Source: Alistipes sp.
GTDB taxonomy: Bacteria; Bacteroidota; Bacteroidia; Bacteroidales; Rikenellaceae
Direction of reading: 5' to 3'
Assembly: GCA_017624955.1 (NCBI GenBank)
Contig: JAGAMA010000025.1
Span: forward strand, 1-64,000
DNA: 64,000 nucleotides
Shown: in pieces, positions 1-64,000 of the stretch
Position numbering within the stretch: the first letter of the stretch is position 1
Layout: each line of letters begins with the position of its first letter
Notes under the pieces: model-generated
The model's input: only the letters and a program-made list of their open reading frames with translations
Database searches by the model: none
What the model was told of the DNA's origin: nothing
Program-made: the position numbers and the translations under genes

Positions 1-110
1 AGAGCCGCTACACGAAGGCGGGTCTGCTGGAGGGCCGTGCCAACAACTTCAAGAAGGCTATCGTCACCTTGAAGGAGGGAGATAAGATTGATTTTTACAG
101 TAATATCTAA
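1..110 (+). CDS. rplW: Ribosomal protein L23 (uL23), C-terminal end only
   Basis: The window opens inside this gene; 35 codons remain, ending with a TAA five bases before rplB. The tail ends in the residues [11 protein letters not shown], typical of bacterial L23, and its place directly before rplB matches the S10 operon order. L23 sits at the exit of the ribosomal tunnel and contacts trigger factor and SRP through its N-terminal part, which is outside the window. Only the identity of the C-terminus can be judged here. Confidence 0.9.
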
Positions 111-115
111 CGAAG

Positions 116-940
116 ATGGCAGTAAAGAAATTTAAGCCTGTTACCGCAGGTACAAGACATAAGGTAATCAGCGCATTCGACGAAATCACGAAGTCGAAGC
201 CTGAGAAGTCGCTTTTGAGCGTAAAGAAGAGCTCGGGCGGCCGCAACAACGACGGTAAGATGACCGTACGCTACATTGGCGGTGGTCACAAGCAGATGTA
301 CCGTAACGTCGATTTCAAGCGATCGAAGGATGGTATTGTTGCAACTGTAAAGGCAATCGAGTACGACCCGAATCGTACGGCACGCATTGCTCTGTTGGTA
401 TATGCCGACGGTGAGAAGAGCTACATCATCGCACCGAACGGCCTGAAGGTTGGTCAGACTGTAATCAGCGGCTCGGGTATTGCTCCCGAGGTAGGTAACG
501 CTCTTCCGTTGAGCGAGATTCCGCTGGGTACGGTTGTACACAACATTGAACTCTACCCCGGTCAGGGTGCCGCCATGGCTCGCTCGGCCGGTTCGTACGC
601 CCAGCTGCTGGCTCGTGAGGGCAAATTTGCCATCATCAAGCTGCCTTCGGGCGAGACTCGTATGGTACTCGTAACTTGCCGCGCTACGGTGGGTGTTGTA
701 TCGAATGTTGATCACAATCTGGAGTCGGCCGGTAAGGCTGGTCGCATGCGTTGGCTGGGCCGTCGCCCGCACAACCGTGGTGTTGTGATGAACCCGGTAG
801 ATCACCCGATGGGTGGTGGTGAAGGCCGCGCCAGCGGTGGTCACCCGCGTTCGCGCAAGGGTCTGCTTGCTAAGGGTTACAAGACGCGCAACCCGAAGAA
901 GACCACTTCGAAGTTTATTATTTCCAAGAAGAAAAAGTAA
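116..940 (+). CDS. rplB: Ribosomal protein L2 (uL2)
   Basis: Full-length L2, 274 residues, a primary 23S rRNA-binding protein next to the peptidyl-transferase centre and needed for subunit joining. The N-terminal OB-like and SH3-like domains are followed by the conserved C-terminal loop [17 protein letters not shown]. In the E. coli version of this loop a second His (DHPHGGGEG) is present; here it is Met, which I believe is usual in Bacteroidetes. The ATG follows rplW by five bases and rpsS follows after 17, so it lies inside a single transcript. Confidence 0.98.
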
Positions 941-957
941 TTAAATAAGAGTACATA

Positions 958-1224
958 ATGAGCCGTTCATTAAAGAAAGGACCGTATATCGATCCGAAAC
1001 TCGAGGCTAAGGTTATCGCCGCTGCCGAGGGCAACAAGGCGGTCATCAAGACCTGGTCGCGCGCAAGCATGATCTCGCCTGATTTCGTAGGTCAGACGAT
1101 TGCCGTTCACAACGGAAACAAGTTCATCCCGGTTTATGTAACCGAGAATATGGTAGGACACAAGCTCGGTGAGTTCGCTCCCACGCGTACTTTCCGCGGC
1201 CACGCCGGTAACAAGAAAAAGTAA
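958..1224 (+). CDS. rpsS: Ribosomal protein S19 (uS19)
   Basis: Full-length S19, 88 residues. It starts [12 protein letters not shown] and contains the conserved [16 protein letters not shown] segment. S19 binds the head of the 30S subunit with S13 and contacts the A-site finger of the 50S subunit. Its place between rplB and rplV is the universal S10-operon order. The C-terminus is lysine-rich (NKKK). Confidence 0.98.
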
Positions 1225-1231
1225 GTAGAAT

Positions 1232-1642
1232 ATGGGTGCAAGAAAAGCAATGGCAGCCGAGAAGCGCTCGGCTGAGAAGAAGCAGAAGGCTATCGCCGTT
1301 CTGCGCGACTGCCCGACCTCGCCCCGCAAGATGCGTCTGGTTGCAGATATCATCCGCGGCGTAGAGATCAACAAGGCATTGGGCATCCTTCGCTATTCGA
1401 AGAAGGAGGCGTCGATCCGCATGGAGAAGCTCCTGAAGTCGGCTATCGCCAACTGGGAGGCAAAGAACGAGACCGAGCGTCTGGAGGATACGAAGCTCTG
1501 CGTGAAGGAGGTATTCGTAGACGGTGGTCGTATGCTGAAGCGCATTCAGCCTGCTCCGCAGGGTCGCGCTCACCGCATTCGCAAGCGTTCGAACCATGTA
1601 ACGATTGTAGTAGACAAAATGGTAACCGTAGAAAACAAGTAA
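1232..1642 (+). CDS. rplV: Ribosomal protein L22 (uL22)
   Basis: L22, 136 residues, somewhat longer than the E. coli protein (110) because of extra residues at the N-terminus and in the middle. Recognisable parts are the [16 protein letters not shown] helix region and the C-terminal hairpin ([24 protein letters not shown]) that lines the exit tunnel and is the usual site of macrolide-resistance changes. The hairpin looks intact. It starts seven bases after rpsS and ends six bases before rpsC. Confidence 0.98.
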
Positions 1643-1648
1643 CAGAAG

Positions 1649-2401
1649 ATGGGACAGAAAGTTAATCCGATAGCAAATCGCCTTGGTATCATCAAGGGTT
1701 GGGATTCCAACTGGTTCGGTGGTAAGAACTTCGGCGACAAGATCGTAGAGGACGACAAGATCCGCAAGTATCTGAACGCCCGTCTGCAGAAGGCTTCGAT
1801 CTCGAAGATCATCATCGAGCGTACGCTGAAGCTCGTTACGGTCACCATTTCGACCGCTCGTCCGGGTATCATCATCGGCAAGGGCGGCCAGGAGGTCGAC
1901 AAGTTGAAGGAGGAGCTGAAGAAGCTCACCGGTAAGGAGATCCAGATCAACATCTTCGAGGTTAAGCGCCCGGAGGTTGACGCTGTGATCGTAGGTCAGA
2001 ACATTGCCCGCCAGCTCGAGGGCCGCGTTTCGTTCCGCCGCGCCGTTAAGACGGCCGTAGCCTCGACGATGCGCATGGGTGCCGAGGGTATCAAGGTACA
2101 GGTATCGGGCCGCGTAGGTGGCGCCGAGATGGCACGCAAGGAGACCATTAAGGAGGGACGTATTCCGCTGCACACGTTCCGTGCTGATGTAGATTACTGC
2201 CTGACGGAGGCGCTGACGAAGGTTGGTATCCTCGGTATCAAGGTATGGATCTGCCAGGGTACGGTTTACGGCAAGCGCGACCTGTTCGAGATGCAGGGTG
2301 CTTCGGCCCAGGCTCCGCAGGGCGAGCAGCGCGGTGAGCGTCGCGGTCGTGGCGACCGTGGTGATCGTCGTCGTGGTGGTCGTCGTCAGAACAACAAATA
2401 G
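1649..2401 (+). CDS. rpsC: Ribosomal protein S3 (uS3)
   Basis: S3, 250 residues, part of the mRNA entry site of the 30S subunit. A type II KH domain with the GxxG-type loop [12 protein letters not shown] lies near residue 75, and the C-terminal S3 domain carries [17 protein letters not shown]. After about residue 215 there is a low-complexity tail rich in Arg, Gly and Asp ([17 protein letters not shown]) that is absent from E. coli S3; such basic tails are common on Bacteroidetes ribosomal proteins. Next comes rplP after a 30-base gap. Confidence 0.98.
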
Positions 2402-2431
2402 TAAGTAGGACCTTTTTAAAGCAGAACAAAC

Positions 2432-2860
2432 ATGTTACAGCCGAAAAAGACCAAATTTAGAAGAATGCAGAAAGGCCGTATGAAGGGAGTGGCTCAAAGA
2501 GGTAACCAACTTGCATTCGGTTCGTTCGCAATCAAGGCGCTCGACTCGACCTGGATCACGGGTCGTCAGATCGAGGCCGCCCGTCAGGCTATCACGCGTT
2601 ACATGAAGCGTGAGGGTCAGCTCTGGATCCGCATCTTCCCCGACAAACCGATCACGAAGAAGCCGGCCGAGGTGCGTATGGGTAAAGGTAAGGGTAATCC
2701 GGAGGGCTTCGTAGCTCCTGTTACGCCGGGTCGTATTCTGTTCGAGGCCGAGGGTGTACCCTTGGCAGTAGCGCAGGAGGCTCTGCGTCTGGGTGCCCAG
2801 AAGCTGCCTATCCCCGTGAAGTTTATTGTACGACGTGACTACGTCGAGACCACACTTTAA
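2432..2860 (+). CDS. rplP: Ribosomal protein L16 (uL16)
   Basis: L16, 142 residues, starting [11 protein letters not shown]. It contains the conserved basic segment that contacts the A- and P-site tRNA elbows and 23S helix 38, including [16 protein letters not shown] around residue 82. Length and order (rpsC-rplP-rpmC) are standard. The gap before it has no sign of a separate promoter or terminator. Confidence 0.98.
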
Positions 2861-2875
2861 TAAAGGAGACACGCT

Positions 2876-3067
2876 ATGAAAAGTGCAGAAATTAAGGATA
2901 TCGCGACCAAGGATTTGGTAGAGCGCATCGAGACTGAGAAGGCGCAGCTGACCAAGCTCAAGGTGCAGCACGCCGTGTCGCCGATCGAGAATCCGTCGAT
3001 CATTAAGAAGAACCGCAGAGACATCGCTCGCATGCTGACGATTCTGCGTCAAAAGAACGCTAAATAA
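2876..3067 (+). CDS. rpmC: Ribosomal protein L29 (uL29)
   Basis: L29, 63 residues, the usual short two-helix hairpin that binds near the tunnel exit next to L23. It starts MKSAEIKD and includes the family signature [17 protein letters not shown] at the end. It follows rplP by 15 bases with a recognisable GGAG before the ATG and precedes rpsQ by 11 bases. Confidence 0.97.
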
Positions 3068-3078
3068 GGAGAACAACT

Positions 3079-3333
3079 ATGGAAAGAAATCTGAGAAAAG
3101 AGCGAATTGGCGTGGTTGTCAGCAACAAGATGGAGAAGACCATTGTGGTTGCAGTGGCCCGTAAGGTGAAGCACCCGATCTACGGCAAGTTCGTGAACAA
3201 GACGACGAAGTTCGCCGCCGAGTGCCTCGACGAGAGCTGCAAGGAGGGTGATACCGTGCGTATCATGGAGACCCGCCCGCTGAGCAAGACGAAGCGTTGG
3301 AGATTAGTACAAATCATTGAAAGAGCTAAGTAG
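3079..3333 (+). CDS. rpsQ: Ribosomal protein S17 (uS17)
   Basis: S17, 84 residues, an OB-fold protein binding 16S rRNA helix 11 early in 30S assembly. It starts [18 protein letters not shown] and ends with the conserved [15 protein letters not shown] segment. An AGGAG lies upstream of its ATG. The stop is only two bases before rplN, so translation of the two is probably coupled. Confidence 0.97.
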
Positions 3334-3335
3334 TT

Positions 3336-3701
3336 ATGATACAACAGGAATCAAGACTCGTAGTAGCCGACAACAGCGGTGCCAAGGAGGTTCTCTGCAT
3401 CCGCGTACTCGGTGGTACGAAGCGTCGCTACGCCTCGATCGGCGATAAGATCGTCGTAGCAGTGAAGAGCGCTACCCCGTCGGGCGACGTCAAGAAGGGC
3501 GCCGTATCGAAGGCTGTGGTAGTCCGCACGAAGAAGGAAATTCGTCGCGCCAACGGTTCGTACATTCGTTTCGACGACAACGCCGTTGTGCTGCTTAACA
3601 ATCAGGGTGAGATGCGCGGTACCCGTATCTTCGGCCCCGTAGCTCGTGAGCTGCGTGACCAGTACATGAAGATCATCTCGCTGGCACCCGAAGTACTGTA
3701 A
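3336..3701 (+). CDS. rplN: Ribosomal protein L14 (uL14)
   Basis: L14, 121 residues, beginning [18 protein letters not shown], which is nearly invariant in bacteria. It forms intersubunit bridges B5 and B8 and is the docking site of RsfS. The C-terminal [25 protein letters not shown] is typical. It is the first gene of the spc part of the cluster and follows rpsQ with no room for a promoter. Confidence 0.98.
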
Positions 3702-3721
3702 TCTTAAAAAACATTCCGAAT

Positions 3722-4045
3722 ATGTCAGTTAAATTGCATATTAAGAAGGGGGATACGGTTCTGGTGATCGCCGGTGACAACAAGGGCCAGCAGGGTAAAG
3801 TCCTGAAGGTTGAGGTGTCGAAGCAGCGCGCGATTGTCGAGGGCGTGAATCTCTGCAAGAAGGCTACGAAGCCCAATGCACAGAACCCCCAGGGCGGTAT
3901 CATTGAGAAGGAGGCTCCGATCCATGTATCGAACCTCCAGGTACTCGACCCGAAGAGCGGCAAGCCCACGAAGGTTGGTCGCAAGGCAAATGCCGAAGGT
4001 AAATTAGTTCGTTACGCTAAAAAGTCAGGGGAGGAGATCAAATAA
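3722..4045 (+). CDS. rplX: Ribosomal protein L24 (uL24)
   Basis: L24, 107 residues, an assembly-initiating protein for the 50S subunit. It begins with a KOW motif ([19 protein letters not shown], residues about 9-27). Its TAA overlaps the ATG of rplE by one base (TAATG), a classic translational-coupling arrangement. Confidence 0.98.
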
Positions 4046-4605
4046 TGGCAGCTTACATTCCTACACTCAAGACACAGTATAAGGAGCAGATTCTGCCTGC
4101 CCTTATGAAGCAGTTCGGCTATACGAGCGTGATGCAGTGCCCGAAGCTGGTGAAGATCGTCATCAACCAGGGTATGGGTCAGGCTATCGCCGACAAGAAG
4201 CTGATCGATGTGGCTCAGGAGGAGCTGTCGATCATCACCGGTCAGAAGGCCGTTCAGACTCGTTCGCGTAAGGATATCTCGAACTTCAAGCTCCGTAAGG
4301 GCATGCCGATCGGCGTGCGCGTTACGCTGCGCGACAAGAAGATGTACGAGTTCCTGGAGCGTCTGGTAGCCGTAGCCCTGCCCCGTATCCGCGACTTCAA
4401 GGGTATCAACGAGAAGTTCGACGGTCAGGGTAACTACACGCTGGGTGTGACCGAGCAGATCATCTTCCCGGAGATCGACATCGACAAGATCACGAAGATC
4501 TTCGGTATGGAGATCACCTTTGTAACGACGGCTAAGACCGACGAGGAGGGTTATGCCCTGCTGAAGGAGTTCGGTCTGCCTTTCAAGAACGCTAAAAAGA
4601 ACTAA
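4045..4605 (+). CDS. rplE: Ribosomal protein L5 (uL5)
   Basis: L5, 186 residues, which binds 5S rRNA with L18 and contacts S13 at bridge B1b. The conserved blocks [11 protein letters not shown], the [12 protein letters not shown] stretch and PLRIRDF-like [12 protein letters not shown] are present. The start is fixed by the overlapping TAATG with rplX. The stop is three bases before rpsN. Confidence 0.98.
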
Positions 4606-4608
4606 GCC

Positions 4609-4905
4609 ATGGCAAAAGAGTCAATGAAGGCACGCGAGGTAAAGCGTGTGAAGCTCGCTAACCGCTACGCTCATAAGCGTGAGGAGATCGCCGCTCAGCT
4701 CAAGGCTGGTGAGATCGACCACGAGGAGGCTTGGATCGCATTGTCGAAGCTGCCCCGCAACTCGAACCCGATTCGCCAGCACAACCGCTGCAAGATCACG
4801 GGTCGTCCGAAGGGCTACATCCGTCTGTTCGGCATCAGCCGTATTCAGTTCCGTGAGATGGCTTCGCAGGGTCTGATCCCCGGCGTTACGAAGGCCAGCT
4901 GGTAA
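4609..4905 (+). CDS. rpsN: Ribosomal protein S14 (uS14), zinc-free type
   Basis: S14, 98 residues, of the long form. It has a single cysteine in the [14 protein letters not shown] segment and no CxxC pairs, so it should not bind zinc. The C-terminus ([17 protein letters not shown]) is diagnostic. In most Bacteroidetes rpsH follows at once; here a terminator and about 725 bases separate them, so this is the last gene of the first transcription unit. Confidence 0.97.
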
Positions 4906-4910
4906 TATTT

Positions 4911-4956
4911 CGTGAGGGGGAGGGAGCAAGGAAGCTCCTTCCACCCTCATTTTTTC
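4911..4956 (+). terminator. Rho-independent terminator after rpsN, inside the ribosomal cluster
   Basis: Starting six bases after the rpsN stop, arms TGAGGG and CCCTCA enclose a second stem (GGAGGGAGC with GCTCCTTCC), followed by a run of six T. The stem is long and GC-rich, so most S10/spc transcripts probably end here. Confidence 0.8.
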
Positions 4957-5497
4957 ATGCGAAGTTCATCAACAATTGCCCGAAAGGCAGTATAGGGGCT
5001 TAAGCCCCATGAACCGTCGGTCAAGAACTTCGTCCTCGATCCACCACTCCCCGGGTGTATGGCCCATGAGGGGGTGTCAAGCGAGGTGCTTATATAAAAA
5101 AGTGCGTCTATTCTTGCGGACATTTGGTCTGCGTGTAGAGTAGTGGCGTATATTATATAGGTGTCTTGTCTGCTCCTTCAAGGGAAGGTGAGGTCAATAC
5201 GGGTGCAGTCTCCGTGTAGTCGGAGTCGCAAAGCTGAGGAAAGTGTCGTTCAGCGAACGATAACTTCTTGGCCGCGAGGCTCAGGTGAGGGATTCGGCAT
5301 TTGGCAAAGGTCCGACAAAGGGACACAGCATGTGTGCGCCGCCCGGCCACCGATCAGGTGGTTTTAAGGGTGTTTGTGTAGCATATTTTGTGTGCTTTTG
5401 GACGATTTTGTGAGTGATGTTGGCAAAACAAAAGGGGTTGCTGACATGCTCCATTTCGGGCCGAATACGCAAAGTTGCTAAAAATCACGCTTTTGGC
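4957..5497. other. Unexplained non-coding insert between rpsN and rpsH
   Basis: About 540 bases with no convincing gene. The sequence holds several hairpins: a perfect palindrome GGGGCTTAAGCCCC at 4995-5008, CTCCG/CGGAG near 5210, TCGTT/AACGA near 5250 and CCACC/GGTGG near 5350 followed by a short T stretch. The only open frames are 60-70 codons with no start context. The stretch from about 5160 to 5370, read on the minus strand, resembles short low-value hypothetical reading frames that I have seen scattered in Bacteroidales genomes, so it may be an interspersed repeat. A structured RNA is possible but I recognise no family. Confidence 0.5.
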
Positions 5498-5528
5498 TTG
5501 GTTTTTTGTGAAATTATGCGTATATTTG
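5498..5528 (+). promoter_or_regulatory. Promoter for rpsH and the rest of the spc/alpha genes
   Basis: A perfect Bacteroidetes -7 box TATATTTG at 5521-5528 with TTG at 5498-5500, spacer 20. It predicts a start near 5535 and a leader of about 95 bases before rpsH. The leader has a small CCTCCGAGG hairpin and is AT-rich near the start codon, as is usual for strong Bacteroidetes genes. Confidence 0.75.
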
Positions 5529-5630
5529 CGCGCTTATGCGGCCGCGGAAAAAGCCTCCGAGGTGGCATAAGTAAAAGAAACAGAACAATTTAACCTATTT
5601 TTTAACATTAATTTTAATTTCTTATTCGTT

Positions 5631-6029
5631 ATGACTGATCCTATTGCGGACTTTCTGACCAGAATTAGAAACGCGGTGAAAGCCAACCACAAGGTGGTTG
5701 AAGCTCCCGGTTCCAAAATTAAGCGAGAGATCACGAAGATCCTCTACGAGCAGGGTTATATCCTTGCCTACAAGTTTGACAACGACGAGAAGGGTCACCC
5801 GACCATCAAGATCGCTCTGAAGTGGGATGCTGCCACGAAGACGAACGCGATCAAGGACTTGAAGCGCGTATCGCGTCCGGGTCTGCGTCAGTACACCTCG
5901 GTAGACGAGATGCCGCGCGTACTGAACGGTCTGGGTATCGCTATCCTGTCGACATCGAAGGGTATCATGACCGATGCCAAGGCTCGCAAGGAGCGTGTAG
6001 GTGGTGAGCTGCTGTGCTACGTATTCTAA
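5631..6029 (+). CDS. rpsH: Ribosomal protein S8 (uS8)
   Basis: S8, 132 residues, beginning MTDPIADFLTRIRNA. It binds 16S helix 21 and is a key central-domain assembly protein. The C-terminal block (STSKGIMTDAKARKERVGGELLCYVF) is conserved. It is the first gene of a second transcription unit with its own promoter about 100 bases upstream, rather than being co-transcribed directly after rpsN. In E. coli S8 represses the spc operon by binding near the rplE start; I see no comparable site here. Confidence 0.98.
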   Translation: MTDPIADFLTRIRNAVKANHKVVEAPGSKIKREITKILYEQGYILAYKFDNDEKGHPTIKIALKWDAATKTNAIKDLKRVSRPGLRQYTSVDEMPRVLNGLGIAILSTSKGIMTDAKARKERVGGELLCYVF

Positions 6030-6079
6030 TCGTGAGTCAATCCGAAATCGAAACAACAACAAATTAAACAATCAACACA

Positions 6080-6667
6080 ATGTCAAGAATTGGTAAATTA
6101 CCTGTATACCTGCCTGCCGGTGTAACCGTTACGGTTGCTGCCGACAATACGGTAAGCGTGAAAGGGCCTCTTGGTGAGTTGAGTCAGAAGGTTGACTCGG
6201 ATATTACCGTTACGGTCGGCACGCACAAGGATGCACGCTCGGAGGAGGAGAAGCCCGCCGTGATCGTAACGCGTCCGACGAATCAGCCCCGCCATCGTTC
6301 GATGCACGGTCTGTACCGCGCACTGATCAACAACATGGTAGTAGGCGTAACGAAGGGTTATGAGATCAAGCAGGAGCTGGTCGGCGTCGGTTTCAAGGCC
6401 GAGGTTAAGGGCCAGGTGCTGGAGATGAGCCTGGGTTATTCGCACGATACGCACTTCATGCTTCCGAAGGAGGTAACGGCTACGGCAGTTACGGAGAAGA
6501 AGGGTGCTCCGATCGTGACGCTGAAGAGTATCGACAAGCAGTTGGTAGGTCAGGTTGCCGCCAAGCTGCGCTCGCTGCGTAAGCCGGAGCCTTATAAGGG
6601 CAAGGGTATCAAGTTCGTCGGCGAGGTAATTCGTCGCAAGGCCGGTAAGTCGGCAGGTGCCAAATAG
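6080..6667 (+). CDS. rplF: Ribosomal protein L6 (uL6)
   Basis: L6, 195 residues, slightly long because of an acidic insert around residues 50-62 (KDARSEEEK). It has the two repeated L6 domains and the C-terminal signature LRKPEPYKGKGIKFVGE that contacts the sarcin-ricin loop region. The gap to rpsH is 50 bases and the gap to rplR is 16. Confidence 0.98.
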   Translation: MSRIGKLPVYLPAGVTVTVAADNTVSVKGPLGELSQKVDSDITVTVGTHKDARSEEEKPAVIVTRPTNQPRHRSMHGLYRALINNMVVGVTKGYEIKQELVGVGFKAEVKGQVLEMSLGYSHDTHFMLPKEVTATAVTEKKGAPIVTLKSIDKQLVGQVAAKLRSLRKPEPYKGKGIKFVGEVIRRKAGKSAGAK

Positions 6668-6683
6668 TAAATAATCTGAAGTT

Positions 6684-7046
6684 ATGTCACTGAACAAGAT
6701 AGAGAGAAGAGAGCGCATCAAGATGCGCATCCGTAAGATCGTAAACGGTACGGCCGCACAGCCCCGCATGACGGTGTTCCGTAGCAACAAGCAGATCTAC
6801 GTACAGTTCATCGACGACCTGGCAGGTGTAACGCTCGCACAGGCTTCTTCGCTCGAGAAGGAGGTTGTAGAGGCCGCTGCCGGTAAGAATAAGTCGGAGG
6901 TAGCCGCCCTGGTGGGTAAGTTGGCTGCCGAGCGTGCTGCCGCCAAGGGCATCACGACGGTATCGTTCGACCGTAACGGTTACCTGTATCACGGAAGAGT
7001 TAAACAGCTGGCCGAAGCAGCACGCGAAGGCGGACTTAAATTCTAA
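6684..7046 (+). CDS. rplR: Ribosomal protein L18 (uL18)
   Basis: L18, 120 residues, one of the 5S rRNA-binding proteins. It has the basic N-terminus ([18 protein letters not shown]) and the C-terminal [27 protein letters not shown] that is highly conserved. Order rplF-rplR-rpsE is standard and the spacing is 8 bases to rpsE. Confidence 0.98.
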
Positions 7047-7054
7047 GCAAAATT

Positions 7055-7570
7055 ATGGCTAACAGCAATATGAAAGTACGCACCAGCGACCTCGAGCTTA
7101 AGGACAGACTCGTAAGCATTCAGCGCGTTACGAAGGTAACGAAGGGTGGTCGCACGTTCAGCTTCTCGGCAATCGTCGTTGTAGGTAACGAGAACGGCGT
7201 AGTCGGTTATGGTCTGGGTAAGGCTTCGGAGGTTCAGGCAGCCATCGCCAAGGGCGTAGAGGATGCCAAGAAGAACCTGGTGAAGATCCCCGTAATCAAC
7301 GGTACGATTCCCCACAAGCAGGAGTTCCGCTTTGGTGGTTCGGAGGTGATGATCCGTCCGGCCGCTCCGGGTACCGGTATTATCGCCGGTGGTGCTATGC
7401 GTGCCGTTCTGGAGTCGCTCGGCGTAAAGAACGTGCTCGCAAAGAGCAAGGGCTCGTCGAACCCCCACAACCTCGTTAAGGCCACGGTAGGCGCTCTGTG
7501 CGAGCTGCGTGATGCAGCCAGCGTTGCACGCCTGCGCGGTATCTCGATGAATCAGGTGTTTAACGGTTAA
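7055..7570 (+). CDS. rpsE: Ribosomal protein S5 (uS5)
   Basis: S5, 171 residues, involved in mRNA entry and translational fidelity. The N-terminal double-stranded RNA-binding-like domain ([22 protein letters not shown]) is followed by the S5 C-terminal domain with [20 protein letters not shown]. It ends two or fifteen bases before rpmD depending on the start chosen there. Confidence 0.98.
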
Positions 7571-7584
7571 TTTTGAATCAGACT

Positions 7585-7767
7585 ATGGCAAGATTGAAAA
7601 TCACCCAGGTCAAGAGCCGCATCGGTGCTACGAAGCGTCAGTGCGCCAACCTTGACGCACTCGGTCTGAAGAAGATCGGTGCAACGGTCGAGCACGATGA
7701 TTCGGTAATCATCAAGGGCATGATCGAGCGTGTACAGCACCTCGTAAAGGTCGAGAAGCTCGCCTAA
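7585..7767 (+). CDS. rpmD: Ribosomal protein L30 (uL30)
   Basis: L30, 60 residues, starting MARLKITQVKSRIGA. A TTG four codons upstream is in frame, but the ATG at 7585 matches the family length and N-terminus, so I chose it. The single-domain ferredoxin-like fold is typical of bacteria; the protein is absent in some phyla. Confidence 0.95.
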   Translation: MARLKITQVKSRIGATKRQCANLDALGLKKIGATVEHDDSVIIKGMIERVQHLVKVEKLA

Positions 7768-7795
7768 TGTTTAACCTGTAATTGTAAGAAACACA

Positions 7796-8242
7796 ATGGA
7801 ACTGTATAATCTCAAACCCGCAAAGGGTTCTACGCACCACGATAAGCGTATCGGCCGCGGTGCTGGTTCGGGCCATGGTGGCACGGCTACGCGTGGTCAC
7901 AAGGGTGCTCAGTCGCGTTCGGGTTACTCGCGCAAGCTCGGCTTCGAGGGTGGCCAGATGCCGCTGCAGCGTCGTCTGCCGAAGTTCGGTTTCACGAATC
8001 TGAAGCGCGTGGAGTTCAAGGCTATCAACCTGTCGACGCTCGAGGAACTGGCTTCGAAGAAGGAGCTCCAGGAGGTAACCGTTGAGACGCTGATCGGCAC
8101 CGGCTTCATCTCGTCGAAGGACAAGGTGAAGATCCTCGGTAACGGCCAGCTTTCGAAGGCCCTCACGGTGAAGGCTCACGCCTTCTCGAAGAGCGCCGAG
8201 GCTGCCATCACGGCTGCCGGCGGTAACGTCGAGAAACTCTAA
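7796..8242 (+). CDS. rplO: Ribosomal protein L15 (uL15)
   Basis: L15, 148 residues. The N-terminal half is the basic Gly-rich extension that threads into 23S rRNA (GSTHHDKRIGRGAGSGHGG and GHKGAQSRSGYSRKLGFEG); the C-terminal half is the globular domain. It follows rpmD by 28 bases and precedes secY by 27. Confidence 0.98.
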   Translation: MELYNLKPAKGSTHHDKRIGRGAGSGHGGTATRGHKGAQSRSGYSRKLGFEGGQMPLQRRLPKFGFTNLKRVEFKAINLSTLEELASKKELQEVTVETLIGTGFISSKDKVKILGNGQLSKALTVKAHAFSKSAEAAITAAGGNVEKL

Positions 8243-8269
8243 GGTAGAACCTTAAATTAACCAAACTTT

Positions 8270-9646
8270 ATGAATCAATATCTCGTTGTTGGTCTTGTCT
8301 TTTTAGTGGTTATCGCTCTTTTGGCAACCAACAAGAAAGTGGTCGAGACGCTCAAGAATATCTACAAGATCGAGGAGCTGCGCAAGCGTGTGATCTACAC
8401 GATTGGCCTGCTTCTGATCTACCGCTTGGGTAGTTTCGTAGTGATTCCGGGTATCAACCCTAACGTCTTGGGCGAGGGTTCGGCGTATGCCAGCCAGTTG
8501 GAGGGCAACGGACTTCTGGGTCTGTTGAACGTCTTCTCTGGCGGTGCATTTGGTAACGCTGCCATCTTTGCACTCGGAGTCATGCCGTACATCACCGCCT
8601 CGATTATCATCCAGCTGATGGGTATGATGATCCCGTATTTCCAGAAAATGCAGAAGGAGGGTGAGAGCGGCCGCCGCAAGATGAACCAGTGGACTCGTTT
8701 CCTGACGATCGGTGTTCTGATGCTGCAGGGTCCGGCATTCATTGCCAACCTCTACCACCAGGCCCCCACGGCGTTCGTTTACGGCAATACGTTCGGTTTC
8801 GTTTGCTATGCAACGACGATCCTGATCGCCGGTACCATGTTTATTATGTGGCTCGGTGAGAAGATCACCGACAAGGGTATCGGTAACGGTATCTCGCTGA
8901 TCATTATGATCGGTATCGTGGCACGTCTTCCGCACGCGCTGTTGGCTGAGGTCAACGCCCGTTTCCAGACGGCTACCGGTAGCGCCATCATGCTGATCCT
9001 CGAGCTCGTGCTCCTGTTCCTTGTCTTCATGGCAACGATCGCGCTCGTACAGGCTGTCCGCAAGGTGCCCGTACAGTACGCCAAGCGTATCATCGGTAAC
9101 AAGCAGTATGGCGGTGTACGTCAGTACATCCCGCTGAAGATGAATGCTGCGAATGTGATGCCCATCATCTTCGCACAGGCTCTGATGTTTGTTCCGATGT
9201 TGTTCACCGGTACGGCTTTCGCAGCTGCCTTCAGCTCGATGACCGGTTTCTGGTACAACTTTACGTTGGCTGTGTTGGTAATTGCCTTCACCTACTTCTA
9301 CACGGCAATTATCATCAATCCTCAAATGATGGCCGATGACATGAAGCGCAACGGCGGCTTCATTCCGGGTGTGAAACCGGGTAAGCAGATCGTGAGCTAC
9401 ATCGACGCTATCATGACGCGTATCACCCTGCCGGGTTCGATTTTCCTGGCCATCGTGGCAATCATGCCCGCGCTGGCTATTCGATTCCTCGGTATTCAGC
9501 AGGAGTTCGCCTACTTCTATGGCGGTACGTCGCTGCTGATTATGGTGGGTGTGGTACTCGACACTCTGAAGCAGATAGAGAGCTACCTGTTGATGCGCCA
9601 CTACGATGGTCTGATGAAGACCGGCCGTATCCAGGGTCGTCATTAA
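8270..9646 (+). CDS. secY: Preprotein translocase channel subunit SecY, with an extra N-terminal hydrophobic segment
   Basis: SecY, 458 residues, the ten-helix channel of the Sec translocon in the inner membrane. The conserved KIEELRKRVIYTIGLLLIYRLGSFVVIPGI begins only near residue 33. Before it lies a strongly hydrophobic stretch (residues about 3-20, YLVVGLVFLVVIALLA) that the SecY proteins I know lack. The ATG at 8270 is the only ATG available; a GTG at 8338 would remove the extension but has no ribosome-binding sequence. The rest, including the plug region and the C-terminal cytosolic loop (MRHYDGLMKTGRIQGR), is normal. Confidence 0.96.
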   Translation: MNQYLVVGLVFLVVIALLATNKKVVETLKNIYKIEELRKRVIYTIGLLLIYRLGSFVVIPGINPNVLGEGSAYASQLEGNGLLGLLNVFSGGAFGNAAIFALGVMPYITASIIIQLMGMMIPYFQKMQKEGESGRRKMNQWTRFLTIGVLMLQGPAFIANLYHQAPTAFVYGNTFGFVCYATTILIAGTMFIMWLGEKITDKGIGNGISLIIMIGIVARLPHALLAEVNARFQTATGSAIMLILELVLLFLVFMATIALVQAVRKVPVQYAKRIIGNKQYGGVRQYIPLKMNAANVMPIIFAQALMFVPMLFTGTAFAAAFSSMTGFWYNFTLAVLVIAFTYFYTAIIINPQMMADDMKRNGGFIPGVKPGKQIVSYIDAIMTRITLPGSIFLAIVAIMPALAIRFLGIQQEFAYFYGGTSLLIMVGVVLDTLKQIESYLLMRHYDGLMKTGRIQGRH

Positions 9647-9681
9647 TAGGAGATCTTTAGAGACAAGTTAGCACAGAAAAG

Positions 9682-10452
9682 ATGATATTTCTGAAAACGG
9701 ACGAGGAGATTGAGCTCCTCCGTGAGAACAACATCTTGGTATCGAAGACCCTGGCCGAAGTGGGTCGCCACATTCGGCCGGGTGTCACGACCAAGGAGCT
9801 GGATCGAATCGCTGAGGATTTCATCCGCTCACACGGAGCCGTGCCCGCTTTCCTCGGATATCAGGGCTACCCCGCCTCGTTGTGCATTTCGGTCAACGAG
9901 CATGTGGTTCATGGTATTCCGTCGGACAAGATCGTTCTGAAGGAGGGCGATATTGTTTCGGTAGATTGCGGTACGTTTATGAAGGGGTTTGTTGGTGATT
10001 CGGCATATACGTTTGCCGTGGGAGAGGTTGCCGAGGAAGTACGACAACTGATGGAGGTCACCAAAGAAGCTCTTTATAAAGGTACAGCGCAGGCCAAGGC
10101 CGGAAATCGCGTAGGCGACATTTCGGCGGCCGTGCAGGAGTACGCCGAGAAGTTCGGCCATGGTGTCGTAAGAGAATTGGAGGGACACGGATTGGGTCGT
10201 AAGATGCACGAGGACCCGGGTGTTCCCAACTACGGCGCACGCGGCCGAGGTCCTCTGTTGAAGGAGGGCATGGTCATCTGCATTGAGCCGATGATCAACA
10301 TGGGCAATAAGTCGGTAGTATTTGAAGAGGACGGCTGGACCGTTCGTACACGAGATCGCAAACCGTCGGCACACTATGAGTTTGCCGTGGCGATCCGCAA
10401 GAACGGCCCCGACGTGCTGACGGACTTCAGCATCATCGAACAGGCTATTTAA
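9682..10452 (+). CDS. map: Methionine aminopeptidase, type I
   Basis: MetAP, 256 residues, removes the N-terminal Met from nascent proteins. The five metal ligands are visible: Asp in VSVDCGTF and in [10 protein letters not shown], His in [13 protein letters not shown], Glu in VICIEPMI and Glu in HYEFAVAI. No N-terminal zinc-finger extension, so it is the short type Ia form. Its place after secY and before infA is usual in Bacteroidetes. Confidence 0.97.
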
Positions 10453-10465
10453 ACAACGAAGCTCT

Positions 10466-10684
10466 ATGGCAAAACAAGCTGCTATCGAACGCGATGGGAC
10501 GATCATCGAGGCCTTGTCGAACGCAATGTTCCGCGTTGAGTTGGACAACGGCCATGTATTGACGGCCCACATTTCGGGAAAGATGCGAATGCACTACATT
10601 AAGATCCTTCCCGGAGACAAAGTAAAGGTTGAGATGACCCCCTATGATTTGACGAAGGGTCGCATCTCGTTCCGTTACAAATAA
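10466..10684 (+). CDS. infA: Translation initiation factor IF-1
   Basis: IF-1, 72 residues, a single S1/OB domain that occupies the ribosomal A site during initiation. It starts [17 protein letters not shown] and includes [20 protein letters not shown]. Thirteen bases separate it from map. Normal length and composition. Confidence 0.98.
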
Positions 10685-10719
10685 CCAAGGAGAAAATTAA
10701 CCAGATTGCTTGAAAAATC

Positions 10720-10836
10720 ATGAAAGTAAAAGCATCCATCAAGAAGCGTAGCGAGGATTGCAAGATCGTGAAGCGTAAGGGTAAGCTCTACGTGATCTGC
10801 AAGAAGAATCCTAAGTTTAAAATGCGCCAAGGTTAA
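10720..10836 (+). CDS. rpmJ: Ribosomal protein L36 (bL36)
   Basis: A 38-codon gene between infA and rpsM, translating as a protein that starts [20 protein letters not shown] and ends [10 protein letters not shown]. Two cysteines (14 and 27) remain in the ribbon, but the usual second CxxC partner and the His are not all present, so zinc binding is uncertain; this reduced pattern is familiar from Bacteroidetes. The position is the standard one for rpmJ. Confidence 0.95.
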
Positions 10837-10863
10837 ACCAATTAAAGAAGAAAAAGAAACATT

Positions 10864-11244
10864 ATGGCACGTATTGTCGGTGTAGATTTACCCAAGAATA
10901 AGAGAGGCGAGATCGGTCTGACCTATATCTACGGTATCGGTCGTTCGACGGCTCGTCAGATTCTCGACGTAGCAGGTATCAGCTACGAGATTAAGGTCCA
11001 GGACTGGACCGATGAGCAGGTAGGTGCAATTCGTTCGACGATTGCCGACCTGGGTCTGAAGGTAGAGGGCGAGTGCCGTTCGCTCGTTCAGCTCAACATC
11101 AAGCGCCTGATGGATATCGGTTGCTATCGCGGCATCCGTCACCGTCTGGGTCTTCCGCTTCGTGGTCAGTCGACCAAGAACAACGCCCGTACGCGTAAGG
11201 GTAAGAAGAAGACTGTAGCAAACAAGAAGAAGGCAACGAAGTAA
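10864..11244 (+). CDS. rpsM: Ribosomal protein S13 (uS13)
   Basis: S13, 126 residues, at the head of the 30S subunit and contacting P-site tRNA and L5. It begins [20 protein letters not shown]; the helix-two-turn-helix region ([20 protein letters not shown]) and the basic C-terminal tail ([15 protein letters not shown]) are present. First gene of the alpha part of the cluster, 13 bases before rpsK. Confidence 0.98.
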
Positions 11245-11257
11245 TCTTTAGAGAATT

Positions 11258-11647
11258 ATGGCAAAGAAGACTGTTACAACTAAGAAGAAGGTTGTTAAGG
11301 TTGGTTTGGTGGGCAACGCCTATGTACACTCGACCTTTAACAACGTGATCATCACGATCACGAACGAGAACGGTGATGTCATCAGCTGGTCGTCGGCCGG
11401 TAAGATGGGTTTCCGTGGTTCGAAGAAGAATACTCCGTATGCAGCACAGACCTCGGCCGCAGACTGCGCTAAGGTAGCTTACGATATGGGTCTGCGCAAG
11501 GTGAAGGTATACGTTAAGGGTCCGGGTCAGGGTCGTGAGTCGGCCGTGCGTACGATCCACGGTGCCGGTATCGAGGTAATGGAGATTATCGACGTTACGC
11601 CGCTGCCGCACAACGGTTGCCGTGCTCCTAACCGTCGTAAGGTATAA
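11258..11647 (+). CDS. rpsK: Ribosomal protein S11 (uS11)
   Basis: S11, 129 residues, on the 30S platform near the E-site codon. Basic N-terminal tail ([15 protein letters not shown]), conserved [15 protein letters not shown] and C-terminal [16 protein letters not shown] 62-base gap follows before rpsD, AT-rich, without clear promoter or terminator. Confidence 0.98.
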
Positions 11648-11709
11648 TGTTGGTGTTATACACAAGCGAAGTTAAGGAGTAAAAACAAACTAAAAAAAAG
11701 TAGAAAACA

Positions 11710-12318
11710 ATGGGAAAGTATATTGGACCTAAATCGAAGATCGCCCGTAAGTTCGGCGAAGCTATCTATGGTGCTGATAAGGTACTCGAGAAGCGCAACT
11801 ATCCTCCCGGACAGCACGGTCTGGCACGCAAGCGCAAGAAGGTATCGGAGTATGGTACGCAGCTGAGCGAGAAGCAGAAGGCAAAGTACACCTACGGTCT
11901 GCTGGAGAAGCAGTTCTCGCGCACCTATGAGCAGGCTGCCCGTATGGGTGGTATCACGGGTGAGAATCTGCTGAAGCTGCTCGAGTGCCGTCTGGACAAC
12001 GTAGTATATCGTCTGGGTATTGCCCCGACGCGTGCTGCTGCCCGTCAGCTTGTTTCGCACTGCCATATCTGCGTAAACGGCTCTGTTGTCAACATTCCTT
12101 CGTACTCGCTGCGCGCCGGTGATGTAGTATCGGTACGCGAGAAGTCGAAGAGCCTGGAGGTAATTACCAATTCGCTGGCCGGTGGCTCGAAGAGCCGCTA
12201 TGCATGGCTCGAGTGGGACGGTGCCACGATGAGTGGTAAGTTCCTGCAGAAGCCCGAGCGCGAGGAGATTCCCGAGAACATCAAGGAGCAGCTCATCGTC
12301 GAGTTGTACTCGAAGTAG
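11710..12318 (+). CDS. rpsD: Ribosomal protein S4 (uS4)
   Basis: S4, 202 residues, a primary 16S-binding protein and translational-fidelity factor. The N-terminus has no zinc-binding cysteines (zinc-free form). The S4 RNA-binding domain lies around residues 92-155 ([20 protein letters not shown] and [16 protein letters not shown]). Twenty-one bases separate it from rpoA. Confidence 0.98.
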
Positions 12319-12339
12319 TAAATAAACAAATTCAAGATT

Positions 12340-13332
12340 ATGGCAATATTAGCATTCCAGAAGCCTGAAAAGGTCATTATGCTCGAATCTACTTCGTCGT
12401 TCGGAAAGTTTGAGTTCCGACCGCTGGAGCCCGGATTCGGTCGTACTGTAGGTAATGCCTTGCGCCGTATCCTGCTCTCGTCGCTCGAGGGTTATGCGAT
12501 TACGACCGTTAAGGTAGCCGGTGTCGACCACGAGTTCGCCGCCATCCCCGGCGTGAAGGAGGATATGTTACACATCATCCTCTTCCTGAAGCAGATTCGA
12601 TTTATCCGCACGGTGGACAACCAGGATACCGAGAAGGTGTCGATCAACGTAGCGGGTGTGACGGAGCTGACTGCCGGATATATCTCGAATTACCTGTCGT
12701 TCTTCAAAGTACTGAACCCCGATCTGGTTATCTGCCACCTGGCTCCCGGAACCAAGATGCAGATCACGCTGACGATCGGCAAGGGCCGTGGTTATGTTCC
12801 CGCCGAGGAGAACAAGCCCGCCGATGCCGAGTTTGGTACGCTCGCGATTGACTCGATCTTCACGCCTATCAAGAACGTGAAGTACTCGATCGAGGATTAC
12901 CGCGTAGAGCAGCGCACGGACTACGAGAAACTGAATTTGGAAATTACTACCGACGGTTCGATTCACCCCAAGGATGCTCTGAAGGAGGCCGCCAAGATCC
13001 TGATCCAGCACTTCATGCTCTTCTCGGACGAGAAGATCACGGTGAACATGGAGGATAAGAACGGCGCCGAGGAGTTCGACGAGGATGTTCTGCACATGCG
13101 ACAGCTGCTGAAGACCAAGCTTTCGGATCAGGATCTGAGCGTTCGCGCACTGAACTGCCTGAAGGCCGCCGACGTGGATACGCTTGGCGATTTGGTAAAG
13201 CTCAACCGCAACGACCTGCTGAAGTTCCGCAACTTCGGTAAGAAGTCGCTCACGGAGCTTGACGAGCTGCTGGCATCGCTGAACTTGAAGTTCGGAATGG
13301 ACGTATCAATCTACAAACTTGACAAAGATTAA
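12340..13332 (+). CDS. rpoA: RNA polymerase alpha subunit
   Basis: RpoA, 330 residues. The N-terminal assembly domain (residues 1-235) includes [23 protein letters not shown], which drives dimerisation; the C-terminal domain (about 255-325) with [20 protein letters not shown] and [17 protein letters not shown] is the helix-hairpin-helix unit that binds UP elements and activators. Seven bases after its stop region rplQ begins, the standard order. Confidence 0.98.
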
Positions 13333-13338
13333 AGCACT

Positions 13339-13902
13339 ATGAGACATAACAAAAACTTTAACCACCTCGGTCGCCAGGCAGGTCACCGCAAGGCGCTGAT
13401 GTCGAACATGGCATCGTCGCTGATCCTGCACAAGCGTATCGAGACCACGGTTGCCAAGGCCAAGGCCCTGCGTCAGTTCGTTGAGCCCCTGGTAACCAAG
13501 TCGAAGGAGGATACCACCCACTCGCGTCGTGTTGTATTCTCGTACCTGAAGCAGAAGGAGGCCGTTACGGAGTTGTTCCGCACGATCGCCCCGAAGATTG
13601 CTGAGCGCAACGGCGGTTACACGCGTATCCTGAAGACGGGCTTCCGTCTGGGTGACGCTGCCGAGATGTGCATCATCGAGTTCGTTGATTTCAACGAGGC
13701 CTACACGCTGGGTGTTACGCCGGCCGCTGCTGCTGCCGAGGCTAAGCCCAAGACGCGTCGTTCGCGCTCGAAGAAGACGACGGATGCCGTTGAGGATGCT
13801 ACCGTAGTGGAGAAGAAGGCTGCTCCGAAGGCTGCCCCGAAGGCTGCTAAGGCTTCGGCTCCGAAGGTGGCTAAGAAGACCAACGTGGGTAAGAAGATGT
13901 AA
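13339..13902 (+). CDS. rplQ: Ribosomal protein L17 (bL17) with a long Ala/Lys tail
   Basis: L17, 187 residues. The first 125 residues are the conserved domain ([20 protein letters not shown] and the [20 protein letters not shown] block). The remaining 60 are a low-complexity tail rich in Ala, Lys and Pro with repeated [10 protein letters not shown]-type units, absent in E. coli L17 (127 residues) but common in Bacteroidetes. It closes the ribosomal cluster; a palindromic repeat and two terminators follow. Confidence 0.97.
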
Positions 13903-13916
13903 TTTTCGCCTTTGCC

Positions 13917-14015
13917 TGGTTGGCTATTTTGGCGTTTCCCTCGCGACAAAATTGCTCACATACGTCAGTATGCTCCGCATTTTGTCACTTCGGGGGCCTA
14001 AAAATAGCTCAACCA
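13917..14015. repeat. Long palindromic repeat, variable-stem family, copy 1
   Basis: An imperfect palindrome just downstream of rplQ. The outer arms TGGTTGGCTATTTTGGC (13917-13933) and 13996-14015 are complementary apart from two small bulges. The inner arms GACAAAAT (13945-13952) and ATTTTGTC (13979-13986) are perfect. The apex is CATAC-GTCA-GTATG (13959-13972) flanked by CTCA and CTCCGC. The apex resembles the copies at 53295 and 59564, while both stems have unrelated sequence. Confidence 0.75.
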
Positions 14016-14040
14016 TCCAAACGCTTATATTGCATTTCAT

Positions 14041-14072
14041 AAAAACGAGATCCGAACGGGTCTCGTTTTTTG
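14041..14072 (+). terminator. Terminator of the rplQ transcript
   Basis: Arms ACGAGATCC and GGGTCTCGT around a GAAC loop, then a run of T; a run of A precedes it, so it may also work on the other strand. Confidence 0.85.
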
Positions 14073-14093
14073 TTCTGTCGAAGGGACATAGAA

Positions 14094-14126
14094 GGGTGCT
14101 CTTAGCACCCCAAGCCTTGAAATCCC
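14094..14126. repeat. Small hairpin and fragment of the palindromic repeat family
   Basis: GGGTGCT-CTT-AGCACCC at 14094-14110 is followed by CAAGCCTTGAAATCCC (14111-14126), a 16-base match to 59651-59666 in copy 3. It looks like the right-hand arm of a decayed copy. Confidence 0.5.
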
Positions 14127-14147
14127 CACCTCATACGAAATTCCTAT

Positions 14148-14180
14148 AAAAACGGGACCTTTCGGGGTCCCGTTTTTTTT
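14148..14180 (+). terminator. Second terminator, upstream of the hydrolase gene
   Basis: Arms ACGGGACC and GGTCCCGT around TTTCGG-type loop bases, preceded by A and followed by eight T. Together with the terminator at 14041 it isolates the next gene from ribosomal transcription. Confidence 0.85.
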
Positions 14181-14192
14181 GTGTCATTTCTT

Positions 14193-14264
14193 CAGTAGGC
14201 CCAGTAGCCCCAGTAGCCCCAGTAGGCCCAGTCGCCTCAGCCGCCTCAGTAGCCCCAGCCGCCC
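14193..14264. repeat. Imperfect 9-bp tandem repeat, eight units
   Basis: Eight units of the form CAGTAGCCC (variants CAGTAGGCC, CAGTCGCCT, CAGCCGCCT, CAGCCGCCC), ending eight bases before the promoter of the next gene. An open frame through it would give a Ser/Pro/Arg repeat joined to the hydrolase, but the promoter lies downstream of the repeat, so it is not translated. Confidence 0.8.
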
Positions 14265-14271
14265 CACTCTA

Positions 14272-14302
14272 TTTGCTTCTTGGGAAATTTTTCGTATCTT
14301 TG
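14272..14302 (+). promoter_or_regulatory. Promoter of the alpha/beta hydrolase gene
   Basis: TTTG at 14272-14275 and TATCTTTG at 14295-14302, spacer 19. The predicted start near 14309 leaves a very short leader before the ATG at 14317. Confidence 0.75.
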
Positions 14303-14316
14303 AGAAAACGATTCGT

Positions 14317-15681
14317 ATGAAACGCCTTGCACTTTTTCTATGCTACCTTCTTCTTCCGCTCTCGCTCCTGGCGCAGGAGGGAACATGGAGTGGACGGCTC
14401 GATGTAGGCGGTCAGAAGCTCCGCCTGGTTTTCCACCTCACGCAGCAGGGCGAGGGGTGGCGTGCCACGATGGATAGCCCCGATCAGGGTGCGAAGGGCA
14501 TCCCCGTCGATGCCGTGGAGGTCACTCCGTTAGGGCTTACGCTCTCGATTGAGGCGCTTCGGGCAACCTATGCGGGCGGATTTATGGGCAAGGACAACCT
14601 GATCGGCACCTTTACGCAGCAGGGACATAGCTTCTCGCTGATGCTTACGCGCGGCGAACCGGAGCGCCCCAAGCGCCCGCAAGAGCCGCAAAAGCCCTAT
14701 CCCTACCGCGCGGAGGAGGTGTCGTTTGTGAGCCGCGACAACGGGCTGGAACTGCACGGTACGCTCACGCTGCCGCAGGGCGAGGGTCGCTATCCCGCGA
14801 TTGTGCTGGTGACGGGTAGCGGTACGCAGAACCGCGATGAGGAGCTGATGGATCATAAGCCCTTCCTCGTCCTGGCCGACCGCCTGACGCGGGCAGGATA
14901 TGCCGTTCTGCGCTACGACGACCGAGGCTTTGGTGCATCCGTGGAGGAGCAGCAACGCCTGCAATACTCCACGACCGACCACCTGATGTTAGATGCCCTG
15001 GGGGCGTTCGATTTTCTCTTGCAACATGCGGCGATCGACCCTTCGAAGGTCGGCATCGGAGGTCATAGTGAGGGTGGCACGATTGCCGTGATGGCCGTAG
15101 CCGAGGAGCCGCGCGTGGCCTTTGTCGTCTCGCTGGCCGGTATGATGACAACGGGAGCCGAGCTCCTTGCCACGCAAAACTACCAACTGATGCAGGCGCA
15201 AGGGCTGCCCGAGCCGATGGCTGCCGGATATGCGCGTGCGTTGAAACGCCTCTATGTAAAGTGGCAGGAGCTATCGCCCGAGGAGCTGACCGCGGAGGTC
15301 GATCGCCTGGTGGCGGAGTGCGTAAGTGGGGAGCAGCTCCCTGCACCGCTCATCGAAAACCTGAAGGTGGTGGCCGCAGGGGCGCAAACCCCCTGGCTCT
15401 ACCGCTTCGTGCGGCTCGACCCCTTGGCCCAGGTGGAGCGGGTGGCAGATCGCCCGATTTGGGCCGCCAATGGCACACGGGATTTGCAGGTCGATGCCGA
15501 GCAGAACCTCGGACGACTGGAGGCACTGCACAGCCCCCACATCACCACGCGCCGCTTCGAGGGGATGAACCACCTCCTCCAGCCCTGCACAACGGGGCTC
15601 ACGACCGAGTATGGACAAATCGAAACGACCCTCGCCGAGGAGGTGATGACCGCCCTCATCGAGTGGCTCGATAAGCAATAA
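14317..15681 (+). CDS. Secreted alpha/beta hydrolase (S9/S33-like esterase or peptidase)
   Basis: A 454-residue protein with a signal peptide of about 19 residues ending in LLAQ. Residues about 20-115 form a beta-rich N-terminal domain (GTWSGRLDVGGQKLRLVFHL) found before hydrolase domains in many Bacteroidetes proteins. The alpha/beta hydrolase part has the nucleophile elbow GGHSEGG, an upstream VTGSGTQNRDE oxyanion segment and a late His in EGMNHLLQ. I chose the ATG at 14317 over an upstream frame because of the promoter and the signal peptide. Substrate unknown; family members cleave esters or short peptides. The GDPD gene follows nine bases later, so the two are probably co-transcribed. 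Confidence 0.85.
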   Translation: MKRLALFLCYLLLPLSLLAQEGTWSGRLDVGGQKLRLVFHLTQQGEGWRATMDSPDQGAKGIPVDAVEVTPLGLTLSIEALRATYAGGFMGKDNLIGTFTQQGHSFSLMLTRGEPERPKRPQEPQKPYPYRAEEVSFVSRDNGLELHGTLTLPQGEGRYPAIVLVTGSGTQNRDEELMDHKPFLVLADRLTRAGYAVLRYDDRGFGASVEEQQRLQYSTTDHLMLDALGAFDFLLQHAAIDPSKVGIGGHSEGGTIAVMAVAEEPRVAFVVSLAGMMTTGAELLATQNYQLMQAQGLPEPMAAGYARALKRLYVKWQELSPEELTAEVDRLVAECVSGEQLPAPLIENLKVVAAGAQTPWLYRFVRLDPLAQVERVADRPIWAANGTRDLQVDAEQNLGRLEALHSPHITTRRFEGMNHLLQPCTTGLTTEYGQIETTLAEEVMTALIEWLDKQ

Positions 15682-15689
15682 AGGAGCAG

Positions 15690-16442
15690 ATGAAAAATTG
15701 GTTTTTGGCCCTGGCGTTGTTCGTGACTGCGGGGGCATGGGCACAGCCCAAGGTGATTGCCCACCGTGGCTATTGGACGGCCGAGGGGTCGGCGCAAAAT
15801 TCGCTCACCTCCTGGTCGGAGGCCGATCGGGTGGGGTGCCACGGCTCGGAGTTTGATGTATGGATCACGGGCGATAATCGGCTGGTTGTGAATCACGACC
15901 GCGTGCAGAAGGGGACGGATATCGACATGACCACCGCCACGGCGCGCGAGATTCGCAAAATCATCCTCCCCAATGGCGAACCGATCCCGACCCTCGATGC
16001 CTACCTCCGTTTAGCCCAATCGACCCCTGCCACGCGCCTGATCCTGGAGCTGAAGACCCACCCGTTTGTGCGTGAGGATGTGGCCGTGAAGAAGATTGTG
16101 CGCCGTCTGCGCCGCCTGGGGCTCTTGGAGCGTACCGACTTTATCTCCTTCTCGCTCAACGCCTGCCTCGCCTTCCGCAAGGCCCTCCCCGAGGCGCGCA
16201 TCTACTACCTCACGGGCGATATCGCACCCAAGGCGGTGAAGAACCTGCTCCTCACGGGCATCGACTACTCGATGGCCACCCTGCGCCAACACCCCGAGTG
16301 GATTGCCGAGGCGCATCAGCTAGGGCTGGAGGTCAATGTTTGGACCGTGAATCGGGAGGAGGATATGCGCCAATGTATCGCCTGGGGCGTGGATTATATT
16401 ACGACGGATTACCCCGAGCGGTTGCAGGCACTACTTCGGTAA
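15690..16442 (+). CDS. Exported glycerophosphodiester phosphodiesterase
   Basis: A 250-residue protein of the GDPD family, which hydrolyses glycerophosphodiesters to glycerol 3-phosphate and an alcohol. A signal peptide of about 18 residues ending in AWAQ puts it in the periplasm. The catalytic His-Arg pair is in IAHRGYW, the metal ligands Glu and Asp in SEFDVWIT and the second His in VVNHDRV; the TIM-barrel end WTVNREEDM and ITTDYPE are typical. It shares a transcript with the hydrolase upstream and is closed by the terminator at 16447. Confidence 0.92.
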   Translation: MKNWFLALALFVTAGAWAQPKVIAHRGYWTAEGSAQNSLTSWSEADRVGCHGSEFDVWITGDNRLVVNHDRVQKGTDIDMTTATAREIRKIILPNGEPIPTLDAYLRLAQSTPATRLILELKTHPFVREDVAVKKIVRRLRRLGLLERTDFISFSLNACLAFRKALPEARIYYLTGDIAPKAVKNLLLTGIDYSMATLRQHPEWIAEAHQLGLEVNVWTVNREEDMRQCIAWGVDYITTDYPERLQALLR

Positions 16443-16446
16443 ACCA

Positions 16447-16484
16447 AAAACGGCTGATCCTTTCGGGTCAGCCGTTTTTTTGTC
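16447..16484. terminator. Terminator between the GDPD gene and tpiA
   Basis: Arms AACGGCTGA and TCAGCCGTT with loop around TCCTTTCGGG, flanked by A and T runs. It serves the GDPD gene and, read on the minus strand, also tpiA. Confidence 0.85.
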
Positions 16485-16497
16485 GCTTGAGAGCGGA

Positions 16498-17256
16498 TTA
16501 GGCCATGAAGCCCTTGCCGATAGCGATGAAGTCCTCAGCCTTGAGGGCTGCACCACCGATCAGACCACCGTCTACATCCTCCTTGGCGAAGATCTCGGCG
16601 GCGTTCGACGGCTTGCACGAACCACCGTAGAGGATCGGGCACTCGGCAGCAGCTGCGCCGAACTTCGAAGCCAGCACCTCGCGGATGTAGGCGTGAATCT
16701 CCTGTGCCTGCTCGGCCGTAGCGGTCTTACCCGTACCAATAGCCCAAACCGGCTCGTAGGCGATTACGAGGTTCTTGAACTGCTCCTCCGTCAGGTTGAA
16801 AACAACCTCCTCGATCTGAGCCTTGCAAACAGCGAAGTGGTTGCCGGCCTCGCGCTCGTCGAGGTTCTCACCTACGCAGTAGATCGGCGTCAGACCGTTG
16901 GCGTAAGCCTGCTCCATCTTCTTGTTCAGCGTCTCCGACGTCTCGCCGTAGTACTGACGGCGCTCCGAGTGGCCGAGGATCACATACTTGCAACCCAGGG
17001 CAGCGATCATCGAAGCGGCTACCTCACCCGTGTAGGCACCCTTGGCCTCGGCAGCGCAGTTCTGCGCACCCAGCTCAACCTTCGAACCCTTCAGCGCCTC
17101 GGCTACCTGTGCGAGGTGCGTGAACGGGGGGCATACGATGAAGTTTACGCAATCGCAAACCTCCGAGCTCTTGGCTACTACGCCCTGAGCCAACTCAACG
17201 CCCTCTGCGGGGAGGGTATTCATCTTCCAGTTACCTGCTACAATCTTCTTTCTCAT
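16498..17256 (-). CDS. tpiA: Triosephosphate isomerase
   Basis: TIM, 252 residues, interconverts dihydroxyacetone phosphate and glyceraldehyde 3-phosphate. Visible parts are the active-site Lys in GNWKMN (Lys11), the His in LGHSERR, the catalytic Glu in [14 protein letters not shown] with the flexible loop 6, and the phosphate-binding GGAALK near the end. Normal length. It lies about 230 bases downstream of lysS on the same strand and is probably expressed on its own. Confidence 0.98.
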
Positions 17257-17313
17257 TTTGCTAACTAATGTTTATGTGTTAAATACTCAGTTCTCTTTAT
17301 CGTGTCTTGTTTC

Positions 17314-17414
17314 TGCCGCCTTTGGCGGCATCTTGCAGATTTTACCCACCTCTTTTTATTGATTGCAAACTCAATATAAAAGCGGTTTCTAAACCGCCCC
17401 GCCTTAGGCAGGGG
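17314..17414. other. Hairpin cluster between lysS and tpiA
   Basis: Three inverted repeats: TGCCGCC/GGCGGCA (17314-17330), GCGGTTT/AAACCGC (17382-17397) and a CCCCGCC/GGCAGGGG pair (17397-17414). None has a long T run on the minus strand, so they are weak candidates for the lysS terminator; no clear tpiA promoter was found. Confidence 0.4.
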
Positions 17415-17483
17415 CTTGGTCGCTATGGCTCACTGCATTTTTACGGCCGTTGATTCAATTCTAAATTTTGAATTCCCCGAATC

Positions 17484-19217
17484 CTACTCCTCGGTGGCGC
17501 ACCAAGCCTTGACCTCCTCCATCGAGGGAGCCTTCAGGCCCAGCTTGTTCTTCTTGTTGAAGCCGCAGAGGTCGTTGTAGAACTTGCCCGGGGCGAGCTT
17601 CTTGAGCGACTCGACGGTGACATAACCCATCTTCTGGATCACCTCGACCCACTCCTCGGGAACGCCGATGGCCATGTACTTCTCCTTGTCATCGATCGTC
17701 GGCTTCTTCTCGGGGCGCATCGTGGGGAAGAACAAGACATCCTGGATGGCGCTCTGGCCCGTCATGAACATCGTCAGACGGTCGATACCCATACCCATAC
17801 CCGAGCAGTTGGGCATGCCATACTCCAGGGCACGCACGAAGTCCATGTCGATAAACATCGCCTCGTCATCGCCACGCTCCGAGAGGCGCATCTGCTCCTG
17901 GAAGCGCTCCAGCTGGTCGATCGGGTCGTTGAGCTCCGAGTAGGCGTTGCACAGCTCCTTGCCGGCTACGAACAACTCGAAACGCTCCGTGAGGTCCTTG
18001 TTCTCGCGGTGGCGCTTGCAGAGGGGCGACATCTCGATCGGGTAGTCGCAGATGAAGGTGGGCTGAACGAGATCGCCCTCGCAGTACTGACCGAAGATGG
18101 CATCGATGAGCTTACCCTTACCCATCGTGTCGTCCACCTCGACATTGAGGCGGGCGCAAGCCTCGCGCAGCTGCTCCTCCGTCTGGCCCGTGATATCGTA
18201 ACCCGTCTTCTCGCGGATGGCATCGGTCATCGTCAGGCGGCGGAAGGGGGCCTTGAACGAGATCTTCTTGCCGTCGATCTCGACCTCCGTCTGGTCGTTA
18301 TTCACGGCACGGCATACACGCTCCAGCATCTGCTCCGTGAACTCCATCATCCACTTGTAATCCTTGTAGGCGATGTAGATCTCCATGCAGGTAAACTCGG
18401 GGTTGTGCGTGCGGTCCATACCCTCGTTACGGAAGTTCTTGCCGAACTCGTACACGCCATTGAAACCACCCACGATGAGGCGCTTGAGGTACAACTCCGT
18501 GGCGATTCGCATGTAGAAGTCGATATCGAGCGCGTTGTGGTGCGTGATGAAGGGGCGAGCCGAAGCACCACCCGGAATGGGCTGCAGAATGGGGGTCTCG
18601 ACCTCTAAGCAACCCTGCTCGTTGAAGTAGTCGCGCATCGTCGAGATGATCTTGGCACGCTTTACGAATACCTCGCGCACCTTGGGATTCACCACCAGAT
18701 CGACATAGCGCTGACGGTAGCGTACCTCGGGGTCGGTCAGGGCATCGAACTGCTGGCCATCCTTCTCCTTGACGATCGGCAACGGGCGGATCGACTTCGA
18801 GAGGACGGTGAACTTCTGGCAGTGTACCGACAACTCGCCCGAGTTGGTACGGAAGGCAAAGCCCTCTATGCCGATGAAGTCACCGATGTCCAGGAGCTTC
18901 TTGAATACCGTATTGTAGAGCGTCGGATCGCCCTCGGGGCAGATGTCGTCACGACGGATGTAGACCTGGATACGGCCCGTGTGGTCCTGCAGCTCGAAGA
19001 ACGAGGCGCTACCCATGATGCGGCGCGAGAGCATGCGGCCGGCAATCTGCACCTTCTCGAAGCGGGCAGGCTCCTGGTCAAAATTTTCGGCAATCTCGGC
19101 GGCCGTGGCCGTCACGTCGAAACGCTCGGCGGGGTAGGGCTCGATGCCCATATCACGCAACGCCTTGAGCGAGTTGCGACGCAAAACTTCTTGTTCGCTT
19201 AATTGTTCGAAAGCCAT
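17484..19217 (-). CDS. lysS: Lysyl-tRNA synthetase, class II
   Basis: LysRS, 577 residues. The N-terminal anticodon-binding OB domain covers residues about 55-165; the class II catalytic core has motif 2 (FRNEGMDRTHNPEF) and motif 3 (GMGMGIDRLTMF). After the core ends near residue 500 there is a C-terminal extension of about 70 residues (TIDDKEKYMAIGVPEEWVEV and onwards) that E. coli LysS lacks; I have seen similar tails in Bacteroidetes. It has its own promoter in the end of the upstream PAP2 gene. Confidence 0.97.
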   Translation of the reverse strand: MAFEQLSEQEVLRRNSLKALRDMGIEPYPAERFDVTATAAEIAENFDQEPARFEKVQIAGRMLSRRIMGSASFFELQDHTGRIQVYIRRDDICPEGDPTLYNTVFKKLLDIGDFIGIEGFAFRTNSGELSVHCQKFTVLSKSIRPLPIVKEKDGQQFDALTDPEVRYRQRYVDLVVNPKVREVFVKRAKIISTMRDYFNEQGCLEVETPILQPIPGGASARPFITHHNALDIDFYMRIATELYLKRLIVGGFNGVYEFGKNFRNEGMDRTHNPEFTCMEIYIAYKDYKWMMEFTEQMLERVCRAVNNDQTEVEIDGKKISFKAPFRRLTMTDAIREKTGYDITGQTEEQLREACARLNVEVDDTMGKGKLIDAIFGQYCEGDLVQPTFICDYPIEMSPLCKRHRENKDLTERFELFVAGKELCNAYSELNDPIDQLERFQEQMRLSERGDDEAMFIDMDFVRALEYGMPNCSGMGMGIDRLTMFMTGQSAIQDVLFFPTMRPEKKPTIDDKEKYMAIGVPEEWVEVIQKMGYVTVESLKKLAPGKFYNDLCGFNKKNKLGLKAPSMEEVKAWCATEE

Positions 19218-19243
19218 AATTTTATTGCGTATTTATTGTTGTC

Positions 19244-19882
19244 TTATTTCGTGCGGCAAAAGTAGCGAAAAAATAGCAGATTTCCAATCCATCCTAAAAG
19301 GATGCCGAGCAGCGACCCCCAAAAAATATCCATCGGGTAGTGTTTCGCCAAATAGATACGCGAGTAGCAGATCAAAAGGGTGCAGAGGAGCATCAAAATC
19401 GTGAACCAGCGACGACGAATGACCGAGGCGGAGAGGATGCACAGCGCCCAGACGGTCGAGGCGTGTGCCGAGACCGTGCCGAAGCGCCCACCGAGTGCCT
19501 CGATCGGTACATGCACCGCAGGCTCGGCCAAGAGTGCCCCGTCACGCAGTGTGCGGAGCGAGTCGGGCGTAATGGCCAGCCCCTCCAACGCGGGCTCGAA
19601 CATCGGTCGCCAGCGCGGCTCAAAGTTCGGGAGCAGGCCCTCCAGCAGGCCGCTATGCTTGAAGATGCCTGCCACCATATCCGCAAGCCCCATCGCTACG
19701 GCCAAAAGGAGAATGAAACCACCCAACGCCTTCCAACCGTAGTTGCGCCCTACGAGCCAGAAGATCAGCAGGTAGAGCGGAATCCACATCGCTGTACCCG
19801 ATATGGCGAGCATCGCTTCGTCCATGAGGTCGCCCCCGTCGAAATTGAGGGTCAAAAAGATGTCGTGGTCAAAGGTGTACAT
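19244..19882 (-). CDS. PAP2-family membrane phosphatase
   Basis: A 212-residue integral membrane protein with about five hydrophobic helices. Phosphatase motifs 2 and 3 are seen as VSAHAS and SRIYLAKHYPMD, with the catalytic His pair; motif 1 is degenerate (FEPRWRP instead of KxxxxxxRP). A central hydrophilic insert (residues about 85-125) separates motifs 1 and 2. Members dephosphorylate undecaprenyl pyrophosphate or phosphatidic/phosphatidylglycerol phosphate; which applies here cannot be told. It follows the MBOAT gene by 27 bases on the same strand. Confidence 0.88.
   Translation of the reverse strand: MYTFDHDIFLTLNFDGGDLMDEAMLAISGTAMWIPLYLLIFWLVGRNYGWKALGGFILLLAVAMGLADMVAGIFKHSGLLEGLLPNFEPRWRPMFEPALEGLAITPDSLRTLRDGALLAEPAVHVPIEALGGRFGTVSAHASTVWALCILSASVIRRRWFTILMLLCTLLICYSRIYLAKHYPMDIFWGSLLGILLGWIGNLLFFRYFCRTK
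19257..19287 (-). promoter_or_regulatory. lysS promoter
   Basis: Read on the minus strand, TTG (19285-19287) and TACTTTTG (19257-19264) with a 20-base spacer, overlapping the 3' end of the PAP2 gene. The predicted leader is about 30 bases. Confidence 0.65.
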
Positions 19883-19909
19883 GGAAATTCAAAATGTAGA
19901 ATGCAAAAT

Positions 19910-21397
19910 TTAGAATTGGAAGTAGATAAATGGCTGAATATCCGATGATTTCACCTGCATGACGAGCCAAATCATCGCCACGGCCATCGCCACCTGCCAC
20001 CCCATCGGGGCACGGGTAATCACGCCGCGCAGCCACCTATCGCCTCGGTCGGGAACAGCATGCAGCAGGTAGCCGATCGCTATCAGCAGGAAGGCTCCGC
20101 TGTAACCGCTCAGAATCTGCGGAATGAGCTTCGTATCGAAGGCGGCAAAGATTTGGTGCAGCATGAGGCCGGCACTCTGCATCGAGTCGGCGCGGAAGAC
20201 GAGCCAGCCGAGGCAGACGAGGTGGAAGGTAAACAAAATGCCCATGAGGCGCATCACGGGGTTCATATCCTTGCCCAAGACCTTGGCACCGGGCACTACG
20301 GCCAACCACATCTTATGCAGGGCCAGGGCTACACCGTGCAGAGCGCCCCACAGGATAAAGCGCACGGCCGCTCCGTGCCATAAACCGCCCAGGAGCATCG
20401 TCAGGAGCAGGTTGAGGTAGGTGCGCCCCTTCCCCTTGCGGTTACCGCCGAGCGAGATGTAGAGGTAGTCGCGGAGCCACGACGAGAGCGAGATATGCCA
20501 ACGTCGCCAGAACTCAGTAATCGTGGCCGAGCGGTAGGGGGCATCGAAGTTCTTGGGGAAGTGGAAACCCATCAGAAGGGCCAAACCGATCGCCATATCC
20601 GAGTAGCCCGAGAAGTCGCAGTAGATCTGCAGCGCATAGCCGTAGATGCCCATCAGACACTCGAAGCCCGAGTAGAGCAGCGGCTCGTCGAAGATGCGAT
20701 CCACGAAGTTCAGGGCGATGTAGTCCGAGATCACGGCCTTCTTGAAGAGACCCGTCAGGATCAGAAAGAGGGCTGAGCCCAACATCTCGCGCGTGACGAG
20801 CGGTCGGCGACGAATTTGCGGGATGAAGTGGCTGGCGCGCACAATCGGGCCGGCGACAAGCTGCGGAAAGAACGAGAGGTAGAAGAGGTAGTCGAGCCAA
20901 CTATCGAGCGGGTGCAACTGACCACGGTAGATGTCGATCGTGTAGCTCATCGACTGGAAGATGAAGAATGAGATACCGACCGGCAGGAAGATGTTCTGAA
21001 ATTCGAGGAATCCGGCCCCGAAGAGTTGGTTGGCCAGATCGCCTAAGAAGTTCGTGTACTTGAAGTAGCCCAGCAGGGCGAGGTTGATCACGACACTCGC
21101 CCCGACCAGCCATTTCCGTCCGCGCGGACTTCGGGTAAAGTAGAGCGAGTAGCCGATCAGGTAGTCGTAGGTGGCCACCAGAATCAGCAGCACGAAGTAC
21201 CATCCGCTCGACTTAAAGTAGAAGTAGAGCGAGAAGGCAACGACATAGAGGATGCGGGCGTGGGTCGTATTGCGCAACACCCAATAGAGCCCCAGGAAGC
21301 CGACAAAGAGGTATAGGAAGAGCCCGCTGCTGAAGATCAGCGGCGAAAGCGGGTTGTATTGCAGCAAGGCCTCAATGTTTGTCAGCAGCTCCTCCAT
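19910..21397 (-). CDS. MBOAT-family O-acyltransferase (AlgI/DltB-like)
   Basis: A 495-residue polytopic membrane protein with at least ten hydrophobic segments. The MBOAT signature is clear: PIVRASHFIPQIRR early on, FWRRWHISLSSWLRDYLYISLGGNRKGK in the middle, and the active-site His in LLGGLWHGAAVRFILWGALHG. Such proteins move an acyl group across the membrane to a surface polymer. Eight bases upstream lies an SGNH-hydrolase gene, so the pair resembles AlgI/AlgJ or PatA/PatB systems that O-acetylate polysaccharide or peptidoglycan. The target polymer is not evident. Confidence 0.94.
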   Translation of the reverse strand: MEELLTNIEALLQYNPLSPLIFSSGLFLYLFVGFLGLYWVLRNTTHARILYVVAFSLYFYFKSSGWYFVLLILVATYDYLIGYSLYFTRSPRGRKWLVGASVVINLALLGYFKYTNFLGDLANQLFGAGFLEFQNIFLPVGISFFIFQSMSYTIDIYRGQLHPLDSWLDYLFYLSFFPQLVAGPIVRASHFIPQIRRRPLVTREMLGSALFLILTGLFKKAVISDYIALNFVDRIFDEPLLYSGFECLMGIYGYALQIYCDFSGYSDMAIGLALLMGFHFPKNFDAPYRSATITEFWRRWHISLSSWLRDYLYISLGGNRKGKGRTYLNLLLTMLLGGLWHGAAVRFILWGALHGVALALHKMWLAVVPGAKVLGKDMNPVMRLMGILFTFHLVCLGWLVFRADSMQSAGLMLHQIFAAFDTKLIPQILSGYSGAFLLIAIGYLLHAVPDRGDRWLRGVITRAPMGWQVAMAVAMIWLVMQVKSSDIQPFIYFQF

Positions 21398-21405
21398 GAA
21401 TCCCT

Positions 21406-23022
21406 TTATCGTTCAATAACAGTGGGTGCGGCCTCCTCGAAGGTCGGCGCGCCACTCTCCAACGGCTTGAGCAGCTGCTCCAACTGCTCCATCGAGTCGA
21501 TGACGGGCTTGGCCGCCTCCAGACGACGTTTGCGACGTTCGGCAGCCTTGGCCGCCTCGTCGTTGATGGCATCGAACAGCGCCCAGGCTACGCGACGACC
21601 ACCGCCGTAGTTGATGTGCGTGAAGTCCTTGCCGGCCCACCCCTTGGTGACAAATTCGCGGATGCCGCCCTCGGCCTGCATGGCATCGAACGTGGACCAG
21701 AAGGCAGCTCCCTGGTTGCGGGCGGCCGTGCGCTGGCAGTCGATCATGTAGGGGATGGCATCCATCGTCTCCACGCCGTTCTCGTTCTTGATGGCGCGGT
21801 CGCTTACGCCCATCACAAGGATTGCCGCCGAAGGGAAGCATTGGCGACAGTAGGTGATGACCTTCTCGATCTGCTGGCCGTAGGAGGTGTACTTATGTAC
21901 GCCGGCCTGCATGATGTTCAGACCGTACTGCAGAATCACCAGGTCGTAGCCCAGCATGGCGTTGATCTCGGCATTGATCGTGGGGTTGGTGCGGAAGATG
22001 GCCTGGCCGTTGTTGCTGCGCACCGAGTAGTTGTCCACGACAACGCCTCCATCCTCGAAGATAGCGCCATAGCCGACCATCGAAGAGGCCCCCTCTAATA
22101 CCTTGAACTCCAACGAGCGGATATGGTCGGCCTCGACCACGGCTTGGCGAACCTTATCGGCCCCCTCGATGCGGAATTCGTGGTTCAGCGAGTCGTTCAC
22201 GATCAGCTGGATGCGGCTCGATGCGGGTGAACGGAACAGGACACGCGCCACCGAGCAGGAGTCGAGCTGCTTGCGGAAGGTGGTCTCCTCCCAACGGGTC
22301 GAAGCGCCATCGGTCGGACGGCATACCCAGCCCGAGACGAAGAACTGCTCGTTGTAGGGGGCGGGGACACTCTTGTGTTGCATGATGTTGTACGAGGTCC
22401 ACCCCTTCGATTGGGTCTTGATCGAGCGGCGGAAACCCGTCAGGGGTGAAGCCATCGGGGTAAAGCCCGTGCCGCGACCTCCGAAGGCCGTCTGGAGGCG
22501 TTCGCGCAGGTCGGCCGTGAGGATGTCGCCCTCGATAAACGAGTCGCCCAAGACGGCGATGCGAATCGGGCGCGAAGCCTCGATGAGCGTGTCGCAGAAG
22601 GCGGCGATCAGCCCCTCCTGGCTGAAATCCTCGATCGGGGTGAGGCGCGAACTGTATCGGGCGGGGTTGATGGTCGGCTCCGTGCGGGTCGGCTGCTGCT
22701 CGTTGAGCGCCCAGCGATACTCCGTAGGTGCTTCATGGGGCAGCGTGTCGGCCTGGGCCAGCTGCTGCTGTACGGCCTCTACCTGTTGGCTCACAGCCTC
22801 CAGATCGACCTCGAACTCCGCCTCGTCAAAGAGGGGCGTAGCCTCCTCTTGCGGGGTGGTGCGCTCCTCGAAGCGGTAGAGGTCGGCAAAGATATTGGCG
22901 CGGCGCAGCTCCACCCCTCCCAGCGTAACGGGGGGCACAAGGCTCACGCCGACCATCACCAGCAATACCCACAGGGCAATCTTCCAGCCCCGCAGTATAT
23001 AATCTTCCTGTTGTCTCTTCAT
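21406..23022 (-). CDS. Membrane-anchored SGNH/GDSL hydrolase, partner of the MBOAT protein
   Basis: A 538-residue protein with one N-terminal transmembrane helix (residues about 11-30, GWKIALWVLLVMVGVSLVPP) and a periplasmic body. Block I is IAVLGDSFIEGD with the nucleophile Ser, block III is the YGLNIMQAG segment, and block V is DFTHINYGG with Asp and His. Residues about 45-110 are a low-complexity linker rich in Glu, Gln and Ala. I placed the start at 23022 because it gives the TM anchor directly and clears the upstream gene; a start at 23055 would overlap it by 20 bases. By analogy with AlgJ/X or PatB it would accept the acyl group passed by the MBOAT protein. Confidence 0.85.
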   Translation of the reverse strand: MKRQQEDYILRGWKIALWVLLVMVGVSLVPPVTLGGVELRRANIFADLYRFEERTTPQEEATPLFDEAEFEVDLEAVSQQVEAVQQQLAQADTLPHEAPTEYRWALNEQQPTRTEPTINPARYSSRLTPIEDFSQEGLIAAFCDTLIEASRPIRIAVLGDSFIEGDILTADLRERLQTAFGGRGTGFTPMASPLTGFRRSIKTQSKGWTSYNIMQHKSVPAPYNEQFFVSGWVCRPTDGASTRWEETTFRKQLDSCSVARVLFRSPASSRIQLIVNDSLNHEFRIEGADKVRQAVVEADHIRSLEFKVLEGASSMVGYGAIFEDGGVVVDNYSVRSNNGQAIFRTNPTINAEINAMLGYDLVILQYGLNIMQAGVHKYTSYGQQIEKVITYCRQCFPSAAILVMGVSDRAIKNENGVETMDAIPYMIDCQRTAARNQGAAFWSTFDAMQAEGGIREFVTKGWAGKDFTHINYGGGRRVAWALFDAINDEAAKAAERRKRRLEAAKPVIDSMEQLEQLLKPLESGAPTFEEAAPTVIER

Positions 23023-23035
23023 CGTAGGGTTTCGA

Positions 23036-23809
23036 TTAGTCGCGTCGTCCGACAACGAGCATCACATAGTAGAGCACCGAGGCGATGGCGCTGAGTGCCG
23101 CCACGAGGTAGGTGCGGGCTGCCCACTTGAGCGAAATGGAGGCCTGCTTGAGCTCCGGTTCGGCCATCACGCGGCTGGCGCGCAACCACTCCAGGGCGCG
23201 GGCCGAGGCGTTGTACTCCACGGGGAGGGTTACCAGGGCAAAGAGGGCCGACATGGCAATCAGGCCGATGCCGATCCAGCAGACCGTCTCGTTTTGGGTC
23301 GAGGCCAGGATGGCCAATCCGGCGATGATGACCCAGGTGGCCATCGAGGAGGCGAAATTCACGAGCGGTACGAGCTGCGAACGCAACACCAGCGGGGCAT
23401 AGGCCCGGGCGTGCTGCACGGCGTGTCCGCACTCATGAGCCGCCACGGCAGCCGCAGCCACCGAGCGCGACGAGTAGACCGAATCGCTCAGATTGACCGT
23501 CATGGTCTTCGGGTTGAAGTGGTCGGTCAGGTGGCCCTTGACGTGGGTTACCTTTACGTTGTGGATGTTGTGGTCGCGCAGCATCTTCTCGGCCACCTCG
23601 GCACCTGTCAGACCGCCCGGGAACATCACCTGCGAATACTTCTTGAAGACCGACTGCAGGCGGGCCTGTACGACATAGCCCACCACACCGATCAGGATCA
23701 TCAAAAGATACATGCCGCCCGATGAGAGGTTCTGCGTAGCGATTCCCGTATTATAACCATACTCGTAACCCGTCTGTAACAGGTTTACCATCAACGTAGT
23801 TGCCATCAT
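23036..23809 (-). CDS. Membrane zinc metallopeptidase, YugP type
   Basis: A 257-residue protein with the metallopeptidase motif HECGH in AAAVAAHECGHAVQHA, an N-terminal membrane segment (residues about 30-48) and hydrophobic helices in the C-terminal half (PLVNFASSMATWVIIAGLAI and others). This matches the putative neutral zinc metallopeptidases of the YugP family (Pfam Zn_peptidase_2). Function in cells is not established. Two adjacent Met codons begin the frame. It is the first gene of the run that continues into the SGNH and MBOAT genes. Confidence 0.9.
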   Translation of the reverse strand: MMATTLMVNLLQTGYEYGYNTGIATQNLSSGGMYLLMILIGVVGYVVQARLQSVFKKYSQVMFPGGLTGAEVAEKMLRDHNIHNVKVTHVKGHLTDHFNPKTMTVNLSDSVYSSRSVAAAAVAAHECGHAVQHARAYAPLVLRSQLVPLVNFASSMATWVIIAGLAILASTQNETVCWIGIGLIAMSALFALVTLPVEYNASARALEWLRASRVMAEPELKQASISLKWAARTYLVAALSAIASVLYYVMLVVGRRD

Positions 23810-23836
23810 GATTTTCTGCTTTTTAAGGTTGTTTCG

Positions 23837-23879
23837 GCCTTTTTCTTAGAAAAAGGCGCATCAATATGGGGCAAAAATA
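23837..23879. promoter_or_regulatory. Divergent promoter region with a perfect inverted repeat
   Basis: GCCTTTTTC-TTA-GAAAAAGGC at 23837-23857 lies in the predicted leader of the Zn-peptidase gene. A minus-strand -7 box TATTTTTG sits at 23872-23879 but I see no good -33 element. The hairpin may be an attenuator or an operator. Confidence 0.4.
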
Positions 23880-23908
23880 CGAAATTATGTGTTACTTTGC
23901 ATCATAAT

Positions 23909-25174
23909 TTGATCGAAAAACCACTTTTGGCACAACTTGAACTCCATATTGCCCGTCGCATGGCCCGCTCGACGGACGGCAAAAGCCGTTCGGTGATGGA
24001 GCGTATTGCCGTCCTTTCGGTGGCGGTGAGTGTGGCGGTGATGATCCTTTCGCTGGCCGTGGTCTATGGCTTTAAGCAGGCGATTCGGGAGAATATGTCG
24101 GGCTTCGCGGCCCATGTCGTGGTGATGGATGTGCGGGGTATGCACCGCTCGGATGCCGCCCCGATTCGGGCTACACGATCGCTTGATTCGTTGCTGTCCT
24201 CCGAACCGGATGTGCTCCATTATCAGCGCTTTGCCCGTCGCGGTGCGGTGGTGCGTACCGCAGATGCCGTGGAGGGCGTGTTGCTGAAGGGTGTCGGCAC
24301 GGAGTTCGACTGGTCGCACTTCGAGCGTTGGCTCACGGAGGGCGCGCTGCCCCGTGTCGGGGATTCGATCCGTACGAAGGATCTGCTCCTCTCCGAGAGC
24401 CTTGCCGCACGACTCCATGTGGGGTTGGAGGATCGCCTGGAGTTGCTCTTTGTCGATGCCGACGAACTGCCCTACCGCGACCGCTTTAAGGTGGTGGGGC
24501 TCTACGCCTCGGGCCTTGAGGAGCTGGATCGCACGACCCTTGTGACCGATATCCGCAATGTGCAACGCCTGGCACAGTGGGACGAGGAGCAGATTTCGGG
24601 TTACGAAATTTATGCTCCCTCGCATGCCGAGGGGCAGGCTCTGGCCGCACGGTTGGACCATGAACTGCTCTATAACGAGCAGGTGGATAGCGAAAACGCC
24701 ACGGCCATCTGGACCGAGGAGCTCTACCCACAGATCTTCGATTGGTTGAAGGCGCACGATGTCAATGCGCTGGTGATCTTGGTGATTATGTTGGTGGTGG
24801 CCTTCTTCAATATGTCGGCGGCGTTGCTGATTCTGGTCTTGGAGCGTATCCGCATGATCGGCGTACTGAAGGCGCTCGGCATGCAGAACCGTTCGCTCCG
24901 CCGTGTGTTCCTCTACCGCGCTTCGATGATCGCCCTTCGCGGCGTGTTGTGGGGCAATGCTGTGGGAGTTGCGATTTGCCTCGTGCAGCACCATTTTAAG
25001 CTCATCGGGCTTGATGCCGAGGGGTATATCCTCTCCTCGGTGCCGATTGCCCTGGAGTGGGGCTGGTGGGCGCTGCTCAATGTGGGCTTTGTGGTGGCCA
25101 TTGTGCTGCTGATGCTGCTGCCGGCCTCGGTGGTGGCAACCGTCAAACCGGATGAGACGATGCGTTATGAGTAG
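23909..25174 (+). CDS. FtsX-type ABC transporter permease (LolC/E-like)
   Basis: About 421 residues. One membrane helix near residues 30-53 follows the conserved start ELHIARRMARSTDGKSRS; a large periplasmic domain comes next, and three helices close the protein (VNALVILVIMLVVAFFNMSA, then a helix from GVLWGNAVGVAICL, then a helix before the stop). This is the topology of LolC/LolE and MacB permeases, which extract lipoproteins or move substrates in the envelope. No ATPase gene is adjacent. No ATG start exists: candidates are TTG at 23897, which overlaps a possible -7 box, and TTG at 23909, which I prefer. The stop overlaps the next gene's ATG. Confidence 0.85.
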   Translation: MIEKPLLAQLELHIARRMARSTDGKSRSVMERIAVLSVAVSVAVMILSLAVVYGFKQAIRENMSGFAAHVVVMDVRGMHRSDAAPIRATRSLDSLLSSEPDVLHYQRFARRGAVVRTADAVEGVLLKGVGTEFDWSHFERWLTEGALPRVGDSIRTKDLLLSESLAARLHVGLEDRLELLFVDADELPYRDRFKVVGLYASGLEELDRTTLVTDIRNVQRLAQWDEEQISGYEIYAPSHAEGQALAARLDHELLYNEQVDSENATAIWTEELYPQIFDWLKAHDVNALVILVIMLVVAFFNMSAALLILVLERIRMIGVLKALGMQNRSLRRVFLYRASMIALRGVLWGNAVGVAICLVQHHFKLIGLDAEGYILSSVPIALEWGWWALLNVGFVVAIVLLMLLPASVVATVKPDETMRYE

Positions 25175-25889
25175 TGATAAGGCAACCCCGAAGGGAAAGA
25201 AGGAGCAGATGCGGCAGATGTTCAACCGCATCGCTACGCATTACGACAGCCTGAACCACATCATGTCGCTGAACATCGACCGCAGTTGGCGTAAGCGGGG
25301 CGTGGCGTTGGTGGCCCAGGGTCGGCCGCAGCGCATCCTCGACCTGGCCTCCGGTACGGCCGACCTGGCTATCGAGATGGCCGAGCGGATACCGGAGGCG
25401 GCGGTTGTGGGGGTGGATCTCTCGACCGAAATGCTGGCCGTGGGGCAGGAGAAGGTCCGGAAGGCGGGCTTGGCCGCGCGCGTTACTCTTTGCGAGGGCG
25501 ATGCCGAGGCGCTCCCCTTCGAGCAGGCGACCTTTGATGCCGTGACGGTCGCCTTCGGAGTACGAAACTTCGCCGATCTGCCGTTATGTTTGCGGGAGAT
25601 GCACCGCGTGTTGCGCCCCGAGGGTCGGGTGATGATCCTGGAACTCTCCACGCCCGCAAATCCCCTGGTGCGGTGGTGTTACGAGTGCTATGCGTTTCAC
25701 TTCCTGCCCTGGGTTGGCGGGTTGATCTCGTCGGATAAGGCGGCTTACCGCTACCTCCCTGCATCGATTCGGGCCTTTCATCGCCCCGAGGCGGTGGTGC
25801 AGATGATGCGCGAGGCCGGTTTTCAGGAGATCGTGAGCGAGCGGAAATGCCTGGGCGTAGCCCATATTTATTATGCAAAACATGGTTAG
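25167..25889 (+). CDS. menG: Demethylmenaquinone methyltransferase
   Basis: A 240-residue class I SAM methyltransferase of the UbiE/MenG family, which performs the last step of menaquinone synthesis. Motifs: FNRIATHYDSLNHIMSLNID at the start, the SAM-binding ILDLASGTADLAIEMAE and GVDLSTEMLAVGQEKV, the NFADLPLCLREMHRVLRP stretch and SDKAAYRYLPASIRAF. The ATG at 25167 overlaps the permease stop by eight bases (ATGAGTAG), suggesting coupled translation; an ATG five codons earlier is also in frame. Bacteroidetes make menaquinone only, so MenG is the better name than UbiE. Confidence 0.95.
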   Translation: MSSDKATPKGKKEQMRQMFNRIATHYDSLNHIMSLNIDRSWRKRGVALVAQGRPQRILDLASGTADLAIEMAERIPEAAVVGVDLSTEMLAVGQEKVRKAGLAARVTLCEGDAEALPFEQATFDAVTVAFGVRNFADLPLCLREMHRVLRPEGRVMILELSTPANPLVRWCYECYAFHFLPWVGGLISSDKAAYRYLPASIRAFHRPEAVVQMMREAGFQEIVSERKCLGVAHIYYAKHG

Positions 25890-25893
25890 AGAT

Positions 25894-26403
25894 ATGAAAC
25901 AAAGATCGCTTTTATGGCTGCTGGTGGGGCTCTCCCTGCTGTTCAGCTCGTGCTCGGGTACGGTGCAGAAGATGCGCCGCAAAGTGAAATTGGAGGGTAT
26001 CGAAGATGTGCGCCCGACGAGCCTTTCGTCCGTGCGCATCGACTTCCGCATCATGAATCAAACGGCCTATAACCTCCACCTGAAGGATGCCGTGGCTCAC
26101 CTCTACTACCGCGATAACTGCATCGGTACGATGCGCCTCAAGGAGCGTGTCGAGGTACCGAAGCGCACTGCCAGCGAGCTCTTTACGACCGATTGGGCGG
26201 TCGAGATCGGCAATCCGCTCTCGCTCATCCCGATCCTGGGCAAGGTGCGCAGTGGCGACCTCTCGGAGCTGTGGGTCGATCTGGAGTTGGAGGGACGTGG
26301 CGGCCCGGTGCCGGTGAATCTTTCGCGCGAAAAGATGCCGTTGTCGGATTTTTTGCGTACCTTTGGCGTAGATACGGACAATATGATGAACTTTTTGAAA
26401 TAA
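25894..26403 (+). CDS. LEA14-like outer-envelope lipoprotein
   Basis: A 169-residue protein with a lipoprotein signal (lipobox LFSSC, Cys at about 20). The mature part is a single beta-sandwich of the LEA type 2 kind: VRPTSLSSVRIDFRIMNQTAYNLHL, then an exposed basic strand and a TDWAVEIGNPLSLIPI segment. I assign the family from this pattern only; no catalytic residues are evident. I picked the third in-frame ATG because it gives the lipoprotein signal. It follows menG by four bases. Confidence 0.7.
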   Translation: MKQRSLLWLLVGLSLLFSSCSGTVQKMRRKVKLEGIEDVRPTSLSSVRIDFRIMNQTAYNLHLKDAVAHLYYRDNCIGTMRLKERVEVPKRTASELFTTDWAVEIGNPLSLIPILGKVRSGDLSELWVDLELEGRGGPVPVNLSREKMPLSDFLRTFGVDTDNMMNFLK

Positions 26404-26413
26404 GCGCTGAATT

Positions 26414-26890
26414 ATGACAATCTGTAAGAAAATAGCACTGTCGGTTGCCGCATTGTTTATCTTTTTGGGGGTTGCCGAAGCTCAATCGCTGGCCGCCTTT
26501 AAGGGCAAATTGGCCACGGAAACCATTTCGGAGGCGACTTCAGCCCCTGCGCGTGTCGAGGTGACCGAGATCGGCTCGGCGGCCGATGCCGTGCGCGAAC
26601 TTTCGAATCGTAATAACGCGAACGCGCGTGTGCGTGGCTATCGTGTCTGCATCTTCTTCGACAACGGGCAGGATGCGCGTGCCGGAGCGATGGAGGCCAA
26701 GCAGCTCTTCCAGGAGAACTTTCCGAACATCAAGCTCTACATGGTCTATGAGAACCCCTATTTCCGTGTGACTGTGGGCAATTGCCTCACGATCGAGGAG
26801 GCTGTGATCCTGAAGGGAAAGCTCGCATCGCTCTTCCCGAAAGCCTTCCCCAAGAGCGAGGAGCTGGCGTTGAGCGACCTTTTGGAGTAA
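26414..26890 (+). CDS. Exported SPOR-like domain protein
   Basis: A 158-residue protein with a signal peptide of about 23 residues ending in AEAQ. Residues about 72-150 look like a SPOR domain: GYRVCIFFDNGQDARAGAME, then FPNIKLYMVYENPYFRVTVG, then a helix starting LTIEEAVILKGKLASLFP. SPOR domains bind denuded peptidoglycan strands, so it probably acts at the cell wall. It follows the LEA-like gene by ten bases. Confidence 0.8.
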   Translation: MTICKKIALSVAALFIFLGVAEAQSLAAFKGKLATETISEATSAPARVEVTEIGSAADAVRELSNRNNANARVRGYRVCIFFDNGQDARAGAMEAKQLFQENFPNIKLYMVYENPYFRVTVGNCLTIEEAVILKGKLASLFPKAFPKSEELALSDLLE

Positions 26891-26927
26891 TAAAATGTAA
26901 CTTTTTGCCATTTTTTTTACTTTTTTC

Positions 26928-26958
26928 TTGGTTGTTAAAGGTCGATACACTATATTTG
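26928..26958 (+). promoter_or_regulatory. Promoter of the Cys-rich lipoprotein gene
   Basis: TTG at 26928-26930 and TATATTTG at 26951-26958, spacer 20, inside a T-rich stretch. The -7 box is a perfect match. Confidence 0.75.
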
Positions 26959-26996
26959 CGACTACATTATGTTTCACTTTTAAAAGCATTAAAGGT

Positions 26997-27317
26997 ATGA
27001 AGAAGATTTACATGTTCGCAATCGTATTGGCTGCTGCTGCTATGGTTAGCTGCGCAGGTAACGCAAATAAGACGGCTGAGGAGTGCACCGAGTGCACGGG
27101 TACGGAGTGCTGCGCTGAGGGTGAGGCTTGCACGAAGCCCGCTGAGGAGCAGTGCGAGGCTTGCAAGGCCGCTGCTGCCGAGCAGACCGTCGAGGGTGCT
27201 GTAAAGGAGGCCGCTTCGGAGGCTGTTGACAAGGTGGAGGCTGCCGCTAAGGAGGCTGCCGTTGACGCTGTCAACAAGGCTGCCGAGGAGGTTGCCAAGG
27301 CTGTTAAGGGCGAGTAA
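26997..27317 (+). CDS. Small Cys-rich, Ala/Glu-helical lipoprotein of unknown function
   Basis: A 106-residue protein with a lipoprotein signal (lipobox MVSC, Cys19). Residues 28-58 hold seven more cysteines spaced as CxxC, CC and CxxC pairs in an acidic segment. Residues 60-106 are an Ala/Glu/Lys repeat (KEAASEAVDKVEAAAKEAA) expected to form one long amphipathic helix. I do not recognise a named family. It has its own strong promoter and terminator, so it is a single-gene unit, probably well expressed. Confidence 0.8.
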   Translation: MKKIYMFAIVLAAAAMVSCAGNANKTAEECTECTGTECCAEGEACTKPAEEQCEACKAAAAEQTVEGAVKEAASEAVDKVEAAAKEAAVDAVNKAAEEVAKAVKGE

Positions 27318-27337
27318 TTGACCCTAACATTCCGTTT

Positions 27338-27374
27338 AAGTGAGGAGTCCGAAAAGGATTCCTCACTTTTTTTG
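27338..27374 (+). terminator. Terminator of the Cys-rich lipoprotein gene
   Basis: Arms AGTGAGGAGTCC and GGATTCCTCACT around GAAAA, then seven T. Confidence 0.9.
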
Positions 27375-27404
27375 CACACCCTTGCCAAATTTTTGTTATC
27401 TTTG
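27371..27404 (+). promoter_or_regulatory. Promoter of the NhaD-type antiporter gene
   Basis: TTTG at 27371-27374 and a perfect TATCTTTG at 27397-27404, spacer 22. The -33 element overlaps the T run of the preceding terminator. Confidence 0.65.
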
Positions 27405-27446
27405 TTTAATTGAAAACCCAACATCAACGAAATTTAGTCTTCTAAC

Positions 27447-28745
27447 ATGCAACAAGTTCAACTTTGGATGCTGATCCCCTTTGTGGTGATGCTTCTGACG
27501 ATTGCTGTCGCTCCGCTCGTGGCGGAACATTGGTGGGAGAAGAATCGCAACAAGCTCATCTTCACGCTGCTCGTCTCGATCCCCACGGCAATCATCCTCA
27601 TTTGTGCAGGGCTTGGCGAGAATGTGCAGCACCAGCTGCTGTTCGACTACATCCCCTTCATTATCTTGCTTTTAGCCCTCTTTGTGGTGACGGGCGGTAT
27701 TAACATCCGTGGCGACATTGCCGCTACGCCGACGGTCAATACCCTCCTCTTGTTTGGTGGTTGGGTCTTGGCTTCGTTCATGGGTACGACGGGTGCGGCG
27801 ATGCTGATGATTCGCCCGATGTTGCAGATCAACCAGCAGCGCAAATACCGTGTCCACACGGTGCTCTTCTTCATCGCCCTGGTGGCCAACTGCGGTGGTC
27901 TGCTGACCCCGCTGGGTGATCCCCCGTTGTTCCTCCTCTACCTGCGTGGTGCTTCGTTCGAGTGGTTCTTGCAGCTCCTGCCGCAGTGGATGTTCGTTGG
28001 CTTTATCTTGTTGGCAATCTATGCCGTAGTTGATAAGTATCTCTATGCCAAGGAGCCGCACGACATGCGTATGCGCGATGAGAAGGAGCAGGAGCCGATC
28101 CATGTGACCGGTTCGATCAACTTCATTTGGCTCGCCTGCGTGATTGCAGCCGTGGTCTTCCTCAATGCTTCGTACATCCCCTCGATGGCCGACCACCATG
28201 CTCCGCTCTATGTGAAGTTCCTGCGCGAGATCGTGCTGCTCGTGATCATCGCCCTCTCGCTCAAGACGACGAGCCGCGAGGTGCGTGAGGCCAACCACTT
28301 CTCGTGGGAGCCGATTGCCGAGGTGGCGATCCTCTTCGTGGGTATCTTTACGACGATGACCCCCGCGCTGCTCTACCTCAATGCTCACGCCCCCTCGCTG
28401 GGCCTTAGCGAGCCGTGGCAGTTCTACTACTCGACGGGTATCTTGTCCTCGTTCCTGGATAATGCTCCGACGGCCGTGGCCTTCCACACCGTGGCTTCGG
28501 GTCTCCCGATCGGCGAGGGTGTCGCTTGCGTGGCAGGCATCCCCGAGGTGCTGCTGAAGGTGATTTCGCTTGGTGCCGTCTTCTTCGGTGCGATGACCTA
28601 TATCGGCAACGGCCCCAACTTCATGGTCAAGGCGATTGCCGAGCAGGAGGGTGTCGAGATGCCGTCGTTCTTCGGCTACATGGTGAAGTTCTCGCTAGTG
28701 GTGTTGCTGCCGGTGTATGTGCTGATGCAGCTCATCTTCTTTTAG
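27447..28745 (+). CDS. nhaD: NhaD-type Na+/H+ antiporter
   Basis: A 432-residue inner-membrane protein with about twelve hydrophobic helices, of the ion-transporter/NhaD superfamily. Typical segments are GTTGAAMLMIRPML, VANCGGLLTPLGDPPLFL and SFLDNAPTAVAFHTVA; the polar Gly-Asp-Pro and Asp-Asn-Ala-Pro motifs lie in the two half-repeats that form the ion path. Family members exchange Na+ or Li+ for protons and help in salt and alkali tolerance. The gene symbol follows the family; transport by this protein is inferred. Single-gene unit. Confidence 0.88.
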   Translation: MQQVQLWMLIPFVVMLLTIAVAPLVAEHWWEKNRNKLIFTLLVSIPTAIILICAGLGENVQHQLLFDYIPFIILLLALFVVTGGINIRGDIAATPTVNTLLLFGGWVLASFMGTTGAAMLMIRPMLQINQQRKYRVHTVLFFIALVANCGGLLTPLGDPPLFLLYLRGASFEWFLQLLPQWMFVGFILLAIYAVVDKYLYAKEPHDMRMRDEKEQEPIHVTGSINFIWLACVIAAVVFLNASYIPSMADHHAPLYVKFLREIVLLVIIALSLKTTSREVREANHFSWEPIAEVAILFVGIFTTMTPALLYLNAHAPSLGLSEPWQFYYSTGILSSFLDNAPTAVAFHTVASGLPIGEGVACVAGIPEVLLKVISLGAVFFGAMTYIGNGPNFMVKAIAEQEGVEMPSFFGYMVKFSLVVLLPVYVLMQLIFF

Positions 28746-28763
28746 CGAAATACGCTTATAATC

Positions 28764-28802
28764 GTAAAAAAAGGTGCTTCATCGAAGCACCTTTTTTGTT
28801 GT
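28764..28802. terminator. Bidirectional terminator between nhaD and btuD
   Basis: Arms AAGGTGCTTC and GAAGCACCTT around ATC, flanked by A on the left and T on the right, so it can end both converging transcripts. Confidence 0.9.
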
Positions 28803-29515
28803 TATTTCAGCCCGAAGGTTCGTTCGATCAGGCCGCTTTGCACCATCTCCTCGGTGGGGAGGTGGTGTAGATGCGGATTGTCCACGAGGGCGATCGAGTC
28901 GCACATCGTGCGGGCGATGTCGAGTTCGTGGGTCGAGAAGAGGATGCACTTCTGCTCCTCGTGTGCCAGCTGACTCAAAAGACGGCACAGCTCGTAACGG
29001 TTGGGCAGGTCGAGGAACGAGGTCGGCTCATCGAGCAGGATAATCGGGGTCTGCTGCGCCAGGGCGCGGGCAATCATCACGCGCTGGCACTCGCCGTCCG
29101 ACATGCGGTCCATCGTCCGATCCGAAAAGGCGCTCATCCCCACCACCTCGAGGGCATGTTCGACAAGTTGTCGATCCTCCTCCTGCATGCGCCCGATCCA
29201 ATTCGTGTAGGGGGCACGTCCCAGGGCGACCACATCGCGGCAACGGAGGTTGGCAATGCGGACGCGCTCGGTCGTCACGAGCGCCAAGCGGGTCGAGAGG
29301 GTGTGTGCATCGAGTTGTCGGATCTCCTCTTCGCCGAGCATGATCTGCCCCTTATACTCCGTATTTAAGCCTGCCAGCGCGCGCAGCAGGGTCGATTTAC
29401 CCGATCCGTTGCGCCCGATAAGTGCCGTCAGACGACCCACCTCGAACGAGGTCGATACCTGCTTCAGCAGCGTTCGGTCGGCATAGCCGAGGGTTAAGTT
29501 TTCGAGCCGTATCAT
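28802..29515 (-). CDS. btuD: Cobalamin ABC transporter ATPase
   Basis: A 237-residue ATPase of the FecE/BtuD type. Walker A is GRNGSGKSTLLRAL near residue 35, the signature motif is MSDGECQRVMIARALAQ, Walker B is IILLDEPTSFLDL and the H-loop follows as STHELD. It is the last gene of the riboswitch-led operon, four bases after the permease. Iron-siderophore ATPases look alike, so B12 as substrate rests on operon context. Confidence 0.9.
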   Translation of the reverse strand: MIRLENLTLGYADRTLLKQVSTSFEVGRLTALIGRNGSGKSTLLRALAGLNTEYKGQIMLGEEEIRQLDAHTLSTRLALVTTERVRIANLRCRDVVALGRAPYTNWIGRMQEEDRQLVEHALEVVGMSAFSDRTMDRMSDGECQRVMIARALAQQTPIILLDEPTSFLDLPNRYELCRLLSQLAHEEQKCILFSTHELDIARTMCDSIALVDNPHLHHLPTEEMVQSGLIERTFGLK

Positions 29516-29518
29516 CCT

Positions 29519-30523
29519 CTATGCAATCGTTTTATGCCGCCACACAACCCACACCACAATCGGAATACCCATCAGGGCCGTGACGGTGTTGATCGGCAGG
29601 GTGAAGAGTTTCGAAATCAGGTCGCACACGAGCAGCACGGCGCTACCCGTGAGTGCCGAGGCGGGGATCAGGATGCGGTGGTCAGCCTCGCGGAAGAGCA
29701 TGCGCGCCAGGTGCGGTACAGCCAGGCCGATAAAGCCCACAGGTCCACAAAAGGCGGTCACCGTACCTGCCAGGAGGGTGGTCGATAGGAAGACCATGCG
29801 GCGCGTGCGGCGGATGTTGAGCCCCATCGTGCGGGCATACTGTTCGCCCAGGAGCAGGAGGTTGAGGGGTTTGATCACCGCCACTGCCAGCACCAGACCG
29901 ATCACAACGGCCACGGCCAACAGCGCAAGTTGGGGCGTGGTGACATCGCCCAGCGACCCCATCGTCCAGATGACGAAGGATTTGAGCGCCCCCTCGCTCG
30001 AGAGGTATTGCAGAATCTGCACCACGGCATCGATGCCCGATGAGCACATCATGCCGAGGATCAGGATCACCATGATATCCTTGATGCGGCGGCTCAGGAT
30101 GGCTACCATCGTCAGAATGACGGCCGCACCTACCCAGGCCGCTCCCGCCATGCCGAAGGAGGCGATGAGGGATGATCCGCCAAGCCCCAACAGTGGTGCA
30201 CCGAGCAGCAGGAGCGCTACGCCGAAGCTCGCTCCGGAGCTGATGCCGAGCACATAGGGGCCGGCCAGGGGGTTGCGGAAGAGGGTCTGCATCTGAAGAC
30301 CGCTGACCGCGAGTGCCGCACCGGCCAGCAGTGCCACAACCGCCTTGACGAGGCGAATCGAGCGCACGATCTTGGCGGTCGAGGCGGCTACCTCACCACC
30401 CGTGAGCGAGGCCCACACCTCGCGGAGCGGAATCGAGACCGATCCCACCGCCAGGTCGAGTGCAAAGAGCACAACGATCAGCAGCGCGAGTGCCGTGAAA
30501 CGGATGGGGTGTGTGAGCTTCAT
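29519..30523 (-). CDS. btuC: Cobalamin ABC transporter permease
   Basis: A 334-residue FecCD/BtuC-family permease with about ten membrane helices. Conserved parts are LRGVRLVKAVVALLAGAALA-like RLVKAVVALLAGAALAVSG, the NPLAGPYVLGISSGASFG block, and GPVGFIGLAVPHLARML before the coupling-helix region that meets BtuD. Downstream of the binding-protein gene by 24 bases. Substrate inferred from the operon. Confidence 0.92.
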   Translation of the reverse strand: MKLTHPIRFTALALLIVVLFALDLAVGSVSIPLREVWASLTGGEVAASTAKIVRSIRLVKAVVALLAGAALAVSGLQMQTLFRNPLAGPYVLGISSGASFGVALLLLGAPLLGLGGSSLIASFGMAGAAWVGAAVILTMVAILSRRIKDIMVILILGMMCSSGIDAVVQILQYLSSEGALKSFVIWTMGSLGDVTTPQLALLAVAVVIGLVLAVAVIKPLNLLLLGEQYARTMGLNIRRTRRMVFLSTTLLAGTVTAFCGPVGFIGLAVPHLARMLFREADHRILIPASALTGSAVLLVCDLISKLFTLPINTVTALMGIPIVVWVVWRHKTIA

Positions 30524-30547
30524 GGGGTAAAGATAGGCAAAATTTGG

Positions 30548-31675
30548 CTATTGAAGGCGGTGATGGTAGATAAATCGGTAGTCGGAGTCGGCTGTGGGGT
30601 GGAGCAGGTGTCGGAGATCCTCCAAGATCACATCCGGTTCAACCACGCCCGTCTCCCAGAAGTCGTTTCCGCCGGCGGGGCTTAGGCGGGCGTTGTTGTT
30701 CCACACCTCCCGCTCGCGCACGGCCTTCACATCGGCAAAGCGCGGGAAGCGGTGACAAAGCTCATCGAGCGAGAAGAACACCCCCGGATTGAGCCACACA
30801 TCAGCCTCCGAGGCGAGCAGATAGGCCTCCTCCAGGTCGATCACGTCGCTGCGGTTATCCCCGTCGTCCGCCCGGTAGATGTACTCGCCACCTGCATCCG
30901 TGACGAGTTGCACGAGGTAGCTCGTCGCAGGGGGCATGAACCAATTATCGCGGTAGGGGGAGTTGAACATCACCGTCGGGCGTTTTTCGTCTTGTTGCGC
31001 CTCCGCAGCTAACGCGGTGTAGCGCTCCGCAATCGGGGCAAAGCGCTCTTCGGCCGTTGCGCGTTTGCCCACAAGCTCGGCCACGAAGATCATCCACTCG
31101 GCCTTGCCTAACGGGTGCTCCTCCAGGTACTCGCCCACATAGACATAGGGGATTCCCAGCTCCTCGAGGCGGGGCACCATCTCCGAGGCGCTGCTCACGC
31201 CATAGAGCAACACCAGGTCGGGATCGAGCGCCACGACCAATTCGTAGTTCAGGTTGCCGTCATAGCCCACATCGCCCAGCTCCGCACGGCGGGCGTTGAT
31301 CGTGGGGTTGGAGATAAAGTCGATGCCCGACACGCCCACCACGGCATCCACCGCCCCCACCTTGTCGAGCATGGCGATATAGGAGGAGGACATGCAGACG
31401 ACACGCTTCGCCTCGCCCTCGATTACCTGCCCTGTGAAGCCCTGCGGAAGGGGTTCACGGTTGCGGCGAATCAGGAGGCGCGAGGGGGCTTCGGCTCCCT
31501 GCCAGGGGCTGGCGGTCGAGAGGAGCGTGGAGCTGCCACCCTGAGTGGTGCAGAGCGTAAATCCTTTGGCGTAGCGAGGGGTATAGATCTCCTCGCTGAA
31601 GGCCTCGAGTGAGGGGCCTTCCGTGGCGCAGGCGATGCTCATGAGGCACCAAAGGAGCAGGATCAGTCGTTTCAT
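30548..31675 (-). CDS. btuF: Cobalamin-binding periplasmic lipoprotein
   Basis: A 375-residue type III substrate-binding protein with a lipoprotein signal (lipobox SIAC, Cys16). Two lobes joined by a long helix: lobe one contains RVVCMSSSYIAMLDKVGAVD and DPDLVLLYG; lobe two contains PPATSYLVQLVTDAGGEYIY and the late ADVKAVREREVWNN. The start at 31675 gives the signal peptide directly; further-upstream frames would run into the intergenic hairpin. It should hand B12 to BtuCD. Iron-siderophore binding is the alternative, but operon and riboswitch favour B12. Confidence 0.88.
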   Translation of the reverse strand: MKRLILLLWCLMSIACATEGPSLEAFSEEIYTPRYAKGFTLCTTQGGSSTLLSTASPWQGAEAPSRLLIRRNREPLPQGFTGQVIEGEAKRVVCMSSSYIAMLDKVGAVDAVVGVSGIDFISNPTINARRAELGDVGYDGNLNYELVVALDPDLVLLYGVSSASEMVPRLEELGIPYVYVGEYLEEHPLGKAEWMIFVAELVGKRATAEERFAPIAERYTALAAEAQQDEKRPTVMFNSPYRDNWFMPPATSYLVQLVTDAGGEYIYRADDGDNRSDVIDLEEAYLLASEADVWLNPGVFFSLDELCHRFPRFADVKAVREREVWNNNARLSPAGGNDFWETGVVEPDVILEDLRHLLHPTADSDYRFIYHHRLQ

Positions 31676-31681
31676 GCAAGC

Positions 31682-31758
31682 AAAAAAGTGGGCAGGAGGT
31701 ATTGTAGCGTAGTTATGGCAAATAACGCGGTTTTTCAAAATAGTTGCACCTCCTGCCC
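31682..31758 (-). terminator. Intercistronic stem-loop with T run between btuB and btuF
   Basis: On the minus strand an 11-base stem GGGCAGGAGGT / ACCTCCTGCCC encloses a 47-base loop and is followed by AC and six T, seven bases before the btuF ATG. It looks like a partial terminator or attenuator that could lower inner-membrane gene expression relative to btuG and btuB. The left arm also includes an AGGAGG sequence. Confidence 0.6.
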
Positions 31759-31766
31759 GTATCGGT

Positions 31767-33842
31767 TTAGCGTTTTCGGTGACCCCACTTTGGGGTGATA
31801 CCGATGAAGAGTTCGTAGTTAATGCCCGGCATCGGACGCGAGAGCACCGTGACATACTCCTTGTCGAGGAGGTTGTTCACAGCCCCGCGCAGCGAGAGGT
31901 CGCACCAACGGAGTGAAAGCGTGTGGCCGAGCGTGAGGTTGCTCAGGGCGTAGCCTTCGAGCGTGCCGGTGATGGTCGAGCCATTGCTCGAGAGGGTGTA
32001 GCGTTCGCTGTAGGCGCACCACTTGTAGCCCAGCTCCCAACGTCGCCAGCCGAGGCGCAGGGTGGCCGAGGCGGAGTGTTCGGGGACATAGGGGAGCTGC
32101 TTGCCGACCGATTGATCGGCCGACGAGAAGCGTTCGCCCACATTGAGCGAGGGGGTCCAGGCGTAGGAGGCGTGTAGCTCCAAGAGCCAATCCTTCGTGG
32201 GTCGCCACGAGGGGGTCAGCTCGACCTCGATACCGTAGGAGTGCACCTCCTTCACATTCTCAGGCGTGTAGTAGCCCATCGCCTTGGGATACCAGAGGAT
32301 CCAATCCTCGATGCGCGAATCGAACCAGGCAAGCGATCCGCTGAGCGCGAGGGGCTTGCCGCTGCCGAGCCGGAGATCGAGCCCCACATCATACGACCAC
32401 CCCTTCTCGGGCTTTAGGTCGGGGTTGCCGCCCGGTTGGAAGTAGAGGTCGTTGAGGGTCGGGTAGCGGTAGTTGCGCGACAACGAACCCTTCAGTACCA
32501 GCTTGCCACCCCGAATCAGCTCGCCATCGACGAAGAGGGCGGGAATCAGGGGCGAAAACTCGTCATCGTATAGCTCCTCGCGGAGCGTGAGGCCGAGGCC
32601 GAGCCAGGGTAGTGCGCGCCAACGCGCCGTGGCCGTAGCCGTCAGTTCGGTGCGATCCTCCTTGAAGCCGGCACGATGCGCGCCGTCGCTGTCGATCACC
32701 TCCTTGCCTTGGGCACGGCTCAGGTGATGATGTGCCGCCACCTCGGCCGAGAAGAGCCACCTTTCGGAGGGGAGGTACTCGCCACTGAAGCGACCGTAGA
32801 GGGTGTTGAGGTGGTTGCGCGAATACTCCATCGTGCCATCCGGCAGCCCACCGTCGTTCTCCTCCGAGGCGTTTCCGCCGTGGGTCACACGCCGATCGTA
32901 GGCCGACCAGGAGTGGATGTAACCCGCTTGGGCTGCCAGGCGACCCTTCGAGGCGATGTGCTCCCAGCCGAGGAGTGCGCGCAGCGTCTCCTCGCGTTGG
33001 CGGTTCTCGATCTCCTCCTCCTCGGCATAGGAGGTCGAGATCATCGGCAGCTCACGATCCGAGGCCGTGTACCACGCCGTGAGCGAGAGGCGATCCCGAT
33101 CCGTGAGGCGGTAGTAGATCTCCTGCAGGGCGTGAAAATCCTTGAACTCGCCGTTGCGGTTGCGCTCCGTGGGGTGGTATTGGGAGACGATGTTGTGGTT
33201 CTCGTCGTAGATGTTGAGCTTCTTGTCGCGATTGACGAATTTGTAGTCGTTGGGCGAGGTGGCATAGACCAGGCGGGTCGAGAGTTGCCAGCGTTCGTTG
33301 CCGTAGCCGAGGTGGAGGTACTCGTCAAAGGTCTCGAACGACCCTACGCCCTGCACAAACTGCAGGTGAAAGCCGTCATACTCCTTGGGTCTTGTGGCGA
33401 GCTTCACCGCTCCGCCCAATCCGCCGCCCGTCTCGCTCACGGAGGATGAACCGTGCAGCAACGAGGCCTCGTCGATGAAGTAGGAGGGGATCATCGAGAA
33501 GTCGGTCATGCCGAGCATCGGGGAGTTGAGTTTCATGCCATTCCACAAGACCTGCGTATGGGAGGGCGAGGTACCTCGGAAGGCGACCGTGGAGAGGGTG
33601 GCACGGCCGTAGCTCTTGACAAAAACCGACGAATTATAGGTCAGCACATCGGCCATCGAGAGGGCGATATGCTCCTTGAGGGCCACCGAGTCGAAGGCCG
33701 TGCGCTGCACACCGATCTGCTTCATCGGACGACGACCCACTACGGCCACCTCGTCGATCGCAATGAGCGAGTCGATGCCCTCCTGGGCATGCGCCGCCCC
33801 GACGACGAGGAGCAGAAGCAGGGTATGCAGCAACTTTTTCAC
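31767..33842 (-). CDS. btuB: TonB-dependent outer-membrane cobalamin receptor
   Basis: A 691-residue TonB-dependent receptor with a 19-residue signal peptide (ends AHAQ). A TonB box-like stretch (DEVAVVGRR, residues about 29-37) is followed by the plug domain, with VLTYNSSVFVKSYGRATLST and GGGLGGAVKLATRP, and then a 22-strand barrel; it ends in an aromatic-rich strand. There is no N-terminal carboxypeptidase-like domain of the SusC type. It lies ten bases after the gene for the BtuG-like surface lipoprotein. Substrate inferred from the riboswitch. Confidence 0.92.
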   Translation of the reverse strand: MKKLLHTLLLLLVVGAAHAQEGIDSLIAIDEVAVVGRRPMKQIGVQRTAFDSVALKEHIALSMADVLTYNSSVFVKSYGRATLSTVAFRGTSPSHTQVLWNGMKLNSPMLGMTDFSMIPSYFIDEASLLHGSSSVSETGGGLGGAVKLATRPKEYDGFHLQFVQGVGSFETFDEYLHLGYGNERWQLSTRLVYATSPNDYKFVNRDKKLNIYDENHNIVSQYHPTERNRNGEFKDFHALQEIYYRLTDRDRLSLTAWYTASDRELPMISTSYAEEEEIENRQREETLRALLGWEHIASKGRLAAQAGYIHSWSAYDRRVTHGGNASEENDGGLPDGTMEYSRNHLNTLYGRFSGEYLPSERWLFSAEVAAHHHLSRAQGKEVIDSDGAHRAGFKEDRTELTATATARWRALPWLGLGLTLREELYDDEFSPLIPALFVDGELIRGGKLVLKGSLSRNYRYPTLNDLYFQPGGNPDLKPEKGWSYDVGLDLRLGSGKPLALSGSLAWFDSRIEDWILWYPKAMGYYTPENVKEVHSYGIEVELTPSWRPTKDWLLELHASYAWTPSLNVGERFSSADQSVGKQLPYVPEHSASATLRLGWRRWELGYKWCAYSERYTLSSNGSTITGTLEGYALSNLTLGHTLSLRWCDLSLRGAVNNLLDKEYVTVLSRPMPGINYELFIGITPKWGHRKR

Positions 33843-33852
33843 GGTCGTGGTT

Positions 33853-34935
33853 CTATTTGTTCCAGCAGAATTCGGTCGGGATCACACCGACATAGAAGCT
33901 GACGAGGCATTTGCCCGTAGCCGAGTAGCGATAGACGATACCCGGTTGCTGATAGTCGATGGCATCGGCCAGGTAGATGTCGTTGTTCTCGGGGTCAATC
34001 GTGAGGGCGTAGAAGTAGGACTCCTTCGTGTCGAAGGCCGTAGTTGCAGGCAACTCCGTGTCCGAGATATTCATCCGATAGGGGGCTCCGTTGTTGAGCC
34101 AATAGAGTTGATCACCCGTGCCGTTGATGCGCAGCTTTGAGGTGTAGTCGCCCTTCGTGAAGGTGTAACGCGCCTCGACGGTCATCTTTTCGGGGTCGAT
34201 GCGGCAGAGTACGGGGGCCTCGTAGCCGATGGGCGAACCCTCGTAACCACCATCGCAGATGGTCCAGAGCTTGCCGTTGCGATCCTTGACGAGTGATGCA
34301 GGCTGAATGCCCACCTCCAACGCGGCAACTACCTTGTCGGTCGAGGTGTCAATCTTGACGATGGTTTTCTCATACGACCAGCAGGTAACGTAGAGGTACT
34401 TGCCGATTACGACCATCTCCTCCGTCGAGCCCGTATGACCTGCGAGGGCCGTATTCTTCGGTACGGTCACCGACCCGATGCTCGAGTAGGTCTTGGGGTT
34501 GATGATCGTGAGTTGGTCGCTGTACATCGAGCTAACATAGGCCTTCTCATCCGAGAGGAAGCAGATGTAGCGAGGCGAAGTGATGCCCGTGATGCGGCCC
34601 TTTTCGCGCATCGTCTTCAGGTCGATGATGTAGATGATGTGCGAGTTATTGACCACGATCCAACCCGTGTCGTTGTGGATGGACATGGACTGCGCCGTAT
34701 CGCCTAATTTGTAGCCGTTGATTTTGGCAAAGATCTCGTTGTCGTAGCCGTTGCCTACGGGGTCGTAAAAGGAGAGTGAGGCATTGCTGGCATTGTAATT
34801 GCCGGCATTGACTACAAAGAGTCCTTTCGGCACTTCGACCGGATCAATGGTAGGATTGTCGTTGTCACTGTCCGAACATTGACACAACATCGTCGCAAAA
34901 AACAACCATCCCAAAGCATAGAGCAAGCGTTTCAT
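33853..34935 (-). CDS. btuG: BtuG-like surface B12-capture lipoprotein (YncE/DUF5074 beta-propeller)
   Basis: A 360-residue lipoprotein (lipobox LCQC) followed by an acidic linker (SDSDNDN) and a beta-propeller of YncE/DUF5074 type. Repeating blade segments are visible: GLFVVNAGNYNASNASLSFY, AYVSSMYSDQLTIINPKT, YLYVTCWSYEKTIVKIDTST, LWTICDGG and IYLADAID. In Bacteroides BtuG is a surface propeller that binds B12 very tightly and passes it to BtuB; family, lipidation and position next to btuB fit that role. The start at 34935 was chosen because it gives the signal peptide. First gene after the riboswitch. Confidence 0.85.
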   Translation of the reverse strand: MKRLLYALGWLFFATMLCQCSDSDNDNPTIDPVEVPKGLFVVNAGNYNASNASLSFYDPVGNGYDNEIFAKINGYKLGDTAQSMSIHNDTGWIVVNNSHIIYIIDLKTMREKGRITGITSPRYICFLSDEKAYVSSMYSDQLTIINPKTYSSIGSVTVPKNTALAGHTGSTEEMVVIGKYLYVTCWSYEKTIVKIDTSTDKVVAALEVGIQPASLVKDRNGKLWTICDGGYEGSPIGYEAPVLCRIDPEKMTVEARYTFTKGDYTSKLRINGTGDQLYWLNNGAPYRMNISDTELPATTAFDTKESYFYALTIDPENNDIYLADAIDYQQPGIVYRYSATGKCLVSFYVGVIPTEFCWNK

Positions 34936-34960
34936 AACTTGTTTTGTTTTTGTTTTGTTC

Positions 34961-34995
34961 AAAAAAATCGCCGTACTCCTGCTTGGAATACGACG
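34961..34995 (-). terminator. Terminator of the riboswitch expression platform
   Basis: On the minus strand arms CGTATTCC and GGAGTACG around AAGCA, followed closely by a run of seven T that ends about 25 bases before the btuG ATG. It is well placed to be formed when B12 is bound. Confidence 0.75.
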
Positions 34996-35169
34996 TCAAG
35001 TTACAAAACGGAAGAATTGTGCAGGGGCTTTCCTTTTCTCGCTCCCCCCCCTAACTGCCTTTTCCTCCTTGAGTGGAACGCAACCTTTACCGCTCCTGCC
35101 TCCTAAGCAGCACCTTTGGGGTCTCTTCTGCTTTGATGCTTGGCCCGTACACCTGCAGGCGTTTCATCT

Positions 35170-35340
35170 TTTTGTAGGCAGGTCTTCTGACTTATTCCCC
35201 TTTGATGCGCCTTCCCGGTTTCCCAGTGGCAGAAAGCATCAAACTTTGCGGAAATTACAGCAACAGGTATTGTTTCGGATTCTCACCGAATTTCCTTTTC
35301 ACCCCTCGGCCGTCTCGACGGCTTTCGGAGAACCTTACAA
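35170..35340 (-). promoter_or_regulatory. Cobalamin riboswitch
   Basis: On the minus strand the aptamer shows the B12 box GCCACTG (35224-35230) and the conserved AAGTCAGAAGACCTGCC (35177-35193), in the right order and spacing, with CCGAAAGCCG-type stem sequence near the 5' end. It lies between a promoter at 35344-35374 and the btuG terminator hairpin, so high B12 should switch off the uptake operon. Confidence 0.93.
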
Positions 35341-35343
35341 GCA

Positions 35344-35374
35344 CAAAGGTAGGGATTATAATTGAAAGTCCAAA
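35344..35374 (-). promoter_or_regulatory. Promoter of the btu operon
   Basis: On the minus strand TTTG (35371-35374) and TACCTTTG (35344-35351), spacer 19. The predicted start falls at the 5' edge of the riboswitch aptamer. The remaining sequence up to 35441 shows nothing else. Confidence 0.8.
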
Positions 35375-35441
35375 CTTTTTTTCGATTTTATGCGGCACCT
35401 TTTGTACTTCGCTTGCGGGCTGAACAAACGATATGAAGGCT

Positions 35442-35504
35442 ATTAACGAAATTAAGGAGATTAAAGAACCCCTTAATCTCCTTAAAAGCATTAATTTCGT
35501 TATC
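35442..35504. repeat. Long hairpin downstream of the GH78/sialidase-like gene
   Basis: Inverted arms AACGAAATTAAGGAGATTAA and TTAATCTCCTTAA...TTAATTTCGTTA around a GAACCCC-type loop, just beyond the stop of the minus-strand operon. It may terminate that operon although no T run is present. Confidence 0.55.
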
Positions 35505-35520
35505 TGATTCGCTCTTCGCT

Positions 35521-38500
35521 CTAAAGCTTAAACTCCACATGCTTGATGCGGCGACGACGCCAGGTGTAGGTCGTGTGGATCGTGCCATCCTCGGCCTCGA
35601 TCACCGCGGGGTAGGAGTATTGGCCGACAGGGCTATCCTCCAGCGTGATCACATGCTTCCAGTTCGTGCCATCCTCCGACACAGCCACCGAGAGGGGCGT
35701 GCGGGGGCCCTTCGGCGTGCCGTCCAGGGTCTCGAAGTTGTTGTAAACCAACACATGGCGACCGTCACGCAGCGTCACGGCATCGATGCCCGACTGCGTG
35801 TGCTCCAAATCCATCAGCGTCAGCTTGGTCCACGTCTCGCCGCGATCCGACGAGTAGGCGATACCCGTCTTGCCGTTGCGCGTGCGGCACATCATCTGCA
35901 GGCGACCATCCTTGAGTTTGAGGATCGTGGGCTGAATCGCCTCGATCGGCAGCGCCTTCGACTGATCGTAGGGTTTCGTGCCCACCTCTGCCTTGGTCGT
36001 TACCGCGGGGCGGAAACGGGTCGGCACATTCAGCTCGGCATCGAGCGGCTCGGTGCGGTGCCACGTCTTGCCCAGGTCATCCGTCCACTCAAAGTGGGCG
36101 CTCCAGCGACCCAGCTCGTCCGACGAGGGGCAGAGGATGCGACCATCCACCCATACGGGCTTATTCTTAATTGCACCAAAGATGCCGTCGGGCAGCTGCT
36201 CGGGCTTCGACCAGCTCTTGCCACCATTCTTCGAACGGATCAGGTAGCCCTTCCAGCTCGGTACATTGGGACCTACCTTGTAGAAGAGCCACAACTCGCC
36301 ACCCTTCACAGGCACCTGGTAGAGTACCGGATTCCAGCAGGCGTAGCGCAGCGTGTCGTTCTGGATGCCGTCAGCCACCAGCTTCGGCTCCGACCAGCGA
36401 TCGCTTCCCTTCTTCTTCGTCTGTGTCCAGATGCAGACATCAGGGTTACGCTCCTTCGTACCACCGAAGTAGGCGGCAATCAGGTCGCCATTCGGCAGCT
36501 CCTCGATCGTCGAGGCGTGGCACTCGATAAAGGGGGCCTGCTCGTAGAGGAATTCATCGCGCGTGATGCCGGCACGCTCCTCGCCGTGGGCGGGATCGAG
36601 CGGAATCGAAAGGTGGTATTTGCCCGAAGGCAGACGCCATACGCCGCAGCCATTCTCCTCGCCTACGAAGCGTACGCCCTCCTCCGATACGGCCTTGGGG
36701 TTGAGGGTCGGCAGCACGATCGTAGCCGTGGTGTTGCACGGAATCTCCAGATCCCACTCCAGGAGCATCGGGCTCTTGCGGTAGCTGCTGCGGATTGTGC
36801 CGTGCAGCGACTCATACGAGGCCGATACACGCTCCAGGTTCTGGATCGAGAGGTCGGGCTGGAAGCGGATCTCCTTGTAACCGGGCTTGGCGGGGTTGAT
36901 ACCGGCCAGGTCGCGGTAGAACCAGGGGATCAGGTCGCCCAGCATCATGACGTGGTTGCCCGAGTTCATCTTCGGGCTTGCCGTATCGCCGTTCCACAGC
37001 TCCCAGATGGTCGTCGCACCGCGCGAAGCCATGTAGCCGAAGCTGGGGTAGGACTGCTGTGAGGCGAGCAGATAGGCCACATCGCCGCGACCCATCTTGG
37101 TCAGGTAGCGCAGTGTCCAGTTCTGGCCTGCGACACCACTGCTGATGTGGCCGCCGTTATCGACTAACAGTTTTTTCAGGATCTGCTTCTCGACGTTGGC
37201 ACGATGCTCCTCGGGAACCAGGTCGAAGGCTACGGCCAAGAGGTTGGCCGTCACGGTGTTGTTGTCGTAATAGACTGCATCGGGATAGAGCAGGTGGTCG
37301 TAGCGCGTGGGTGCCTTGCCCTCCTCGACGTGCAGGAAGTGGCGGTTGAAGGCCGCTTTAGTCTTCTCGGCACGGGCGGCATACTCTTCGCGGTCAGCCG
37401 ACTCGCCCAGCAGGGTGGCGAACTTAACCATCATCTTCGACACCATGCTGTAGTAGGCCGTGGCGATGAGGGTCGTATTCGTTACGCGCAGGGGATCCTG
37501 GCTGTGGATCAGCTCCAACGACTCGGGCGGTACGCACCAGTCGCCGTACTTCTCCTTCGTGACGAGGCCATCCTCGGTCATGTAGCACTCCTGCATGTGG
37601 TCCAGCCAGCGCTTCATCGTGTTGTAGTTGCGCTTCAGCGGCTCGATGTTACCCGTCTGCTCGTAGAGCATTTCGCAGATGATCGGCAGCACCGACTGCC
37701 AAACCATGCCGTCCGTGTAGTAGTTCCAGAAGGCGGGTACCACATCGGGAATGCAACCGTCGGCACGCTGTGCCTCGGTGATATCCTCCATCCACTTGGC
37801 GTACATCGTGCCGCTGTCGAACATGAAGCTTTCGCCCCACGTTCCGACGGCGTGGTCACCCAGCCACGGCTGGCGCTCGTTGCGCTGCGGGCAGTCGAGC
37901 GGCATACCCTTGTAGTTGGAGTTCAGACCCCACCAGGCGTTGCGATAGACCGTGTTGATCACATCGTTCGAGCACTCGAACTGACCGACGGTCGGCATGT
38001 TGTCGTAGATTACCTCGGCCTCGAAGTCCTCCACCGTGGGGTTCTTCAGACCCGTGATCTCGATGTAGCGGAAGCCGTGGTAGGAGAAGCGGGCGCTCCA
38101 CTTCGTGTTTTGCTCCTTGCCGTTGGCGATGTAGATGTCGCGGCTCCAGGCATCGCGCAGATTGGCCGTGTAGAGCGAATCACCGCCGTTGGTGAGGCGC
38201 TCGGCATAGCGCATGAGGATCGTATCGCCCTTCTCCGTGTCGCGCACGTTGAGCTTCACCCAGCCGGCCATGTTCTGCCCGAAATCGACAATCGTGCGAC
38301 CCTCGTAGTGGGTCACCGACTTGGCCGCCAGGCGCTGCATGATCTTCATGTTGGGCGAAATAGCACCGCGCAGCGTACCATAGGGCAGCGCTACACGCTG
38401 CGAGAGGAGCCACTTCGAATCGTCGTAGCCCACCTTCGTCCAGTCGCCCAGCTCCAGTCGCGCATCGTAGATCTCGCCGTCGTACTCGTTGTTGCTGCGG

Positions 38501-39366
38501 ATCGGGCCCATGGCCGTGAGCTTCCACCCCGGCTCCGAGGCGATGCGCTGTGTCTCGCCATCTTCGTACTCGACAATCAGATTCAGGCGCATCTTCGGGT
38601 AGCCGAAGTTGGGAATCTTGTAGGGTTTGTAGTTCTGGCGCATGGTGTACCAGCGACCGTTGCCGAGCACCACGCCCAAGGCGTTGGCATTGGCCTGCAG
38701 CTGCTCCGTAACGTCGAACGAGTCGTAGGTTACCGTGCGGCGGTAGTCGGTCGGCACGGGGGCCAGCACCTGATCGCCAATCAGCTCGCCATTGATGAAG
38801 AGCTCATACATGCCAAGACCCGAAATGTGGACCGTGGCACGCTTAATGGGCTTCTCGGCCAGCGTGAATTCGGTGCGGATGTAGCGTGAACTGAGCTCGC
38901 TGTGGCTCTTCTCCTTGTCCCAGGGGAAAGCGCCTTCCCAGCCGATCCAGCGACCACCCCAGGCCGTCTCGCCCAGGAGGCCCATGCCCCATTCGCCCAG
39001 CTCGCTCCAGGCCGATGCGCCTTGGGTCGTGTAGACCTTCACGCGCCAGTAGCAGCGCTGGTTGCTTTGGAGCTTCTTGCCACCGTAGGGGACCCAAATC
39101 GAGGCATCCGAGGCCACTACGCCCGAATCCCACAGGTCGGCTTTCCCCTCGGCCAGCAACTCCGGCTCGGAGGCTACCTGCACATGGTAGGCCGTCTGCA
39201 TCACATCGCGCTCATCGGAGCTAATGATCCAGCTCAGGCGGGGCTGGGCACGCTCGATCGACAGCGGTCGCGCGAACTGCTCCACCTCAAGCCCGCCAAC
39301 CTCAACGCCCGCCCACGAGAGGAGCGGAGCGATGAGTGCGGCAACGAGTATAAAGATTCGTTTCAT
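35521..39366 (-). CDS. Two-module glycosidase: GH78 alpha-L-rhamnosidase fused to a sialidase-like propeller
   Basis: A 1281-residue exported protein (signal peptide about 19 residues). Residues 20-925 are a GH78 rhamnosidase: N-terminal beta-sandwich (QPRLSWIISSDERDVMQTAYHVQ), then the alpha/alpha barrel with PLDCPQRNERQPWLGD and the catalytic-region TTIWELWNGDT. Residues 934-1281 form a BNR/sialidase-like six-bladed propeller with four Asp-box motifs (SKNGGKSW, TDDLGKTW, SSDRGETW, SEDGTNW). Each module is complete and the join is short. In RG-II chain C rhamnose caps Kdo, a sialic-acid-like ulosonic acid, so the two modules could remove both sugars in turn; that is inference. The sialidase-like module might instead bind or cleave another acid. 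Last gene of its operon. Confidence 0.88.
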   Translation of the reverse strand: MKRIFILVAALIAPLLSWAGVEVGGLEVEQFARPLSIERAQPRLSWIISSDERDVMQTAYHVQVASEPELLAEGKADLWDSGVVASDASIWVPYGGKKLQSNQRCYWRVKVYTTQGASAWSELGEWGMGLLGETAWGGRWIGWEGAFPWDKEKSHSELSSRYIRTEFTLAEKPIKRATVHISGLGMYELFINGELIGDQVLAPVPTDYRRTVTYDSFDVTEQLQANANALGVVLGNGRWYTMRQNYKPYKIPNFGYPKMRLNLIVEYEDGETQRIASEPGWKLTAMGPIRSNNEYDGEIYDARLELGDWTKVGYDDSKWLLSQRVALPYGTLRGAISPNMKIMQRLAAKSVTHYEGRTIVDFGQNMAGWVKLNVRDTEKGDTILMRYAERLTNGGDSLYTANLRDAWSRDIYIANGKEQNTKWSARFSYHGFRYIEITGLKNPTVEDFEAEVIYDNMPTVGQFECSNDVINTVYRNAWWGLNSNYKGMPLDCPQRNERQPWLGDHAVGTWGESFMFDSGTMYAKWMEDITEAQRADGCIPDVVPAFWNYYTDGMVWQSVLPIICEMLYEQTGNIEPLKRNYNTMKRWLDHMQECYMTEDGLVTKEKYGDWCVPPESLELIHSQDPLRVTNTTLIATAYYSMVSKMMVKFATLLGESADREEYAARAEKTKAAFNRHFLHVEEGKAPTRYDHLLYPDAVYYDNNTVTANLLAVAFDLVPEEHRANVEKQILKKLLVDNGGHISSGVAGQNWTLRYLTKMGRGDVAYLLASQQSYPSFGYMASRGATTIWELWNGDTASPKMNSGNHVMMLGDLIPWFYRDLAGINPAKPGYKEIRFQPDLSIQNLERVSASYESLHGTIRSSYRKSPMLLEWDLEIPCNTTATIVLPTLNPKAVSEEGVRFVGEENGCGVWRLPSGKYHLSIPLDPAHGEERAGITRDEFLYEQAPFIECHASTIEELPNGDLIAAYFGGTKERNPDVCIWTQTKKKGSDRWSEPKLVADGIQNDTLRYACWNPVLYQVPVKGGELWLFYKVGPNVPSWKGYLIRSKNGGKSWSKPEQLPDGIFGAIKNKPVWVDGRILCPSSDELGRWSAHFEWTDDLGKTWHRTEPLDAELNVPTRFRPAVTTKAEVGTKPYDQSKALPIEAIQPTILKLKDGRLQMMCRTRNGKTGIAYSSDRGETWTKLTLMDLEHTQSGIDAVTLRDGRHVLVYNNFETLDGTPKGPRTPLSVAVSEDGTNWKHVITLEDSPVGQYSYPAVIEAEDGTIHTTYTWRRRRIKHVEFKL

Positions 39367-39395
39367 AGGTTTTGGTTCGAAAAGTGTTTGGTTTT

Positions 39396-40829
39396 TTAGA
39401 GCGACAGCTGCTCCTTGCAGATGTAGTTCTTCGCAGCATCAACCGCGATCAGCACATGGTCGTTGGCGGGACCAACCTCGCCCTCGGCCTGGAACTCGTG
39501 GATGCCGTTCTCCACCTCGCCTACATACTTCAGCGAGCCGTCCACGGGCGAATACCACCAGATGTTCTTCTTTTCGCCCGAGATCTTCTGCAGGTCGATC
39601 TGCATCGGCTTGTTCGTGTAGGTGTAGACCAGCAGGTAGTCCTCGCCGCGCGTTGCGATGGCGCGGTCGTAGCGGAAGCCGTGCTCGCCGGCGATTACCG
39701 ACTGATCACCCACGCGCTCGAAGAAGGGGAAGGCAAGGATCAGCTTCTTGAGATACTGCATCTGGCTGAAACCGGGATCCTCGAGTCCCTCTTTCCACGA
39801 CTTGATAGCACCATAGCCACCGGGCTTCTCGCCGCCCTTGTGCATCTGCATAATCGAGTTGTGGCCGTAGGTGTGGCCAAACGAGCCGGCAAATACCGAC
39901 CAGTAGGCGTAGCGGCGTACATCCCACGACTTCCACCACGGCTCCGAGGGGTCGTGCAGACCCTGCGGGATCTCCTCATACGAAGGCTCGCCATCGAGGA
40001 TGGGCTTTCGGGGCTCGAGGGCCAGACCCTCCTCTACATAGCGCCAGTTATCCTCGGCTACCGAAGCCTGGGCCGTGTCGTCGCCATCACCGCGGGTCTG
40101 GTCGTAACGACGGTGACCCGACTGGAACATGTTGAAGTCGAGCCACTCGGCGTTGTGGAACCAACGAACCGACGAGGTGCGACCGAAGGGGTGGAAGGTC
40201 ATCAGGTGGTTCTTGTCGATCGACTTGATGGTGCGGGCCAGCGTCTCCCACGACTCGGTCTCCACGTCACCCTTGATGTCGCCACCGATGAACCAGATGA
40301 CGTTCGGCGTATCCTTGTAGCGGTTGGCCAGGAACTCGCCGTAGGCCTTTGCCTGCTCGGGGTTCATCAGACCCTTCTTCACCAGGCCGCCCCATACGCA
40401 GACCATGCCGATATAGATGCCGCGCTTGCCGGCCTCCTCCATGATGTAGTCCATGTTCTGCCAGAAGCCGTTCTCGCCCTCGGCCTCGATAACCGAGAAG
40501 TCGTAACCATTCGGGTGCGAAAGTTTACCATAGGCGTTCGTAGCGGGTACGCCGTTCACGGTCTGCACCTGCACGACATTGTAACCGGCCTTCTCGCAGG
40601 CATCGAGGTAGTAGATAGCCTCCTCGCGCGTCAGACGCTCGGGCAGCAACCAACCCGTCTCACCCAACCAGAAGAAGGGGGTGCCGTTCTCATGCTGGAG
40701 GAAACGGCCGTTCTCCGACACAACGAGTTTGCCGTTGTCCCACGGCAGGAGGTTCTCAGCCTGCTCGGTCTGCGGAGCACAGCTGACAGCCAAGATCACG
40801 AGGCTGAAGATTGCAATCAGTTTTTTCAT
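39396..40829 (-). CDS. GH140 apiosidase-like lipoprotein
   Basis: A 477-residue lipoprotein (lipobox AVSC, Cys17) with a TIM-barrel catalytic domain of the DUF4038/GH140 type and a small C-terminal beta domain (residues about 385-477). Candidate catalytic residues are Asp184 in WFIGGDIKGD and Glu281 in PILDGEPSYEE. The founding GH140 enzyme of Bacteroides thetaiotaomicron releases apiose from galacturonic acid in RG-II. The surrounding genes fit that pathway. It lies 33 bases after the double-DUF3826 esterase gene. Confidence 0.87.
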   Translation of the reverse strand: MKKLIAIFSLVILAVSCAPQTEQAENLLPWDNGKLVVSENGRFLQHENGTPFFWLGETGWLLPERLTREEAIYYLDACEKAGYNVVQVQTVNGVPATNAYGKLSHPNGYDFSVIEAEGENGFWQNMDYIMEEAGKRGIYIGMVCVWGGLVKKGLMNPEQAKAYGEFLANRYKDTPNVIWFIGGDIKGDVETESWETLARTIKSIDKNHLMTFHPFGRTSSVRWFHNAEWLDFNMFQSGHRRYDQTRGDGDDTAQASVAEDNWRYVEEGLALEPRKPILDGEPSYEEIPQGLHDPSEPWWKSWDVRRYAYWSVFAGSFGHTYGHNSIMQMHKGGEKPGGYGAIKSWKEGLEDPGFSQMQYLKKLILAFPFFERVGDQSVIAGEHGFRYDRAIATRGEDYLLVYTYTNKPMQIDLQKISGEKKNIWWYSPVDGSLKYVGEVENGIHEFQAEGEVGPANDHVLIAVDAAKNYICKEQLSL

Positions 40830-40862
40830 AGCGTTTTTAGTGTTTATTTGTTAGTATTTGAT

Positions 40863-43400
40863 TTAGTTCTTCTGTTTCGCTTTCTCGGCTGCCTTCTCGG
40901 CGTTGCGCTTATCGACATACGCTTTGAAGAGAGCACGCCAATCACGGCCGTTGGCATTCAGGTACTGCTCGCACTTGGTCTTATAGACCTCGAAGACCTG
41001 CGAAATACCCTTCATGCGGCGGCACTCAAGGGCCTCTTCGCGTGCCTGCTCGAGATACTTACGCAGCACGGCAGCCTCCTTGTCCGTCAGGTCGGGGATG
41101 ATGGCGTAGTAGCCCTTCATCGTGAAATCGACCTTGCCGATCGTGTAGCCGTCCCAGAGCTGGATGAGCTGCTCGCTGGTGAGGCCCTGCTTTTTCAGCC
41201 CCTTCAGGAGCGTTTTGCGTACCGATGCGGGAATCTGCTGGTCGGCGAGCATCTCACGCTCTACATCATTCAGCTTGCGCCCCGTCTTGGCATCCACCTC
41301 GGGGTAGGCGGTGTAGGGGTGGGCGTTGTGCCACTCGACCACAGCCGTGCGGTGAGCCTTGACAAGCTCCGTTACGGCAGCTGCACGCTTTTCGTCGAGC
41401 TTCAGCGCAGCGACAAGCTCCTCCGAGCGGGCAATGTACTTCTCGTCATCCTTCTTGGCCTTCTTCTCGGCATTGCGCTTATCGACATAGGCTTTGAAGA
41501 GACCGCGCCACGGGCGACCCGTATTGGTGAAGTGCTGCTCGCACTTCGTCTTGTAGATCTCGAAGACCTGCGAAATAGCCTTCATCGACTTGCAGTCGAT
41601 CGCCTCGCTACGAGCCTGCTTCAGGTGACCCAGGAGCACCTGCTCATCCTCGGCCGTCATATTCGGTACAATCGAGCGGTAGCCCTGCATCGTGAAGGCC
41701 ACCTTGCCGATCGTATATTCGTCAAAGACCTGCTCGATCTGCTCGTCGGTCAGCACACTCTTCAGCCCCTTCATCAGGCGCTCACGCTCCTTGATCGGAA
41801 TCATGCGGTCGGCCATCATCTCGCGCTCGACCTTCGAGAGCTTCTTGCCCGTAGCCTTGTCCACCTCGGGAATCACGGTGTAGGGGTGTGCGTTGTGCCA
41901 ATCGCGCACGGCACGGCGGTGGTTGAAGATCGCCGTTGTGGCGATACCGATGGCGCGCTCGTCCTGCAGGTTGAGCTTCACTACGATCTCCTGCGCCTTA
42001 CGGTAGACCGACTCATCGGCAGCGGCTGCGCGTACGCGATCCTTGCCGAAGTAGGTAGCCAGCTTATTGACCGAGCGGATAGCCGTCTCGGGCATCAGCT
42101 CGCCCTTCTTGCCAAACGAGTGGAGTACCTCGTGCGGAACAACCGTCACCTTCTCCTCGTCGATCTTCGACTGATCGAGGCCGAAGTGCTTGCCGAAGAA
42201 GGCGTAAGCGGCCTGGCGCTTCGAGGGACCGTAGTCGTGACCCTCGGTAGCGAGGTGTATATTTTCGAGCTTGTCGCTTGCTCCGCAGAGGGCGTACACC
42301 TGCTTCAGGTAGGGGTACTCAACCGTCGGAACGCTCTTCGTCCAATCCTTGCCGTCCGAGATCACGCACAGCGGACGCGGTGCAAAGATAGCGGCCATTT
42401 CGGCATTGCAGGTGCCACCGGCTGCCATCGTGACGGGCATACCGCTTTCGCAGGGGCAGCCGCCGTCGAACCACGACGAGAGGCTTACCACGGGGCAGAG
42501 GGCCGTGAAGCGGTCATCCACCACGCTCAGCACCACCGACTGCTGACCACCGCCTGAAGCGCCTGTAACGCCTACGCGCTTCATATCGACATCCGATCGA
42601 GTCGCCATGTAGTCGAGAATCGAGATGCCGTTCATGATCTGGATCGTACCGCCATAGGGGGTGCGGTGAGCAGCCGACGAGACCTGCAATTCGGACTCGG
42701 CATAGCCAAAGAGATCATAATCCACGGCAAGAGCACCCATGCGGGCAAAGGTGGCCATGCGCAACTGCTGGTCACGACGGTAGCGACCCTCGTTGAAGTG
42801 GCCCACGGGGCAGAGAATCACGGGATAAACGCCCTTCTTGGCGGGGGCGTAGATCGAACCGCAGACATAGAGACCGGGAAGGGTCTCCAGCGCAAAGTTC
42901 GTCACCGTGTAGCCGTCATACTTGCGCGTTTTCGAGAGCATCGGGTCGAGTGCCACGCGCTGCGGCAGGAGCTTATCCACCTCCAACTTTTCGCGCGCCT
43001 CACGACGAATCACCTCGGCGCGCTTCTCAAAGGTTGCACGGTCGGTGTAGAGCGTGAGGAGGTAATCCACCATCTTCTTTCCATCGGTCGGCGTGCGGCG
43101 GTAGTACTCGAAGGGCTTGATGCCGTAGCGCTTCTCCCCGGTCTGCGCATAGGTCAGGTCGAAGGGGTAGAGGAGCATCGAGAGGGTCTCATCGATCGAG
43201 TAGGGACGAATGCGGAAGTCGGCATAGGTTACCATCAACCCCTCGGTCGGGGCATCCACATCGAGTTTTACATCAAAACGCTCGGCAACCTCCTTCAGCA
43301 CCTCGTCCAGCGGACGGGAGAAGCGATCCTCGTAGCGGTTTTGTGCTTCGGTAACCAGGAATGCGCCAAGCGCCAACAGGCTAAGTAACAGTTTTTTCAT
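40863..43400 (-). CDS. CE19-like pectin esterase with two DUF3826 modules
   Basis: An 845-residue exported protein (signal peptide about 19 residues). Residues 25-97 look like a small STN-like domain (LDEVLKEVAERFDVKLDVDA and YSIDETLSMLL). Residues about 105-410 are an alpha/beta hydrolase with nucleophile Ser282 (GVTGASGGGQQS), acid Asp349 or Asp352 (SDGKDW) and His388 (EGHDYG). Residues 465-640 and 650-835 are two DUF3826 repeats, each with WHNAHPYT and FKAYVDKRNAEK. The best match I know is BT1017 of B. thetaiotaomicron, a CE19 pectin methylesterase with one DUF3826. A methyl- or acetylesterase role on RG-II is likely; specificity cannot be read from sequence. Confidence 0.8.
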   Translation of the reverse strand: MKKLLLSLLALGAFLVTEAQNRYEDRFSRPLDEVLKEVAERFDVKLDVDAPTEGLMVTYADFRIRPYSIDETLSMLLYPFDLTYAQTGEKRYGIKPFEYYRRTPTDGKKMVDYLLTLYTDRATFEKRAEVIRREAREKLEVDKLLPQRVALDPMLSKTRKYDGYTVTNFALETLPGLYVCGSIYAPAKKGVYPVILCPVGHFNEGRYRRDQQLRMATFARMGALAVDYDLFGYAESELQVSSAAHRTPYGGTIQIMNGISILDYMATRSDVDMKRVGVTGASGGGQQSVVLSVVDDRFTALCPVVSLSSWFDGGCPCESGMPVTMAAGGTCNAEMAAIFAPRPLCVISDGKDWTKSVPTVEYPYLKQVYALCGASDKLENIHLATEGHDYGPSKRQAAYAFFGKHFGLDQSKIDEEKVTVVPHEVLHSFGKKGELMPETAIRSVNKLATYFGKDRVRAAAADESVYRKAQEIVVKLNLQDERAIGIATTAIFNHRRAVRDWHNAHPYTVIPEVDKATGKKLSKVEREMMADRMIPIKERERLMKGLKSVLTDEQIEQVFDEYTIGKVAFTMQGYRSIVPNMTAEDEQVLLGHLKQARSEAIDCKSMKAISQVFEIYKTKCEQHFTNTGRPWRGLFKAYVDKRNAEKKAKKDDEKYIARSEELVAALKLDEKRAAAVTELVKAHRTAVVEWHNAHPYTAYPEVDAKTGRKLNDVEREMLADQQIPASVRKTLLKGLKKQGLTSEQLIQLWDGYTIGKVDFTMKGYYAIIPDLTDKEAAVLRKYLEQAREEALECRRMKGISQVFEVYKTKCEQYLNANGRDWRALFKAYVDKRNAEKAAEKAKQKN

Positions 43401-43427
43401 GCTATTGGTTAGTCTTTAGTAATTGGT

Positions 43428-44822
43428 TTATCTGAGTGAAACGGCGCGTTCACGGGCGTAGCGCGGCAGCCCATCCACCGAGCGTACCGCCTCGGCAGGA
43501 AGATTCACGCCGCCCTTGCCAAAGAGCAGCAGATCCTCCATCGGTTCGAGGGTCAGCTTCGTCTCGTCGGCCCGCTCACGGTCGAGCGAGAAGGCGCGGG
43601 CGAAGAAGTCGTAGACGGCTTGGCGCTTGTTGTAGCCGAAGTCGTGCCCCTCGTTGGGGTAGTGGTAGAACGCGATGCGGTTGGGTACACCGAAGAGCGA
43701 GTAGATGCGCGCGAGGAAGGGGCCCTCCATCTCAGGGACATGAGCCGTCCAATCCTTGCCATCCGACACCACGCCCAGGTAGCGCGGAACATGCACGGCC
43801 GCAAACTCGGCGTTGCAGCTGCCACCGGCTAACGAGGGTAGGTAGATGGCGCTCTCGCAGGGGCATCCTCCATCGAAGTAGGAGGAGAGGCTGATGACGG
43901 GGCAGATGGCCGTGAAGCGGCGGTCGATGCCCATCTGCATCGTCTGCGTACCACCTCCCGAAGCACCGCACAGGCCGACCCGATTCGGATCGATATCCTC
44001 ACGCGAGAGCATCCACTCGAGCAGGATGCGCGTGTTCATCCACTGCATCTGTTGTGCGAGGACCGAGTGGTGCACCTTCTCGCCCAGCTGCAGGGCCGAT
44101 TCGCCATAGCCCACCAGGTCGTAGCCCACGGCTACGGCACCCATGCGGGCCCAGGCCGCCAGGCGCAGCTGCGTGTCGTGGATGTAGCGCGGCGTGTGGC
44201 CGTCGGGCGAGAGAATCACGGGCAGGCGCTCCCCCTCCTTGAGTTTGCGGGCGGGGGCGTAGATCGAACCGCAGAGGTAGAGCCCGGGGAGGGTCTCGAT
44301 GCGGAAGTTCTGCACCGTGTAGCCGTTGAATTTGCGCTTCTTGCCCAGCATCGGCTCGGCATCCTGCACGGTCAGGGCGCGCAGCTCGGCGATCTCGCGA
44401 TTGATGATTTGCGCCGCCTCGTGTTGCACCTCGCGCAAACGTGCCTCGGCCGCCTCACGACTCTGGTAGTGGGTCTTGGTGAGGTAATCGATCAGCTTGC
44501 GACCCTCCTCCGGCAGACGGCGGTGAGGCTCGTAGGGCTTGATCTTGTAGTAATGATCGTTCTGCTTGACGAACTTGTAGTTGAAGAGCGAGAGCACATT
44601 GTTCAGTGACTCCTCGATTGAGTAGGGGCGGATGCGCGAGTCGGCCTGCGGAACCCACTTGCCCACCGTATCGACCTCCACCTTCAGGCGCGTTTCGAAG
44701 CGATCCGAGAGCTCTCGGATTACCTGATCGAGCGACTTGCGGTGGGTCGCCTCGTAGTTGTATTGGGCCTGCGCCGTGAAGCTACCGCTTACGAGCAGGA
44801 TTAGGAACAGTATGCGTTTCAT
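43428..44822 (-). CDS. CE19-like esterase, paralogue of the preceding gene without DUF3826
   Basis: A 464-residue exported alpha/beta hydrolase, clearly related to the neighbour at 40863 but ending soon after the catalytic domain. Signal peptide of about 20 residues; STN-like region at 28-96 (LDQVIRELSDRFETRLKVEV, YSIEESLNNVLSLF); nucleophile Ser288 (GLCGASGGGTQT), Asp354 or Asp357 (SDGKDW), His393 (EGHDFGYNKRQ). Both share an unusual DGGCPCES segment after the elbow. A tandem duplication with later divergence explains the pair; they may act on different esters. Confidence 0.8.
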   Translation of the reverse strand: MKRILFLILLVSGSFTAQAQYNYEATHRKSLDQVIRELSDRFETRLKVEVDTVGKWVPQADSRIRPYSIEESLNNVLSLFNYKFVKQNDHYYKIKPYEPHRRLPEEGRKLIDYLTKTHYQSREAAEARLREVQHEAAQIINREIAELRALTVQDAEPMLGKKRKFNGYTVQNFRIETLPGLYLCGSIYAPARKLKEGERLPVILSPDGHTPRYIHDTQLRLAAWARMGAVAVGYDLVGYGESALQLGEKVHHSVLAQQMQWMNTRILLEWMLSREDIDPNRVGLCGASGGGTQTMQMGIDRRFTAICPVISLSSYFDGGCPCESAIYLPSLAGGSCNAEFAAVHVPRYLGVVSDGKDWTAHVPEMEGPFLARIYSLFGVPNRIAFYHYPNEGHDFGYNKRQAVYDFFARAFSLDRERADETKLTLEPMEDLLLFGKGGVNLPAEAVRSVDGLPRYARERAVSLR

Positions 44823-44825
44823 CGA

Positions 44826-47603
44826 CTAACAATTGTTCGTAAAAGTGTATTCTCCGGCCTGTACCTCTTGGGGCTTCTCTTCGCCCGGCAGGAGGATCGA
44901 GGCGCGGCAGTTGGCCGGAATCGTAACCCGGAGGGTAAAGCGCGCTGATGCATCACGCTCCCAGGCGACCTTCAATTCGCCATAGAGGGTGTTGATCGAC
45001 CCCTTGGCCCAACGAAGATCGCCCACCGGATTGGGGGCAATGGTCACCTGCTGGTAGCCGCGCCCGTTCGGATCGGGCTGAATGCCGAGGAGCGAGCGGA
45101 AGAGCCACTCGTCGATCTGCCCCATCATGAAGTGGTTCCACGACGATCCCTGGCGGGGATCCCACTGCTCGGTGAGGGTCGTAGCGCCATATTGGAGCTG
45201 GAAGCCGTAGCCCGGAGCCTCCCAGTGGTTGTGCATCTCGCACATCAGTTCGTTCAGCCCGTTGCGGGCAAGGGTCTGGAAGAGATAGCGGTTACCCACA
45301 TCGCCCGTCGTAAGGCGTGTTTTGTGTGCACGGATGTCGGCCACGAGGTTCGTTAAGACCGCCTCGCGTCGCTCCGCGGGGACCATTTCGAGGAAGAGGG
45401 GTAGCGCGTTGCTGCATTGGCTTCCCGTGCCGTATTGGTTGGTCTCGGGGTCGAGGTATTTGGCGTTGAAGGCCTCACGAATCGCCTCGGCAAGGGCCGT
45501 AAATCGCTCCCGATCTGCCTCTTCGCCCACCATTGCGGCCGCCTTGGCTGCGTAGTGTGCCCCCATGTAGTAGTGGGCCGAGGCAACCAACCCGACGGGG
45601 GTGTTGCGCGAGAATCCGGCACGGAAGTCGCCGTAGTCGTACCAATCGCCCAGTCCGAAGTCGATCAGATTGCCCTCCGAGCGCGAAGTGAGGTAATCGA
45701 CCCAACGGCGCATCACGGGGTAGTAGGTGCGAATCAGGCGGTCATCGCCATACGTTTCGTAGTACATGAAGGGGGCCATGACGGAGGCGATGCTCCACTC
45801 GGGCGAGTCGGCAAAGGCATCCATGCCGGGGCCTTCGAAGATCACATAGTTCGGGGCCGTGGTCGGGATCATACCATCCTCGCGTTGCGCATCGGCGATG
45901 TCGCCGAGCACCTTCGGCAGGTAGGTCGTCAGGTTGTAGTTGTACAACAGACCCGGGCCGTTGAGGTGCACCTGCTCCAACCAGCCGAGCTTCTCGCGGT
46001 GGGGGCAGTCGGTCCATACGGCCTGCATGTTGCTGCGCACCGCGTTGTGAATCAGCATGTGGGCGGCATTGAAGACCTCGCTGTCACTCTCAAACGAGGC
46101 TACATCCTCGGCCGAGGAGTGGACAAAGCAGGAGTTGATCTCGTGCACCACGGGCAGCCCGTCGGGGTTCTCCATGCCGGCCAAAACCGCACCCTCGAGC
46201 AGGATATAGCGGAAGCCGTAGTAGGAGAAGCGCGGGTGCCACGTTTCGCTTTTTTCGCCCTTTAATATATAGGTATAGTAGTGCTGACGGCCCGTTTGGC
46301 GCTGTTCGGTAGCGTTCGAGTCGGTCTTGGCCTCGGCCACCACCAGTGTAATTTTAGCCCCTCGCTCACCCGAAACGGTGATCTCGGGGAAGCCTGCCAG
46401 GTTCTGCCCCATGTCGAGCAGCAGGGCCGACGGATCGACCGTGCGTTTGGTCTTTATGGTGGCCTTCTCGACCTCCTCGGGGGTGAGTTTGTGCACCTCC
46501 TTGATGCCGTAGCGTTTCATGATCTTTACGGCAGGAGCCTGCTGGGGGCGAAGTGCGCCACGCGGAGCCTCCTGTACCACCACGGGTCTCCAGTCCTCGG
46601 CGTTGAAGCCGGCCTCGTTCCACCCCTCCTGCTCCAGACGGGCATCGTAATCCTCGCCGCCGTAGATCGTGTTGAAGGTAATCGGGCTTAAATCGTATCG
46701 CCACGTCGAATCCGAGCAGATGATTTGCTCTTCGCCATCGGCATAGCGGATGCGCAGGCGTAGGAGGAGGGTCTCAGGGCCGAAACCGATCTGCAGTTTG
46801 CGGTAGCGCGAACGGTCGGCAATGTTGTAGAATCCGTTGCCGAGCAGTACGCCGAGGGCGTTTTCGCCCTTTTTGAGCTGCTCCGTTACATCGAAAGCGT
46901 TGTAATAGACGCGCTTGTGGTAATCGCTCCAGAGGGGCGTGAACTCGCCGTCACCAATCTTCTCACCGTTGATCGAGAGCTCGTAGTGCCCCAAACCGCA
47001 GACATAGACCGTAGCCTCCTCAATGCGGCTCTTGGCCTCAAACTCCTTGCGCAGGAGGATCGAGCGCCAGGCCAACGAATCGACCGCCTCCCAGGCGGCT
47101 CGCACCTCGGGCTTCTTCAGCTCGCCTCCGTGGAATTTGCGTCCCTCCGGCATGCGGGCATCGGCATAGGTGATCGCTCCGATCCATTCGGCCTCTTCGA
47201 GCCACTCGGTGGTGGGGGCAGTGCCGAACGAGGCGTAGTCGCTCCAGCGCGAAGCCTTGTCCCTCTCGTCCCACACGCGTACGCGCCAGCGGTAACGGTT
47301 CTGCGGCTTGAGCGCAGCTCCCTCGTAAGGGATCAACTGACTTTTATCGCTCAGTACCTTACCGCTTTCCCATACCAACGAGCCCGTTTCGTCCTCTACC
47401 TCAATGGCGTAGGCCGACTGCATCGTTCCCTTGCGACCCTTCAGCTCCCAGCCAAAACGAGGCGAGTTCTCTTCGATCAACAACGGGTCAGCCTGGTATT
47501 CGCAGCTGGTGGCAGTGACGCGAATGGCAGGGTACATGCCTACTGCACCAAGTATGGCTCCGAAAAGGATGTACAGCCAATTTGTTTGCAGGAATTTCTT
47601 CAT
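44826..47603 (-). CDS. GH78 alpha-L-rhamnosidase, exported
   Basis: A 925-residue GH78 protein with an N-terminal hydrophobic segment (residues about 9-27) that serves as signal or anchor. Domain order is usual: N-terminal beta-sandwich (ENSPRFGWELKGRKGTMQSA), carbohydrate-binding jelly roll (ERGFHKRVYYNAF-type WSDYHKRVYYNAFDVTEQLK), then the alpha/alpha barrel with WTDCPHREKLGWLEQ and TTLTEQWDPRQGSSWNHFM, and a final beta-sandwich. The catalytic Glu and general-acid region appear intact. It starts three bases after the GH143-GH142 gene, so the two are co-translated. Likely target: terminal alpha-rhamnose in RG-II. Confidence 0.92.
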   Translation of the reverse strand: MKKFLQTNWLYILFGAILGAVGMYPAIRVTATSCEYQADPLLIEENSPRFGWELKGRKGTMQSAYAIEVEDETGSLVWESGKVLSDKSQLIPYEGAALKPQNRYRWRVRVWDERDKASRWSDYASFGTAPTTEWLEEAEWIGAITYADARMPEGRKFHGGELKKPEVRAAWEAVDSLAWRSILLRKEFEAKSRIEEATVYVCGLGHYELSINGEKIGDGEFTPLWSDYHKRVYYNAFDVTEQLKKGENALGVLLGNGFYNIADRSRYRKLQIGFGPETLLLRLRIRYADGEEQIICSDSTWRYDLSPITFNTIYGGEDYDARLEQEGWNEAGFNAEDWRPVVVQEAPRGALRPQQAPAVKIMKRYGIKEVHKLTPEEVEKATIKTKRTVDPSALLLDMGQNLAGFPEITVSGERGAKITLVVAEAKTDSNATEQRQTGRQHYYTYILKGEKSETWHPRFSYYGFRYILLEGAVLAGMENPDGLPVVHEINSCFVHSSAEDVASFESDSEVFNAAHMLIHNAVRSNMQAVWTDCPHREKLGWLEQVHLNGPGLLYNYNLTTYLPKVLGDIADAQREDGMIPTTAPNYVIFEGPGMDAFADSPEWSIASVMAPFMYYETYGDDRLIRTYYPVMRRWVDYLTSRSEGNLIDFGLGDWYDYGDFRAGFSRNTPVGLVASAHYYMGAHYAAKAAAMVGEEADRERFTALAEAIREAFNAKYLDPETNQYGTGSQCSNALPLFLEMVPAERREAVLTNLVADIRAHKTRLTTGDVGNRYLFQTLARNGLNELMCEMHNHWEAPGYGFQLQYGATTLTEQWDPRQGSSWNHFMMGQIDEWLFRSLLGIQPDPNGRGYQQVTIAPNPVGDLRWAKGSINTLYGELKVAWERDASARFTLRVTIPANCRASILLPGEEKPQEVQAGEYTFTNNC

Positions 47604-47606
47604 CGT

Positions 47607-50600
47607 TTATAATACGTTTTCGCAAACGAGACGACCCAGCGTGGCGCGGTTGCCTACCTGCTTGCCATCGACAAGCACCGTGAGGCCCTTGCCGTGGTGG
47701 TATTTGTCGCCGTGGCGATCCCAGATGATCGTGATGATGTGGTTGTGGTAGCGCACATTGTCCAGGCAGAACCAATCCCACTCCGAGTCGGGCACCAGAG
47801 GATTGACCTCCAAGGTGCGGTCGGCGCGCGGACGAAGACCCATCAGACCCGTGATCATCAGGTCGTTGAAGGTCGAGTGGTTGTAGTAGCGTGCACGCTC
47901 CTGGTCGCCCTTGAGCCAGTAGCCCGTCACCTCGTCGAGGTACTCGCCGATGTAGGGGCGACCGCGGTGATACTGCGACTCGACATAGAGCTCCATGTGG
48001 CGGAAGTAGCTCTCCTTCGTCACGACCGGATCGCTCTCCGTGTTGAGGTAGTTCGCCAGACCGGTGAGGGTCTGCGCCGAGGCGAAGGGCCAAATCGCAC
48101 CGTCCCACTCGCAACGACCTACGCCGCGCGTGCGGAATTCGGGGTGACGGCGCTCGGCAGTCGTCAGGCCATAGGGCGAGTCGAAGCCCTCCTTGTCGTT
48201 GATCTGCAACCAGGCGTGCTCGTGCTTCTTCTCGGGCAGGTTGAAGTACCAGGGGATGTAGCCGATGGCCTCGCGGGCACAGCAGAGCGTGTCGGCGCGG
48301 CGCGTCTCGAAGAAGGCGCGATCCTCGTTCCAGAGCTTCGTGTAGATCAGCTCCTTCATCTCGGCAGCCTTCTCCTCGTAGCTCTTCACGTCACTTTCGT
48401 TACCCACCAGGCGGGCCACCTCGGCCAGCGCCTTGGCGTTGCCGTACATGTAGCTGTTGATCGTCGGGCGGGCAAACTGCTTCTTGCGACCGCCGCTGAT
48501 CGACTCCTCCATGCCGTCCTTTACGTCCTCCTGCCAATAGAGTCCGTCGGGCAGGCGGTGCGTATCCTCCCAATATTTGTACTCGGCCTTCAGGTCCTTG
48601 TAGAGATCCGTCAGGTACTCCTTGTCCATGTTCACCAGGTAGCGGTTGTAGACAGCCCAGGGATTCCACGAGCTGAACTTGTTGAATTTGGCCATCATGC
48701 CACCCTCGTTGCCACGATACCAGGTGTGCAGAATCTGATCGAGGTACTCGTCGTTGTGCAGCCAGCGGCTCTCGTGGATGTGGTGACCCACGGCGCAGGC
48801 GATCAGGTTGTACTTATCCGAGTAGGAACGCTGCACGAGGAACTCGGTCATGCCGTAGCCCACGGGGGTCTCCTTGATGTGCTTGCGGAGCGTCCACCAG
48901 CGGAAGTAGAACATCTCCTCGAAGTTGTGCTGCGGGCACTCGAAGAGGGGGATGTTCTTCTCCATCCAGGCCGAAGCCTCGGCATTGGGAATGGCCTGGG
49001 CGATATTCTCGTCCTCCGACTCGTTGAAGAGCTTCACATAGTGGTCGAAGTCCTTGTAATTCAGCACGGCAGCCGTCGCGTTGGCATCCTTCGACGAGGT
49101 GCGGAAATTAGCGATGCGGAAGGTAGCCATCGTGGTCGAATCGTTACCGTGGGGCTGATCGACATATTGGTCGGCCCAGGTATCCACGGTGGGGTGGTGG
49201 CGACGTGCACCGGTGCGGAATACGACGCGCTCGATCGCCTTTACGGGGGCGTAGAGCATGCGTGTCGTGGTCTTCTTGCCATCGACATAGACCACCGAGT
49301 TGCGGTCGTCGAGCGTGATATCCACCTTCACGCGGTAGGTTTTGCCCGGCTCGTAGGTCATCACACGGCCGTAGCGAGCACCGCCCTTCGAGCGCATTTC
49401 ACCCTGCTCCGTCAGATCGATGCGGGCACAAGCCGTACCCTCCTCGTCCACAAACTCGATCTCGAGGTGGCCGTGGTTGTTCTGCTCGGCCTGCAGGTCA
49501 AACTCCACCGAGAGGAGGCGCGATGCGGGGATCTTGCGCTCCACCTTGGCATCGAAGAAGGGATCTTTATCCGATAGGGTCAGCCACTTGCCCTCGAGCG
49601 TGACGGGAGCCCAAACACCCGAATAGAGATTCCAGGTCTTCAGATCACGCAACTCCTTGTAATCGGCAAAGTTGTCGTCGGCGTGTGCCGTAGCGTGCTG
49701 CTGCACCGGAACGGGGATGCGGCTTACCCACATATCCTCCTTATTGACACTGAACGTAACCCACAGGTCACCATCCTCGGGTACGCCGTTACCCTCCTGA
49801 ATGCCACGCACATACTGCGGGCCGAACGACTTGTACTGACCGGCATAGCGCATCGGCGGAACCTCGCCGTAGACCAGGTTCAGGGTCGTGTACTCCAGGC
49901 CGTCCTTCGAGAGCGAAATGGCCAGCGGCCAGCGGAACTCCGAGGGGTTGTAAACCGTGGCAAAGGTGCCGTCCGAGAGGCGCTGACCCCAAATCTTGGC
50001 GTTGCTGTTCACGAAGCCCTTGGCGCGGGCGATCGGCTCGGCCCAGGTGTTGCCGCCGTCGCTCGAAATCGAGGTCAGGGCGTGCTTCCAGAGCGATACG
50101 ATGCGGCCATCGTCGAGCGTGTAGCTGCAGAAGGCCTTGTACTCCTTGTGGAGCGGGATGATCGGATCCTCGCGGTCGGCCTCCTCGACCCAACCCATGC
50201 GCTGAATGGGGCTGGCCAGCAGCTCCTCGCAGGCCTCGCGGAAGCCCTTATCCTTCGAGCGGGTGTAGTAGGGGTAGATCGTGTTCTTCTCGTTGAAGGC
50301 GTGGTTGTAGTAGATAAAATAGATCGGACCGAAAGAGCCATCCTCGTAGATCTCGCGAACGACACGACCGATGCCGTTACCGTCGTTCGGGTCATCCTTC
50401 GGGAAGAGCGAAATGCCGTAGTTGCCGATCGCCAGCAGACGATCCGACTTCGATACGAAGAAGCCCACGCGCTGGTGCATGATGGCATCGATATCCTTCG
50501 CTACGACCGTGCCGTCCTTCGTGAAGCCGTCGGGTACGCGGTAGATCGGGAAGAGCACCTCGGGGTTCGACCAGGTGTAGCCATCCTTCGAGGTCTGCAA

Positions 50601-50921
50601 CATGGTCATCGAGGGGGGTACATGCTCATCCACGGGGTCGCAGAGGTAGTGCATGTAGAACGAGCCGCGCCAGTAGGCCATCATCGACTGGTGGTTGTAG
50701 GTCCAGCCGTTGCCGTTGGTCGTGTGGCCCATGTAGCGGTTGGCGCGCATCGTCTGGATGTTGTGCACACCGACCACGGGCGAGAGCGCGCCGTCGTGCA
50801 TGTTGGGATTCGAGAGCTCCGAGCCCGTGTAGTGGATGCGGTCGGTATCCTGCGCCGAGGCGGTCGAGGCCAGGGCGAAGAGGCCGAGCATCAGGGCCGT
50901 TTTCTTCAATACGTTCATCAT
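47607..50921 (-). CDS. Bimodular RG-II chain D enzyme: GH143 (Dha hydrolase) fused to GH142 (beta-L-arabinofuranosidase)
   Basis: An 1104-residue exported protein (signal peptide about 23 residues). Residues about 25-410 are a sialidase-type propeller (TMLQTSKDGYTWSNPEVLFP, TSISSDGGNTWAEP, SKDGLEYTTLN). Residues about 415-605 are a concanavalin-like beta domain. Residues about 615-1104 are an alpha/alpha barrel of the MGH1/GH142 type (WNPWAVYNRYLVNMDKEY, GRCEWDGAIWPFASAQTLTG, WYFNLPEKKHE). This order matches BT1020 of B. thetaiotaomicron, whose N-terminal module removes Dha and C-terminal module removes the capping arabinose of chain D. First gene of the minus-strand operon. Identified from memory of that architecture. 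Confidence 0.85.
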   Translation of the reverse strand: MMNVLKKTALMLGLFALASTASAQDTDRIHYTGSELSNPNMHDGALSPVVGVHNIQTMRANRYMGHTTNGNGWTYNHQSMMAYWRGSFYMHYLCDPVDEHVPPSMTMLQTSKDGYTWSNPEVLFPIYRVPDGFTKDGTVVAKDIDAIMHQRVGFFVSKSDRLLAIGNYGISLFPKDDPNDGNGIGRVVREIYEDGSFGPIYFIYYNHAFNEKNTIYPYYTRSKDKGFREACEELLASPIQRMGWVEEADREDPIIPLHKEYKAFCSYTLDDGRIVSLWKHALTSISSDGGNTWAEPIARAKGFVNSNAKIWGQRLSDGTFATVYNPSEFRWPLAISLSKDGLEYTTLNLVYGEVPPMRYAGQYKSFGPQYVRGIQEGNGVPEDGDLWVTFSVNKEDMWVSRIPVPVQQHATAHADDNFADYKELRDLKTWNLYSGVWAPVTLEGKWLTLSDKDPFFDAKVERKIPASRLLSVEFDLQAEQNNHGHLEIEFVDEEGTACARIDLTEQGEMRSKGGARYGRVMTYEPGKTYRVKVDITLDDRNSVVYVDGKKTTTRMLYAPVKAIERVVFRTGARRHHPTVDTWADQYVDQPHGNDSTTMATFRIANFRTSSKDANATAAVLNYKDFDHYVKLFNESEDENIAQAIPNAEASAWMEKNIPLFECPQHNFEEMFYFRWWTLRKHIKETPVGYGMTEFLVQRSYSDKYNLIACAVGHHIHESRWLHNDEYLDQILHTWYRGNEGGMMAKFNKFSSWNPWAVYNRYLVNMDKEYLTDLYKDLKAEYKYWEDTHRLPDGLYWQEDVKDGMEESISGGRKKQFARPTINSYMYGNAKALAEVARLVGNESDVKSYEEKAAEMKELIYTKLWNEDRAFFETRRADTLCCAREAIGYIPWYFNLPEKKHEHAWLQINDKEGFDSPYGLTTAERRHPEFRTRGVGRCEWDGAIWPFASAQTLTGLANYLNTESDPVVTKESYFRHMELYVESQYHRGRPYIGEYLDEVTGYWLKGDQERARYYNHSTFNDLMITGLMGLRPRADRTLEVNPLVPDSEWDWFCLDNVRYHNHIITIIWDRHGDKYHHGKGLTVLVDGKQVGNRATLGRLVCENVL

Positions 50922-50986
50922 GGTTTAGCGGTTTGGTTTTTATTGTTTAATTTCCTCTTTTTTCGTTGTTCGCTCCGTCGATTTTT

Positions 50987-51039
50987 CACCCTAAAGGGTG
51001 GGGTTTCGGCGGTTTGTTTCGACAGGGGTACAATACCCC
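50987..51039. promoter_or_regulatory. Inverted repeats in the divergent PUL promoter region
   Basis: The 270-base region between the two RG-II operons (50922-51191) holds CACCC-TAAA-GGGTG (50987-51000) and GGGGTA-CAA-TACCCC (51025-51039). The second is a perfect six-base palindrome that could be an operator for a regulator outside the window. I found no clean minus-strand promoter; the nearest is TAATTTCG, one mismatch, at 51055-51062. Confidence 0.45.
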
Positions 51040-51148
51040 AATTTCAATATCGAACGAAATTACGCATAAAAGTTGAATTTGGCTATAAAATATTGCCTTT
51101 TTTTTTACGCTTTTTGAGCCCGAGGGCAAAAAATTAAAAATTAACCCG

Positions 51149-51156
51149 TATATTTG
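51149..51156 (+). promoter_or_regulatory. -7 box for the plus-strand RG-II operon
   Basis: A perfect TATATTTG about 35 bases before the GH127 start codon. No convincing -33 element lies at the usual distance, as might be expected for a promoter that needs an activator. Confidence 0.6.
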
Positions 51157-51191
51157 TTAGATAAGAACAAAAACTTTTAGACTACGAACCT

Positions 51192-53294
51192 ATGATACGA
51201 CGAATTTTAGGAATGTTGATGGTTGCCGCCTTCGTGCTGGCAGCCCTCCCGACGACGGCCCAGGAGGCCTCGACGGCCGGCCTTACCGACATGCGTAAGA
51301 GCCGCTATGCAAAGATGGCCAATGTGCCCCTGGGTGCCGTGCGCTGGACGGGCGGTTTCTGGGGTGAGCGCTTCGAGGTGTACAGCAAGACCTCGGTGCA
51401 GCACATGTGGAAAATCTGGCAGGCCCCCGAGATTTCGCACGGCTTCCGCAACTTCGAGATTGCGGCCGGAACGTGCGACGGTCACCACTCGGGTCCCCCG
51501 TTCCACGACGGCGACATGTACAAGTGGATGGAGGGCGTAGCGGCTGTCTATGCCATCACGAAAGACCCCGAGCTGGATCAAATTATGGATACCTTCATCG
51601 AGCAGGTTGTCAAGGCACAGCGCGAGGATGGTTACATTCATACGCCCGTCATTATCGACGAGCGCAACAAGGGTATCGACACCCACAGCAACCAGCCGCA
51701 GCAGGCCATCGGTACGAAGGTGGGCGGTGCGGACGAGAAGGGCGCTTTTGCCAACCGTCTGAACTTCGAGACCTACAACCTGGGTCACCTGATGATGGCC
51801 GGTATCACGCACTACCGTGCCACGGGTAAGCGCACCCTCTTCGAGGCCGCCATCAAGGCCACGGATTTCCTCTGCCACTTCTACGAGACGGCCTCGGCCG
51901 AGTTGGCCCGCAACGCCATCTGCCCCTCGCACTATATGGGCGTGACGGAGATGTATCGCGCTACGGGTAACCCCCGCTACCTGGCCTTGGCCAAGAACCT
52001 GATCGACATCCGCGGTATGGTCGAGAACGGTACGGACGATAATCAGGACCGAGTGCCCTTCCGTGAGCAGTACAACGCCATGGGTCACTCGGTGCGCGCC
52101 AACTACCTCTATGCCGGTGTGGCCGATGTCTATGCCGAGACCGGCGAGGAGCAGCTGATGAAGAACCTGACGAGCATCTGGAAGGATATCGTGACGCGCA
52201 AGATGTATGTTACGGGTGCTTGCGGTGCCCTCTACGACGGCACCTCGCCCGACGGTACGGTCTATGATCCCGACCTGATTCAGAAGGTGCACCAGAGCTA
52301 CGGCCGCCCCTACCAGCTGCCGCAATCGACCGCCCACAACGAGACCTGCGCCAACATCGGTAACATGCTCTTCAACTGGCGCATGCTGCAATCGACGGGC
52401 GAGGCAAAGTATGCCGAGATTGTCGAGACGGCTCTCTACAACAGTGTCTTGAGCGGTGTGAGCCTCGATGGTAAGCACTACTTCTACACCAACCCCCTGC
52501 GCCTGAGCCACGACCTGCCCTATACGCTGCGCTGGTCGAAGATCCGCGAGGAGTATATCTCGCTCTGCAACTGCTGTCCGCCCAATACGCTGCGCACGAT
52601 TTGCGAGGCACAGAACTACGCCTACACCATGTCCGAGGATGCCCTCTGGTGCAACCTTTATGGCGAGAGTGAGTTGACGACAACCTATGCCGGTAAGCCC
52701 TTTGTGGTGAAGCAGAAGACGGGTTACCCCTACGACGGTAAGATCCTGCTGGAGGTGGCCGAGGTGGCCAAGAAGAGCCCGATGAAACTCTATCTCCGCA
52801 TCCCCGAGTGGTGCGACAACGCTACGGTAAAGGTAAACGGCAAGCCGATCAACCTCGCCACGAAGGCCAACACCTACGCCTGCGTAGAGCGCACCTGGAA
52901 GAGGGGCGACAAGGTGGAGCTGGATCTTGAGATGCGTGTGAAGCTCCTCGAGTCGAATCCGCTGGTGGAGGAGAGTCGCAACGAGACCGTCGTAAAGCGC
53001 GGTCCGCTGGTTTACTGCCTTGAGAGCTGCGACATCGAGGGTGGCAAGAAGATCGACAACGTGCTGATTCCGAGCAATATCAACTTTGAGGCCGTGCCCT
53101 ATGAAATCGAGGGTTCGAAGATGATTGCCCTGGAGGGTACGGCTCGTCTGATCGACGAGAAGTCGTGGGAGAACACCCTCTACCGCGAGGTGGGCAAGGC
53201 TGACGGCGAGGTGAAGATTCGCCTGATCCCCTACTTCGCCTGGGGTAACCGCGACCACTCGGAGATGACCGTGTGGATGCCTCTGGCCCGCTAA
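51192..53294 (+). CDS. GH127 glycosidase (aceric acid hydrolase or beta-L-arabinofuranosidase type)
   Basis: A 700-residue exported protein (signal peptide about 23 residues) of the GH127/DUF1680 family, an alpha/alpha barrel followed by beta-sandwiches. The zinc and catalytic residues of GH127 are visible: Glu384 and Cys386 in HNETCANIG, and Cys461-Cys462 in NCCPPNTLR, with the nucleophile expected among these cysteines. In RG-II degradation by B. thetaiotaomicron the GH127 enzyme BT1003 releases aceric acid from chain B; other GH127 members release beta-L-arabinofuranose. The RG-II setting favours the first. Head gene of the plus-strand operon. Confidence 0.88.
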   Translation: MIRRILGMLMVAAFVLAALPTTAQEASTAGLTDMRKSRYAKMANVPLGAVRWTGGFWGERFEVYSKTSVQHMWKIWQAPEISHGFRNFEIAAGTCDGHHSGPPFHDGDMYKWMEGVAAVYAITKDPELDQIMDTFIEQVVKAQREDGYIHTPVIIDERNKGIDTHSNQPQQAIGTKVGGADEKGAFANRLNFETYNLGHLMMAGITHYRATGKRTLFEAAIKATDFLCHFYETASAELARNAICPSHYMGVTEMYRATGNPRYLALAKNLIDIRGMVENGTDDNQDRVPFREQYNAMGHSVRANYLYAGVADVYAETGEEQLMKNLTSIWKDIVTRKMYVTGACGALYDGTSPDGTVYDPDLIQKVHQSYGRPYQLPQSTAHNETCANIGNMLFNWRMLQSTGEAKYAEIVETALYNSVLSGVSLDGKHYFYTNPLRLSHDLPYTLRWSKIREEYISLCNCCPPNTLRTICEAQNYAYTMSEDALWCNLYGESELTTTYAGKPFVVKQKTGYPYDGKILLEVAEVAKKSPMKLYLRIPEWCDNATVKVNGKPINLATKANTYACVERTWKRGDKVELDLEMRVKLLESNPLVEESRNETVVKRGPLVYCLESCDIEGGKKIDNVLIPSNINFEAVPYEIEGSKMIALEGTARLIDEKSWENTLYREVGKADGEVKIRLIPYFAWGNRDHSEMTVWMPLAR

Positions 53295-53415
53295 AAATCC
53301 GTCTGATGGGCTGATGCTGCGTTACGCTTGTGCCCGAAATCCTCACATACGCTTTCGTATGCTGCGGTTTCGGGCACATCGCAAGCCTTGCACAAGCCGC
53401 ATCATGCGAATTTTT
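53295..53415. repeat. Long palindromic repeat, variable-stem family, copy 2
   Basis: An imperfect palindrome that begins at the GH127 stop. Outer arms AAAAATCCGTCTGATGGG and its partner near 53398-53415 pair well. The conserved internal segments CTGCGTTACGCT and CGCAAGCCTTG follow, then perfect inner arms GTGCCCGAAA (53330-53339) and TTTCGGGCAC (53368-53377), then the apex CATACG-CTTT-CGTATG (53346-53361). The 8-base CCGCTAAA, holding the gene's stop codon, is repeated at 53288 and 53430. Confidence 0.8.
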
Positions 53416-53457
53416 CGTTTTATACTGAACCGCTAAATCTAAAAACAACAAACCAAT

Positions 53458-54816
53458 ATGAGTACGACAAAAAGCTCTTTGAAGAGTACCCTTGCGGTAT
53501 CTCTGACCAACTACCTCGATGCCGGTGCCATCGTGGCCGGTGCCAGCGGATTGACCCTTTGGCAGTCCTACCTCGGCCTCACGGAGGGTCACCTTGGCTG
53601 GCTGAACGCCATCTCGGCCAACTGCCTCGGTGCCGCCATCGGTGCCATCATCGGCGGTTTCCTGGCCGATAAGTATGGCCGCAAGATGATCTACACCTAC
53701 AACATGCTGATCTACATGGTGGGTGTGGCCCTGGTGATGTGTTCGGTGAACTTCCCGATGCTGCTCCTCGGCTTCCTTGTGACGGGTATCTCGGTCGGTG
53801 TCGGTGTCCCTGCATCGTGGACCTATATTTCGGAGAATTCGGAGGTAAATAACCGTGGCCGCAACATCGCCATTTCGCAGATGGCTTGGGGTATCGGCCC
53901 GCTCATGATCCTGATTCTCGGCACGTTGCTTGCTCCTGCCGTGGGCGAGTCGTCGGGAGGTCTTTTGTATGGCCTGACGGAGTGGGTCGGCGGTTGGTTC
54001 GGCGTGGAGGGTGCAGCCCTGCATGTCTTCTCCTCGCGCATCGTATTTGCTTCGCTCTTCATCGTGGCCTTTATCGCCTGGAATCTGCAGCGCAAGTTGG
54101 ATGAGTCGGCCGAGTGGAAGGCCGCCAAGGCCGAGGCCGAGAAGGCCCCTTCGGCAGGCAGTGTCTTCTCGTCGTTTGGCAAACTCTTCACGAACAAAAC
54201 GAATATCTACACGATGCTGTTCCTGGCCGGTATGTATCTGACCTGGAACCTTGTATGCTCGGTGATGGGCTTCTTCCAGCCCCACATCTACGAGACGGCG
54301 GGCGGTCTTTCGAACGAGCACGCCAACCTCTTGGCTGCCGGCCAGTGGGTGGTGATCATCTTCACAACCTTCATCTTCTCGCTCATCGTCGATAAGGTGA
54401 ACCAGCGCTGGTTGTACGCCGTGGGTGTGAGCTTCGGCGTGTTGGCCTGGGTGATTGTGATCTTCCTCGGCATCAACAGCCTCTCGGGCCTTCTCTTCTT
54501 CACCCTGCTGTGGGGTCTGCAGGCCGGTATCTCGGTGCAGTCGTTCTATGCCCTGTGGGCTTCGGAGCTCTTCCCCGCCAAGTATCGTGCCGCCGCACAA
54601 GGCGTGATGTTCTTCATCGTGCGCGGTCTTTCGGCTGTGTGGGGTCTGGTCTTTGTCTACATCTACGGCAACGAGGGTCAGGGCTTTACCCTGGCCGCTA
54701 CGATCATGCTCGTCTTCTTCGTCATCTCGCTCCTGATCGGTACGATCGGTGCACCGGTGACGCGTGGTAAAACCCTGGAACAAATCACCCGTGAGCGTTA
54801 TGGCGATGACTTCTAA
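53458..54816 (+). CDS. MFS sugar transporter
   Basis: A 452-residue inner-membrane transporter with twelve hydrophobic helices. The motif between helices 2 and 3 is GGFLADKYGRKMIY, and the C-terminal PVTRGKTLEQITRERYG resembles the sugar-porter ending PETKGRTLEEI. There is no signal peptide. The next gene overlaps its end by 17 bases, so the transporter and the cytosolic GH78 are translationally linked and probably handle the same imported sugar. Likely cargo is a mono- or disaccharide from RG-II; which one cannot be told. Confidence 0.9.
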   Translation: MSTTKSSLKSTLAVSLTNYLDAGAIVAGASGLTLWQSYLGLTEGHLGWLNAISANCLGAAIGAIIGGFLADKYGRKMIYTYNMLIYMVGVALVMCSVNFPMLLLGFLVTGISVGVGVPASWTYISENSEVNNRGRNIAISQMAWGIGPLMILILGTLLAPAVGESSGGLLYGLTEWVGGWFGVEGAALHVFSSRIVFASLFIVAFIAWNLQRKLDESAEWKAAKAEAEKAPSAGSVFSSFGKLFTNKTNIYTMLFLAGMYLTWNLVCSVMGFFQPHIYETAGGLSNEHANLLAAGQWVVIIFTTFIFSLIVDKVNQRWLYAVGVSFGVLAWVIVIFLGINSLSGLLFFTLLWGLQAGISVQSFYALWASELFPAKYRAAAQGVMFFIVRGLSAVWGLVFVYIYGNEGQGFTLAATIMLVFFVISLLIGTIGAPVTRGKTLEQITRERYGDDF

Positions 54817-56890
54817 AGCAACCTGGATCTGGTACCCGGGCGACTACGAGATTTGGCTCGGCAACAAGATGAACAACCGCCGCACGGAGCGCGGTGCCTT
54901 CTTTCCTCCGTTCTGGAAGACCGATTCGCACTTCGTGACGGTCGAGTTTTCGACCGTGGTCGAGCTGGCCGAGGAGGAGGAGATTTATATCGCTGCCGAG
55001 GGTATCTTCAACATTAAGATCGACGGCAAGCTGCAGTTCGGCATGCCCGAAAAGTTCCTGCTTCCGGCCGGAAAGCACAACCTGAATATCAAGGTGTGGA
55101 ATCAGGCCACGCCGCCGGCACTCTATGTCGAGGGTAAGAGGGTCTATACCGATGCTTCGTGGCGTGTTACGTTCGAGGATAAGGAGTGGATCGACGAGAG
55201 CGGCAAAGCCAGCGACACGTCGGCTACGATCTATATGCAGGCCGGCGCATGGAATTTCGGCCGTGAGGAGCGCCCCTCGGCCTATAAACTCTGCCGCGAG
55301 GCCCTGCCGGCCGTAGCGGTGACGGAGGTCGGGGATGGTAAGCTCTATGACTTTGGCCGTGAGACCTTTGGCTACCTCGTTTTGGAGGGTGTCGAGGGCG
55401 AGGGCGAGGTGGCCGTTTACTACGGCGAGAGCCCCGAGGAGGCGCAGGATAAAGACTTCTGCGAGACACTCGACCGCATCTGCTTCGAAGCCACGACGAT
55501 TACCGACCTGGCTACGGGTAAGAGGGTGGAGCGCACGGCGCGTTATGTGTTCGATAACAGCAAGGCGCTGCGCTACGTCTATGTCGAGTGTGCGGGTGCT
55601 AGGCCTGCGGGCGTATCGCTCGAGTATGAGTATGCCCCCGTTCTCTATCGCGGCTCGTTTAAGTCGAGTGACGAGGAGCTGAACCGCATCTGGGAGATTG
55701 GTGCCTACACGATGCACCTCACCACGCGCGAGTTCTTCATCGACGGCATCAAGCGCGACCGCTGGGTGTGGAGTGGCGATGCCGTGCAGAGCTACCTGAT
55801 GAACTACTACCTCTTCTTCGATTCGGAGTGCGTGAAGCGTACGACGTGGTTGTTGCGCGGTAAAGATCCCGTGACGGCCCACACGAATACGATCATGGAC
55901 TACACCTTCTATTGGTTCATCGGCATCTACGACTACTATATGTACACGGGCGATCGTGCCTTCGTCAAGCAGATCTACCCCCGCATGCAGACCATGATGG
56001 AGTATGTGCTGGGTCGCACGAACAGCCGCGGCATGGTCGAGGGCATGACGGGCGACTGGGTCTTTGTCGATTGGGCCGATGGCTACCTCGACAAGAAGGG
56101 CGAGCTGGCCGTGGAGCAGGTGCTCCTCTGCAAGAGTCTCGAGACGATGGCTCTGTGTGCCGCCCTGGCCGAGGTGGAGGAGGATATCCCGACCTACGAA
56201 AAGTTGGCTGCCGACCTGCGCGCCAAGCTCCTGCCTACGTTCTGGAACGAGGCCAAGCAGGCGATGGTGCACAACTGCGTCGAGGGTGAGCAGTCGGAGG
56301 CTGTGACGCGCTACGCCAATATGTTTGCCACCTTCTTCGGCTATCTGTCGCAGGAGCAGCAACAGCAGATTAAGCACTCGGTGTTGCTCAACGACGAGAT
56401 TCTGAAGATCACGACCCCCTATATGCGCTTCTACGAGCTGGAGGCACTCTGCGTGCTGGGCGAGCAGGAGGCCGTCATGGGCGAGATGAAGGATTATTGG
56501 GGCGGCATGCTCCGCGAGGGTGCCACCTCGTTCTGGGAGAAGTATAACCCCACGGAGAGCGGTACGCAACACCTGGCCATGTATGGCCGTCCCTACGGCA
56601 AGAGCCTCTGCCACGCCTGGGGCGCTTCGCCGATCTACCTCCTGGGTCGCTACTACCTCGGCGTGAAGCCCACGAAGGCGGGCTACGCAAGCTATGAGGT
56701 GCGCCCGACACTGGGCGGCTTGGCGTGGATGGAGGGCACGATCCCGACTCCGAACGGCGAGATTCGCGTGAAGATGGACAGAAAGTCGATCTCGGTCTAT
56801 GCCACCGAGGGCGAGGGCGTGCTGTACCTCCCGACGGGCGGCGATCCGATCCGTATCGAGTGTGGCAAAGAATTGACAATTAACTACTAA
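54800..56890 (+). CDS. GH78-family alpha-L-rhamnosidase, apparently cytosolic
   Basis: A 696-residue GH78 protein without a signal peptide. It starts with a beta-sandwich (TWIWYPGDYEIWLGNKMNNR) and continues into an alpha/alpha barrel containing FFIDGIKRDRWVWSGDAV, the usual acidic catalytic segment, and EKYNPTESGTQHL with SLCHAWGASPIYLLGRYY. It resembles BT1001 of B. thetaiotaomicron, an RG-II rhamnosidase. The start may be 54800 or 54806; both are after a GTG-rich run with no clear ribosome site and overlap the MFS stop. Lack of export together with the overlap points to intracellular cleavage of an imported rhamnoside. Confidence 0.87.
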   Translation: MAMTSKATWIWYPGDYEIWLGNKMNNRRTERGAFFPPFWKTDSHFVTVEFSTVVELAEEEEIYIAAEGIFNIKIDGKLQFGMPEKFLLPAGKHNLNIKVWNQATPPALYVEGKRVYTDASWRVTFEDKEWIDESGKASDTSATIYMQAGAWNFGREERPSAYKLCREALPAVAVTEVGDGKLYDFGRETFGYLVLEGVEGEGEVAVYYGESPEEAQDKDFCETLDRICFEATTITDLATGKRVERTARYVFDNSKALRYVYVECAGARPAGVSLEYEYAPVLYRGSFKSSDEELNRIWEIGAYTMHLTTREFFIDGIKRDRWVWSGDAVQSYLMNYYLFFDSECVKRTTWLLRGKDPVTAHTNTIMDYTFYWFIGIYDYYMYTGDRAFVKQIYPRMQTMMEYVLGRTNSRGMVEGMTGDWVFVDWADGYLDKKGELAVEQVLLCKSLETMALCAALAEVEEDIPTYEKLAADLRAKLLPTFWNEAKQAMVHNCVEGEQSEAVTRYANMFATFFGYLSQEQQQQIKHSVLLNDEILKITTPYMRFYELEALCVLGEQEAVMGEMKDYWGGMLREGATSFWEKYNPTESGTQHLAMYGRPYGKSLCHAWGASPIYLLGRYYLGVKPTKAGYASYEVRPTLGGLAWMEGTIPTPNGEIRVKMDRKSISVYATEGEGVLYLPTGGDPIRIECGKELTINY

Positions 56891-56902
56891 CAAGAAAATA
56901 CC

Positions 56903-59563
56903 ATGAAACATTGCAAGACGATCTTTTGGGCGCTGCTGGCTGCCGTGATGATGACCGCCTGCGCCAAACCGATTGTAAAAATCACGCTGCCCGAGAACCC
57001 CTCGGAGCAGACCCTCTTTGCCGCCGAGCACCTGACGGAGGCTCTGGAGGCCCACGGCTATGTCGTAGCCGAGGAGGCCGATCAGGCAATCACGCTTCAG
57101 CTGGGTGCCGAGGGGCTGAAGAAGGAGGGTTTCCGCATCGAGAACGACGGTAAGACGATCTCGGTGACGGGTCACGATGCGAACGGCCTGCTCTATGGCT
57201 GCCGTGAGCTGATCGACCGCCTGGAGGCCGAGGGCAAGCTCAACGCCCCCGAGCTGATGGAGGATGCCCCCGAGATGGTGCTGCGCGGAACATGTATCGG
57301 TGTGCAGAAGACCTACTACCTGCCCGGTCGCACGGTCTATGAGTACCCCTACACGCCCGAGAGCTTCCCCTGGTTCTACGATAAGGAGCTGTGGATCAAG
57401 TACCTCGATATGCTCGTGAAGAACCGCATGAACTCGGTTTATCTCTGGAACGGCCACCCCTTTGCTTCGCTCGTGAAGCTCGATGATTACCCCTTCGCCG
57501 TGGAGGTGGACGACGAGACCTTCCGCAAGAACGAGGAGATGTTCTCGTTCCTGACGCACGAGGCCTCGAAGCGCGGTATCTTCGTGATTCAGATGTTCTA
57601 CAACATCCTGCTGTCGAAACCCTTTGCCGAGCACTACGGCATGAAGACGCAGGATCGCAACCGCCCGATTACGCCCCTGGTGGCCGACTACACGCGCAAG
57701 AGCATCACGGCCTTCGTGGCCAAGTACCCCAACGTGGGTCTGTTGTGCTGCCTGGGCGAGGCGATGGCTACGCACGAGGACGATGTGGAGTGGTTTACGA
57801 AGGTCGTCCTGCCCGGTGTGAAGGATGGTTTGAAGGAGATTGGTCGCACGGATGAGCCTCCCGTATTGCTGCGTGCCCACGACACGAATTGCCAGATGGT
57901 GATGGATGCCGCGCTGCCGATCTACAAGAACCTCTACACGATGCACAAGTACACCGGCGAGTCGCTGACGACCTACACCCCCGGTGGTCCGTGGGGTCAG
58001 ATTCACAAGGATCTGTCGGCGCTTGGCTCGACCCACATTTCGAATGTTCACATCCTGGCCAACCTGGAGCCTTTCCGTTGGTCGTCGCCCGACTTTACGC
58101 AGAAGACCGTGCAGGCGATGCACGACGTACACGGCGCAAACGCCCTGCACCTCTATCCGCAGGCTTCGTATTGGGATTGGCCCTACACGGCCGACAAGAC
58201 GGCTGATGGCGAGCGCCTTATGCAGCTCGACCGCGATTGGGCCTGGTATGAGCAGTGGGGTCGCTACGCCTGGAATTGCCGCCGCGACCGTGCCGAGGAG
58301 ATCGCCTATTGGGATAAGACCTTCGGCGAGAAGTTTGGCGTAAGCCCGAAGCAGGGCGCTGCCATCCGCGAGGCCTTCGAGGAGGCGGGTGAGATTGCCC
58401 CCAAGACGTTGCGCCGCTTCGGTATCACGGAGGGTAACCGCCAGACCCTCTTGCTGGGTATGTTCATGAGCCAGCTGGTCAATCCCTATAAATATACGGT
58501 CTATCCGGGCTTCTACGAGAGTTGCGGCCCTGCAGGTGAGAAGCTCATCGAGTGGGTGGAGAAGGAGTGGAAAAAGCAGCCCCATGTCGAGAATGGCGAG
58601 TTCCCGCTCGATATCGTGGAGCAGTGCATTGCCCACGGCGATAAGGCTGTAGCCGCCATCGACCGCGTGAAGCCCCGCATGAACAAGGAGGAGTTCGCCC
58701 GCGTGAAGAACGACATCTACTGCTACCGCGCCTTCGCCTACGCCTTCTATTGGAAGGTCAAGGCGGCTCGTGAGGTGCTGAACTACCAGTGGAGTAAGGA
58801 GATTCACTACCTCGACGAGGCAGTGCCCCTGTTGGAGAAGAGCCTCGAGTGGTATCGCACGCTGGTCGATCTGACGAAGGATAGCTACCTCTATGCCAAC
58901 AGTATGCAGACCCAGCAGCGCCGCATCCCGATCAGTGGTGCCGATGGTAAGAATAAGACCTGGGAGGAGCTGCTGCCCCACTACGAGCAGGAGTATGAGG
59001 CGCTGAAGGCCAATATCGAGTTGCTCAAAAACAGCGATCAGAGCGCCGAGGTGGAGATTACGCCCGCGACGAATGCCGAGGTCAGTCTCAAGGGTAGCTG
59101 GCAGCGTGTCAGCTTCGCGGAGGGTATCTCGCCCTTCGTGGATCGCAAGGAGCTCACGGTGGAGGCGCTGGCTCCCGAGCTGAAGGGGTTGAAGGGCTTT
59201 GTCTTCGACGGCGAGAAGAAGCGCTCGGAGGCTACGACCTTCAACTTTAGCTGCACGAAGCCCGTGAAGCTCCTGGTGGGCTACTTCAAGGGCGACAACA
59301 AGCGCTTCGCGCAGGCTCCGAAGCTCGAGATCGATGCCTCGGCCAACGACTATGGCCAGGCCGAGCCGCTGCTGCAGAATGCCGTGGCGGTGAAGAATTG
59401 GGGTGTGGCCAACATCCACGCCTACCACTTCGAGGCGGGTGAGCACTCGCTGACTCTGCCGCGTGGCTTCCTGCTCGTGGCCGGCTTTACGGCGGACGAT
59501 GTGAAGGGCCGCAATGTAGGTTTGGCTGGTGCGGATGATACGCCCGACTGGTTATTCTACTAG
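56903..59563 (+). CDS. GH138-like lipoprotein (putative RG-II alpha-galacturonidase)
   Basis: An 886-residue lipoprotein (lipobox MTAC, Cys20). Residues about 25-110 form a GH20b/GH67-type N-terminal domain (EQTLFAAEHLTEALEAHGYV, GLLYGCRELIDRL). A TIM barrel follows (about 120-480), with KNRMNSVYLWNGHPF, CCLGEAMATHED and LLRAHDTNCQMV as acidic candidate regions. Then come helices and a C-terminal beta-sandwich. In B. thetaiotaomicron the gene next to the GH137-GH2 enzyme BT0996 is BT0997, the founding GH138 alpha-galacturonidase; the same adjacency here is my main reason. Confidence in the exact family is moderate. Confidence 0.68.
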   Translation: MKHCKTIFWALLAAVMMTACAKPIVKITLPENPSEQTLFAAEHLTEALEAHGYVVAEEADQAITLQLGAEGLKKEGFRIENDGKTISVTGHDANGLLYGCRELIDRLEAEGKLNAPELMEDAPEMVLRGTCIGVQKTYYLPGRTVYEYPYTPESFPWFYDKELWIKYLDMLVKNRMNSVYLWNGHPFASLVKLDDYPFAVEVDDETFRKNEEMFSFLTHEASKRGIFVIQMFYNILLSKPFAEHYGMKTQDRNRPITPLVADYTRKSITAFVAKYPNVGLLCCLGEAMATHEDDVEWFTKVVLPGVKDGLKEIGRTDEPPVLLRAHDTNCQMVMDAALPIYKNLYTMHKYTGESLTTYTPGGPWGQIHKDLSALGSTHISNVHILANLEPFRWSSPDFTQKTVQAMHDVHGANALHLYPQASYWDWPYTADKTADGERLMQLDRDWAWYEQWGRYAWNCRRDRAEEIAYWDKTFGEKFGVSPKQGAAIREAFEEAGEIAPKTLRRFGITEGNRQTLLLGMFMSQLVNPYKYTVYPGFYESCGPAGEKLIEWVEKEWKKQPHVENGEFPLDIVEQCIAHGDKAVAAIDRVKPRMNKEEFARVKNDIYCYRAFAYAFYWKVKAAREVLNYQWSKEIHYLDEAVPLLEKSLEWYRTLVDLTKDSYLYANSMQTQQRRIPISGADGKNKTWEELLPHYEQEYEALKANIELLKNSDQSAEVEITPATNAEVSLKGSWQRVSFAEGISPFVDRKELTVEALAPELKGLKGFVFDGEKKRSEATTFNFSCTKPVKLLVGYFKGDNKRFAQAPKLEIDASANDYGQAEPLLQNAVAVKNWGVANIHAYHFEAGEHSLTLPRGFLLVAGFTADDVKGRNVGLAGADDTPDWLFY

Positions 59564-59703
59564 AAAGTGCCTAACAAGGTGATTTCTGCGTTACGCTGGC
59601 GTGAGAAATCCTCACATACGCTTTAGTATGCTGCGGTTTCTCACGCTGCGCAAGCCTTGAAATCCCGCTTGTTATCCACTTTCATCATCCTTGTTAGCAT
59701 GAA
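59564..59703. repeat. Long palindromic repeat, variable-stem family, copy 3
   Basis: An imperfect palindrome that begins right after the preceding stop codon. Outer arms GAAAGTG-CC-TAACAAG-GT-GATTT and the partner around 59659-59681 pair over about 20 bases. Conserved internal segments CTGCGTTACGCT and CGCAAGCCTTG follow, then inner arms CGTGAGAAA (59600-59608) and TTTCTCACG (59637-59645), then the apex CATAC/GTATG (59615-59630). It is flanked by a 10-base direct repeat ATTCTACTAG (59554-59563 and 59704-59713), the first copy containing the stop codon. Confidence 0.8.
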
Positions 59704-59714
59704 ATTCTACTAGC

Positions 59715-62700
59715 ATGAAAAAACAATTGATCCTGCTCTTCGCAGCAGCTCTCTTTACGCTTTCTGTTTCGGCCCAGCGACATGTTTCGCAGGAGCGCAT
59801 GGCCGAGGTCTATGAGGAGGCTCGCACCCCCTATAAATATGGCCTGGTGATCGCCCCCGAAACGAACAACGCCAAGATCGACTGCCCGACCCTCTTCCGC
59901 GAAGGCGACAAATGGTACATGACCTATGTCCTCTACAACGGTAAGGGGGCGAAGGATGGCCGTGGCTACGAAACCTACCTGGCCGAGAGCGAGAACCTCT
60001 TGGAGTGGAAAACCCTGGGCAAAGTCCTGGAGTGGCCCGAAAAGGGGTGGGATATGAATCAACGTGGCGGATTCCCCGCTTTAGTCGATATGGAGTGGGG
60101 CGGGTCGTATGAGCTGCAGCAGTTCAAGAACCGTCGCTGGATGACCTACATCGGTGGCGCAGGCCGTGGCTATGAGGCGGTGGAGGCACCGCTCAACATC
60201 GGCCTGGCATGGACGAAGCAGGATCCCACGGAGGCCCACCCGTGGCAGACCCCTAAAGGACCGATTCTCTCCATCGAGGATGAGGATGTGCAGTGGTGGG
60301 AGAGCCTCGTGCAGTATAAGAGCATGGTCTATTGGGATCGCTCGGAGACGCTTGGTGCACCCTTTGTGATGTACTACAACGCAGGCGGCAAGAATCCCGA
60401 GACGGGCTACAAGGGTGAGCGCATCGGCATCGCCCTGTCGAAGGATATGAAGAAGTGGGAGCGCTATGCCGGCAACCCGATCTTCTCGCACGAGGCACAA
60501 GGCACGATCACGGGCGATGCCCAGATTGTGAAGATGGGCGATGTGTATGTGATGTTCTACTTCTCGGCCTTCAATCCTGCGCGCCCCTACCTGGCCTACA
60601 ACACCTTCGCCTGCAGCTATGACCTGGTAACCTGGGACGATTGGCAGGGCGACGATTTGATCTACCCGACGAAGCCCTATGACGAGATGTTTGCCCATAA
60701 GAGCTTTGTCGTAAAGCACGACGGGGTGGTTTACCACTTCTATTGTGCCGTCAATAACGACGAGCAGCGTGGTATTGCCGTTGCGACGAGCCGCCCGATG
60801 GGGCGTTCGAAGGTGCACTTCGTAGCCCCCGAGCGTAAGCAGCGCCGCGAGGTGAAGGAGCTCTCGGAGGGGTGGACCACCTGGCTCGACGGGAAGGACG
60901 ATACGCGCCAAACGGTCGCCGTGCCCCATAATTGGGACGACTACTACGGCTACCGCCAGCTCCTGCACGGCAACCTGCACGGCACGGCGCATTACGAGAA
61001 GCGTTTCGAGGTCGTCACGCTCACGGGCAAGCGCGCCTTCCTGCACTTTGAGGGTGTCGGTACCTATGCCACGATCACGCTCAACGGCAAGGCCCTGGGT
61101 CGTCATCCCGTGGGGCGCACGGTGCTCTCGCTCGATGTGACGGAGGCGCTGCGCGAGGGCGAAAACCTCCTACAAGTGAAGGCCGAACACCCCGAGCTGA
61201 TTGCCGATATGCCGTGGATCTGCGGTGGTTGCTCGTCGGAGGTGGGCTTCAGCGAGGGTTCGCAGCCGCTCGGCATCTTCCGCCCCGTGAAGTTGGAGCT
61301 TACGGACGAGATTCGCATCGAGCCCTTCGGTGTCCACATCTGGAACGAGGGTGACAATAAAACCGTACACATCAAGACCGAGATCAAGAACTACGGCACG
61401 ACCCGCGAGACGGTGCAGCTGGTCAATAAGTTTGCTACGGCGATCGGTGGGCAGGTCTTCCGCCTCGTGGAGGAGGTGACCTTGGATGCCGGCGAAACAA
61501 AGACGGTACACCAGACGGCTACAGTCGAGGATGCCCACCTCTGGTCGCCCGAGGATCCCTACCTCTACAAACTCGCCACGATGATTAAGCGTGACGGCGG
61601 CAAGCGCACCACGGATGAGATTTCGACCCCCTACGGTATCCGCACCTTCTCGTGGCCCGTCTTCCGCAAGGATGGCGATAACCGCCTCTATGTCAATGGC
61701 AAGCCGACCTTTGTGAATGGTGTCTGCGAGTATGAGCATCAGTTTGGCCGGAGCCACGCCTTCTCGCACGAGCAGGTCGCAGCCCGCGTGAAACAGATGC
61801 GCGCGGCGGGCTTCAACGCCTTCCGCGATGCCCACCAGCCTCACCACCTCGACTACCAGGGCTATTGGGATAAGTACGGCATCCTCTTCTGGACACAGCT
61901 TTCGGCCCATGTCTGGTACGATACGCCGGAATTCCGCGGCAACTTCAAGACGATGCTTCGCCGTTGGGTCAAGGAGCGCAGAAACTCCCCCTCGGTGATG
62001 CTGTGGGGCTTGCAGAACGAGTCGGTGCTGCCGCGCGACTTTGCCGAGGAGTGTGTCGAAATTATCCGCGAAATGGACCCCACGAGCGCCACGATGCGCC
62101 CCGTGACGACCTGCAACGGCGGTGTCGGTACGGATTGGAATGTGGTGCAGAACTGGAGCGGAACCTATGGCGGTAACCTCTTCAACTACGGCAACGAGCT
62201 TGCCGAGGAGGATCAGCTCCTCAATGGCGAGTATGGTGCGTGGCGTACGACGGGCTTCCACGAAGAGCCGCAGGCCTTCGACCCGGCCGGTTCGTGGAAC
62301 GAGAACCGCATGACCCTGTTGATGGAGACCAAGGTGCGCCTGGCGCACGAAAACCGCGACCGCCTGATCGGCCAGTATCAGTGGATCTATTCGAGCCACG
62401 ACAACCCGGGTCGTCGTCAGCCCGAGGAGGGATATCGCACGATCGACAAGGTGGGTCCCTTTAATAATAAGGGTCTGGTGACCCCCTGGGAGGAGCCGAA
62501 CGATGTCTATTACATGTACCAGGCCAACTACACCTCGCCCGATAAGAGCCCGATGGTCTACCTCACGTCGCACACCTGGGCCGACCGCTTCGATGCCCCG
62601 CGTCGTGCCACGATCGAGGCCTACTCGAACTGCGATTCGGTGCTGCTGTACAACGATGCGGTGGATAACAAGGCGCTGTTCCTGGGTCGCAAGCTCCAGC

Positions 62701-63896
62701 ACGGCATCGGTACGCACTTTACCTGGGAGCACCGCAAGGTGCGCTACAATGTGTTGCGCGCCGTGGGTTACTATGGCGGCAAGGCCGTAGCGGAGGATGT
62801 GTTGGTGTTGAACAATTTGGAGCAGGCTCCCAACTTCGAGGCCCTCTACCGCGACGTGGAACCGCTCACGGAGGGTGCTGCGGGCTATAACTACCTCTAC
62901 CGCGTGAATTGCGGTGGCGATCGCTACACCGACTCGTTCGGCCAGAAGTGGGACACGGATGATCAGCGCTATTCGCGGTCGTGGAGCGAGGATTTCAAGG
63001 GCCTTTCGCCCTACCTGGCCAGCCAGCGTGTGACCTACGATCCGATTCGCGGCACGCGCGATTGGAAGCTCTTCCAGACCTTCCGCTGGGGTCGTCATAA
63101 GCTGAACTACCGCTTTGCGGTGCCCGATGGCCGTTACCGCGTTGAGCTCTACTTCGTCGAGCCGTGGCACGGTACGGGTGGCTCGTGGGGTACGGATTGT
63201 GAGGGGCTGCGCATCTTCGATGTGGCCGTGAATGGCAAGACGGTGGTCGATGACCTCGACATTTGGGCCGAGAAGGGGCACGACGGTGCGCTGAAGGTGG
63301 TTGTGGAGGCCGAGGCTGCGGATGGCGAGCTGAAGATCGACTTCCCGGAGGTTAAGGCGGGTCAGGCCGTGATTTCGGCCATCGCCATCGCCACGACCGA
63401 CCGCACGGCAAAGGTTGAGCCGATGGCGGCTTCGACCTGGAGCTGGGCGAAGGCCGAGAAGGAGGTGATGGATAAGACCCCGAAGGAGTTGCTGCCCGCT
63501 GAGCCCGTAACGCGCCCGACCGATACCTACGAGGCGGAGCAGGCTGCCGTGGAGGGTGAGCACCACATCGAGCTGCTGCGCAAGAAGGAGGGTGTCTTCT
63601 TCGATGGCGCGAAGGGGCGCATCGAGTGGACCGTGCAGACGGGTCTGGCACAGGTCTATGCCTTCCGCTTTAAGTATATCAACCCGACGGGCCGACAGGT
63701 GCCGCTCCGCATGCAGCTGATCGACCCCGCAGGGGCTGTTCTGCGCGATCAGGAACTGCTGCTGCCCGACCTGGGCGAGAAGTGGCGCGTGCTGAGCACC
63801 ACCTCGGGAAGCTATATCAATGCAGGTAAATACCGTGTGATTATTTCGGGCGAAGAGATGCAGGGTCTCGGCTTTGAGTCGCTCGATGTTCAATAA
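59715..63896 (+). CDS. Bimodular RG-II enzyme: GH137 (beta-L-arabinofuranosidase) fused to GH2 (beta-glucuronidase type)
   Basis: A 1393-residue exported protein (signal peptide about 20 residues). Residues 30-375 form a five-bladed propeller of GH137/GH43-like type (AKIDCPTLFREGDKWYMTYV, TGDAQIVKMGDVYVMFYFSA). Residues 378-1050 are GH2: sandwich, immunoglobulin-like domain and TIM barrel, with acid/base Glu near 769 (LWGLQNESVLP) and nucleophile Glu near 839 (LLNGEYGAW). Residues about 1063-1235 look like a malectin-type domain and 1270-1393 like a carbohydrate-binding beta-sandwich. This matches BT0996 of B. thetaiotaomicron, which removes arabinofuranose from chain B and glucuronic acid from chain A of RG-II. 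The extra C-terminal modules may be an addition. Confidence 0.87.
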   Translation: MKKQLILLFAAALFTLSVSAQRHVSQERMAEVYEEARTPYKYGLVIAPETNNAKIDCPTLFREGDKWYMTYVLYNGKGAKDGRGYETYLAESENLLEWKTLGKVLEWPEKGWDMNQRGGFPALVDMEWGGSYELQQFKNRRWMTYIGGAGRGYEAVEAPLNIGLAWTKQDPTEAHPWQTPKGPILSIEDEDVQWWESLVQYKSMVYWDRSETLGAPFVMYYNAGGKNPETGYKGERIGIALSKDMKKWERYAGNPIFSHEAQGTITGDAQIVKMGDVYVMFYFSAFNPARPYLAYNTFACSYDLVTWDDWQGDDLIYPTKPYDEMFAHKSFVVKHDGVVYHFYCAVNNDEQRGIAVATSRPMGRSKVHFVAPERKQRREVKELSEGWTTWLDGKDDTRQTVAVPHNWDDYYGYRQLLHGNLHGTAHYEKRFEVVTLTGKRAFLHFEGVGTYATITLNGKALGRHPVGRTVLSLDVTEALREGENLLQVKAEHPELIADMPWICGGCSSEVGFSEGSQPLGIFRPVKLELTDEIRIEPFGVHIWNEGDNKTVHIKTEIKNYGTTRETVQLVNKFATAIGGQVFRLVEEVTLDAGETKTVHQTATVEDAHLWSPEDPYLYKLATMIKRDGGKRTTDEISTPYGIRTFSWPVFRKDGDNRLYVNGKPTFVNGVCEYEHQFGRSHAFSHEQVAARVKQMRAAGFNAFRDAHQPHHLDYQGYWDKYGILFWTQLSAHVWYDTPEFRGNFKTMLRRWVKERRNSPSVMLWGLQNESVLPRDFAEECVEIIREMDPTSATMRPVTTCNGGVGTDWNVVQNWSGTYGGNLFNYGNELAEEDQLLNGEYGAWRTTGFHEEPQAFDPAGSWNENRMTLLMETKVRLAHENRDRLIGQYQWIYSSHDNPGRRQPEEGYRTIDKVGPFNNKGLVTPWEEPNDVYYMYQANYTSPDKSPMVYLTSHTWADRFDAPRRATIEAYSNCDSVLLYNDAVDNKALFLGRKLQHGIGTHFTWEHRKVRYNVLRAVGYYGGKAVAEDVLVLNNLEQAPNFEALYRDVEPLTEGAAGYNYLYRVNCGGDRYTDSFGQKWDTDDQRYSRSWSEDFKGLSPYLASQRVTYDPIRGTRDWKLFQTFRWGRHKLNYRFAVPDGRYRVELYFVEPWHGTGGSWGTDCEGLRIFDVAVNGKTVVDDLDIWAEKGHDGALKVVVEAEAADGELKIDFPEVKAGQAVISAIAIATTDRTAKVEPMAASTWSWAKAEKEVMDKTPKELLPAEPVTRPTDTYEAEQAAVEGEHHIELLRKKEGVFFDGAKGRIEWTVQTGLAQVYAFRFKYINPTGRQVPLRMQLIDPAGAVLRDQELLLPDLGEKWRVLSTTSGSYINAGKYRVIISGEEMQGLGFESLDVQ

Positions 63897-63905
63897 GAGA
63901 TGATT

Positions 63906-64000
63906 ATGAAGAGATTGTTGGGATGTCTGGGGGCGCTCGTGCTCTCGTTGCCCATAGGGGCGCAAACCCCCGAGTGGGAGAACCACCATGTGTTGCAGAT
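63906..64000 (+). CDS. Probable GH2 glycosidase, 5' end only
   Basis: The window ends after 31 complete codons. They encode a signal peptide of about 20 residues ending in IGAQ, followed by TPEWENHHVLQ. A PEWENP-like start is typical of GH2 beta-galactosidase-type enzymes in Bacteroidetes; I base the call on that only. The start could also be the ATG six bases upstream at 63900. It follows the GH137-GH2 gene by nine bases and belongs to the same operon. Confidence 0.6.
   Translation, partial: MKRLLGCLGALVLSLPIGAQTPEWENHHVLQ

Follow-up and report, generated by a model that had tools for sequence, protein, structure and literature searches.

A dispersed family of nested palindromes with covarying stems and conserved loops behind stop codons in Alistipes

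What kind of element is a long palindrome whose stems differ from copy to copy while its loops stay the same? The question is raised by a 64,000-nucleotide stretch of an Alistipes genome (hereafter the window, meaning the whole stretch), in which an initial annotation, made from the letters alone, had reported three such palindromes. A check of the sequence found all three where they had been placed, and each folded better than every one of 200 shuffled versions (cf. Table 1). As had been claimed, the apex CTCACATAC..GTATGCTSCG was common to the three copies, and the loops CTGCGTTACGC and CGCAAGCCTTG were found in copies 2 and 3. The nested plan was borne out too, though with four to five stem layers in place of the two described, and the placement of the outer stem had to be corrected, its start being the stop codon itself or a few bases away. 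Read from the stop codon, the element consists of the outer stem, a small internal loop, the second and third stems, the loop TGCGTTACGC or a variant of it, the inner stem, the loop TCA, the CATAC/GTATG apex with its short loop, CTSC, and then the right-hand arms that pair with the left ones, with GCAAGCCTT among them; at the stem base, A is frequently abundant on the left side and T on the right. The gene before copy 1 is rplQ-like, and copies 2 and 3 each separate two genes of the same strand in operons of carbohydrate type, the gene names coming from a reading of the proteins. To the earlier description of copy 1 can be added its surroundings, where two ordinary terminators and the right half of another element were detected.

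Table 1. Features of the three window copies and of the region 3′ of copy 1
Feature	Position	Strand	Evidence or partner
Copy 3, entire nested palindrome	59562..59684	+	R1 match 122.5 bits, E 9e-31 (in training set); fold z -6.56
TAG stop codon of upstream gene, abutting outer stem of copy 3	59561..59563	+	Sequence
Copy 3, outermost stem, left arm AAAGTG	59564..59569	+	Partner CACTTT 59677-59682; sequence and fold
Copy 3, stem 2, TAACAAG	59572..59578	+	Partner CTTGTTA 59668-59674; sequence and fold
Copy 3, stem 3, GATTTC	59581..59586	+	Partner GAAATC 59659-59664; sequence and fold
Copy 3, conserved left loop TGCGTTACGC	59587..59596	+	Alignments
Copy 3, inner stem GCGTGAGAAA	59599..59608	+	Partner TTTCTCACGC 59637-59646; sequence and fold
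Copy 3, apex stem-loop CATAC..GTATG, between TCA and CTGC	59615..59630	+	Alignment
Copy 3, conserved right loop GCGCAAGCCTT	59648..59658	+	Alignments
Copy 2, entire palindrome, between genes 51192-53294 and 53458-54816	53293..53415	+	R1 match 104.4 bits (training set); fold z -6.09
Copy 1, entire palindrome, behind rplQ-like gene 13339-13902	13906..14026	+	R1 match 103.2 bits (training set); fold z -6.11
Ordinary terminator hairpin 3′ of copy 1	14041..14071	+	Inverted repeat, then T run
Small hairpin GGGTGCTCTTAGCACC, before right-half relics at two sites	14094..14109	+	Sequence comparison
Relic, right half of an element whose complete form stands here in G033 and G020	14110..14144	+	95% match to the right half of that element (42 nt)
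Second terminator, resembling one 3′ of the complete element in G033/G020	14149..14182	+	Sequence

Family size and covariation

The pattern TCACATACN{2,12}GTATGCT matched the 2.1-Mb genome of origin at 34 places, while its reversed control gave none. An alignment and a covariance model (R1) were built from 29 of these copies, the remaining five, which belong to a second subfamily and have different loops, being left out. Run as the initial annotation had suggested, on this genome and on others of the genus, the model revealed a genome-wide family: it matched 44 places in the genome of origin at E ≤ 0.1 (the weakest at 5.5e-4; 29 of them the training copies), three of them in the window, and at least one place in 45 of the 61 genus genomes, own included, with at least 58 in the richest, these per-genome counts being lower bounds. 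No match was obtained in 16 of the 61 genomes, some of them with a completeness of 98-99%. In a 28-taxon tree (28 of 30 rplQ loci, i.e. 28 of the 61 genomes), the seven genomes with one copy or none required three changes versus a mean of 6.5 with shuffled labels; presence therefore follows clades, and vertical inheritance contributes to it. The later sets, amounting to 290 elements, were collected with the apex pattern, allowing at most one change per half; they miss other subfamilies, and neither elements of sister genomes nor pairs sharing a genome are independent.

The covariation that had been claimed was confirmed on the 29 aligned copies of one genome, with a score of 0.380 against 0.137 ± 0.009 in shuffles (none of 500 as high) and at most 0.127 with slid partners. 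Changes on both sides were found in 31 of 47 pairs, and 84.4% of the paired cells held a pair, compared with 32-44% when partners were slid by one to three columns; as the structure was derived from the same 29 sequences, it is favored over the slid versions. RNAalifold, left unaided, returned 31 pairs, 21 of them with changes on both sides. The apex stem was invariant in 29 of 29 copies, which is partly by construction because this and the later sets were gathered through the apex pattern. Pattern counts, R1 matches, and covariation thus gave many copies with differing yet pairing stems, and not any of the three outcomes that the initial annotation had held against its proposal, namely just three copies, a common stem sequence, or stems that do not pair.

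Variants of the plan were also noted. The second subfamily of the genome of origin (L001, L006, L009, L010, and L034), which lies outside the model, has the loops TATGCGGCA and GGTCACATAC/GTATGCTCCC. A third carries the apex CATAG/CTATG in place of CATAC/GTATG (L075 near 610 on the minus strand, L093 near 583 on the plus strand), which shows paired variation in the apex stem as well. Two elements in tandem, with a spacing of about 122 bases, were seen at L136 (2846 and 2968) and at L147 (5515 and 5636), and one pair in opposite orientation, 40 bases apart, in G033 (C16, 37781-37902 on the plus and 37943-38064 on the minus strand).

The description of the stems as "freely varying" holds as far as they covary; it needs to be qualified in that groups of copies share stems, that stems change slowly in place, and that whole elements are also replaced. 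Stems common to groups of copies exceeded what was found in column-shuffled rows (e.g. the inner GAAATCC/GGTTTC), and just one clear case of stem-layer exchange between copies of the same genome was detected among 562 within-genome pairs of 67 elements. In a comparison of orthologous sites in four genomes (G000, G020, G024, and G033), 38 pairs held nearly the same element (85-100% identity) and 36 held unlike elements (58-76%), despite flanks up to 98% identical. Among the 38 same-element pairs, 86 of 3028 stem letters differed (2.8%), as did 75 of 1014 letters in internal loops, 33 of 191 in apical loops, and none of 449 in the apex stem (again partly by construction), while the next 60 bases downstream were 75% identical, i.e. 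about 25% different. The stems at a given site thus evolve slowly; high identity could also follow from recent interspecies exchange, but this alone would not spare the stems. Of the pairs that had changed in these orthologs, 37 were broken, 21 stayed paired through a one-sided change, and 11 had changed on both sides and were still paired; the corresponding numbers for 56 pairs of near-identical copies were 149, 51, and 12. Single changes in near-identical copies look neutral, which speaks against strong selection on every copy, and the paired changes could reflect templating by hairpin repair, not selection.

Related motifs were sought more widely with a 20-letter apex pattern, scanned over contigs of 84,980 species, for which one to two chance matches are expected by a hand estimate that does not serve as a test. 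It matched records titled Alistipes, Rikenellaceae, Tidjanibacter, and Bacteroidales, and, among the 80 of 114 stretches listed, at least eight others (Rickettsia, Rickettsiella, four Deltaproteobacteria, Desulfobacter, and Syntrophaceae), most of them showing the nested plan by eye. A looser pattern matched 46 of 395 genomes of the phylum: the own genome, 37 of one family of another class (f19), and eight others with one or two matches each. Because the reversed control matched 29 genomes once each, single matches of the looser pattern are at chance level; genomes of the same class gave one match and those of the same order none. The family f19, with two genera and up to 66 copies per genome, is presumably Chlorobiaceae, judging by such repeats; most of the ten elements viewed had CTGCGTT or a similar sequence and CCTTGC at the loop positions. 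A motif of similar plan was also present on three contigs labeled as viral in IMG/VR (L419, L420, and L421), with a sense frame ending between -8 and +15 of the base in each.

Dispersal, replacement, and half-element relics

Whole units were found dispersed in one genome, G048, where nine loci at different sites carry an identical core of about 105 bases with a sharp left end. Three of these sites were compared with relatives (13 of 18 loci gave sequence; the five that gave none were all for L081), and what the relatives had there was ordinary sequence at a gene end, mostly a plain hairpin terminator by eye. A second small hairpin 3′ of the G048 copies may be a terminator carried along. Empty orthologous sites were likewise found for window copy 3 (in G033, G008, and G038) and, in at least one relative, for four further copies of the genome of origin (L010, L014, L020, and L028), the joined flanks coming from nine of 11 prepared sites and a further joined-flank comparison from seven of nine. 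For L002 and L007, the relative held a left-half remnant at the orthologous site. Left-half remnants, such as GCCTAACAAGGCTCTTTTGGCATC, were noted for the downstream flanks of L002 and L007 and at L342 and L359; an ordinary hairpin resembling a terminator follows directly on those of L007 and L359. We considered whether the target always serves as the template for the outermost stem. By eye, this fits the empty sites of L010 and L020, where one outer-stem arm looks pre-existing; it was rejected since it fails in G048, where the outer stem is common to the copies apart from a C/T change.

Partial elements were found next to complete ones. Within 350 bases downstream, a same-strand right half was detected for 25 of 111 elements (the scan covering 111 of 112), a left half for three, and a further complete copy for two, whereas upstream a match of any kind was found for two elements and in windows farther upstream for none. 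In all 25 relics, the matched part started between positions 2 and 30 of about 60, at or to the right of the center. The best match was an unlike element, found complete at the corresponding site of a sister species, in 13 cases, the element's own type in eight, and neither in four. At the rplQ site, one element (X) is complete in G000 and another (Y) is present as a right half, while in G033 and G020 Y is complete and X is the right half; in G024, X is followed by half of Y and this in turn by half of X. The elements at this site in other species (L101, L104, L103, and L106) share the outer stem AAATCGATTTTAAG and differ in their inner parts, and in some relatives a T run stands behind the inner stem, as if the element doubled as a terminator. 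The small hairpin GGGTGCTCTTAGCACC was considered as a general feature and dismissed, as among the loci compared it occurs (with up to two mismatches) at 15 distinct places, which belong to the rplQ and L032 sites and one further contig, L196.

Docking behind stop codons and the better-folding strand

Among the 258 of 290 elements with enough flank, a long open frame in the sense direction ended near the outer stem (from -120 to +12 relative to it) in 189, and in 135 of these within -10 to +4. Docking in G048 is looser than in the family overall, many copies lying from 6 to more than 40 nt 3′ of the stop. At 29 motif places in other lineages and on viral contigs, judged from frames of 100 codons or more, some of which are noise, a sense stop was found within -20 to +15 in 13 and a convergent stop within 20 in five; in f19, docking was not one-sided, with a sense stop within 20 nt at three of ten loci and a convergent one at three of ten. 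Five T near the 3′ end were present in 47 of 277 elements (the 277 coming from the 290) and five A near the 5′ end in the same number; this equality, together with a sense strand that folds worse, the reverse of terminator controls, speaks against intrinsic terminators.

The strand preference was tested by folding energy on 201 non-redundant elements of the 290. The antisense strand gave the more stable fold in 189 of the 201 with DNA parameters (12 opposite) and in 176 with RNA parameters (22 opposite), whereas with RNA parameters the sense strand was the stronger one in 33 of 44 control terminator hairpins taken from the same flanks and in 176 of 260 random upstream windows. When wobble pairs were disallowed in the folding of helices, sense-strand single mismatches were mostly C.T, T.C, and A.C, those of the types G.T, G.A, and A.G being rare; in the stem columns, there were 94 A.C, 12 G.T, and 199 others. 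Sense A.C and C.T/T.C become G.T and G.A on the antisense strand and so are better tolerated there. Mutation skew does not explain this bias, because neither recent single changes at orthologous sites (A.C 34, G.T 27) nor downstream flanks (A/G 380, C/T 450) are skewed in that way. At 26 places of other lineages, some of them interrelated and three on viral contigs, the antisense strand folded better in 25 with DNA and in 20 with RNA parameters; as A.C and G.T were equal there (8 each), the mismatch signal rests on C.T/T.C (40) versus G.A/A.G (0). The initial annotation had raised the question of whether the elements act as RNA; for the message strand this is not supported, mismatch tolerance and folding energy favoring the opposite strand instead.

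These findings led us to favor, still tentatively and at somewhat less than even confidence, a non-coding element that is mobile and dispersed and that works through its folded bottom strand, most likely as single-stranded DNA, with loops read by a protein and stems free in sequence. According to this proposal, the bottom strand, i.e. the complement of the upstream message, would fold, most likely as single-stranded DNA; a putative protein would read the conserved unpaired loops, which are purine-rich on that strand, while the stems could take any pairing sequence. The element would settle directly behind stop codons, mostly in gene orientation, and it would move by recombination on the folded strand. 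The relics could arise in three steps: (i) the long palindrome breaks at its center, (ii) the gene-side end is repaired by copying the gene together with a complete element from a sister chromosome or from another strain's allele, and (iii) the repaired end and the right half that remains are joined. Of the new facts, the most telling are the preference for bottom-strand folding and the half-element relics. Against the proposal stand the lack of a qualifying mover among the three enzyme families sought (see below) and the absence of a clear shortage of broken pairs among recent single changes (37 versus 21 in the orthologs, 149 versus 51 in the near pairs).

The strand signal would be no different if the folded molecule were an antisense RNA instead of single-stranded DNA; such an RNA could act either as a barrier to antisense transcription entering the gene or as the 3′ end of a convergent message. 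We regard this as unlikely. It would suit the better folding of the antisense strand, the frequent A-rich left and T-rich right sides of the stem base, and the convergent stop found within 120 nt in 79 of 258 elements; however, these convergent stops are spread out and not docked, and 179 of the 258 elements have none that near. Moreover, the Bacteroidetes -7 promoter motif, TANNTTTG, was not enriched toward the element (11 of 277 versus 11 in shuffles). Given the preference for the bottom-strand fold and this absence of antisense promoter enrichment, folded single-stranded DNA is favored over antisense RNA.

We give little credence to a scheme without any dedicated mobility, in which copying of one arm from the other during replication or repair keeps the pairing and homologous recombination in flanking genes exchanges the palindromes. 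Several observations agree with it: the paired double changes (11 in the 38 ortholog pairs, 12 in the 56 near pairs), L172 and L177 of one assembly, which differ by two adjacent compensated pairs of the second stem and one further base, the arms at L010 and L020 that seem older than the element, and groupings of the four species that conflict among the listed sites L011, L032, and L029, as expected from allele exchange or repeated replacement. Yet both the conserved loops in unrelated bacteria and the nine identical-core copies at different sites of G048 need dispersal of whole units.

A structure in the 3′ UTR of the sense mRNA, protecting or processing the message, is improbable. Such roles have been described for REP elements, and the position directly behind stops, often before terminators, the gene orientation, the slow change of stems, and the location of copies 2 and 3 between genes of one strand all suit it; but the sense strand folds worse and carries the destabilizing A.C and C.T mismatches, and the terminator controls behave in the reverse way.

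In its broadest form, the reading based on folded single-stranded DNA would describe a class of integrase-less folding sites extending across phyla, which dock behind stop codons, are recognized by shape and loop letters alone, are spread among genes and lineages by a putative enzyme, and turn over through center breakage into downstream arrays of half-elements. We put this forward as a possible generalization that is less likely than not. A dispersed design of this sort, with neither an integron integrase nor a Y1 transposase and often with no reverse transcriptase, would point to a factor able to recognize strands in folded form at the ends of genes. The annotation of 3′ gene ends in these gut bacteria would change as well, among others for the end of the rpoA-rplQ region and for sugar-use operons.

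Known systems and their enzymes

Three enzyme families were sought with profiles in the 61 genus genomes as candidate movers, and none qualified. The Y1 transposase (PF01797) was found in none of the 61, while five of 14 control genomes were positive; the integron integrase (TIGR02249) had no match above cut-off in the 61, weaker matches being present in all 61 and in 13 of 14 controls. Reverse transcriptase (PF00078) was detected in 20 of the 61 genomes and absent from 41, and none was found in the copy-rich G000, G001, G005, G048, and G056 (assemblies 85-96% complete), so an encoded reverse transcriptase was rejected as the spreader. Since these enzymes are absent or not required, the elements are not explained by REP/RAYT, IS200/IS605, integrons, or an encoded reverse transcriptase. 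A search of the window against Rfam gave a single match, a cobalamin riboswitch at 35160-35353 on the minus strand (94.6 bits). Seven element-bearing loci gave six matches at E ≤ 2, of which a tRNA alone exceeded its gathering score; at L172, three matches to miRNA models (6893-7029) lie beside the element at about 7061-7194. The open-licence literature yielded no named family for these palindromes, and the listed matches to motif letters were unrelated. The family is apparently unnamed and undescribed, and the statement of the initial annotation that it knew of no such family holds against Rfam and this literature. PMC8040213, which deals with structured RNAs of human microbiomes and includes 250 palindromic candidates, could hold a member in its supplementary tables.

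The design is closest to that of integron attC sites. These lie behind a stop codon in gene orientation, and their end boxes R″ and R′ read RYYYAAC/GTTRRRY. The attC sites are described as imperfect palindromes of poor sequence conservation with unpaired features and a bottom-strand preference (PMC2727003; PMC6393395), the R boxes being named in the first of these. The elements resemble attC sites in their place behind the stop codon, gene orientation, variable stems, conserved unpaired features, and better folding of the bottom strand (189 of 201); they differ in having no R-box heptamers, dispersed copies in place of cassette arrays, four to five stem layers, and loops conserved as sequence. 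By inspection, no columns are conserved in the manner of R boxes; columns 14-17 with 113-116, for example, showed three to five pair types each. Thus, the elements are attC-like in design, yet attC's defining tests failed: left-over attC sites of a lost integron are contradicted on two defining features, and we judge this origin very improbable.

REPs share sequence among themselves and accompany Y1 transposases. PMC3733652, on GTAG/CGTC REPs, gives their length as 20-40 bp and states that GTAG REPs frequently provide a TAG stop codon. Like REP/RAYT (TnpA-REP) systems, the elements are dispersed extragenic palindromes beside gene ends, but the lack of PF01797 (0 of 61) and stems not common to copies (31 of 47 pairs changed on both sides; some groups share single stems) contradict a REP/RAYT or IS200/IS605-type origin, which we consider hardly credible.

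Two further groups of repeats invite comparison. Rickettsia palindromic elements (RPEs) are also long hairpin repeats, and Rickettsia is the title of one record with a motif match (L146). They differ in being known for insertion within coding genes, a distinction drawn from the description of RPEs. MITEs, RUP, and BOX-type repeats are likewise short, dispersed, non-coding, and intergenic. Their copies share sequence and terminal repeats, whereas here the stems differ from copy to copy and no target duplication was identified. To our knowledge, the combination of free stems with fixed loops is familiar mainly from attC sites and structured RNAs.
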